Below, piece by piece: positions 1-47,460 of a stretch of 47,460 nt of DNA (position 1 is the first letter of the stretch; each line of letters opens with the position of its first letter). The translations under genes were made by a program, and so were the position numbers. The DNA comes from Gloeopeniophorella convolvens (lineage: Eukaryota; Basidiomycota; Agaricomycetes; Russulales). The DNA is taken from positions 1-47,460 of the forward strand of contig WTXD01000113.1 in assembly GCA_022496205.1 (NCBI GenBank), in the 5' to 3' direction. The notes below the pieces were generated by a model, which saw only the letters and a list, made by a program, of their open reading frames with translations, made no database searches and was not told where the DNA came from.

Positions 1-1403
1 CATACGGATGCTGCACGCACCGGTTGCAACAAAGGACCAGCCATCTACGAGGCGATACACGAGTGGGGGTCTGCTGCAACCATGTCAGATGTGCGCAGAG
101 GAGGACAGAAAATAGAGGGGCATGTACATGTGGATGACGTGCACCAGCACAGTGTTCGAGTCGTGTGCGCCGCGCAAGTGCGCAGCAATGTCCTGCAACC
201 AGAAGATGTAGTCGAACCTGCCAGGCATGCTGGCCAGCGCTCTAGAAAAGCCTGTCGTCTAGACTCTAGGGCGTAGAGTTACAGACGGAAGTCATGCACG
301 AGCACCTGTGTGAGCTTGAGTGCGTGGAGGCGGGTGGTGTATGTCAAATGGGGTGTGCTGCTGGGCAGTATTATGCCCACTGAAAGCCGGGGCGCCAAGT
401 CGAAGGACTGGAGCAGTAGGCAGATGCTGTTCGAGCGCAAGCCGTGTTCCGCGCTCCGACTTCCAGCCGGGCCGCTCCTCCGGACCTTATCCCGATGCCC
501 CTTTCACTCCCACTTCCGCACCGCTCGCCTCAATTCTCTCTAGCTCTTGCATCTGAAATCGGCCACAGTCTCCGCTTCAAACATGACGATGCTGAACACA
601 GGCTTCCGAGAGACCTCGTCCTGGCACCCCCAACTCTGTACCATTTCCGCCCGCGTACCCCTTTCTCATCACTCTATCGTCCCAGGAATCCAATGCAAGA
701 TTGTCTTCATATTTTCCGACATGTCATGCCAATTCATTCAACGAATCTGCTCAATTCCGGCCCCTCAACGTCAACTGTGAGGTAACCTGAGGTTGTCACA
801 CCGTTGACAGCCTAATGCGTCTGGCCTCGTGTAGGGTTGTACAATTATCTAGTATTTTTATTGCATGTACCTGATTGATCGAGCCTGAAAACTGTTTGTT
901 TGTAGCTGTCCACTCCCGGCCTCCATAGGGGTGTAAAGTCAACTTCTTAACAAAAGCAGACTACGTGCGCGTTAATTGTCCGCACATGCGCGCCACGAAA
1001 CCGATACGAATTGATCAAGAACGTACAACTCCAACAACGCATATACAATTGATACTGCCACAGCTCTCCATTTCACTTGCAAGTTAGCTGGCAAATCTTG
1101 AGGGGTGAGACGTTTTAACTTGGAGGTGGAGCCATCACAGTGGCGTTACCATGGTGTCAATCATGATAACAACGCCGTGCTGAGGGCCCAGAAGCGCCAC
1201 CCAAGTTGTTTTTGTTAGGGGTAACAATAAAGCCCCTTGCTCTGATTGTATACTTGAATGGGCTGCACCAGATAAGACTTCATAGGTAAGATCAGCAGTT
1301 CTGTTGCATCAGCCCTTGTATCTCACCGTTTCTCCCATCCAACCACCTGCACGAGGGCCCTTGCTTCCGCCTTCCACCTACCTATTTGTGTCAGCCAAGG
1401 GCC
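1..1403. other. No gene recognised
   Basis: No reading frame here resembles a known family. The open frames before 785 are short, overlap one another and look random. The 800-1400 stretch is more AT-rich and lies directly upstream of the WD40 gene, so it probably holds that gene's promoter, but I see no decisive TATA or other motif. Confidence 0.5.
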
Positions 1404-2878
1404 ATGCTTTACACAAACCAGTTTCGCCTAAGAAACGCCCTTCGCGCTCATAGTGATCCAGTGAACGCAGTTGTAGTCAGCCCCGACAAAACTTGTCTTC
1501 TTAGCATCGGTTAGTCTTTGCAATCGAAGCTCCCAGCCTAGAATCGCAGTGCTCACCATTCAGCGCCACGTAGGTGATGACTCCTTAGCTGTAGTCTGGA
1601 GCGTGAGCTCTGGCGAAAAGATTCAGTCTGTCAGCCACCCTTTTAGCGGTGCTGCGACAGCCGCAGCCTGGGTGGGCAGCGACAGCAGCCGTTTCGTAGT
1701 TGGCTATGCCTGCGGTCACATTCGCATGTTCCTTCGTGCTGACTCTAAGGTGTGGCATATATGCTCAAGCGTTATTTCGATGGCTGGTGACCTCCTCGCA
1801 GGACTTTGTCTCCAGGCCAGCGTTGAAATACTCAAGGAGTGCGGTGGACAGCTTGGCATATGACCCTGTGCACAACTGGCTTGCCTCGCTTGTTGGGGAG
1901 ATATCATGATATGGAAGGTGACTAACACAGCCCTCGTCCCCTCATTGACGGCTGCAGTCCGAGGAGAGGGAATAGGCAGTTCAATATGTTTCTGCGATAA
2001 CGGAGCCAGCATTGCTGCTTTCTACATAAACACGCATAAAGTGTAAGCCCAATCGTGATGCCTTGGCTTCTACTTGCACTAATGGCTGTGGAACAACTGC
2101 ACTGTTAGCATATGCTACTGTATTGACCCTTGGGAGAGGCGCTGGTCGAGAACCCTTGACACCAGGATGTAAGACTCAATTAATAACTGCCTAGCATTCC
2201 AGAACTTACAAAAAGAAAGCGGACATGCCCGCATGAGCAACGATTGCAAGCGGGTATTGGTTACGAACCTACTAAGTGGCATTGATGACTATGACTTCCC
2301 AACCATGGAAAGATCTCGTACTCTCTATCATCCCTTTAAATCTAACCACATCCTCCAAACGGCTGTGCTGCCGGATGTGGACCTTGTGGTCGCCGGTGGG
2401 GACAACGGCGAGGCTCGGGTTTTCAATCGCACCAGTGGCCAACTAGTGTCATCGATAGGACACGCCGGTGAGTTTAGCATATGAGATTACTCCTACAATT
2501 ATTTAACAGACACTTGAAGGCAAAGGGAGGTGGGTTCAAGTGGTGGAGGCCTTCAAGGATGCCAATGACCATTATCTAGTCGCTACTGCTGCCACCAGTG
2601 ACGCGCCATTTGAAGTGAAGTTATGGACATATAATGGGGTAAGTTCCTAAACCAACTGATATACCTCTTTTCGTCCCTGAACATGGCCCTTGCTGTAGTC
2701 TACGAGAAGTTTACCGAGAGCTGCAAGTGGGACTAAGAGTATCTTGCCGCTCTGGGAATGGCTGGTTGCTTTGGTTGTAGTCTGGTTGATGGTTATCTTA
2801 ACGCTATATTTACTTGGGAACATGTCCTTCCTTATGCGAGGCTCCGCATTCAATGACCGGGTAGTAGATTTCTTGTAA
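1404..2878 (+). pseudogene. WD40-repeat protein with C-terminal membrane anchor, frameshifted
   Basis: Seven exons can be read: 1404-1509, 1574-1749, 1802-2042, 2109-2168, 2220-2467, 2520-2638 and 2699-2878 (TAA), joined by short GT-AG introns of 51-66 bp. The product has WD40-type blades (HSDPVNAVVVSPDK, GDDSLAVVWSVSSGE, VDSLAYDPVHNWLAS, VVAGGDNGEARVFN, FEVKLWTYNG). It ends in a hydrophobic helix (WLVALVVVWLMVILTLYLLG) and a short polar tail, so it is probably a tail-anchored beta-propeller scaffold. WD40 propellers mediate protein contacts; the partner is unknown. Every exon keeps phase with the next except exon 3, which is 241 nt, two too many. The frame slips inside GAGATATCATG (about 1909-1919), as if AT had been duplicated. 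The gene is therefore broken, recently silenced, or affected by an assembly error. Family is firm, exon ends are fairly firm, status is uncertain. Confidence 0.78.
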
Positions 2879-4307
2879 AGCCTTAACACAGCTCAGTGTA
2901 CGTCGGTAGTTCATCGCGCCCGGATCTAACTAGTATGTGTGATGTTGCCGTTTGTTCGAAACAAGGCGGCGCAGCTGCGCTCGGAGGCGAGACGAAGGCG
3001 AGCAAGGGCAAAAGCAATGGAACGAGGAGAGCGAGCGCGAGAGAGAAGAGGAACGCGTGGACAATTTCACATACAATGGACAAGGTCCAACAAATTGCGC
3101 AAGGCTACAGGTTCCTATACTTACCTGCCTGCCGCCCCGACTCTCCTTGCTTGCCTTCGTATCTGATACACACTCTAGTTGCCCTGCACCCGGCCCAAAA
3201 GCGCGTCGTATATCCAGCGTCCAGTAGCGCGTCCCACCGCTTGCTCATCTAGATATCCACAATAAACAATGACCATTATCTCTGCGCCCCTCCGCCATGT
3301 GCACGATGGTTCGAATCAACGTCACCCGTGCCCTCGAAAACGCTTTGCCCTGCCCACTATGAATGCCGTAGGCACCGCGCTGCTTCTTGCTCCCTTTCGC
3401 TTTCATTCAGCATTCGAGGCCCAGAGTCCCAAGAATGTGCGTGATCTGGAAACGGCGGCGCGACCTAGTCTCCCAGAGGCAGACGCGTCGTCAAACCCTC
3501 GTGCCTCGGGATCCGCCGTCAGATGGCGTCAACCCTCGTTCCTCGGGATCCTTCATCTGACGACTAGCGCGACCGCGCCCCCCTGCATCTTTCGCGCGGC
3601 GACACGCCGTTCCGAGTCGAGTCCGACACCGGCACCAGGCCAGGGAATATCGACTTGTATGCAGTACTGTACGGCAAGTGACCTCGAGCAGCCGCTCACT
3701 GCTTTTATACCAATGGAACGTGCGTCCATCAGTTGATCTCCTTCCATGTGCTTAGCCCCGCTTAACTGAGACCTCCATAAAGAAGCATCCGTCTGTTCGT
3801 CCGATCGCATCACCAGATCCAGGGCTCGGCACGGCGCGTCGCACGCCCGCATGGGGCACGTTGCCCTCCCCCCCACGTGCACGGCGCAGAAACATGGCAG
3901 CGAGCATTGGGTGCACCTGCGCGGGCAGCGCAATTAACGTTGTATAAGTAAGTATTAAACGTCGTTAAACGGCTGATTAGCGTGCACGTGCGCGGAGAAA
4001 AGGCGCGCACGGGCCAATCAGCGTGCGCGGTGCGGTGCGGAGAGACAACGAGGAGAATTGGGGGACAGCCGCTGGTGGCCAAGGCGACTAACTGAATCGC
4101 GCACACCCCTGCCGGTCGGACGTGTAATCGCACCCCGCTGCGCGACCCGAACGCTCGCCCTCGCTCTCACGCCCCATCAACCCCAGAGACTCCCCAGAAA
4201 AAATCCGATATCCATAGAGCGACGATGTGCGGTCCAGCGGCAGATACTAAGTAAACAAGAGATCGATGTGGCATAGGACCCCCGGCCCGTCCGGCGCGCG
4301 CGCGCGC
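2879..4307. other. Convergent intergenic region
   Basis: This is the gap between the 3' ends of the WD40 gene (+) and the kelch gene (-). Several open frames occur (for example 3269-3736), but they have skewed composition and run through a repeat that recurs 41 kb away, so I do not call them genes. It contains the 98-bp dispersed repeat at 3464-3561. Confidence 0.5.
3464..3561 (+). repeat. 98-bp dispersed repeat, copy 1
   Basis: This block recurs in the same orientation at 44972-45069 with one visible mismatch (CCGTC versus CTGTC) and equal length. Inside it a phrase (CAACCCTCGTTCCTCGGGA type) occurs twice in imperfect form. GTCAGATG at 3521-3528 is mirrored by CATCTGAC at the right end, giving an 8-bp inverted pair. 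It may be a short non-autonomous element or a fragment of a larger repeat. Confidence 0.8.
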
Positions 4308-6036
4308 TCACTGCACGTCGACGCTGAAGCTCGTCACCTGCGGGAGGTACGCGGCAGCGGCGAGGTCGAGCACGTACACCTCCTCAAAGACGTCATGCCC
4401 GTTAAATCCGCCAAAGACGAAGAGCCGCGAGTCCGTGACGAGCGACGCGTGATACCCGCGCGGGACGGGGCGCGCCCGAGCATCGTGCGGGGCTCGTACT
4501 GCAGCGACACTGCGGCGCGCGCATGTTAGGGCGTGGAGCGGGCTGGAATGGCGGGGGCAGGCGCACCGAGGTTAAAGAGCAGCAGCTCTAGCGTGTACTC
4601 GGACCCGTCGTGCCCGCCCGAGATGAAGAGGTACGACCCGATCTGCGCAGACGAGTGCGACAGGCGGCGGTGCAGCGTGTCGGGCTTGACCTGCGTCCAC
4701 ACGAGCGAGTCTGCACACGCGTATCGTCAGCCGCATCGAGCCGGCCACACGGTGCCCGCATGCACCCAGGTTGAGACACCATATATCGTGGAAGCACTCG
4801 CGCCCGTCGCTCCCGCCGACAATGACCATCACATTCTGCACGAGGTTCGCAGTGTGGTACCCGCGCGGCGCAGGGCGCTTGCGCCCGTTGACTGGCATGT
4901 GCTCCCAGCACACCCTGTCGAGCGCCCCGCCGACATCAAGCGTCCACACGTCGTTGAGGGCCTGCATGCCGTTCCCGCCGCCGAACACCCAGATTTTGCC
5001 CTGGTAGAGCACAGTCGTGTGTGCGCGGCGCGGGGGCGGGATGTCCACGCCGCCGATGACGGGCCGCGTCCAGCGCCGCGTGAGCACGTCGAATACGTGC
5101 ACGCTGCTGTAGTATGACGCGCCCTCGCGGCCGCCAAAAATGACGACCTTGCGCCCGACAAGCGTTGCGGAGTGCGCGCGGCACGGCGGGGGCAGGCCGC
5201 CCAGCATCTCGGGATGCGACCAACGCATCGTCTCTGCGCGGGCCACGTCACGCCCACTGGTCTGCACGGAAGGTGTCGATGACGAGGCACGCACCGATAT
5301 TGAAGCACCATATATCCTTGAAGCACTCGCGGTCGTCGCACCCACCAAAGATCCATGCGACGTTATCGACTAGCGTGACGCTGTGCGCGCGGAAGCCGTG
5401 CGTCGGCAGCATACCCCACACGGGCGCCTTGCTCCAGTACATCACGGGCGGCGGTGCAGGCTCGGCGTTGACTGTGTTCGGGAGATGCGGCACCGCGCGC
5501 AAGCGCGGCACACTGGGGTCTCCCGCGGGCGCGGCAGAACGCGGTGCAGACTTGGCAACTGTGGCTGCGAGCGAGGTCGAGCTCGCATTGGCGTTCGGCA
5601 CGAGACGACGGCCGGGCGTGCCCTCGGGGGAGTCGCTCGTGTTTGAGCGGTGCGAGGCAGACTGGGTACGCGTGCTGCGTGATGAGGCGGCTGGGCGCAG
5701 TGTCGAGGTCGAGGCGGAGAGCGAGCTGCTCGAGGCACTTGGGTACGGCGCGGAGGCGGATCGCGTAGTGTGAGGCGGGGCTGCGTGAACAGGTGGAGTG
5801 AGCGGGCGCTCGTCGGGAGGGAGGGTGAGATTGCGCTTGGCAACGGGCGAGCCGTGTGATGACGGCGTGCGGCGGACGGCGTCCCGTGCGACAGCGCGGG
5901 GAAGCGCTTTGTTGAGGCTCATCTCTGGGATGCTGTCGAGGTTGTCTGGGCCAAAGGGGGAGAAGGTGAGCGGAGGGGGGGAGAGCGGAGTGGAGGGCTC
6001 TGCTGGTGTCAACGACGACGATGAGGGCGAGTCCAT
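4308..6036 (-). CDS. Kelch-repeat beta-propeller protein
   Basis: Four exons on the minus strand: 6036-5295, 5233-4766, 4710-4567, then either 4498-4308 (in frame) or 4509-4308. All three introns are in phase 1. The N-terminal ~200 residues are Ser/Pro/Ala-rich and probably disordered. From about residue 207 on there are at least five kelch motifs with the hallmark GG and downstream Y/W: AWIFGGCDD..IWCFN, VVIFGGREG..VHVFD, IWVFGGGNG..VWTLD, MVIVGGSDG..IWCLN, LFISGGHDG..LLLFN, LFVFGGFNG..VYVLD. These would close one propeller. Kelch proteins of this type act as scaffolds, often at cell poles or in ubiquitin complexes; the role here is unknown. The start ATG opens the longest frame. With the nearest acceptor of intron 3 the last exon is one base short of frame; an AG 11 nt further in restores it. 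Confidence 0.85.
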
Positions 6037-8036
6037 AGCCGGTTACCGGTTACCGTGCGACTGTCTTTCCTGTCTGGGGCCACGTAACAAAGCGATGGTG
6101 GCGTTGGGTGGATGGACGAGCGGCTTGCAGACACATTTCCTCCGGATGGATGACTCGGCGGACGCGGTGTGTGCCAGAGCGAGTGGCGCGCGTGGGCATC
6201 AGAGCTGGTCTGTGCGTCTCGCTCGTCCACCCTGTGACCTATCGATGGCCTCTATTCCTGATGCGGGTTCCCGCCTTGCGAATTCTCCTCGGGCGCGCCT
6301 CGGCTTGATCTTGAGTCTTCCACTTCCTGAGGCCGAGGGGCTGAGCGCTGAGCGCTAATGGGCAGCGCAGTGCCATTCAAAAGGTGCCCGCCGAGAACTA
6401 TCAGTACACTAGTTCTCGAGGTAATGGTGTTTTATTGTAGTTGAGAAGCCGGTGGGGACTCCTCGGGGCGGAACGACGTCTCAGGCTTCCACAATCGGCA
6501 TCAGGCCAAATCTCCCACTCCCACATATTATATAAGATGGCGATTCCGCTTCTTGGGACCGGACAGGTGCGCACCTCACCCATTTGAGGATTCGTTCAGC
6601 TGACTAGATGTATTGAAGAGGGTAGTGTGCGTCCCGAATTGCATCTCTTCTTGTGCATCTGAATTCTCAGCGCGTTGGTGCAGACTCCCCCCTCCCCCAT
6701 ACAGCACAGCGCACCTTGCGGGCGTTACTACACGCTATTTCAAAACCCGCGACATCACGTCACGTCATCACTCCTGCCACGATGCTCTCGCTGCTGGGGC
6801 ACCGCCATCTTTCCAGGCCCTCGCCGATCTGGTGACAACACCCATCCTTAAATGCAAGGCATCCACTCTATGTGAGTCTGTCACCACAAACATCGACAGC
6901 CGCTACGCCGTCGCCGCCATGAATTTCACGCATAAATGGAGAAGTGACAGGGCACGTCAACGCGCACCTCGCTATGACGCAGCTAGCCAACTTTACTCTG
7001 GCAAGCGTAGCTCCAAGGACCACACCGAGGGCCGCGAGCCCGCCCTCCTGTCGTATCTGACGCTCCCGTCACCCCGTCGTCTCGCGCGTGACACTTCTAT
7101 TGTGAATGAGGCTCTCAATGCGCATCTCGCCGCGCTGGCGTGGTCATCGGAGCGTAGCGTCATTCCCACAGATGAGGGCGGCAGCCCTGTCCTCATGGCA
7201 GTGCTCATATCACCTCCGCCGTCGTGCTTTCATGCGTCCAGTGCCTCCTTCACATCTTCTGGCAGTGCTGTGTGCTGCCTTGAGTCACCGCTGCGCTCCT
7301 CGTCAGATGCTGAGCTTGTTATCTGGGAATGAGGTCATGGAGGTGCATGATCACACTGGAGTGGCAACGGGAGTGACGGAAAGAGGGTATGAAATGCAGG
7401 ATTGTTCGGTGGATGTTCAATACTGTGCTGTACATCTTTATCATCGAGGCGGGCCAAAACATACTTGCCAGGTCGCGGTTGGGCTGTACTATGTACGAGA
7501 CTGAAAATTGAAATTTATGGCTTGTGGTGAGTACACACAGAAAAGCAGTTCTGACAAGTAAACACCTCATAACGCCGAGGCAAGCAAAGGCACATGCCGC
7601 CACAGGCGGCCCTTCTCGAGTAGTTGTATTGTCCTCAATTTGAGCACCGTCAAACACGATAACTCTGTTATTTTCCCGCTGCAATAGTCCCCCGCTCATT
7701 GCAACACAGTGAACGGCACAGGGTTAGGATGAGAAGATCATGGCACAAGCTGAACAGGAATCTACAGGCGCTGGCATAGTCAACATGTAACATCAAACTA
7801 AGGCGGTTGAGATGCGGGAGACTGGGATCTATGGCTCTTGGGAATTGTGGTACATATGGGAGGCAATTAAGGTGAGGGCTAGAGCAAGAGTAGGAGATGA
7901 AGCTAGTAAAGTAACATGTTATCAAGTAAGGAAAAGTGTAAGAGGGCGTGCGCCAGGAGCCTTGTCAGGGAGCGATTGGAGCCACGGAATGCCCAAGCTT
8001 GACCCAAGTAGTCCCTCACAAAGCCTGGTTCGACCC
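6037..8036. other. Intergenic region with an uncertain long frame
   Basis: The 5' side of the kelch gene starts with a doubled CCGGTTA (6039-6055). The longest open frame, 6613-7332 (+), opens with TTG, has no recognisable domain and is rich in Ser/Ala/Arg, so I do not call it a gene. The 51-bp gene-family fragment at 7571-7621 is the only feature I can support. Confidence 0.4.
7571..7651 (+). repeat. Fragment of a dispersed gene family (C-terminal end)
   Basis: The first 51 bp match 12015-12065 with two mismatches and contain the hairpin GCCGCC-aca-GGCGGC type. Read in one frame, both copies give a peptide like AHAA-GGPSRV followed by a hydrophobic stretch and a stop. A related stretch (AHDAAGGPS) follows the RSQLLD region of the minus-strand copy near 36.43 kb, so these pieces probably descend from one gene family. 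Confidence 0.55.
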
Positions 8037-9649
8037 TCAATCCCGAGAACTGATAGAGGAGAAGGGGGCGGCACGTGCTTGGGCCGCGGTGCGGCGGCGG
8101 GAGCGCAGTGGCCATCCCTGTTCATCGCGAGATGATACCCTAGCCATTTGAACACGGAAATGCGGGGGCTTAGGGGCGCAGGGTGGTGGGCTGCCCTCCG
8201 AGTGTGGCTTGGAGTTGCTGATGTGGCCAATACGGCTGTGCCGGCCACGGAGCGAGATGGGCGGGTACTCGCATGAGATGCCGCGCTTAGCGCACTTGCT
8301 ACGATTACCAGGGGGAGAAAGTCAGATTGGCAGGCAAATTTGAAGTGCACTGCATAAGGACGACTCACATGCAAGTCTGATCTTTGTCACCCGCAGCCTT
8401 CTGCTTGCATGCAATCTTGAGGCTTCTGCACACGTAGCACGCTAGGAGCGCGATCTTCCCCGACTGCCTTCTGTTCCCATGCCTCCCATGGCGTGATGGT
8501 GAGCTGCCCCTGCCTCCGTCTCCACCGCGCTTGTCACGGCTGACTTCATGTTCATGGCCTTGTGGATCAGCCTCGCGGTATGGATGGAGTTGTAGCTCCT
8601 CAGGATCACAGGTCAGCGGTTGCTGCACTGGGGTGAGCGTCGGAGACGCCTGATGCTTGGCTTGGGCGAGCTCAGCCCTCTCAGTTTCGGGCAACCGGTC
8701 ACATGGAGGAGAGCCCAGTGGCTCCACAACCGCTTCTGCTAGGAGTGCAGTGGTGACAGGCGCCGGTGCATAGTGGCGCAATGAGCCTCCGAGAGCATCG
8801 CACTGGTTCTCAAAACTCCTATCTAGCTGGCTGGACGGGTAAATACCGCTCATGTGAAAGGTGGCACCAATGCTCTGCCGAAAATTTAACTCCTGAACGG
8901 TACATGCAAGGTGTGATGGTACTCACATCGTACGTAGAGACACACATGTCGCCTACGTTGTGCTGCATGGGTCTATGCCCGCTTTCCTCCCGGTCACGGG
9001 TGGGAGTCAGACCCAGGTCGCCGGAGGGAATAATGCCGGTGTTATATGATGCCATGGGGAGCATGGTCGCCTCAAGGCCGCCATGGAGTTGAAATGCAGC
9101 GTGGGCATATGAGGCCTGATATGGGGCAGAGAGGCCAGAGGTGTATGGGCTAACAGCTGCCCCATGGCGATAGTCCTCTGTAAAGAGCGGGTGGTTGTTG
9201 CCATAGGGGTGGGGGTCAAAGGCGAACCCACGGTGATCCTCGGTAGAAAACAAGTTGTGGTTGCTGTAACATGTGCCGCCACCAGGATATGCGCAGGTGC
9301 AGTATACAGTATCAGCAGGGGTGGGAGGCGCCATCGATACAGGGCTGCCTCCCACAGACCGGTACGACACGGAATCGGAGGGGGGAGGTGCATGCTGCAT
9401 GGCCTCATTTTGTGCCATCACCCAGCCCTGATGAAGACCGGAGCTATCCTGCAGGCAAGTTGAATACATTAAACAGATGGGTTCAAAGCATCAACCTACT
9501 GGATCACAGTCAGGGAGGCGGTACTCGTCGTTGATGTTGGGGTAGACGTGGTAGGGTGTACCAGGGAAACTTGGCGGGTTGTCAGAATAGACAAACCTCG
9601 CGTAATTAGTGGGGGAGGCATGGGGAACCCGTGGAGGTGAATGGCCCAT
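8037..9649 (-). CDS. Zn2Cys6 fungal-type transcription factor
   Basis: Four exons keep a single frame: 9649-9500 (ATG in context ATCGCCATGGG), 9448-8927, 8826-8369 and 8298-8037 (TGA), giving 463 residues. Introns of 51, 100 and 70 bp have GT-AG ends. The last intron falls inside the zinc cluster. The joined cluster is C-x2-C-x6-C-x11-C-x2-C-x6-C (CYVCRSLKIAC then TCIKCAKRGISC), residues about 354-386. It binds two zinc ions and recognises DNA, usually CGG triplets, in the nucleus. The cluster lies near the C-terminus, whereas many family members carry it near the N-terminus. The first ~300 residues are Pro/Tyr/His/Ser-rich and probably disordered or activating. There is no visible fungal-specific middle domain. 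The phase agreement of all exons makes the model strong; the regulated genes are unknown. Confidence 0.85.
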
Positions 9650-10852
9650 GGCGATGATTCTTGTGGACTCGGCGGACTGAAGCAGACGGCAATGATGGCA
9701 ACCTAGGTGCAGCCGTAGGTCAGCAGCCGCAGGCACAGGGAGGATGGGCGGGTTCAGGATGCCAACGCGCGCACGGGTTACAAGGGAAATTTCCAGGGTC
9801 TTTTTGGTGTCAAACAACCTTCTACGCGCAGTCGCTAACCTAAAGTTGACTCGCCGCCTGGGGGCAGGAGGTTGCAACGGGGGCCGATGTGCGATTATAT
9901 TGCCTAAACCATGTTTCATGGCTCACCGAGAGCGCCCTGCAGGCTCATTCCCGTCCAATATAAACCTGACAGCTGCTCCCTTTTCCGACACATGGCCCTA
10001 GCCAATGGGCGCCACAACCTGCTAGTCTGAAGTCCTGCGGGACCCCTGGGCCAGGAAGGAGGATACGGGCCTGTCTCTGAACTTTTTTTCTCTTTTTCTC
10101 TGGGGAGTGATATGATGAATCTTGGCGCATGCTCATGACCGGTGCTGTTGTGATATTTTCATTGGTCCGTGGAGTTGAAAAAGGTAGAGTTGCGAGCAGT
10201 GGCAACTGACCTAGGTCTGAAACGGGATGATAACAATCGTCGGTAACTGGTGCCATCAGAGATCACGCGGAGTGCGTGCCCTAGCCGTCCCCAAACTGGA
10301 AAACGCGCCATCTCCTCTCTGCTGTTGTGTCGTGTGCGCTGATTTCAAGCATGTGCAGGACTCTGTGTCGCTTGGTGTATCGGGGCGCATCGCGTTGCTA
10401 TTGTGCGACAACGTTGTGACACACGCAGCGAATCAACTGGCTGCATTCTGCTGAGCTGTGATGCAGGCAGGTGGCCGTGTTTCCCAATCCGCGTAGTGTA
10501 GCGCGCACCACGACCGGCACCACATGCATGTCCTCAATTGCCTTGCTTGCAAGGTGCTTTCACGGTAATCGTTACGGGTGCTTATAGCTGTCTAATCGTA
10601 TGCATTCTTTTGTTCTCACGCCAGATCGCTTCCGCCTGCTTCTACCACTCTCCAGCCTACTCCCCTCATAACGGAGAATGACTGTCTTCCGTTACTAAGG
10701 TCTGCTTCAGGGGACTACCTACTCCCTAGTACGTCTGCGTCGACCTGCAGACAGGGCATGGCGCATGACCAGGCTTTTAACTTACGGTCATCTGCTGTCG
10801 GAACGCTTACACCGCTCTTTTACCGTGTCTAGCGCCCTTGCCTTTGGCCACG
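9650..10852. other. Intergenic, no gene recognised
   Basis: This stretch lies between the divergent starts of the Zn2Cys6 gene (-) and the small two-exon gene (+), so it likely holds both promoters. A run of T/C around 10080-10100 is the only marked base bias. The segment 10565-10645 is partly repeated at 38446-38530. Confidence 0.5.
10565..10645 (+). repeat. Dispersed repeat shared with 38.45 kb
   Basis: The segment aligns with 38446-38530 (same strand) over about 80 bp. Runs such as GCTTATAGCT and TTCTTTTGTTCTC are conserved, with scattered transitions and a small gap. It lies just upstream of the two-exon gene, so it may be a copied promoter or a piece of an older repeat. Confidence 0.55.
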
Positions 10853-11330
10853 ATGTACACCCATCGTTTGATTCGTGACGGTCGGCCCAACGTTCGGCCT
10901 GCCCACTCCCCCAGCCTCTCCCAACACCTCTCAAGCCCGCGCGGAGGTGTATTGTCCCCCACCTCCCGATGGCTCCAATGCTGCCGTATCTGTGGCAGTG
11001 TTTTTTTCTTTAGGTTCCCCGCTTTCGCGCTCAAATCGAACGTGCTCACCTGTCGCCTGCGAGGTCGCCACCTCCCTGCTTTCCACTGTGAGCGCACCAA
11101 GCAGAGCCGCAAGGCTCAGCGCACCTTCCGCGACCAGTGCGTGCTGCCCCCTGCCGCTGTGCACTCACACACCCACTCATCCTTCACCCCGCAGGCACGT
11201 CAAGGCGTTCGAGTCGCGCTCGCAGCTGCTCGACCCTGCGCTCATGAGCGCAGACGAGGCGAAGCACTGGTGGAAGGAGTGCCACGTATCCGTTGGCCAG
11301 CTGCGCATCGAGAACGCTGCGCTGCGCTGA
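10853..11330 (+). CDS. Small two-exon protein of a dispersed family, unknown function
   Basis: The model starts at ATG 10853. Exon 1 is 10853-11136 and exon 2 is 11195-11330, with a 58-bp GTGCGT..GCAG intron in phase 2, giving 139 residues. Exon 1 has a zinc-knuckle-like start (CCRICG) followed by further Cys/His residues and the stretch KAQRTFRD. Exon 2 reads HVKAFESRSQLLD..SADEAKHWW..ECHVSVGQL, which looks helical. A diverged copy with the same intron position and phase lies at 36430-36813 on the other strand. Shared splice position and shared protein motifs argue that this was once a real gene. I do not recognise the family and claim no function. It may be truncated at its 3' end, since related copies have extra C-terminal sequence. 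Confidence 0.55.
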
Positions 11331-12014
11331 GCCAGGCTCAGATGCTCGACGATGGCGCGCGCCGGCAAAGGGTGCCGAGGAGCCAAAGGAGTAAAGCGCA
11401 TGCAGGCGGTCGGCGCTACGGACTCGATGTGACGCTGCGCCCGGAGCGCGTGAGAGGGGCCATTGTGGGCCAGAGGGCGGCAAGCGGGACGTTTGGCTTT
11501 GTGGGTGCGGTCGACGAGGGTCGACGCCTTTGAGAGCGTTGTATGCATCTGCACCTCCTGCTTCCGCCGCTCTCGCTCATCAAATGCAGCACAACAAAAG
11601 CCTCTAAAAAATTGGTCAATGGAGAGTAAAGATCGCCAACATGCCCTTGACGATCTCAAAAAGTTCGAACGGAAACTCCGAGGAGCTCTAGTAGAAGTTG
11701 GAGTCGAAATCTCGCGTCCACAGCGACACCCGAAAATTTCTTCGCCGACATTCGATACATCTTCATAATCAAAGAAGGATAACTGGTAACTGTGCCTCGT
11801 AATCGTGGCTTTGACCTGTCAGCACATCTCAGTACACGAAAGAAAATGGCTTGGTTCGTCAGCGTAGTCTAGTCTCTGGTGTACGATACTTAGCTAGACG
11901 CTGATATGAAAACCTTGGCTTACGCTGTCTAATGGGCATTGGGGATAATTCAATTTGACCACACATCTGCGACATATCAACGCTAATGATCAAGGCGACA
12001 AATGATAAAATCAC

Positions 12015-12107
12015 AACGCCGAAGCAAGCAAAGGCACATGCCGCCGCAGGCGGCCCTTCTCGAGTGCTTCTCCTCCCCGTAATTGCCTCGGGCGCCTGGT
12101 GATTTTT
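12015..12107 (+). repeat. Fragment of a dispersed gene family (C-terminal end)
   Basis: The first 51 bp repeat 7571-7621 (two mismatches). One frame reads ..AHAAAGGPSRVLLLPVIASGAW and a stop, which looks like the true C-terminal end of the family. The next lines include a stretch (12121-12157) that resembles 6509-6545, so the copied unit may extend into a 3' flank. It lies 0.7 kb downstream of the two-exon family member and on the same strand. Confidence 0.55.
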
Positions 12108-15100
12108 CCTTTTACAGGCAAAATCTCCTATCGCCCACACATTATGTAAGATGACGAGCCTACTGCTCCTTCGCTGCTCCTCCGACGTCCCTGCTGCTGC
12201 CCTCCCTTTCTGTACTCTATAACTTTTGTTAGGAGTCGCCGTTTACACAAGAAAACAACTTACCTCTCTTGTGTGCTTTCCCACCACCCCACTAGTGCTC
12301 TGATGCAACCTATTAATGAAGACTTGCAGGGTGTTGATGGATAGTCAAGTTGTCTAGATGAGGAGACCAAAACAGCGCAGAGCCCTATTGCCCTCCCTCC
12401 CCGAACTTCTAGATGCACAGTGCGCCATAACGCCGCTATGACTCGTCTCGCACGACTCAGTGCGGAAACACAACAATCCGGGTGCATGGGTGCAGCAACA
12501 TTTGCTGCGCGACGCAACGGCGACGTCGTGCAACGACGCGCGGTTCTGTGGATGAACAGGGTGCCCGCGCCTCTTTATCGCGCTGGCCCCAGCTGACCCT
12601 CCAGTGTTCCCACAACGCCATGGCCCCCATCGCACAATCTCGTCCCGAACCAAGGCAACCCAACTGCGCTGGCACCGAGGGTTTCTTTGTGCGGCGACAC
12701 GGCCGCAACGCGACGCGCCAACGTGCGCCGTTCCACTTCTCTGCCACACTTATCAGAGAGCGGCCTCACTTTCTTGAACAAGGCTGGTAACACCGACACC
12801 ATACCTAACCCACCGCCCCCGCTACTATGCCACCGCACCTGCAGCGGTCGGAGGTCCGCATGGTGTTGAGCGCTGCATCGAACCGCCGCGGTGAAATTTC
12901 ACGGGTGAGGCCGACTTCGCGAGCCCGAGCAGCGATGACCGCACCCCAATATATGCTGCTGCCGCACTGTGACGAGCATGGCTACGCCAACAACTCGAGC
13001 CCCAGTGCTGGCGACGGCACGCCAGTGTACATCACCTATATCGCTGTCCCGCGCTGACACGGGACTGGCACGCAACTTATGCATAGTGTTCAGACTGTAC
13101 TTTATGTAGCTTCTCAAATAAGACAGCATTGTCAACCAGTACCATGCGCGGCAGCGCACCACACACACAGACCAGCAAGATCAACAACACAAATAAAACA
13201 ATTACGGCAAAACCGCGAGATGGCTGAGGTCAGGGTCCAGTGCAGTCTGTGGGTAGGTGGAGACTGGGGCAGAGCAGTAGTGCGAAGGAGTAAAGGAGCG
13301 TGTCAGTGCCAGAAATACTTATCCTATGCTACTACTCATAAACTACATACACTACTCAGTAGTTTGAGGCGTGGAATGTACAACTGGAGCTCCCTGTGCA
13401 AGATCAAGCTCAAAGCTCGACCATCGAGAGCTCTGTCGCAAGATGCAATGCTAATCAACGTGCATGGAGGATGGTGATGTATACAATGTCAGCGTAGTAG
13501 TTGTCAGTTGACTTTTGTCAAGTGGAAGCCGTTGTCCTGAAGAAATTACCGCCTGGAGCTCCGACTCTATGTTTTTAGTCTTTTTGTTGTTGTCTCGATG
13601 CTTGAGCGCGCAGTGTTCAGCTTCCTTTGTCTGGTGAGTAGCTCGGATTTTGGGCAGCGACTGGATGCAGTGGGGGCTGAGCCAAGTTCACTAGGCGAGG
13701 ACACTTATCCATGGTCAACCTGAGTGAAGAGACACATAAACACCATAGGCACCAGGTCGAAGCTAGAGCAAGACAAGCCAGACACCAAAAATTGCCAGTC
13801 TATAGGGCGGAGGTCAGGGTCGCGTGGTGGGTTGTGGATCCAACCACAAACTGTTGGCGGTTTGGAGGTGGTTCCACACGCTGACATGTGGTAGGTAACA
13901 GATCTTAGATATGTTTAGTCATCAGGCGCTTAGTGCCGTTTTGTGGTGGACTCCGGCCAAATCTGACCCGACATTTGGGTGATTTTGGCTTGTTTTGTGG
14001 TGGATTCCGATCCGACATCTTGCAGTATTTTCGGGGGTCCTGGCAAAACGAAGCTGCGCCGGCCACTGCTCCGTAGAAGGAGGGGGATGTGGCCGGGATC
14101 ATCTGATCACAGCAGGCGCAAGAAACCACGTGGGCACAATTGTGTCCACAACTCGCGCCACCGACGGCCGCGTCATCTTCTCTCCCACCCCCGTCCAGCA
14201 TATCGACTCTCTTCAGCTTTATTCTTTTCCTTTTTTCCTGTGCACCTTCGACATACCTTCTGGCTGTCATCATGGCTGTTCTGAAGCCCTCCCCTGCCGT
14301 GATGTTCTCTGGTGATTAACTCACTGACTCGACTAGCCCCTATCCAGTCTGACCCCACCATTATAGCACCCACGGACGTCCGTTCCAAACACACTGAAGC
14401 GACAAGATGTGTCGCAGAACAACGCGACTCAAGCATATTCGGAAAAAAAGGGCTATAACGTATGTCATCCTGCATTTCAATTTCGATAGCACGCATTCGC
14501 GCCTGACAACTCTGACGTGCCTGTGCGTGCAACAGACGCCTATGTAGCCCTGATGTGCCTTTCCGCTGTGCGCAGGCGCTCACTCGCCAACATGCACATC
14601 GCGCCATTCTTGCCGCACCCTCACCCATCCGCCGTGTCCGTCGCTGATCGTTATCGGAACACACCTATGCACGCACATGCTCCACACACCCTAGTTTGTG
14701 TGCACCCCCGGTGCGGGGAGCAATACGTGTTTCTGGCACCTTGCGATATCTGTGGCATCTTATGCTTATCCAGTTGGGTTTGCGTGAGCGGTGGTGCTGA
14801 GGTGGTTTTGTAGGAAGGCCTGGATAGGGAGCGTAGCGCATGGTACGTCGAGCCGGATCTCGCAGCGTGCAAGGTGGTGATGATTCAGAAGATCAAGATA
14901 GTCAGTTCGACGCTGGGTAACGTCTCTGTTAGTGCATGCACGCCACTCCCCGCACACCCCCACCTCGTTGCTGATGTTTTGGCCAAAGGACAGCAGGATG
15001 GTACACCACACGTCCGTGTACAGCCCGTTTCTGCGGACCTACACTGTGCTCACCGCCACCTTGTCCGGGCCGCGCCGTGCTGTTCGACCCCGCCATGCCA

Positions 15101-17333
15101 GCGTTGTGAGATATTCACGTTTGGCAATGAGCTCGAGCGGGTGATGAGTGCTAATTTCAAAGTGCCTGTGCTGGCAATCTGGGAGGGTGTATTGAACGCA
15201 GCGGCGGGCACGTAGAATAATACCGCCGGGTGCAGAGCTGTACGTGGACCTCGATACGGGCGTGCCACGCGTGAGCTCGTCAGAGACCGAAAGGGAGGCA
15301 TACTTAAGCTCATCGCGAGGCTTACAATGTTGACAGGTATGCCCTACTTAGCCCGCTGCAAGATTGGGAAGCAGACCTGCTCACGCCTTTAAGCTTTATC
15401 GACTAGGTTAAGTAAGTAAGGTACGAGGTTGAATCAAAATGGATTCAATCGGCACCGGCAGAATCGGGAATGGACTTCGTGCGAAGGGGTGCGAAGGAGG
15501 CCGTGGGCTTGACATCGGACGCGCTGGCTCCGTAGTGCAGTACCTCAATTGTATTTATAGCGCATGCATGCATGCCACTGAGGCTGGACATTGATTGAAA
15601 ATCCGAGGCGGGAAGTATGATGGAATTGTCGGAGTTTAAGCGCGCGGTCCCATCTAGGAGAAGAGGATTAATTGCAAGGCGGCGTACCAGGAGAGCGAGT
15701 GTCATCAGCCTGCACACACCCATGCCACACGACAAAATACAAGGCTGATTGATCAATCTCGTGTTCCTGCCGTCCGTCGCTGGTCTCGCAGCACATTGCA
15801 GCACATCGCGCGCACCTTCTCGCACTCCAGCCAATCCGACTCCCCTCGCTCCCATCTCCCTACGTCTAGTGGGTGAGGCCACCATCAAAACTCCGGAAAT
15901 TGTTTTGAGCTCGATTGGGCCCAATCAGCCCAATGTACTCACCTCGCTCAATTAGAATCCAACGACTCGATTACGGTTGGGAAAATCTCAAAAGCCTCAA
16001 TCAAGGCCCAGTTGGAACCTGATCGTGGCCCAATCGGGATCAATGTGGCCGCACGGCGCACAGGCCCCAGTTCGGGTGCAGCTTGTATATTGGACCCACG
16101 CTGCTCCTGCCGTTACCGCTCACTTGATCCATGACAACTTCAACAAAGCCGTGTTCAGATTCAGCATACGGAAAACCATACGGAAACTATCTATGACCCT
16201 TGTCACCGTGACCCCAGGCTGGTGGCCTTGAGGTTGCAGGAGAGGCTGCCGCAAAACATGCAGGTCATGGCAGTGGTATCAGGCTCACGAGTGTGTGGGG
16301 ATATCAAATGCACCAGATGAGGCGGGTTTCTATATCATCATGAGCACAAGTCGGCATTGGCAGCAGTCAAGCCTGAAATCCTGAGTTGCATCAACTCGGG
16401 TTTGTTCGATGAGTTCACACCATGGTTGAGCGTGCCGTAGCACCTGCCGCCGCCGGGTGCACATGGTACATAGCCAATCGACGCACCGGCAGAAAACGTG
16501 TCGAACACATTCGAGCGGAGGGGTTTAGCAGGAAACGGCGGTGCGCACAACACGCGCCGCCACAGGAACTGGATTCGCGTAGTGCAAAATGGGGGCTGGC
16601 GAGAAGAAAGAGAGAGTCAGCGAAAGCACGCGACGTGCATACGAAGCAAAGGGCCCACCTGGCGAGAAGAAAGAGAGAGCTGGGGGAGCTGAATGCCCCC
16701 ACGCTCTACTTCAATCCTCTCGCCACGCGGAAGCAGGGATCCTGCACGCGATTGCCCTTCTGCGGCTCACAGCCGTAGGCGTCCGTGCCCTGCATCCGCT
16801 ATCCCCTGTTTGCAAAAATGGCTGCTCACTGGGTGCCGATGCCCAGGGTCGGGCGCGGGGTGCCACAACACGATCGGGCGCCAGGCGCTACAACACCTGC
16901 TCGGGCGCGTCGATTGGCCTTGCGTAAACTTGTTTCAATACGATTTAGCACTACACCCGCAAACCCTGTGCAGTAGTTAGCGGCACGCACCTCTTACTGG
17001 TCTGAACATCACCCGCACCACATGGGAAAAGTATAGCATGGCACAGGCGGAGGACGATCGCCCTGGGGCGAAAAGGGGCATGTGAGTCATGATACACTCA
17101 AGGCCGTGTACGCACGCAACGTCACCAGAGTTGGGCGTTTAGTAAGGTGGAATAGGCGGTCTAGAGGCAGCTTCATCTGCTATGAGGTGCATATATGCGC
17201 ATCATATACAGTATACAGTCAGCTCACCAAGTACCTGCTGCAGTGTGTGAGCAGTGAAACCAAGCGCTTTCGGCGTCCATAATCCGCCACATGGGTGCGG
17301 GTGAGCGATGAAAGATCGAGGAGCGGGGTGGTG

Positions 17334-17344
17334 GTGGTGGTGGC
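17334..17344 (+). repeat. Short GGT microsatellite
   Basis: A run of GGT triplets in otherwise unremarkable sequence. No coding context is visible. Confidence 0.6.
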
Positions 17345-18046
17345 GTTGAGGAACAGAGCCGCAGTAACGGATTCCATGGGGCAGGAGCAGAAACGGGTAG
17401 TCCCGTGACCAGCACCAGCCGACTAGGATCTCGAGCGGAATTTTGCTAAGTCGGGACGATGCTCGATGAGGCGAAGGGAGAGATTGATTGAGCCCGATTG
17501 GCTCGTGGTGTTGAAGCCAGGCCGATTGTGACCCATTTTCTCCGGATCCAGTGTGTTGGGCAAATTGGCCAGGTCAAGACCCGCTGGTCCGATTGAGCCC
17601 GGTGAGGGCCAATAGTTTTTGTTTTGGTGATGCCCCACTCGCCCTACGTCCTCCCCTTGGGTCGACACCTCTACGCTTACGCTACTCTCAGCTTCACCGC
17701 GGAAAGGCCACTACCATCGCCGTCTTTAATACCAATACCAACTCACGTCTCATCCCCCTAAGGTTTATCGACGCAAGTCTTGGGGCTTGCAGAATTCATC
17801 AACTCAGGTGTCGGTTGCGAATCAAACAGCGCTCAGTCAATATCGAATTGTGCTCCCATTACATAATCAACCCGCATCAGATATTATCAAAGCGTTGATG
17901 TTGAGGTGTCTTTACCCGGCCCCCGCGGAACTCACTCCAGGAGATGGCGCGCCTCAATCATGAATGCCGATTTTGTTTTAACTGCATGTTCAAAAATCCT
18001 GGCCAACGCTCGCATTAGCATTCCATAGAAAGCTTTTGTTTTCTAT

Positions 18047-21000
18047 TCAGTGGCTTACTCGATTGAGAGGCTTCATAACCAGCACGTTGCCCTCCCACAC
18101 TCGGTGAATGGCATGGTAGATTCGGTGCGAGCTAGGCAGGATGGTGACCCCGTCCTCTACCTTGGATGACCAGAGCCCTGCGCCAAAGTCGGAGTATTTT
18201 GCAAAGGGGTCCTCCAGGTGCGACGGAAGTTTTTGATATCGCTGGATGGCGAGAAATGTAACTTGGGTTTCTCCTTGCTGCATGGAGAATATCTCGCGAA
18301 CTAAGCCAGGGACTAGCGTTCGGTCGCCAGCAGCAGGTTGAAAAAAAACAGTGCCGTGTTTCTTTGACTGCCGGTGCGTTGTGACCTCTTGTCCGCAAAT
18401 GACCTGCCTTTTGTGGAGAGTTGCGTTCTCCAGCGGATGTTGAGACAAGCTAAGCTCGCGCCTCAGGTCCGCTTCGCTTTCTTTGAAGGCGTTAGCCGTC
18501 ATGGCGTCCAAACAGGAGGCAGATTGCTGAGTTTCCGCGGCCATTACTGCCTCAGTTTTGCTTGGCTCCAGACCTAGCATGTGCATGTCGCTCTGCAAGG
18601 TGCCTTTTCGTTCGTTGCCATAGCAGCATTGCACGATCTTGACGCTCTCATCCCAGGTGTCAGATTTCTCCAAGCACTTGATTAGCCCTCGCATGTTTGA
18701 CTCCGCCCCGAAGGACATCATCATTGTGCGTTCCATTTGCCCTGATGTATAGGTGTGAGGTTGTGCACGCTTGTGCTCGCAAGCGGATAACTCACATAGT
18801 TTGCCATTTGTGTTAGTTTTTTGGAGGCGGCCGATGACTCTCTCGAAAGGAAACATCCACCACCCATGGGCAGGCCCATACCGCCTGAGGAAGAACCCGA
18901 ACAACAAGCTATTGTAGTGATTTGGCTTCAATGGCTTATCCGGTTGCAAACCCTTCAAACAGTTGAGGTAAGCCTGCATACTGCGCTCATATGCTTTGAT
19001 ATGGGTTTCAGATGTTCGATGGGATGTCCCCCATCGAACGGCGGTAGCAAGGAAAAAAGTACTTTGGACCAGCGTTTGCATGGCCCCAACAGTCTTCCCC
19101 CTCCTGCAGCGCCTCAGGTGAATCTGGAGGAGAGACACAGGGAGGTCGAATTCGAAGCAGGACCTCCATTCATCAGCTTTGAGCTTCCCATGAGCCAGCT
19201 CACCCAGGTTTGGTGGCGGAGCAACGTGCCAATTTGGACGAGTCGTTTCAGCTATGTCAGCGCGGATTGCCTTCCAATCATTTGGGGAAAGAAGTATTGC
19301 ACGAGCTAGTCGACGAGCCTTTTTCTCTTGATGCTGCTCTTCCACAAAGGTGTCTATGATGGCTGATCCCAGAATGTAATCGAAGACGGAGGGCGAAGGC
19401 GTTGCCTGTCCCCTAGAGGTTTCCATAGGAGGCAACTGGCGACCAGCCTGACGAGAGTTAGCCCCATAATTGAATTAAGTAGGCAATCTGCGCTGAGTCT
19501 AAGTTGCTCACCATAAGCAGTGCTAACAGCTCTGACTTTCGAGCCCTGTGCCGCCCATGCATGTTAACTCCTTCCTCGTGGCAAAGCGCCGTCAGGGCTT
19601 TCACCCCAATGGCGCGGAAGGCAGCTGGCGTTGTGCCTGTGGTAAGTAGAAGCCGTTTTGCAGCCTCTATTTGCTGAATGATTCCTTCCGTAAGGCCAAA
19701 CCCCAATGCCCTTGGGTTGCTTGCAGAGTCCATTCCCATCACCGTTCGGCTATGGTTCTGGAGCTGGCCAAGGAAGAGGTTGTGCATTCCATCAATGACG
19801 ACCATCTCGACAGGGTCCCAGTACGGGAGCTCCATGAGGATAGAGTGGCGCACACCAGTCCTGTTATAGAAGCGCCGCTGCCCCTCATTCGTAGGAGTGT
19901 TAAGCCAAGCGGCGGCATCGGGTGCAATAAGTGAGTACGGCTTCATCTTCCATATATCTGGGTTGTCGATGACCACCTTCTTCTGGTCAAGGAAGCTCTT
20001 CGTCCCTCTGATCTTCCTTGCCATCGGTAGGTCATTGACTGATAGTATAAGTGCAGACCGAACAAGACGCCCATCAGGACGCGTGTAGGTCTTGGGATAC
20101 CTCGCACCAGTCGCCCATGAGCGCTGCAAGACCCCTACCAAAGGCCGTAGAAAATTGTCTAACAGCACTCCAGCAGGTTCCCGTGGTCCGGGGATAAGGC
20201 CCACCAGGTAGAGGTTTTCCGGCTTGTAGCGTATGTCGGGTGGCAATAGCGGGCAAGATAAGACTATTGATCCTGTGGATGCCGACTTTCCAGCCATCTT
20301 GTTAAAGTAAGGGTTGAAGAAATCAACTGACAAGCTCCAGAGAAGTCGAAGCTCTCCTTCTTCTCCGCCTCCTAAGAAAGGCTTGCCGTCCTGCCCCTTG
20401 AAGCCCTGGATGGCATCTCCGTCAATGATGTCTTCCAGCACTGTATCGCTACGAGGGCGTCGAATGGCCTTTTCCACAGCCTCCTCTATGTCAGGCCGTA
20501 GTAGCAGTCGGCCAACCCATTCGTCAAAATCCTGCACTACGAAGGGCCGCACTGGCACAGGTCCACAATAGCCATTTCGGGACGCAAGCTTGGTGAGGCG
20601 CCTTTTACACTCACAGTGAAAAGGGTAGGTATAAAAACCCCTCCTTTCGCTGCCCCCTGGCGGGTATACTCGGTTGCAATCTGGGCAGGCTGCATAGGTG
20701 ATGGTAGAAGGATCCAGTCCTAGAAGGCTTCTTGCCGTTCTAACGTCGTCGGGCAGCTGCTCAGCTATTGACTTGTCTTCTAGAGAGCGGGACAGCCCTC
20801 CAAACATGCTCTTCAGGGTCCTTAAGGTAAGATTGCTAGCTTCTCGTGTGGCTCTTCCCAAGATGTGAGGGGCAAGGACTAGGACTAGGCTTCTCTCAAT
20901 AAGCGGGCTGCAGTATTGAGGTAGTAGGCGGAGTTGGACACCTAGTAGAAGAACAGACGTGAGTCAGCTGCTTGGCTCAAGACATGTCTAGCTAACCTTT

Positions 21001-21378
21001 GTGAGATACAGGTTCTGCAACCTCTAGGGCTCGGGAACTTTCGCCCATGCTTTTGCTTAAGTCTAGGGCCAACTCTGCCTTCACTTTGTTCAGGAAGGCT
21101 CCTCCGCTAGATATGTTCATGAGGCACGCCTAAGCCTCACAAATCCATGCCAGATATGCCTCTATCTGGCTGCGTTGGCTGCCATTTGAACTACTCTGTA
21201 GCATCTTCCTCCTGTTATCAAACTCAGAGAGGATGCCTAGGATGGTAGCGGTTGCATCGGCATGGCTGTCCATGGATATCGGCTGTGTGGATGCAGGGGG
21301 CTGTTGGCGGGGGTGTGCAGCACTAACTACCTTGAGGTGCTTTTTTATGGAGGTTTGGTTGGCTCGGAACAGGGACAC
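18047..21378 (-). mobile_element. Tnp2/CACTA-type DNA transposase gene
   Basis: Three coding blocks on the minus strand: the first ends at 20997, then 20941-19512 and 19447-18047, joined by 55-bp and 64-bp GT-AG introns. All phases agree. Diagnostic stretches of the fungal Tnp2 (CACTA-like) transposase are present: a Cys pair region (ACPDCNRVYPPGG), FFNPYFNKMAGK, SVNDLPMARKIRGTKSF, VVIDGMHNLFLGQLQNH and a C-terminal HGKLKADEWRSCFEFDLP. This family cuts and pastes DNA with an RNase H-like DDE active site. The first block (from about 21378) reads on in the same frame past a TAG at 21130-21132, so either the protein starts at ATG 21120 or the copy is nonsense-mutated. The 3' end may also extend, since GTAAGC overlaps the last codons. 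I found no convincing terminal inverted repeats, so element ends are unknown. Confidence 0.85.
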
Positions 21379-23086
21379 ACAGCGGTGCGGGGTGAAGCTA
21401 GGCTCGGATGAAGAGATGATGGAAGAAGGGCAGAGGAGATGATGTGAAAGGGAGGAGCAATGAATTCATAACCAGAACACGCTGCATTTTATACCACCGT
21501 GTTATAGTAGCGTTGTATTATATTGACATAAGGGAAGTCACAGTAGATTTCGGGAGCTGGGACACAAAGGACCAGATACAATCAGAAATGTCACATTACA
21601 ACGGCTGCATGCCGGTCACAGCCGCGTCACTGGCTACGTAGTTCAGCTACGGATCATTATACAGTGAGGACTGGGCTTACGGTCAATTTTTGCACACCGG
21701 TGTTAGGGAGAAAAGGGTTGAGTAAGGCAGAACTGGGAGTGAGCGGTGACTCATCGGGAGGGGATCCGGGAGAGCGGCCCGGTCGGAAGCCTAGATGCGG
21801 AACAGTGTGTCCTGGCGGCGTTGCATCGCCGGACCAGTTTATCTGGCCCACTACAAACCTTTCTGCCAACAGCTACGGCACAAGGTTAGACGGTGTACAT
21901 TGTCCCACAATGTCACCATTGTCTTCCTCTCCCATGACTCTTGGCACTGCCTCAAGGGCCTGTAATAACTCTGAGGGACCGGTGCATACAAGTCATTAAG
22001 GCACCTGAGGGCCCTTGGTCGGATGCCTCCTTTGTCCTATGCCCCCCACCCGTCTTTGTACGCCTTCCAACCCACCCTTGTAAACCATCTACCTTCTCCC
22101 CCTCCCCCTCAGTATATGCCTTTGTCACTATAGAGGGTGTGTATCTATGTAGTGACGTCCGCTGGGTTGCGGACGAGACATTGAAGGGAGACAACGCGGT
22201 TGAGCCGGTATGTCCGGACCGACTTCTGGATGGCACAAACGTGAATTCTACAGGGGAAGCCAGTCGAAATCAGTGACTGTCCGGATAGACAAAAGGTTTT
22301 GTGTAGCACCAGCGTAGTGCCCAGTGTTCGTGAACATATGCCAGTTTTACACATTAGATACGTTGGGAGTCAGAGGCAGTTTTGTAAGTATAGACGTCGG
22401 AACATTAAGTATGGAAACAGCAGGCACAGGCGGGCGAAAACATTACATGCGCGTGGTATAGTTGCGTTGCGCTCACATCTAATTAGCATTGAATGTCGAA
22501 AGGTCTTGAAGGAGTCTGGGTGTCAATTCTTGTGGAATTGAGGAAACGGGAAAGGGGGTTGCGAAATGGATTAGTGAGAACGAGGGGCGAGCGGGAGATG
22601 GAACGAGGCGTGTCGGCGGGGCACGACTTGCAACTACAATAGAACTGAGGGAGGAAATTTTCGTGGACAGTGGCTTGACCCCCGGTCATCACAACCGTAT
22701 GGTATCAAAGTGGTCGATCCAATGGAAATAAATGTATTGGCCTCAGGATGAGACCGAACAGTGCGCGTTGAAAGCACCTGAAAGCACAAGTCGAAACCCC
22801 GGGCCGCCGGCCCGGGTCGTAAAGTATAGCAAAACGAAAGACTGCGCGTTTGTCCGCTCACCTGCACGCATGTCACAAAATGAAAGTCAAAACAGAACAT
22901 GAACATCCAGCTCCAGTGACGTCTGTGTTGCTCACCAGTTTAATGTACGCCTGGGTCAGCGCATCCAGCCCAAGTGTTCGATGGTTCTCATATCTCGGAG
23001 ATTTTGCCCATGCGAGCTTCTATTTTGCCTTGATTTTGTGGTTCGCAGCTTGTTTGATTGCTATGTAAGGCACTTTCGGCAGTGTC
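21379..23086. other. Intergenic, no gene recognised
   Basis: Short frames only. The region upstream of the transposase would include its promoter and possibly one element end, but no matching inverted repeat was seen on the other side. A primer-site-like TGGTATCAAAG occurs near 22699, without LTR support. Confidence 0.45.
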
Positions 23087-23340
23087 TTGCGTACGCGTGC
23101 TGGCAGCTCCTTCTTGTCGCTTGTATTACCCGCTGCGGCCACCTTGTCATCTGCCAACGAGCCCTTCTTCGTATACGATGTTGTGAAAAGCGGGGGGCTG
23201 TCGCAGCGGGAAGAATTTGCATTTGACTGGGCTCGTTACAAACGCGTAAGGAACTGTGCATGTTACGATACGCCATCTATACTCACTGCGAAGGTCGCGT
23301 GGTATGACATCATCGCCGAACGAGATTGTAATACAGCGGC
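23087..23340 (+). pseudogene. Possible aspartic-peptidase fragment
   Basis: One frame reads LPAAATLSSANEPFFVYDVV, then KSGGLSQREEFAFDWARYK, then AKVAWYDI. The order and spacing resemble the segment of pepsin-like (A1) fungal proteases between the first lobe and the flap-distal region (..P..FFxxVV..LxxxxFAF..). No DTG catalytic motif is present in the window, there is no start with a signal peptide, and the frame ends soon after. If the match is right, this is a short relic. The similarity is weak and may be chance. Confidence 0.28.
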
Positions 23341-24265
23341 GTGCCACTGGTCCTAGGCCGTCCTAGGCGAAAGTCCAGCATCCACTGCTGGCAGGGTTAT
23401 GTTTCGTAGAGCACACCGACCTTGTGCTCGGCTGCTGCCCCTCCCGACATTCGCCTAGGCCCTTTTGAAGCCTGCCACAAAGGCAAGCGACAAGTTCAAC
23501 CCAGCGTTGTTCTGAGACAATGGAGTAGGTGCATTATTGGTTTGTTATTTCTGCGAATTGGCCCATGCATGGGCGTACGCATGCTCTGTACGAATGCGAG
23601 CAACGGAGCGTGAAGGGGAACAAGTTGGGCGGTGCGATGACGGTTGCCAGGGACCGCCTGAAACGAGGATGCGCAGCTACGCGAAGCGACACAGGCGACA
23701 CAGGTCGAGCGAGAGCGAGAAGAGCACAAGAGGAATCGAGGCACGTGGGGAGAGAACATTGATGCTAAACTGCGTTGTATGCTGTTGGCAGCTCGGTCAG
23801 GCTGGTTGTAGGTATATATGTATGTGTGAACGACTGTCTTCACTTGGCCAGGGGACTAGGCACATATGACGGGTGCCTAAAGGGGCGTTGAGAACCTCCT
23901 TCCTTTATTGTGGTCGGAGATGTTCGGCACCGGTGCTGTATCACACATCTGACTGGGACTCCCCCTGCACCTACCGCCTCCCCCTCCGTCGCGCATGTGT
24001 GGCTTCAAGGGTGCGCAGCACCCAATCAATGGAGTTTGGCCATAGGCTCCAAAGTGGTATCAAAGCGATGTAAATATGCAGACACGCTGCCTTTACTCAG
24101 AACCAGCCTCACATCCAGCATCCTTGACAACGGAGAAGCGTTTGTGCTCCTTCTGTATGCTAAGTTGTTTGGCCGGCACAGGACGTCTGAAAAAAGCAGG
24201 CTTGTTGACTTGTATGTATATATATTGAAGGAGCAGCCTCTGCTTTCTAGCACTTTGACACCATC
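23341..24265. other. Intergenic, no gene recognised
   Basis: Nothing beyond short frames. Another TGGTATCAAAGC (primer-site-like) occurs near 24055, close to the start of the next gene but without an adjoining LTR. Confidence 0.45.
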
Positions 24266-25114
24266 ATGCCTTGCCTTCGCGTTCGCCCAGTTCCAGAGCG
24301 CGAGTCCCACCGTTTCCTCCCCTACACCCCGCTCTCCAAGATGCAGTACAACTTCAAACCTGAGTTTGTGTTACCTATACCTCATGTCAAGCAACAGGCA
24401 TTTCCTGCTACCGAGCCCGTCCGTAATAATCCCGGTGACTCCGACAAAGGCAGTGGGTGCAACGAAGATGGTGAAGATGAAGACGAGGACCAACTTGATG
24501 AGCTATTGGATGCGGCCAATACGGTCGAAGATTCGGACGCTGGGGAAAGCTCTTCACAGGATGAAGCTGACAGCCCCTCTTTTGTCCGCGGTGCCCTCAT
24601 CCCAAGGCCAAGCGGCGGCCTCTCTCGCCTCAGCCGTAATGGGGGATACAACCTCAAAGAGGCCCTGAAGTGCTCTGATGACCTGTATGCTGCCATTCGG
24701 GTGCGTCGCATGTTGCCTTCTAAACGTGGGTTGATTCTCTCTTCAACAGGCAAAAATTTCCGAGCTCGCAGAGGAATATCTGGACATGAGCCTGTCCTAT
24801 AGATCCCAGGCCAAAAAAAAGCTCCAACTTGTTTGCGATAAGGTGATAGCCTCCTATGTAAGACGTCCTTACTCACACCTTGCACTAACTGGGCACCCGA
24901 ATAGGCGTCGCATGACTACCCCATGCTCAAGCAGTATGAAGGCTGCTGGGTTGGGCGTGATTTTCTGCATGCCCGCCTGAAAACTTCATCGCAGCTCTCC
25001 AGGCAGAAAGCGCGCCAGGCTGACCCCTCCCAGAAAAGCAAGGGGAAGCAAAAAGGTGCGTTAGCATTGTCTACTGGAACCCCGGTGGTAATTTTCCCCA
25101 CAGCCATTGATTGA
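24266..25114 (+). CDS. Small acidic hypothetical protein, four exons
   Basis: Exons 24266-24700, 24750-24857, 24905-25055 and 25104-25114 (TGA) join in frame through 47-49 bp introns with clean GT-AG ends, giving 234 residues. The N-terminal third is basic and aromatic. Residues about 63-105 are strongly acidic (EDGEDEDEDQLDELLD and a Ser/Glu/Asp tail). A helical region follows (KISELAEEYLDM..QAKKKLQLVCDK), then DYPMLKQYEGCWVGRDFLHARL and a basic tail. The last part recalls uncharacterised proteins that accompany transposons in mushroom genomes, but that is from memory and unverified. It lies between the Tnp2 gene and an inverted-repeat element, which fits a transposon accessory or captured gene. 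No enzymatic motif is seen. Confidence 0.7.
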
Positions 25115-25524
25115 CGCGGCCGTCTGTCAAGTTGCACGAATCCTGGCGCAAGCTTGGTATGCTGCGCGGAGGCAGTAAGATGAGCCGGGGATCGCGGAGG
25201 CCGCTGCCTTGCTTTCTACGTAACAGAATGTGTTGATGATGGCGCTGCAAATTTAATGAGGTCAATTGCGTCGCCGTAGCAAATGCAGTTGCATGGACTG
25301 CGGCACAGTGGAGACCGGTGCAGGAGTGCCTTGTGACGTCGCTCTCATGAAGTTTCGAAACGGGAAACGGCAGCGTGAGTGTGAGAGAATGCTCTGAACA
25401 TTCTTGGGCTAAAACATGGGGTTTGTATACGCTGTAGCTAGTGTCGTTTTCTGTTGTTTCCGAGGCTTTCATTCTGACAAGGTCAACGTGAGACCTGGGG
25501 CAAAACCGCGCCGGCCAATTACTC
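25115..25524. other. Intergenic, no gene recognised
   Basis: Between the small acidic gene and the inverted-repeat element. No supported feature. Confidence 0.45.
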
Positions 25525-26109
25525 TACTATCAGTGGCGCGGTGTTCGCCACCCCGGCCCGCGCGCACGGGTGCATGCTTTTGTACTTGCAATATCTCACC
25601 CAAATCGATACTGTGTGTCATGAAATCTCTCCAGAAGGTATTCCGTATGTACAATAGTCTTCTCGTCTTGGTTTGGAGTGAAGAAATACATTTACCATGA
25701 TGCCAGAGCGATGCCGGACGAAAGGGTACAGTGTTCGCCACTTACCCATACCCCGGATGAATCTACATCTGAAGGTGGATTGAACAGGTTTTTCACCTCA
25801 GAAATATTGCATAGAGAATATATATATGCTTTGGGTTGATGCTATGAGGTTTTAGGATGACCGGAAGTGTCAGTAACATAGCAGGGTGCTAATAAAGCCC
25901 AAGATTGCAGCATTTGAGCAGTATATTGCAGATATTCAGAGATTCAGATCACTCCTCAGTGTCGCACTACATACACAATGATAGGCATTTAATACACATG
26001 TAATACAGAAGAAACAAAGGGAATCAGTGCAGATTTGCGGCGTGCAAGGCCAGGTGGCGAACACTGTACGCTCCGGCGCTTAGTGGCGAACACCGCGCCA
26101 CTGATAGTA
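25525..26109. mobile_element. MITE-like element with 27-bp terminal inverted repeats
   Basis: The left end 25525-25551 and the right end 26083-26109 are perfect 27-bp inverted repeats beginning TACTATCAGTGGCG. Counting the outer TA as a target duplication leaves 25-bp ends (CTATCAG..CGCCAC), as in Tc1/mariner-like MITEs. The repeat is itself partly palindromic (GTGGCG..CGCCAC). No transposase is encoded; the interior is partly AT-rich (an ATATATAT run near 25822). Total length about 585 bp. The TIR match is seen directly; the superfamily is inferred from the TA alone. Confidence 0.65.
25727..26069. mobile_element. Inner nested inverted-repeat element
   Basis: GTACAGTGTTCGCCAC at 25727-25742 is exactly mirrored at 26054-26069, again with TA at the outer edge. 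It shares the GTGTTCGCCAC core with the outer element, so it may be a related copy inserted inside it, or an inner sub-terminal repeat. Confidence 0.5.
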
Positions 26110-27266
26110 TCATCTAACCACAACAGCCTCCCGTTGCCACGTGTCACATGTAGCGTGCCGCGTGCTGCCCCGGCCCACCGGGCCTGCTTACGTACACGTG
26201 GCACGCCGAGGGTCCGTTCCGCTGTCGCGTGCGGCTCGCAGCCGCTGATCCGTCGTTGTTGAACGTTCGCCCGGGCGCCTACTTTTCGCATAAAACCCCC
26301 TCCCCGTCCCCGTGCCCCCTCGCCCCCTTTGCCAACACGCGAGCCCTGCCTGAGCGAAGGGGAGCCCGTGCCCGGGCGGCTGCACGCAGCGGCCGCCTGC
26401 CCCATCAGCCTCCATAGGACGCTGTTGGCGGCATCTCAAGGCGCTACGCCCATAGCGGGCGTCGCGCCTTGATTCGGGCACATAAGGTGCGTTTCCCGCG
26501 CCTTCCCTCCGTTCGTGTGCTGACTCGGCCCCTCGTCCTGCGGCGGGGGCTCATTACAGATCCCACGCCCCATTCGCCGCTGCCGCCGCTGCCCCGGACT
26601 TGCCGCACGGAAGACATTCCGCGGCGCGGGCGAGTCTGCATCGGCTTTAGACCCCCCCCCCCCCGGTTGTTCGACTGGCCGGTGGCGCGTCAGGGTCAGC
26701 TTCAGAATGCTCTGCGGCCATGCGTGCGGGCCATGCGCTGCTGCGTGGCCGCTTCAACGACGAGCTCGCGGGGCAAGCGGAGGTGGTGGCGGGGGCACAG
26801 AGGACGCAGGGCGTGTCGGCGGCGGGGCTCGCGTGCTGTGCGCGGGGCGCGTGTGGCAGCAATGGTAATGGCGGCAGGGGGAGGGCCGCTCAGCACCATC
26901 GCCAGGGCCGTAGGTGACTTTGGCCCTAGCTTTGACAGGCAGCCCGTCCATGGCTGTGTCCGCCTATCCCCACGCCCCGCCCTCCCCCTCCGCTGACGGC
27001 CGTGCCCGGCGGGGGTCGCGCAGCTGCGTGTTAAAAGCCTCGTGCGCTCCGAGTCGGGTATGTCCGCATGTGTCGATGACCCGGGCATGCACGCGCGGGG
27101 CCAGCAGCACGTACGCTGCGTGGATGAGCTGGTTAACGAATGCTGACAGCAGGAGGGCGCGATTCAGGCGGCACGTCGGCGCGCGCGCGCCTTGTGCTTT
27201 AGGGGCGCAGCAAGTTGCCGCGGCAAACAAAGCAGTTGCCATGTACCGGCAGCGCGCGAGTGGCGC
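26110..27266. other. Left flank of the LTR element
   Basis: Very GC-rich with a 13-C run at 26652-26664. Several long frames exist on both strands because of the composition. None has a recognisable domain. Joined to the right flank (33090 onward) this was one continuous stretch before the LTR element inserted. Confidence 0.45.
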
Positions 27267-28160
27267 TGATACCCTAAGCCCGGCGCAAGGGCTGTTCGTA
27301 GCACAATGCCGAGGTGAGTACCGCAAGTGCGTGGGGAAGTACTTAGCTAGAAGACCATTGACCGAGGCGTTGGCCGGAAGTGCCGAGTGCGCCGCAATAC
27401 GTTGACTGATGCGTACGCTTCGGCCGCGCAGTAAGCCGGAAGTGCGAGCGGCGCTGCTGCTGCTAGGGCGACGCGTGCAAGATCGAAGTAGGCCGGCCTG
27501 TGTGCCGGACGTATCTCCGTAATGCCGCCACTAAAGGCCGTTAGTGCGAACGGTCAAATACGCAACATACAACTGAGTCGGCCCGAGCGATGGCCGAGAG
27601 CGTGAGCGATCCGGCCTAGTGGCGGCCGAGTAGTAGTGAAACGATGTACAATGAAGGCCAACTTAGGCCGGAGGCAGAATGAGAAGTGGACTATCCCAGC
27701 GGGGGAGTTTCTTGTTGTGCCCTAAGGCCGAGAGAGGGTTTTATACAAAGGCGAGCCTCTAACCGCAGGCCGCACACGGAAAGGTATAGTAACTCCGTTC
27801 AACCACTCATCCTGCGTTCCGTCCTGAACCGATGCTACTGCTAAGTCGAAACAGCCGTCTTGTGCCAGGGCTGCAATGCCGAGGCTTAGGCCGAGGTTTC
27901 TGAGCGATCGACCGAGGTATTGGTACGCTGCGGCACGTCTTGCTGATCGCGCTCCAGCCGGAGGCTTTAGTAAGCTACTCGGACACTGCGCAGAGTCGCG
28001 TTCCACGAGTGCTAGGGCTTCAGAGCTGTACTAAGTCGGAACTGAGGGCCGAGAGGTCGGAACTAAGCGGAACAAGAAGGACTTAGCTAGGCAATACTAT
28101 CCGGTCGTAGAATCGCAAAATCGGTCCATAACACGGTCTGTACGCCGCAGTGGCGTATCA
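27267..28160 (-). repeat. LTR (3' LTR in element orientation)
   Basis: 894 bp, TGATAC..GTATCA. Differences from the other LTR: one A fewer in the AAAGG run near 27653, C versus T near 27957, G versus A near 28123. It carries a TATA box on the minus strand (27745-27739) and one copy of the structured unit (27529-27628). A 94-codon frame (28006-27722, -) is intact in both copies but follows from their identity. Confidence 0.92.
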
Positions 28161-28174
28161 TCATCCTCCCAACT
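28161..28174 (-). other. Probable polypurine tract 1
   Basis: Minus strand AGTTGGGAGGATGA directly abuts the TGATAC of the left LTR, as a plus-strand priming tract should. Confidence 0.6.
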
Positions 28175-28180
28175 GAAATC

Positions 28181-28198
28181 CTAACTGTCCTCAGTTAG
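28181..28198. other. Perfect stem-loop beside the purine tract, copy 1
   Basis: CTAACTG-TCCT-CAGTTAG: a 7-bp perfect stem with a 4-nt loop. The same hairpin recurs at 29172-29189, again next to a purine tract. Confidence 0.75.
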
Positions 28199-28889
28199 TC
28201 GTTCGCAAAGCCATCGATAGGCCGTAGTTGGTGTGCAAGTGGTTGGTGTCTTTCGGTCGAGTTTCTGAGTTGGCTACTAAGCCAGAGGTGCTTGATGGAA
28301 AGGTCTTGAAGTGCGAAGGTCAATATTGTAGCTGCAACGTTGCAAGGGCTTTGTCCGAAGCTCGAGTTATAGCGGCTGAATGGGCGATCGTTAGCGCAAG
28401 CGGTCAAGTGCGGCACGTACGGTGAACTCGGTTCTATCGGTGGTTGTAAGAACGACGGAATCGGCCGGCGTGTTGTCGAGAACGACTGTGAGTGAGACTG
28501 AAGTAAAGGCCGCTTTGTTGCCTTCGAAGTACGGCGTTGAGCGCTCTGGGAATCGCTAAGACCGGCACGAGTCGTTGGCTGAGTCTGCTCTTCGAAGGCC
28601 GAGTGCCTAAGCCGTGTTCTGGTGTCCGCGCGAAGGAAATACAAGTGTAACTTCAAGAAAGGGGTTGTGCCCCATAATTCGATGATAGTGACTGAACGAA
28701 GAACAATTAGTACAAGCGGTAAGTTGTGCTACGCACGCGTGCTTAAGCCGCTTCGATGGTCGGCGGTCCAAGCGGATCGACCGCGATGCTGCTGAGAAAA
28801 GCCGAAACGAAGTAAAGGGGTAGGCCGAGTGACTTGTTGTTCGGCAACGTTGTTCGACCACTAAGTGCTATAGCTTCATGTGCCATGCC

Positions 28890-29151
28890 TAATGATGGAC
28901 TAGATCAAAGAAACTGCTAAAACTGTGGGATCATGCGAGATAGAACAGAGATGACTTAGCGGCTACAGGAAGCTGAGTATGCATTGATAGACCGAGACTG
29001 GAGCCCTATATCAAGGATGTCGCAGCCGCCGACCGGCTCGCACCTCATGATACGGCTTACTCCACTGATCTCGACTATGGCCTGCCTGTCAGTTACTCGA
29101 AGTCGCAAAAATCACAGCCGAAGCTAAGAGTACTATGCCGGGGCGGCACAT
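28890..29151 (-). repeat. Diverged partial LTR relic within the interior
   Basis: Read on the minus strand from 29151, the sequence resembles the start of the intact LTR: TG, then GCCG and GGC elements, then a GATTTTTGCGA matching GATTTTGCGA of the LTR. It directly follows the second purine tract. No other LTR portion is clearly kept. The left limit is approximate. Confidence 0.45.
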
Positions 29152-29165
29152 TCCTCCTCCCAACT
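29152..29165 (-). other. Second polypurine-like tract inside the element
   Basis: Minus strand AGTTGGGAGGAGGA, part of a 39-bp block (29155-29193) that repeats the block beside the left LTR (28164-28202) with one mismatch. It is followed on the minus strand by a diverged LTR-like stretch. Confidence 0.6.
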
Positions 29166-29171
29166 GAAATT

Positions 29172-29189
29172 CTAACTGTCCTCAGTTAG
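29172..29189. other. Perfect stem-loop beside the purine tract, copy 2
   Basis: Identical 7-bp stem and TCCT loop to 28181-28198, inside the repeated 39-bp block. Confidence 0.75.
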
Positions 29190-32173
29190 TCGTCATTCGG
29201 CCAATGCAAGGCCGAGGCTGCTGTCGGTTTAGTGTCTGTCGGCCGGGGGTCTACTAGGCTCGGCCGTGAGTTCGAAATATCTACTGTCGGCATAATTGAA
29301 AATGAAGATTTGATGGTCGCAAGGTTGTACAAAGGTATAGGGCTCAGCCCACAATGATTGGGTCATAAATACTAGACGAACAACGATTAGCGCGTGCGGT
29401 CAAGTGCGAAACGTACGGTCGGTTCTGCCGCCTCGATGGCCGAGAGAACGCGTGGATCGGCCGACTCGTTCTTGAGTAATGCCAACTCGAAGTGGCTGGT
29501 CGGTACTGCATTATTTCTTCGAAGTACGATGTGGCGTGTGTTGTGCCGATGCTAGTGCCGACGGTAGGCCCTAGCTGCATCTGCTGTGCTACGTGCGCGT
29601 TGTTCGGTCGTGTTTTGACGTCCGCGCGCTAGAAATAAAGTCGAATGGGCCCGGCCCAGTAGTCAAGTCATAACTTCTAAACAAACAACGATTAGTGCGA
29701 TCGGTCAATTGTAGTACGCATAGTTGGCTCGGTCCTATCAGTGACCGGGGTTACAGGCGAGTCGGCCAAGTCGTCCCCGAGAAATACTGAAACGAAGTAA
29801 CTGCCTGAAGTGAAATACTGCGTGGTCTAAGGGACTCTGCCCAAAGAATATCTTCTATAAACTGAACAAAACATGGTAAGCGCAAGCGGTAAAATGCGGA
29901 GCGTACGTCTGGTTCGGCTGCTTCTTATGCCGAGGCTGTGTGCGACCCGGCCCACGTCTGGCCGGAGCATATCGCACGACTGGCAAGGCCGACTATTTGC
30001 CCTCGGACCACCACTCTGAGTGGCCCGCGCGGTTGCCTAGGTTCCCGTCGAACTTCGGCCGATTCCGCTGCCAATTCTTGCGCCGATCGGTTGTCATTTG
30101 AAGGGCGCGCGAGGTAAACGGTGCTGCTGCTTTCTAGGAGGGGTTCTGCTCCTTGTACGACTTATAGCGACTGAATGACGAAACATTAGTACATGCGGTC
30201 AACTGTGGAGCGTACGACTGCTTCGGCCGCTTCTATGGCCGAAGTTACGTGCGAGCCGGCCTATGACTTGGCCGGTGTCGACTCAATAACTTGAAACTGA
30301 CCAGGCCGCCTTGTGCCTTCGAACCACCGCATGGCGTGGTCCGAGCGAATGCCTAGGCCCCCGTCGGGCTTCGACCGTCTTTGCTGTCAATTCTTGAGTG
30401 GCTCGGTCGTCATTTGAAGGACGCGCATGGTAAATACTGCCGGTTGGGCTCGGCCCAATCCTCGGTGAATAGCGACTAAACGAAGAATGATAAGTATAAA
30501 TGGTGAAGTGCGTCACGTACGCGTGGTTCGGTCGCTTCGATGGCCGGAAGTACATCGAGATCGGTCTAGTGGTTGCCGAGGTACGCAGGAAGGTCGACTC
30601 GGTCGCTTCGGTGGTTGAGAGTACAACGAGATCGGCTGCGCGGCTGCCGAGGAATATCGAATCGACATGAAGGTTATGGCTGAACGTTTGCTTCTGAAGC
30701 GCGACGTAGGATGTGTTGAGCGTGTGCTAGAGCCGACGCGGTGCTCCAGCCGACTCTGCTGCCGATGTTTCGTGCGGTTCGGTCACCAACTGATGTCCGC
30801 GTGAGGGGGACAAACGTGGGGTGGGCTCTGCCCAATGTTTTTGCAATATCGACTGAACGAAGACGAATTAGCGTAGACGGTTAAGTGCGACACGTACGAC
30901 GCGTTTGGTCGGATCAATGACCGAGAAATAGTGCGGATCGGCCGAGCGATGGCCGTGAACGATCTAACATGAACAACGTGAAAGACTTGGTGGCTGTGCT
31001 CGAAGTACGATGCGGGTCGGTCCGCGCATGCGTTGCGTTGATGCGAGCCTAGTGCCGAGCTCGCTGCCCGAATTCTGCGTGATTCGGCTGCGTTCTGCGG
31101 TCCGCACGAGGGAACTACCATTGAGGCTTTCTAGGAGGGGCTCTGCCCTCGGTTTGAGCGATAGCGACTGAACGAACGACGATTAGCGCAAATGGTAAAG
31201 TACGTGACGCACGCGTTTCTCGGCCGCTTCGGTGACCGAGATTACGCCGGAATCGGCTGAGTCGTTGTCGAGAATGAGCAGGAATGAAGTTGAATGGGCT
31301 CTGCCCAGTAATTGTACAATAACACCTGAACGAAGAACGATTAATACAAGCGGTGAATTGCGTAACGTACGCGTCGTTTGGCCGCATCGGTGGCCGAAAG
31401 TACAGCTGGATCGGATAAGGTATCGTCGTAAACGGTTGAAGTTAGTATAAAGCAATGGGCAGTCGTTTGCCCTCGAAGTGTCGACCGAGATGTGCCGGGA
31501 ACACGCTAAGGCCGGCGATGTACTCTAGTGGCGTCGTCCTTCGAAAGGCCGAGGCGTTCTGTCACGATTTGTTGCACGTGCGCAAGATCGACCTTGAGCC
31601 GGGCTTGGGCCGATGATCGTCGAATAACAACTGAACGAAGAACGATAAGTATAAACGGTGAAGTGCGCTGCGTACGCATGATTCGGCCTTTTCCGATGAT
31701 CGAGAGTGCACCGGAATCGGTCCGGTGGTTGCCGCGCTATGTCGAAACGAGCTGAAGGTGTTATGCTGACTATTGCCTAGAAGTGCCGACCGGTCTTGGA
31801 ACTGCTGGGAACTGCGCTCTCTTCGGATGCTGCTGTCAGCTGTGTACTGTGAGTCGAGGCGGAACGGTGTTTTGGCACTGAGCCGACGGTAGTGTGCTCG
31901 CTTGTCCTTGATGCGAGGGTTTGATCCGTGGCGGGACGGCAACTGATTGATCATGGCTTGCGGCTCCAAGCTCCTGGAAGCGTTAGTGAACTACTCGAAA
32001 TTAATTACTTACACTCGTATCTGCCTTGCTCTTGCTTCGGCCGGCCGATGAGCACGTAGCGAACATAATATCCGGGCGGATGCTGGAACTGTCTAGGAAC
32101 TTTTCTACTATAAGTCAGTGAAACGAAGAAGGACGATGCCTTGCTAAGGGGTCTTCTGAGCTTTTATGACTCC

Positions 32174-32191
32174 CCCTCGCGGTGGGCTCCA
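32174..32191 (-). other. Probable primer-binding site
   Basis: On the minus strand the interior begins TTT then TGGAGCCCACCGCGAGGG, three bases after the LTR. A TGG start right after the LTR is what a tRNA 3' CCA primer needs. Which tRNA it would be I cannot tell. The other end of the interior has no such TGG. Confidence 0.6.
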
Positions 32192-32194
32192 AAA

Positions 32195-33089
32195 TGATAC
32201 CCTAAGCCCGGCGCAAGGGCTGTTCGTAGCACAATGCCGAGGTGAGTACCGCAAGTGCGTGGGGAAGTACTTAGCTAGAAGACCATTGACCGAGGCGTTG
32301 GCCGGAAGTGCCGAGTGCGCCGCAATACGTTGACTGATGCGTACGCTTCGGCCGCGCAGTAAGCCGGAAGTGCGAGCGGCGCTGCTGCTGCTAGGGCGAC
32401 GCGTGCAAGATCGAAGTAGGCCGGCCTGTGTGCCGGACGTATCTCCGTAATGCCGCCACTAAAGGCCGTTAGTGCGAACGGTCAAATACGCAACATACAA
32501 CTGAGTCGGCCCGAGCGATGGCCGAGAGCGTGAGCGATCCGGCCTAGTGGCGGCCGAGTAGTAGTGAAACGATGTACAATGAAAGGCCAACTTAGGCCGG
32601 AGGCAGAATGAGAAGTGGACTATCCCAGCGGGGGAGTTTCTTGTTGTGCCCTAAGGCCGAGAGAGGGTTTTATACAAAGGCGAGCCTCTAACCGCAGGCC
32701 GCACACGGAAAGGTATAGTAACTCCGTTCAACCACTCATCCTGCGTTCCGTCCTGAACCGATGCTACTGCTAAGTCGAAACAGCCGTCTTGTGCCAGGGC
32801 TGCAATGCCGAGGCTTAGGCCGAGGTTTCTGAGCGATCGACCGAGGTATTGGTACGCTGCGGCACGTCTTGCTGATCGCGCTCCAGCTGGAGGCTTTAGT
32901 AAGCTACTCGGACACTGCGCAGAGTCGCGTTCCACGAGTGCTAGGGCTTCAGAGCTGTACTAAGTCGGAACTGAGGGCCGAGAGGTCGGAACTAAGCGGA
33001 ACAAGAAGGACTTAGCTAGGCAATACTATCCGGTCGTAGAATCGCAAAATCAGTCCATAACACGGTCTGTACGCCGCAGTGGCGTATCA
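32195..33089 (-). repeat. LTR (5' LTR in element orientation)
   Basis: 895 bp, almost identical to 27267-28160. On the minus strand the TATAAAA box at 32674-32668 lies about 415 bp inside the LTR. The hairpin-bearing unit (about 32457-32556) therefore falls downstream of it, in the expected transcript leader (R/U5). Confidence 0.92.
32668..32674 (-). promoter_or_regulatory. TATA box of the LTR promoter
   Basis: TATAAAA on the minus strand in GTATAAAACC, repeated at 27745-27739 in the other LTR. It sets the direction of transcription from right to left. Confidence 0.6.
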
Positions 33090-34756
33090 GCGCGCTGGGT
33101 GTGTTCATCGAGGCAGGGGGCGCGGACGGGCGCAGTGGCCGTCAGCCCGTTCGACTTGCTGTGCAACCTGATCAGCTTTCTGCGTGACCCGGGCTGGTTG
33201 GATGGGCAACTGCCTGCGCGGCCCCCGTTCCTAGAGTCCCTCGCCGAGGTGCGCCTGCTCCTCCGTTTGCAAGGCAGGCGGGTGACGATTGCGTGCTAGC
33301 GCAGAACGATCGGCAAGGCGGCGTGGCAGCAACGCCACGGCATGGAGGAGCTATCCACGGGGCATTCCCGCCGTCGCCGGGCCTCCTGCAGCCACGAAAA
33401 TCGCTTGCGTGGCTTGAGAACGCCTTGCCCGGGGCGGGAAGAGGGCTGGCCCGCCCAACTTCGAGCCCGCGTGGTGTGTTGAGCCGGACAACGTCGACGG
33501 CACACGCCGCCTGCTTCACGGCACGTAAGGCCAGACGCAGGTAGGCCGCCCCGCGGCACGGGGAATATGTGCTATGGCTCGCCGGGGAGCTTCCGCACGG
33601 GCCCCGTATAACGCTGTGCTGCCGTGCCTTGTGGACAACGCGCAGAGCCTGAGCGCTGAGCTGCCGCTAGCTGCTGGAGAGCGCGGGTCGGTGGCAGACT
33701 GCAGAGGAGATTTGTTTTAAAGTCAGACAAAGTTCACCCCGTTGCTGTGCCGGGGGTGCAAAGGGCAGCCGGGGACAGAGGCAGAACAGGAGAGCCGGAC
33801 TGCTTAGTGCCGTACAGATCATGTTGCCTCACGTGCAAAGCGCTTCTCCACAATTGCCTTCGGCGCCTAATGGGCCGCAAATCTTTCCTTTTACCTCGCC
33901 CTTCTTCTGGATCCCCTCCTGCTCCATGCCCCGCGAAACTCGTCAACTTCCCCGCCCGAAACCCCGCCCGAAAGCACCGGCAGAATTAGGGGATGCGGGC
34001 CAAGGTTCAGATTTATGGGATGCGGGCCGAGAGGTAGCGTCGCTCCCCGCCAACTGCGCGGAGCCGCTGCTGACTGGATTGGTGGCCTATGCAGTCACAG
34101 AAGGCATTCATCCATACGTCGTGCGACCTTGCTGAACTCATACGAGCTTTCCTGGAAGACGAGAAGGAAGCAGCAATTCTCGATGGCTATCAACCCCTCT
34201 GATATGCGCTTGATGCGGACGCCGTGATCTTTGACTCCTTCGCCATGGGCCTGGGGCCCGATGACGCTGGCAAGGCTGTCGAAGGCGGCATAGGGGTGGC
34301 TCCTTTGAGCGGCCTCATGTTGGCCATGAGCATCGAGGGCAATCAGCGCAAGTCAACCGCCCACGTTGAGGCAAGCGAGGCCGTTGCCCTGGATGGAGTT
34401 CAACGCACCGCAGAGGGTTTGCCAGCGAATCGCGGTTTGCCGATGCGGGATGCGCTCGAGCCTGGTCGGCGTCCTTCGCAGGACGGGGCCAAGTCGGGGG
34501 GCAAAGTCCAACTGCCAGGTGAGGCGCCAATTCTGCCGGAGCTCCTCGAGCTAACATGGCGGGACCAACCCCATAGCCCCAAAATTCAGTGTCGACCTGC
34601 GTGAAGTGCCTCCTGCTCGAGAAAAGCACCCGGGAAAGGGCTCTTCCAGGCAGCGACCGCGCAAAAATCACCCCTGCCCCCCAAAGCCTTCCGCCTTCGT
34701 GTATGTGCCCCGGTTCCCCATCCAACCCTTTTATCTCGATGGTAACGCCCCTGCAG
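33090..34756. other. Right flank of the LTR element; possible 5' exons of the TET/JBP gene
   Basis: A frame at 33821-34135 (+, ATG) and a second at about 34101-34604 (+) have protein-like composition. The second contains an in-frame TGA at about 34200 (reading ..DGYQPL, stop, YALDADAVIFDSFAMG..). One or both may be upstream exons or their relics, but I cannot join them to the next exon with confidence. Before 33700 I see nothing. Confidence 0.4.
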
Positions 34757-36364
34757 GCGGCCTCCCCTTCCTCCGAGCCATGGTCGTGGTCGCAAATCCC
34801 GCGCCAGCAACTCAGAGTCTGACGGCACCCCCGAGTCTGTGGAGATTGGCAGAAAACGGCCCCACCATGGCAAGGCCTCTTCTGAGGCTTTTAAAAGGGC
34901 AAGGAACAATGGGGAGTCAAAGGAGGCCAAGTGGAAGCGGGATGTGGGCCGCCTTCGAGATCGGAGCACCAAAAACGGCACCGCTGTGGTGGTTGACCTC
35001 AATCTGATGAGCGATGCCAATGTTGCCAGCACCGGCTGGCAAGGGAGAAAGCCGCCGATGCGTGTCCGAAAGGAGATCATCGAGCGCTACCACTCCGGCG
35101 ACATCAGAGAGGACATATGTCACTTTATTCGGCTGCCATTCATAACAGATAGGTGTGCTGCAAGTTTGGCCTGCGCTCTCACACTGACCCAGGCGCAGGA
35201 AACTCTCCATCCTCTACCTCCTAGACGTTATGCAACGTACTTTCCTCCATCGTGGTTTCCCTGCAAAGTTCATCTCAGAAAGGGCGCCAGAGGTTGCCCA
35301 GATTGTTGATGACCTTGTAGGCGATGATCTGCGGAACTTGAAGATTGCAGTGAGTTGTGCAAAGGAGGGCGTAGAATCTCGCGGTCCCCATCGCGCTGTG
35401 ATCCTGGGACACTGGCGTGAATCGATGAAGGCAAGTGGTTGGGCTCTCATGCCAGCTCCCTGTATGAAGCAGGGCTAATTCTCGATCCCAGACGCCTGGC
35501 CTCACCTCCTGGCACAGGGAAAATTCCGAGAAAGTGGCCGCTCTGCTCGGGAATGACCTGTTCCAGCGAATCACGTAGCTCATGTCCCACCTGACTGTCA
35601 AGTTACATTTCTGATGCCCTTGCAGAAAACATGTAAGGCGCGTGGTCCAGATGGCATTTCCTTCGGCTGTCATCCGCTTTGAAATCTCCGCAAAGTGGCA
35701 TGAGGAGCACCACGGCATCACGCCCCTCTTTGGATGCTTCTGGAACTTTTGCCTTAATGGAATCTTTCCTGGTATGGACCGAGTTCACTGCACTCCCCAT
35801 TCCGACGCCAAGAATCCGATTGGAGTCTGTGCTGTGATGGTCTACGTGCTACCCGGCTGTGAGTTGAAGCATAAGACACTATCATTGAAGATTCAACGGG
35901 TTGACACTGGCTCATACAACCATACAGTCGACTTCAATCACAGCCAGCGCTCATGGCTGGGCATATGGGAAGCCGGCGTTGTAGTAAAGCTTCCGCCTTG
36001 GGTTGTTCTGGTATACCCATCGTCTCTTTTCTTCCACTTCAACATAGACATACACGGTGCGTCTTTCTCACAACGGTCATGCCGCAAGGTTCTGATGGCT
36101 GCCTTTGAAGACATTGAGTTTGTAACAACTACGGGGAATCAAGTGCCCACTCCAGAAAATTCGCGGCCCGTTGTAGACGGAGACCAGAAGGGCCGAGGCT
36201 CTATGGTCTGGTTTAATATGGCCTCCATGTTCCAATCTTCCGAGACTGGGTTCAATACCCTTTCCAAGGCACGCCAGGCCGGCCAGTCAGGCCAGTCAGA
36301 CTACCGGGCGCGGGCTCAGGAGGCATTTTTGGAATATGGTAAACTGCACAATTTCCCACGGTAG
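34757..36364 (+). CDS. TET/JBP-like 2-oxoglutarate/Fe(II) dioxygenase
   Basis: Six exons in one frame: 34757-35152, 35193-35430, 35492-35574, 35626-35858, 35928-36056 and 36111-36364 (TAG). The second intron uses a GC donor (AAG|GCAAGT), the others GT. The catalytic core shows FWNFCLNGIFPGMDRVHC, then PHSDAKNPIGVC with the HxD iron ligands and the N-x2-G that follow them in TET/JBP enzymes. Further on are SQRSWLGIWEAG, LPPWVVLVYPSSLFFHFN (a likely distal His ligand) and GRGSMVWFN (a likely Arg for 2-oxoglutarate). The family oxidises 5-methyl-pyrimidines in DNA in the nucleus; mushroom genomes have many copies, often linked to DNA transposons. The N-terminal exon is basic and Ser/Lys-rich. 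The true start is not settled; earlier exons may lie in 33.8-34.7 kb. Confidence 0.75.
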
Positions 36365-36429
36365 CCCAGTTGTACCGCCCGTTCAATGAGAATTTGATGT
36401 GCTTGTTGCGACAAGACGGGCCGCCTGCG

Positions 36430-36813
36430 GCGTCATGTGCATTTGTCATGCACAGCTGGTCGACGAGTGCGCGGCACTTGCCCTCCCACCGGCGGTTTGC
36501 CCCATCTGCGCTCGCGAGGGTGACGTCGAGCAGCTGCGAGCGCAACTCGAACACCTTGATGTGCCTGTGGGGCAAAGGAGGGTGAGCGGGCATGTGAGTG
36601 CGGCGGCGGGGGCAGCACGGACCGGTCACGGTGGTGGCAGAAGGCGCGCTGGGCCTTGCAGTTCTGCTCGGCGCACTCCGTCAGCCGAATGTTCCAGCTG
36701 TACTCTCCTAGAACATCTGGGAACGAGACCAGATTGCCACAGATCGGCGAGCACTCCAAACGTTCGCCGAAAACCCACTTCTCGTCGTGTCTATCACGCC
36801 ACCCACGACCCAT
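36430..36813 (-). pseudogene. Diverged copy of the small two-exon gene family
   Basis: Exon-like segments 36813-36623 and 36564 to about 36430 flank a 58-bp intron-like stretch (GTCCGT..CACAG) in phase 2, the same position and phase as in the 10.85-kb gene. The protein motifs align: CSPICG with CCRICG, KAQRAF with KAQRTF, and IKVFELRSQLLD..SADGA with VKAFESRSQLLD..SADEA. After the homologous part come AHDAAGGPS and unrelated residues. There is no clear start. The 3' side converges on the end of the TET/JBP gene. It is probably a decayed copy, and its function is unknown. Confidence 0.55.
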
Positions 36814-36958
36814 AGCCCTTCCACATAAGGCAGTCCGACTAGCGGTATGTTTGAAATTCTCCCTTCGCCCTCGCCCTCGTCAGCATGCGTGCATGCCATA
36901 AGTACGGGCATGCGGTCATCTTCATCATGTCACAATTCGATGCATGGTCGACAGAGTA

Positions 36959-38167
36959 CATCTGCACGGTGCGTTCCCCATTGAGGCCGTCCAGAGGTGC
37001 GTCTGCCGGTTTCAGAAAAACGACGGAGTTAACATCAACAACCCTCGGTTTCTACTAGTACCGGAGCAAATTTCCGCATTCTAGCGTACTCACCCTGCGC
37101 CCCAAGGTGACCCAGTCGCTCCTCCCCGACATTCCGATGGACCAGGAAGAGGCGCGCCTTGAGAGCTACCGCATCGAGGACGCGGGCCTCTACCATGCAG
37201 CTGTTGACCACGCAGGGCCCTGGAAAGCGCAGCGCCAAGTCGAAGGATGAGGCGAAAATGCGCTGTCTCGAGCACCTGGCGTTGCGAAAGCGGCGGGCAG
37301 TGTGCACCCATGCATTTCCTACGCTGCTTCCCCGCCTCACTCTCAGCACGCAGCGCCCTGCGCTCCACACCGAGCTCGCGCTTGCATACATCGACAAGGT
37401 GCTCGCTCACCTACAAGACGAGCCCGCCTCGAAGCTCTAGTGCTCAAAAGGCGCCTCTTCCTTACCGTCCCACACCTGCATTCACCAATACAGCCCCCGC
37501 GGCAGCATCATATACTTCTGCACCTCCGCCCACGCCCTTATCATACTACCTTGAAGTAAGGACCCCCGCTAAGCATACGCGTCTGCACACCGTGCTCTCC
37601 CTGCAACGTTCGAGCACATACGACGCACCCGCCATGTGCCCGCACCTCATGCTGCACACGCCGCTTCTCGCACCAGAGCTCGCGCTCGTTGCTGGCAAGG
37701 TACGCCTCCTCCCTTCCTCCTGTCGTGTTCCGGCGCTGACGCAGCGCCGTAGGCCGGCGACACCCGCATCGTGCATGGCCAAGCGTCCGCCGCGGCGCTA
37801 TGCGCCGCGCCCGCGTTGGCCCTGCTTGCCGAGCGTGTGGAACTCGCGATCCGGGCGCCGCTACCTGCTGCCGACTAAGAGGACGATGCGCACGGGGCGG
37901 AGCGGCTCTTGCTGCTGTTCTCACTGTGCGCGAACCCTGTGAGCCCGCGCGCCTCTCCCCAGCCCGCCACACAACGCGTCCGTGCTGATTAATGCGCCGC
38001 ACAGGGACCTCCCCGCTGTGCTCTCCGCGCTCCCGCCAAGCTGCCCCGCTCGCACGCTTAGCAGCGCGCCGGCGCTCCTGTGCACGCTGCGTGGCCCAGC
38101 TGTTCACTTTGTTTTTGCTTTTCATGCGTCCCTAGCAGCTGCCTCTCGCCGCGACGCGAGACTAGCC
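36959..38167 (+). pseudogene. Vps39/TGFBRAP1-like vesicle-tethering protein, decayed
   Basis: Pieces in order: NNPRFLLVPEQISAF, QEEARLESYRIEDAGLYHAA, KMRCLEHLALRKRRAV, RPALHTELALAYIDKVLAHL, ALVLKRRLFL, RSSTYDAPAMCPHLML then HTPLLAPELALVAGK, ERLLLLFSLCANP, and DLPAVLSALPPSCPARTLSS. These resemble helical-repeat segments of the C-terminal half of fungal Vps39/Vam6 or Vps3 (TGFBRAP1) proteins, subunits of the HOPS/CORVET tethers at the vacuole. Plausible introns separate some pieces (GTACGC..GTAG near 37700, GTGAGC..CACAG near 37940). The frame also jumps by one near 37246 and again near 37436, where no intron fits. No zinc-finger end or N-terminal domain is found. I read it as a truncated pseudogene; the family is inferred from memory. 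Confidence 0.45.
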
Positions 38168-39422
38168 TGAGCGGGGGGCTGGCTTGTGTACACCATGAAC
38201 TGTATCAACTTGTGCTGCATACAAGACTGTGCGCAGGTGGGATGCCCGGACCGGCGTTGGACGCTCGAAAGGCGCGTGTATGCTGCACTCTACAATAGCT
38301 CGCAAACAGCCCAGAAAGCTCATCCATCGCGGAACGGCTGTCTTCCACGACCGGCGTCGGCAACGGAGACTAGGATAACACGTGAATGTGATCTATTGGC
38401 GCCTTCTTGCGCCGTCAAGGCGCCGCCGCCGATTGGAGGTGCCGGTCATAATTGTTGCGGGCGCTTATAGCTCTCCAATCATAAGTTTTCTTTTGTTCTC
38501 GCGCCGCCAGACCGCTTCCGCCCGCTTCCACGCCCTAGTCAAACGTCAATCCCACTCGCCGCCGAGGCCGCGCACCCTCCATCGTCCATCCGCACTGCCT
38601 CCGGCACCACCCTCCTCGCACCCTCCTCGCACGTCCACCGGTCCTGTCCAAAGTCACCGCTGAGCGCCGTGCCACCAGCGCCGCCAAGACTCGAAGATTC
38701 ATACACGCGTTTCGGACCGTCTTGATATGCCATACTAATTTGTTCGCTCGCGTTATCTTACTTACCCTACAAGTTCCTTTATTATCCACGACCATTCATG
38801 ATCTTTGCGTACTCGCGACCATCTCGGCTTTCACTTTAGACTGCTGTTTCTCATTGTTCTGGCATGCCGCTGTGCTCGACTTGCGCTCTCGAAACCTGTT
38901 GCTTGCTGCCATCATGCATAAAAACCCTCTTGTCTCTGCTACAAATGTAACCGTCTCACTGCTTTTCTCGAATCTCGCCGTCTGAACTTGTCCGAACCCA
39001 CATGCCATTGTCTGCCAACTCGTAAATCGCACTCGTGCCGATATCGAGTTTCGCGTTCCCGCGCTCGCGCCGTCCCGACTTCTCGCATTTCTCACATTCT
39101 CGCTCGACTACTCCACTCTCCCTCTACCCCATCTCGTCTACGTCTGATGGCATCGCGTTATTGCACCAGGAACAGAAGAATACAGATGGTAAAAAGGAAC
39201 ATCAGACTGATACGTGAGATTCGAGTCTGTACCAGGTATACGTCGATGGGTTCAAATAAAGCCAGTACACAAACCAAAATCTCAGAAGAAACATGTATCA
39301 TAGAGAGCACTCTAGACGACGTGGACCTGAAGTTATCGTGATGGCGAATGCCATTGGGTTTGCAGCGCGCAGAGATCCGAGAAGCTCTGTTCTGTCTACA
39401 TCGGCGTTCTCTACAACATGAA
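38168..39422. other. Intergenic, no gene recognised
   Basis: Holds the second copy of the ~80-bp dispersed repeat (38446-38530). The 38700-39100 stretch is pyrimidine-rich and has only short frames. Confidence 0.5.
38446..38530 (+). repeat. Dispersed repeat shared with 10.57 kb
   Basis: Partner of 10565-10645; see that entry for the matching runs. Here it lies downstream of the Vps39-like pseudogene, so it is not tied to one gene context. Confidence 0.55.
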
Positions 39423-40694
39423 TCACCCACAGATCTGGGAGCAGTCGAGCGTATAGGCATAGATCGTCCTGTAGAACGAATGAGAGTATGTGAAAGTCGT
39501 TAAGAAGCGACAGACCATGTCTTCCACGCCTAGCTCACCGCAACTCTGTGAGAGGCTCAGAGAGCGGATCTGACCAAGCTTGCATTGCGGCACCTCATAA
39601 CCCCCACAACCTGCCCGCGGCAGATATGAGAATGGGGGGGGTTCTTGGACCAGCCGAAATCCCAGCCGATGCAGCCCTTGACAGCGCTGCAGAGCTTCCA
39701 ATAGACAGGAGATCGAAGGGTCATGTGGAGAGAGCTGACTGGTTTTAGCTTGCAGCTCGAAGAGACCGGAGGGATCGCGGAGTCGCGCCAATACGTTGTT
39801 GCAGACTCCCAACGGGGCGCGGAGAACCTGGAGATTAGGCAGGAACCTTTGATCTTGTGACCGCGGAGGCCGAGTTCGAGCCCATGGTACCCTGCCAGCA
39901 ATGGATACTCTCTCGAGTCGTCTATGGCGTGTGAGGAAACATATGGAGGATGCCCATGGAACCTTTCCTTCAACCTCAATCTCCTCGAGAGAAGGTATTG
40001 TGAGGCTTTCGAGCAGAGATGACCAGTTCATGGCACCCAGCGACACTATGTAGACCCTCAGCTTTTTGAGAGGAGACCCATTTAGCAGGCCTACAGTGGC
40101 ATGCGCTACGCCAGGAGCGAAGACGTGGTCGGAAGATATTGTGAAGGAAGTAAGTGTATGGGAGCGGAGCAACGATCGAACTGGCCGAACTTGGGGGCGT
40201 GCGAAGCTGCCCGGGTTGTCGAAGGTGCCGCCTGAGATATGCAGTTTCTTGACAGGTGAGGTGCGAATGTCTCGGTGAAGTGAGATGAGCCCGCCTATTA
40301 GTGCGAGTGGGTCGGAGGTGTGGATGAAAAGGCTGAAGCCTCTGAGGTTAGCCTTATTTGAAGGGTCTTGGAGGAAATACCCAATATGCCTCAGCGCGCG
40401 TCGTGCCTCTTCAGTTTCTAAGGGAAGCGAACAGGACATCACAGCAGGGGGGTCGAATGAAGGGGTGTTCGACCAAATTCCGAGCCCCACATATGCATCC
40501 GTTGCATGCAACTTAACGGTCGGCCCTCCGTCGCGAGTGTTTTCCAGCTTGAGGCCACATCCACGCAGATACTCGGGTACGAGCGTTTTGCGGAGGAACT
40601 GTGAGGCGTAAGCTAGCATTCGAAGATCATGGCGCCCCAGATAACTTGCGATCAGCAAGATCAGTTCAAGAGGGATGTCCAACAAGCATGGGTA
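39423..40694 (-). CDS. F-box protein
   Basis: The frame is open from 40694 to the stop at 39423 and encodes about 420 residues. The N-terminus is a clear F-box (LDIPLELILLIASYLGRHDL then RMLAYASQFLRKTLVPEYL), which binds Skp1 in SCF ubiquitin ligases. The rest has leucine-rich segments (VKKLHISGGTF, LTSFTISSDHVF, LKKLRVYIV, LEEIEVEGKV, LERVSIAGRV) typical of the large basidiomycete F-box/LRR-like family that recruits substrates. There is no ATG in frame ahead of the F-box without crossing TAG 40697-40695. A 47-bp GTAATA..TTCTAG intron (40741-40695) would solve this and imply a further upstream exon. Otherwise the start is MAPADARPLLNF followed by a nonsense codon. Confidence 0.75.
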   Translation of the reverse strand, partial: YPCLLDIPLELILLIASYLGRHDLRMLAYASQFLRKTLVPEYLRGCGLKLENTRDGGPTVKLHATDAYVGLGIWSNTPSFDPPAVMSCSLPLETEEARRALRHIGYFLQDPSNKANLRGFSLFIHTSDPLALIGGLISLHRDIRTSPVKKLHISGGTFDNPGSFARPQVRPVRSLLRSHTLTSFTISSDHVFAPGVAHATVGLLNGSPLKKLRVYIVSLGAMNWSSLLESLTIPSLEEIEVEGKVPWASSICFLTRHRRLERVSIAGRVPWARTRPPRSQDQRFLPNLQVLRAPLGVCNNVLARLRDPSGLFELQAKTSQLSPHDPSISCLLEALQRCQGLHRLGFRLVQEPPPFSYLPRAGCGGYEVPQCKLGQIRSLSLSQSCGELGVEDMVCRFLTTFTYSHSFYRTIYAYTLDCSQICG

Positions 40695-40741
40695 CTAGAA
40701 GTTGAGCAAGGGTCGGGCATCAGCAGGCGCCATGTTATTAC

Positions 40742-42890
40742 TATAGGAGGACTTCGCCGTACGTAGCACACCCGGTCTCTCTTGGATTGATACTCTTCGC
40801 CCTCTGGCTAGTGGGGTTGCTTTTTGCCTCCTGCGGAAGCCGAGGCCAGCTGCACCTTATGCACAGCCGTTGTATTAGAAAAGTGCTTGCCGACGAAAGA
40901 GAAGAACTCGCCCGAAGACGCTTGAGGGGGCGGAGGTTCAGAAGTACCTCTGAACTGCGCTTTTGAGACGTGAGATGAAGAAATTCTCTGAAATGGGGGG
41001 TTTCCCGGGTGCCCATGGGGGCATTCGGCATTGTCGTTGCGTAAAGGGCGGCAGCGTATCAGGTACTTCATCGCCATTGACAGCCCGGCAGTTAAGTATG
41101 CGCCTGAACAACTCAAGCTATTGTCAACTTGTTCCAAGAGAAAGCACCATGCATTGCCACCCAGTGCTATACAATTGTGCCTACGGGTACAGCATTTTTT
41201 CAAATTGGCCTAGACTCCAAGACTCTTGTTCGCAGGCTCGCGCCAATCATTGTGTGTCTGGACCTGGTAGATGTCTAAACGGCAATAGAAACCCGCTGAA
41301 AGGTTATGTGTATAGCATCTGGATAAGAGATTGCGCAAGTCGGGATGACAACGAGAACATACCACGAGGCTATAGGCTGCTTGATAGGCACTGTCTGAGC
41401 GCCCGAGCCGACTCCGAACAAGTATTCAAAGTTCCAACGTTCAGATCTTCAGATGCTTTAATGCTCACGTGTCACGTTCAAAGCTCAATCTTCCAATCGC
41501 AGCTGCGTTGTGGCAGCACGGAATACATTTTCTTGGGCGCGCTGGTTCCTCTTTCCTGTGGCAGGAACGCGGTTTTTTGTCCCATCCTCATTGTGGGGCC
41601 CCATCGCCACAGGCCGCCACCGTCGTCATGGGGGATGTGATCGTGATGCTGGAGCCTCACCTGATAATGAAGATGATATGGTGGTAATTGTCCTCAATAG
41701 ATCTCTGAGAATCCTCCAACAACAATCAAGCCGAATGGTCCGGCCAGCGATACGGGTAAACCTGAACATACCTGACTATACCTGGGATTTCGTTTCACGA
41801 AGGACCTAGTTGACCACTGGATCAACTGACCTACGTTCGGATCGGCCAAATGCTCCGTCAGGCTCCATCTCGTTCTGAGCCTGCCTTGCCTGAGTTCCCC
41901 TGAGTCTGCATGGGATTTTGCTGCTGCTGGTGTCGAACGCATCACCAAACGTGTGAGAACACTTAGAGGCTGGCCAGTCCTTGCATTCCTTTTTTGGGGT
42001 CAGCAAGCGCTGGCCATGGATTCCGACTTTCGAAACTGACCCCCAGTCAAAATCCCGGGGGATGAGATCTTGAGATTGAATGAGGATGGTTTGGTTTGGA
42101 AGTAATGGCATCAGACCGCCGAAATCGGGATGAGGTAGGATCCCGTGCCAGCCCGTGCGACTATGTAAAATGGATCATTGGAGCCGATGCCAGCTCATTC
42201 ATTCGCGTTGTATCGTTTTGCGCCCCACGCGCGTCTTCACAGTGACAGTTTTTTGTTCTGCTCGATTTTGCGTGAGCTTGTCTTGCATGGCTCTCTGACA
42301 CATGGTTGCCAACCTGGGTCGCCCTCCCGTCTGATTCAATACCATTCAAGTCTCTTTCCACTTGCTTCCGACTATCGACGCAACCCACTGCACTGCACAC
42401 CAGCTTCCGGTCTACCGAGACACTTGAGCCAGCTCCTGTGCTACTGGAAACTAGGTTACACATAGCAGGAGACTCGGTCGCAAGAGAGTACAAATGTGGC
42501 TGTTCTACGCGCTGGAAACTCCTCAAGAAGGCTTCCTCATCTACATACCACACGCATGCCCGCTTTCGACATGACGATCATAGGTGTATTGCCATCCAGC
42601 GCAGGTGGCTTGTAGCGTCGACATCTTGGCCTCTGGGACGTGACACAGGCTCCAGGGGCCACACCTCTGCTGTTTACCTGCCTGCAGATGGCACCGAGGT
42701 GCTTCCCACACGAAAGTGCAAGCATACTTGGCACGACGTGTCACCCAACCCCATGACATACGTGGAGGAAGGCAACAATGTGAGCATTTCTGACAACCTC
42801 TGTGAATATTCTGTCTAAACTGGCTTTTCAGATGAACGCGCGTTCCGATCCCGAGGAACTGCTCCGCACACACTCTCTAGAAACTGAGGA
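40742..42890. other. Mostly unassigned region
   Basis: Frames at 40963-41640 (+) and 42306-42818 (+) are open but have no recognisable domain. The second could splice (GTGAGC..TTTCAG) into 42832-43056 (+), but that exon lies antisense to the EST1-like gene, so I doubt it. An upstream exon of the F-box gene may lie near 40742-40800. Confidence 0.4.
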
Positions 42891-42899
42891 CATCCATGA

Positions 42900-44057
42900 T
42901 ATACCTCCAAACATGGGTGCACTCGTGCTGCCAGGGACCACGATGGCAGTACGGATTTGCGTGCCATCTCAAAGGACAGATGGTGATCATGCTGAAACGC
43001 GACGTGTTCAGAGACCGAACTGCAGTACAATGAAGTGTAGAGCGCCTACCTCTTGACAAAGTGGTACACTCCGCACAGCTTCTCATGCTCCATCTCTTAG
43101 CTGGGGGGCCAAGGTGGCGGTGTGACTTGCCATGTCCTGGGTCCAGACGTTGCCGACACGCCCTCGGCGTACCAGTCGTGCGCTATCCTCCGCCAGCAGT
43201 CCTTCTCCGGCTCGAGCTCCATCAGGCTTGCGGCAACGATACCCATGCTGGAGCTCTGAGAGTCGCCACAGATGGGGAGCTTTTTGCTGTTAAAATTACT
43301 GCCGCCCACGGGCAACGTGTTCGAGTCAATAGGTGACACACACAGCGCGCTGTTGATGGCAGCTACGGTCAGGATGGACAAGGGCTGCGCTGGAGCGGGG
43401 ATTATGGCTGCGATGGCACCGCGCGAGGTCGCCGAGAGCCTCGATCCAACCAGGCCGGAAACCAAGAAGCGGTTCCCTTTCGAGTAGGGCGGTGTAGAAC
43501 GTGCAGGCATAGTATGTAACACCCTGCAAGTACTCCTTGGCAGTCTTGGAGCTGAGTGAGGACCGGCGGAGGTTCTTGAGCAACCTGTGGAGGCCGTTCA
43601 GCCAGAGGTGGGTGATGGCGTTGTATTTCTCGAGTATGTTGCGCACGGAAATGGACACTCCAGGCGCTTGTGAGATCTCCAACAGGCTGAGCATCATATC
43701 TGCAAGTGTGCGACTGCATTCAAGTCAGCGGCGGCTAGGTAGGTGGGTGTGCTCGTCCTCACCGCCTTCGTTGATCATAAATGCCATTGCGGCGGGGCCC
43801 CGAAGCACTGCACGGCGGGACGCTGTCACCATGCGGTATGCTGGTGCTAAGAACGTGGCTTCGTGGCAGGTACGGCTGCCTCGGGCGCTCACTGCGGCCG
43901 GGGTTTCGTGTTGCCCGGCGGCGGCATCCCTGTCAGGCTGCGTGGCACCGCGCGTCTCGAACCATGGGCCGTGCGGATGCTCGCGCAAGGTCGATGAGCG
44001 GGTGGGTTCCATGCCACGTGGCACGTGTGGTAGAGCACGCTTCACCGTCTCATGCAC
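42900..44057 (-). pseudogene. EST1-type DNA/RNA-binding protein, decayed
   Basis: Minus-strand pieces give the EST1/SMG7 DNA/RNA-binding region: AYRMVTASRRAVLRGPAAMA, intron 43762-43700, then LEISQAPGVSISVRNILEKY, THLWLNGLHRLLKNLRRSSL, TYYACTFYTALLEREPLLGF, GWIEALGDLAR, MGIVAASLMELEPEKDCWRR and HDWYAEG, then VYHFVK, intron 43049-42992, then HHLSFEMARKSVLPSW. Such proteins act in telomerase recruitment or mRNA decay. The frame changes near 43420 (an apparent deletion right after GDLAR), near 43140 and near 43105, and no splice signals explain these. So the gene is probably dead. The N-terminal part is not found; the upstream frames at 44.0-45.0 kb do not match it. Confidence 0.6.
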
Positions 44058-45876
44058 GCCAGCTTGCTGGATGCAGTCGCATTAGGGATGGAGGGGGCGG
44101 GGATAGCGGTGGCCGGGGAGTGGAGGGTAGAGGATGAGATCCGGGCGGGGAGCGCAGGGGCATGGGCTGATGGAGCGTGGTCAGCACGGAGTCGAGCTGA
44201 GGCGCGGCAATATGCACCTGTTTCAGCCAAAGAGTATTGTCCCGGTCTACACCGTGACGACGGAAATGGGGAGGAGCCAGGGCAGTACGAGGGAGTGAGG
44301 GTGCGGGTCACTGGAACGCCTGTGCTAAGCTGCAGCACGCTGGGCCTGGCGGGGCCCCGCAGCGCGCATGCTTCACACAGGCAGAGCAGGAGTGTGCGAT
44401 ATGTTGCATGGCACGCGTGGCAAGCCACCTTTCACTGCGTCGGGGGCTCTCGGGGTACGAGTGAGGGGAGGGTGGGGAGAAAGCTGGGAGGGACGCGGGA
44501 AGGGTGTGGATGGGTGGGCAGAACCGAGAGCTACCCAGAGAGACGGATGTGAGGGGGGCGACAGCGGAAGCGGCGCAGAGCGGCGACCGTTGTCACTGCC
44601 TTCACCGTGCCACGCTGCCACGGCGTTACGCGACAGTCACCAGGAAATTTAGGTGTGGGGAAGGGCTCCTGCACCTCGGCTGCAAAGAAGGAGACCGGGT
44701 CATGCTTTCGGCGGTCGAGGACCTGGCAGTGCTGGGACGCGTCGCACTGGCGCAAGGGCTCCGCAAGGGCTCGCAAGCTTCCGGCAGAATCAAACATCGC
44801 CTCGGGCGGCGCTGTGCGGCGCATGGGGATGGCATCGGCGTCGGGACTGAAAGCTTCGAAGGGCGCTTTGTGGACGGGGCGTGGGCAGGAGCGTGAGCGT
44901 GAACAGGTCGTTGTGACGGAGAGAGATATTGAGGGCCCGGCAGGAGTCGTCTGATTCCGGTTCAATGCTGTCCTAGTCTCCCAGAGGCAGACGCGTCGTC
45001 AAACCCTCGTGCCTCGGGATCCGCTGTCAGATGGCGTCAACCCTCGTTCCTCGGGATCCTTCATCTGACTGCTGTCCACGAGCGGCGGCATTCCAGAACA
45101 GCTGTGCTTACTGTTTTCATAATGTTGCGAAGCCGCAATTCGACTTTGCACGCAAAGTCTTTCTTATCTCCCACTTCCTGTCCCTCTGTTTGACTCCCCT
45201 CCCCTGCTTTCCCTATCCCATGTAGTTCATGGGCCCGAGAAAACTACCCTCCATCTCACTGGTCTGCACCGCCAAAGGTATCTCACAAACTCTCCAATTC
45301 CCGTGCTCCGACACTTACCCAGCCCCTATCCGGCTCTGGAGTTGTCCCAATCCTAATTATTATAGAAACTTGATAGGATCTGAAAATAAAAAAACCCCCT
45401 CTAGGTCTATGTCGTGCGATGCTGAGAAGGACTCGGCATCACTCAGTGCTATGCCATGTGCCAGTAATGTTTGACTGACGGCTGGCAGCCACCTCCTCAG
45501 GCACCACAAGTCATGTTATCGCACCAGTGCCCGTGCGCTGTATGATCTAGTGTGGCCCCTGCCCTCGCACTCCAGCGCGTCTCTTACGGGGCAGTTCCAC
45601 ACCGGTGCCAGTGCGTGCAGCACCACAGTAATGGCCCAGTACCGCATGCTCACGAGCACCATTGAGGAACGCGCTGCGTGTGTGCCATGGCCAGTAGGGA
45701 ACAGCAGCGGGAAACACCACGGCTCACCGGGGCGCGGCACGGTGGCCCGCGTAGCGCTGGGCATCCTGCAGTTCTACAGCACGCTGATGCATGCGAATAT
45801 CGCAGGGCGCAGTGCATGTGCCACTCGAGGCAGACGATGACGGGCAGGACAACGCGGAAGGCAGTAGAGCGGTTGA
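44058..45876. other. Unassigned region with the second 98-bp repeat
   Basis: Long frames on both strands at 44.05-44.97 kb reflect GC-rich composition; none shows a domain. A minus-strand frame at 45907-45650 (LHPLLRFNINRSTAFRVVLP) has a hydrophobic core and might be a gene fragment adjoining the copia insertion. Confidence 0.4.
44972..45069 (+). repeat. 98-bp dispersed repeat, copy 2
   Basis: One mismatch from copy 1 at 3464-3561, same length and orientation. The flanks are unrelated, so the unit itself was copied. Confidence 0.8.
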
Positions 45877-45907
45877 TGTTGAAGCGCAGCAGAGGGTGGA
45901 GTGACAA

Positions 45908-45954
45908 CTGAAGGACACAGAGTGACGCTCAGTCAGAGAAGGTCAAAAGACTGA
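45908..45954 (-). repeat. Intron-less second copy of the copia leader
   Basis: 47 bp equal to 46071-46045 joined directly to 45990-45971. The 54 bp between them in the other copy (GCAAGT..TTGTAG on the minus strand) are missing exactly. See findings. Confidence 0.8.
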
Positions 45955-45970
45955 TACATTAGTGCAATAC

Positions 45971-46362
45971 CTGAAGGACACAGAGTGACGCTACAAGGTA
46001 AGGTAAGCATAAGGTAGAAGTGAAAGGAGCGGTAGTGTACTTGCCTCAGTCAGAGAAGGTCAAAAGACTGAGGCTACAGAGGCGAAGAAAGAGGTCCTTA
46101 TATACAGTAAGGAGTGACAGATAGCATGTGATAAACACTGCTTAGAAAGCCTAGGAGACCCACATGAAACGGAGTAAGAGTGGGTACCGGAGTACAAGGT
46201 GGGTCATGGAATGCCCTAGAATAGTCCAGAATCATGGAAACGAATGTGGGGCTGAACACAGCCTTAAGTCTAGAACATTATGTACACAAGATAAGATAGT
46301 CCTTGATCATTAGGTCCATATCTAATCTAATCAGAGCCGCCAGGACACTGTCCGTCTCAACA
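45971..46362 (-). repeat. 3' LTR of a Ty1/copia element
   Basis: On the minus strand the LTR starts TGTTGAGACGG right after a purine tract (ACAGGGGGA, 46371-46363). It holds a TATATAAGG box (46104-46096). The end is uncertain: about 45971 (..CCTTCAG) or, if the TGTTGA/TCAACA mirror marks it, 45877. The 5' LTR is outside the window, so no comparison is possible. A 54-bp GC-AG intron-like segment (46044-45991) lies in its leader. Confidence 0.6.
46096..46104 (-). promoter_or_regulatory. TATA box of the copia LTR
   Basis: TATATAAGG on the minus strand. The sequence that is copied again at 45954-45908 starts about 30 nt downstream, where a transcript would be expected to begin. Confidence 0.65.
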
Positions 46363-46372
46363 TCCCCCTGTG
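46363..46372 (-). other. Polypurine tract of the copia element
   Basis: Minus strand CACAGGGGGA immediately before the LTR start TGTTGA. Confidence 0.6.
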
Positions 46373-46385
46373 ATCAAGACATCCA

Positions 46386-47456
46386 TCATCCTACTAAACC
46401 CATTTGCCCAGAGAGCAGGGAGTGGCGTGATTTGGCAAGTGACTTTGTTAAGCCATCTGCTACCATGTCCTCTGTCTTGGTGCGAACCAGATCTACGACG
46501 TTGTTTTGAACGTATTCGCGGATCTTGTGGTGCTTTAGCTGGATATGTTTGGATCTCCTGCCAGTAACTGGATTGCTGGCGAGGTCAACTGAACCTTTGT
46601 TGTCGCCGTGCAACAGGATTGGATCTTCAACATTGTATCCTAGCTCAGAGTAAAAGCTCTGATACCACGCGGCTTGGTTGCCAGCGTCGGTTAAAGCCAT
46701 GTACTCGGCTTCAGTGGTGCTGAGGGCGATGGTCTTTTGCTTGCGCGAGGACCAAGAGATTGCGCCTTCTGCTAGAAGGAATACGTAGCCAGAAGTGGAA
46801 CGATAGTCGTCTGGGTTGTCTCCCCAGCTTGAGTCGGAGTAACCATAAAGTCCGACCCCATTGGCCCCATCATAGCGAATGCGATAGTTAATAGTCCCTT
46901 TGAGGTATTTGAGGACATATTTTGCAAGGCTTAGATGTTTTGGTGAGGGATTTGCTGCGTACTGGGCAAGGCGTCCCACAGCAAAGGAAATGTCCGGTCT
47001 TGTGCCAAGGTTTGCATAGAGCAAACTTCCGATGAGAGATTGATAGTACTGTCTCTCTTCAGCGGATGCCTCCTTATCTGACTTGACAAGGTGCACTTCG
47101 GCGCCGGCAGGAAGGGGGGTGAGGTTAGGATCGGCACCATCCAGCTTGAATTGCTTCAGCTTGCGGAGGATATATCCTGACTGGTCGATCTCTAGGCGGC
47201 GTAAGGGTCGATCGCGAGTGATGCGAACCCCGAGGTAGGACTGGATTTCTCCAAGATCCGTCATCTCATAGCGCGCACTAAGAGCAGTCTTGATGCGAGT
47301 AACCTCAGATAGGGAGTTCCCCATCAAAGTGATGTCGTCAACGTATAGAATAATGATGATTTTTATATCCCCCCCACATTGAAGATACACATAGATCCCA
47401 GCATCTGAGACCGTGCGCGTGAAGCCGAGTTCCTCAAGAACTCCATGGAATTGCAA
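46386..47456 (-). mobile_element. Ty1/copia Pol, C-terminal part (RT end and RNase H)
   Basis: The frame is open from the window edge to a stop at 46386 (356 residues seen). It shows the RT active-site motif LYVDDITLMG (about residue 37 of the visible part). The copia connection and RNase H follow (DSSWGDNPDDYRSTSGYVF, IALSTTEAEYMAL, HGDNKGSVDLASNP, HIQLKHHKIREYV), then a terminal DGLTKSL. The order RT-RNase H at the 3' end marks Ty1/copia. Gag, protease, integrase and most of RT lie beyond the window. There is no internal stop, so this copy may be intact or recent. Confidence 0.93.
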
Positions 47457-47460
47457 GTTC

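What the first reader, a model, noticed from the sequence alone, without database searches (positions are those of the whole stretch)
28346..31750. Covarying hairpin units tiled through a non-coding retroelement
About eleven units in the interior and one in each LTR share a 45-nt core and three small hairpins. Hairpin 2 is TCGGCC/GGCCGA in the LTR, CTTCGGCC/GGCCGAAG at 30221-30244, TCGGTC/GACCGG at 29729-29748, TTGGTC/GACCGA at 30905-30924 and TTTGGCC/GGCCGAA at 31377-31398. Hairpin 3 is CCGGCC/GGCCGG at 29947-29965 and 30256-30275 but GCGGTC/GACCGC at 28763-28784. Hairpin 1 is GGGC-nnn-GCCC with changing loops (TCA, CCG, TCT, TCG), GGGG/CCCC at 28661-28673, and TTGGGC/GCCCAA at 30444-30458. 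Both sides of the stems change together, which points to selection on structure, in RNA or as a protein site. One unit lies in the leader downstream of the LTR TATA box. I know of no described element with such an array.
Basis: partly seen in the sequence, partly recalled or inferred. Interest (0 to 1): 0.87.

Follow-up and report, generated by a model that had tools for sequence, protein, structure and literature searches.

The report
Hairpin-repeat array in non-coding retroelement
A young fungal jumping element that codes for no protein is filled with about twelve diverged copies of a piece also found in its own end repeat, each carrying small hairpins; the array is real, but paired compensating changes in the hairpins are mostly not seen, and only weaker signs point to folding in the element's RNA.

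Summary
The array is real. Window 27267-33089 is a young LTR element with no long ORF: LTRs of 894 and 895 bp with 3 differences, TGATAC...GTATCA ends and a 4-bp GCGC target duplication. It holds 11 interior units plus one per LTR. All 69 genome matches to a core pattern lie in this LTR family or a ~70%-identical relative family.

The main claim, covarying stems, is mostly not supported. None of 17 stem pairs covaries (E<0.05) in an R-scape-like test; full compensation would have given 7. For hairpins 2 and 3, arms from different units pair about as well as arms from the same unit. Only hairpin 1 shows compensation (arm-swap p 0.0004-0.025). The stems are nevertheless not chance: they are more conserved than loops and spacers, and the alignment fold has z about -4.6 on both strands. 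One strand-specific sign favours sense RNA: G.U-keeping changes (27) are as frequent as expected, A.C-making changes (11) fewer than expected (26; P about 0.002).

Best reading: a LARD-like non-autonomous element whose array probably expanded from an LTR piece, with weakly selected RNA hairpins, perhaps for recognition by borrowed proteins. The function is inferred.

The parts
27267..28160 (+). 5' LTR (894 bp), ends TGATAC...GTATCA; preceded by TSD GCGC
   Evidence: 3 differences from the 3' LTR
32195..33089 (+). 3' LTR (895 bp), followed by TSD GCGC
27488..27633 (+). unit in the 5' LTR, upstream of the TATA-like box (U3)
   Evidence: nhmmer E 6.6e-25, in the training set; the repeat finder
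32416..32561 (+). same unit in the 3' LTR, identical sequence
27739..27749 (+). TATA-like TTTTATACAAA of the LTR
   Evidence: read from the sequence; promoter role inferred
28161..28202 (+). leader / primer-site region with hairpin CTAACTG-TCCT-CAGTTAG, shared with other LTR sequences of this genome
   Evidence: role inferred
29152..29193 (+). second copy of the leader region (95% identical)
28339..28483 (+). interior unit 1
28655..28799 (+). interior unit 2
29333..29479 (+). interior unit 3
29640..29784 (+). interior unit 4
29825..29969 (+). interior unit 5
30134..30278 (+). interior unit 6; the only unit with a single-sequence fold below z -3 (z -4.5 plus strand, -2.9 minus)
30439..30583 (+). 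interior unit 7
30594..30654 (+). truncated unit; a full-length unit at this place in the C4 and C360 copies
30816..30960 (+). interior unit 8
31131..31275 (+). interior unit 9
31289..31433 (+). interior unit 10
31594..31739 (+). interior unit 11
31748..31998 (+). stretch after the last unit that aligns with LTR 27729-27982 (z 4.9, best of 11 comparisons): probably LTR-derived

Best explanation
A young, non-autonomous LTR retroelement (large-retrotransposon-derivative, LARD-like) of a fungus. SHOWN: LTRs, target duplications, solo LTRs, no long ORF; the interior is a decayed tandem array of ~310-nt modules, each opening with a ~145-nt conserved unit that also sits in the LTR upstream of the TATA-like box. 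SUGGESTED: the array grew from a piece of LTR, because the unit is shared by both LTR families and the stretch after the last unit also aligns with the LTR. SUGGESTED, WEAKLY: the small inverted repeats are kept as hairpins in the sense transcript, since changes that leave a G.U pair are tolerated and changes that leave an A.C mismatch are depleted, and hairpin 1 shows some compensation. INFERRED: the transcript carries about 12 such units (11 interior plus the U3 unit of the 3' LTR) and these act together as cis-acting RNA recognised by proteins supplied in trans by an autonomous element, such as packaging by its Gag.
For: Element anatomy and TSDs; interior found in 6 places of this genome, elsewhere only LTR matches; all 69 listed matches to a core pattern (control 1) lie in this family or the ~70% relative; units and modules; LTR-like stretch after the last unit. 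Stem conservation; RNAalifold z about -4.6 against column shuffles. Cells that pair 81.3% vs 79.6% in shuffles (2 of 500 reach it), covariation score 0.228 vs 0.212 (27 of 500). Wobble asymmetry: GU 27 vs AC 11, column-matched null 25.7 vs 25.9, P 0.002; Fisher against non-stem columns 0.003-0.008; 30 vs 13 on 46 units, p 0.014; C>T 31 and 31 cells in the two arms, G>A 15 and 10. Hairpin 1 arm swap p 0.0004-0.0010 with the LTR unit and 0.0024-0.0059 without it for the two wider arm definitions, 0.021-0.025 for the narrowest. Columns that are stems or conserved between units vary less between copies: 17 of 715 vs 97 of 2472 outside units, P 0.052.
Against: 0 of 17 stem pairs covary where full compensation would give 7. 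Pairs with a change on both sides: 3, fewer than the shuffled mean 4.4 and than 5 of the 6 slid structures, one of which has 8. Arms of hairpins 2 and 3 swap between units with almost no loss. Single units fold only slightly better than shuffles (mean z -0.62 plus, -0.46 minus). The alignment fold is as strong on the minus strand and the second half of the module also scores somewhat below shuffles. A blind arm-swap scan gives 5 of 496 window pairs at p<=0.01, the chance number, hairpin 1 among them. Whole units are not less variable than spacers between copies: 59 of 1562 vs 97 of 2472. For hairpin 1 alone the wobble ratio on 46 units is about 5 to 5. The leader shared with other LTR sequences comes without the unit core, so the unit is not a general packaging signal of that group. 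No RNA data.
Confidence: 0.42

Rival explanations
1. By-product array. The modules arose by template switching or unequal recombination during replication of the element, as proposed for tandem repeats in plant LTR elements, and have no function; stems look conserved because they descend from an ancestral sequence rich in TCGGCC / GGCCGA words.
For: TCGGCC and GGCCGAG words are enriched all over the element; [GA]CCGAG lies inside units only as often as length predicts (8 of 24, expected 8.5). No covariation. Units as variable as spacers between copies (59 of 1562 vs 97 of 2472). Copies differ by deletion or duplication of parts of the array. Array origin by abnormal strand transfer is discussed for Ogre elements (passages of PMC7004042).
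Against: Conservation between units is uneven: stems and part of the core about .70, second half of the module .47. A.C-making changes are depleted. Conserved columns vary somewhat less between copies (P 0.052). TCGG[CT]C and GGCCG[AG] are somewhat more frequent in units than length predicts (14 of 27, expected 9.6; 13 of 28, expected 9.9).
Confidence: 0.33
2. DNA-level binding array. Each unit is a cluster of inverted-repeat binding sites for a host DNA-binding protein, acting as enhancer in U3 and as enhancer or insulator array in the interior, like the 12 Su(Hw) sites in the 5' UTR of Drosophila gypsy.
For: The unit lies upstream of the TATA-like box in the LTR of family A, and at the collinear place in LTRs of family B. 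The most conserved part includes an unpaired core (about 54-85) as well as the stems. Arms are conserved as words rather than as pairs. Fold strength is equal on both strands.
Against: A symmetric DNA site should tolerate C>T in one arm as often as G>A in the mirrored place of the other; C>T 31 and 31 cells against G>A 15 and 10, events 27 vs 11. The core pattern was found nowhere else in the genome, so no host set of such sites is seen.
Confidence: 0.22
3. A known RNA: ribozyme (retrozyme-like), tRNA-like or other described RNA family repeated in the element.
For: Non-coding LTR elements with ribozymes are known (recalled, no call); part of the core loosely recalls a type II tRNA D-arm (own reading).
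Against: Rfam cmscan at E up to 5 gave 2 matches, both far below their gathering scores (20.6 and 15.6 bits against 40); ARAGORN found no tRNA in the window.
Confidence: 0.03

Closest known systems
Large retrotransposon derivatives (LARDs)
   Same: LTRs with a non-coding interior, dependent on another element (definition recalled); in fungi 3 families with 118 copies, one intact and recent, are reported for Laccaria bicolor (passages of PMC3411680)
   Different: Interior here is a decayed tandem array of one module that is also part of the LTR
Ogre/Tat plant LTR elements with tandem repeats in the 3' UTR (PMC7004042, passages)
   Same: Tandem repeats inside an LTR element
   Different: Ogre arrays lie downstream of gag-pol; here there is no coding region and the array fills most of the interior
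Drosophila gypsy insulator, 12 Su(Hw) sites in the 5' UTR (PMC2374998, passages)
   Same: About a dozen degenerate sites in an untranslated part of an LTR element
   Different: 340 bp of short sites in AT-rich sequence for one protein; here ~145-nt units spread over 3.4 kb with GC-rich inverted repeats and no known binder
Retroviral packaging signals (general knowledge; search listing only)
   Same: Hairpins in the untranslated RNA of a retroelement recognised by Gag
   Different: No array of a dozen such units known to me; role here not tested

Membership tests
LTR retroelement | Direct LTRs ending TG...CA | tested here: met
   TGATAC...GTATCA, 894/895 bp, 3 differences
LTR retroelement | Short target-site duplication of fixed length | tested here: met
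   4 bp in 10 of the 10 insertions with both intact outer ends read (3 with interior, 7 solo); an 11th, diverged copy (L024) reads CCGG/CTGG; copies with only one end read were not counted
LTR retroelement | tRNA primer site and purine tract | tested here: inconclusive
   By eye no TGG-type tRNA 3'-end site after the LTR and no clear purine tract; the leader after the LTR is shared with other LTR sequences
LTR retroelement | Solo LTRs elsewhere | tested here: met
   7 solo LTRs with matching TSDs
LARD (non-autonomous, non-coding interior) | No gag-pol coding capacity | tested here: met
   longest ATG ORF in the interior 130 aa, minus strand; 153 aa with a TTG start
LARD (non-autonomous, non-coding interior) | Mobilised by a coding partner with matching ends | tested here: inconclusive
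   Family C shares LTR ends and leader and has exon-like ORFs, but no RVT_1, rve or RVT_2 match between its two C393 LTRs (the first two scored 150 of 172 and 150 of 194 candidates)
Covarying structured RNA family | Significant covarying pairs above phylogeny | tested here: not met
   0 of 17 pairs, simulated full compensation 7 of 17; own R-scape-like script, not R-scape itself
Covarying structured RNA family | Stems more conserved than spacers | tested here: met
gypsy-insulator-like DNA-binding array | Array binds a DNA-binding protein and blocks or drives promoters | not testable with these tools
   needs binding and reporter assays
Hammerhead/retrozyme or other Rfam family | Match to a covariance model over its cut-off | tested here: not met
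   window 27000-33300

The most novel reading that the evidence does not exclude
A non-coding retroelement that carries a dozen copies of a hairpin-bearing RNA module taken from its own LTR, kept by selection on the sense RNA as a multivalent signal that captures the replication proteins of other elements: a parasite whose whole body is its recognition signal.
Probability: 0.15. Interest if true: 0.75.

Novelty: new variant of a known kind. Interest (0 to 1): 0.42.

Why it matters
How non-autonomous LTR elements win the proteins of their helpers is little understood (own knowledge). A young element whose interior is a repeated piece of its own LTR, with hints of RNA-level selection, offers a defined sequence to test. 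If the array turns out to be inert, it is a clear case of LTR-derived tandem repeats growing inside an element, and a caution that matching arms seen by eye are not covariation.

Tried and rejected
Single-unit folding gave no consistent signal. An outer extension of hairpin 2 (columns 77-90 with 113-124), suggested by RNAalifold, pairs worse within units than between them (p 0.99). A fourth small hairpin in the core (columns 54-64 with 68-79) shows no compensation (p 0.41-0.60). The idea that 28800-29151 is a decayed LTR 3' end was not supported (z 0.2). Pol III box or tRNA-like reading: considered from the core words, no tRNA found, not pursued. Ribozyme or known RNA: no Rfam match over cut-off. 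Relatives of the family C exon product: none at E<=0.001, no Pfam match over its cut-off. The covariance model R1 was built but could not be run on the genome and was not used otherwise. The 20 'power' simulations are identical by construction and count as one. The first script printed nothing and was redone; one search stopped with an error at its third alignment, after answering for the first two. The species was not identified. R-scape was not available; my test follows its published idea (recalled). Several tests were tried on the same 13-46 units, so P values near 0.002-0.02 are suggestive only.

Rows dropped before counts: of the nhmmer hits, one search removed L024 (it overlaps L023), partial hits (L032's among them) and 19 exact duplicates, leaving 46; alignment A1 took 28 of these, picked by me. 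Searches used 11, 12 or 13 paralogous units as labelled there. column conservation used the 11 interior rows without the LTR unit; one search used 7 full modules of 12.

Literature: five answered searches showed no described element with such an array in their listings; only passages of three papers were read, so absence from print is not claimed beyond these.
Full report
What is there. Window 27267-33089 is bounded by two direct repeats of 894 and 895 bp that begin TGATAC and end GTATCA, differ at 3 places and are flanked by GCGC on both sides. Of the family's insertions in the 36.7-Mb genome whose two intact outer ends were both read, 10 of 10 (3 with interior, 7 solo LTRs) carry a perfect 4-bp duplication, every one with CG in the middle; a diverged eleventh (L024) reads CCGG/CTGG. 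Of six further copies of which one end was read, five show NCGN and one (L018) ACAA. CG makes up 7.0% of dinucleotides in the window outside the element. The interior was found in 6 places (C17, C360, C4, C198, C372, C312); the LTR search gave 37 matches, 11 of them at 68-75% identity, which define a second LTR family, B. The interior has no ATG ORF over 130 aa. This is a young, non-coding LTR element.

The array. Twelve units were aligned by anchors taken from the repeat finder and the sequence. A profile made from them finds, besides its own members, a truncated copy at 30594-30654, a full unit at that place in C4 and C360, and units in family B LTRs. Six of 10 spacings are 305-316 nt, and whole ~310-nt modules align, the first ~145 nt best. 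A 31-place pattern of the core with up to 2 mismatches has 69 matches in the genome against 1 for the control; by their places all 69 fall in family A or B. The stretch after the last unit (31748-31998) aligns with LTR 27729-27982 at z 4.9, the best of 11 comparisons; a second, LTR 27810-27939 with 29152-29268, gives z 3.6 and the other nine z 1.6 or less. Together these suggest, but do not prove, that the array grew from an LTR piece.

Covariation. On 28 units (A1) and on the 46 distinct full units, a G-test with average-product correction against a tree-preserving null gave no pair of columns at E<0.05; the best pairs (E 0.6 to 1.2) are not complementary. The 17 stem pairs have E of 250 or more; in a simulation that compensates every stem change on the same tree, 7 of 17 would be found. 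Pairing of arms from the same unit against arms from different units is .903 vs .894 (hairpin 2).736 vs .734 (hairpin 3) and .883 vs .812 (hairpin 1) in the 12 window units. With register-tolerant duplex energies the arm-swap p is 0.21-0.32 for hairpins 2 and 3 and 0.0004-0.0059 for hairpin 1 with the two wider arm definitions (0.021-0.025 for the narrowest), with or without the LTR unit. None of 50 slid placements, some of which overlap stems, reached 0.05 (lowest 0.056), but a blind scan of 496 window pairs found 5 at p<=0.01, hairpin 1 among them, as chance predicts. In the fixed-column count, 3 pairs have changes on both sides, fewer than the shuffled mean of 4.4 and than 5 of 6 slid structures; cells with such changes (16 vs 9.1), cells that pair (81.3% vs 79.6%) and the covariation score (0.228 vs 0.212) are above the shuffles (2, 2 and 27 of 500 reach them), a control that ignores relatedness.

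Evidence that the stems still matter. Mean pairwise identity among interior units is .75.71 and .66 for stems 1-3.59.62 and .42 for their loops.40 and .46 for two spacers.70 for core columns 54-85 and .47 for the second half of the module. RNAalifold beats column shuffles at z -4.60 (plus) and -4.85 (minus) for 13 units and -4.51/-4.61 for 28; for 7 full modules the first half gives z -2.9/-2.4 and the second half -2.0/-2.2, so structure is not confined to the unit. Columns that are stems or highly conserved between units differ between element copies at 17 of 715 places, outside units at 97 of 2472 (P 0.052); whole units at 59 of 1562, no difference. Single units fold at mean z -0.62 (plus) and -0.46 (minus), 22 other windows of the element at about 0.

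Which strand. Because the stems are near-palindromes, C>T in one arm and G>A at the mirrored place in the other have nearly the same sequence context, so mutation bias should give them equally; a symmetric DNA site would also treat them alike, whereas sense RNA would tolerate C>T (G.U) and not G>A (A.C). Reconstructed events: 27 to G.U and 11 to A.C on 28 units, against 25.7 and 25.9 for column-matched non-stem pairs (P 0.002); 22 and 6 on 13 units (P 0.001). On 46 units 30 and 13 (p 0.014), with hairpin 1 alone about 5 and 5. In cells, C>T 31 and 31 in the two arms, G>A 15 and 10. Non-stem columns showed 52 C>T and 92 G>A events in the first of three reconstructions, so there is no general excess of C>T. 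This is the best evidence for RNA and it is modest; it comes from one set of related sequences and after several tests. An asymmetric protein site could also give it.

Relatives by leader. Just after the 5' LTR lies a short stretch with the hairpin CTAACTG-TCCT-CAGTTAG, repeated at 29152-29193. With up to 3 mismatches it also occurs at four places (C117, C315, C393 twice) that are not family A. On C393 it follows an 866-bp LTR (TGATATCCC...GTATCA); a 99%-identical LTR in the same orientation lies 12.6 kb further on, so that, if both belong to one element, it is 13.5 kb long and has exon-like ORFs near its start. No RVT_1, rve or RVT_2 match falls between these LTRs (the first two scored 150 of 172 and 150 of 194 candidates, the third 120 of 120). 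A shorter pattern finds the site at 15 further places with 1 or 2 mismatches, against 2 for the control. The core pattern has no match at any of these, so the leader, not the unit, is what the group shares.

Comparison with known kinds. By anatomy this is a LARD-like element; LARDs are reported in Laccaria bicolor (passages of PMC3411680). Tandem arrays inside LTR elements are known in plant Ogre elements, where illegitimate recombination or abnormal strand transfer has been proposed as their origin (passages of PMC7004042). An array of a dozen protein sites in an untranslated region is known from the gypsy insulator (passages of PMC2374998). I found no described element made of hairpin modules of its own LTR in the listings.

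Verdict. RNA-level selection is possible and is favoured by the wobble asymmetry; a function in recognition by helper proteins is an inference. A by-product array is nearly as likely.

Noticed in passing
L004-L016 insertion flanks; window 27263-27266 and 33090-33093: All 10 four-base target duplications with both ends read have CG in the middle (NCGN), although CG is 7% of dinucleotides nearby: a target preference for CpG. Of six copies with one end read, one (L018, ACAA) lacks it.
   Followed up: partly
G000 C393:23001-36494 (5' part in L054): Two LTRs 12.6 kb apart, perhaps one 13.5-kb element, sharing LTR ends and leader hairpin with this one, with exon-like ORFs of unknown family (one rich in charged residues, coiled-coil-like by eye) and no recognised reverse transcriptase or integrase between them.
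   Followed up: partly
G000 C19:43237, C36:25742, C301:253591, C357:164436, C375:37323, C399:38152, C400:16801, C4:59385, C21:618, C138:14797, C395:76380: 11 of 15 further places with the post-LTR leader sequence at 1-2 mismatches, the ones whose variant recurs; perhaps more LTR families sharing one unusual primer site.
   Followed up: no
window 28161-28202: The sequence after the 5' LTR is no ordinary tRNA 3'-end primer site (no TGG), so priming may be unusual; part of its complement recalls a tRNA D-arm (own reading, untested).
   Followed up: no
window 27267-32194: TCGGCC, GGCCGA and GGCCGAG words are enriched about ten- to twentyfold over dinucleotide shuffles throughout the element, inside and outside units.
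   Followed up: partly
window 18047-20861 and 46386-47456, minus strand: Long ORFs: two adjoining ones that look like a large DNA transposase of the CxC2/KDZ type (recalled, not searched) and a Copia-type pol end (RVT_2 match at 47112-47447).
   Followed up: no
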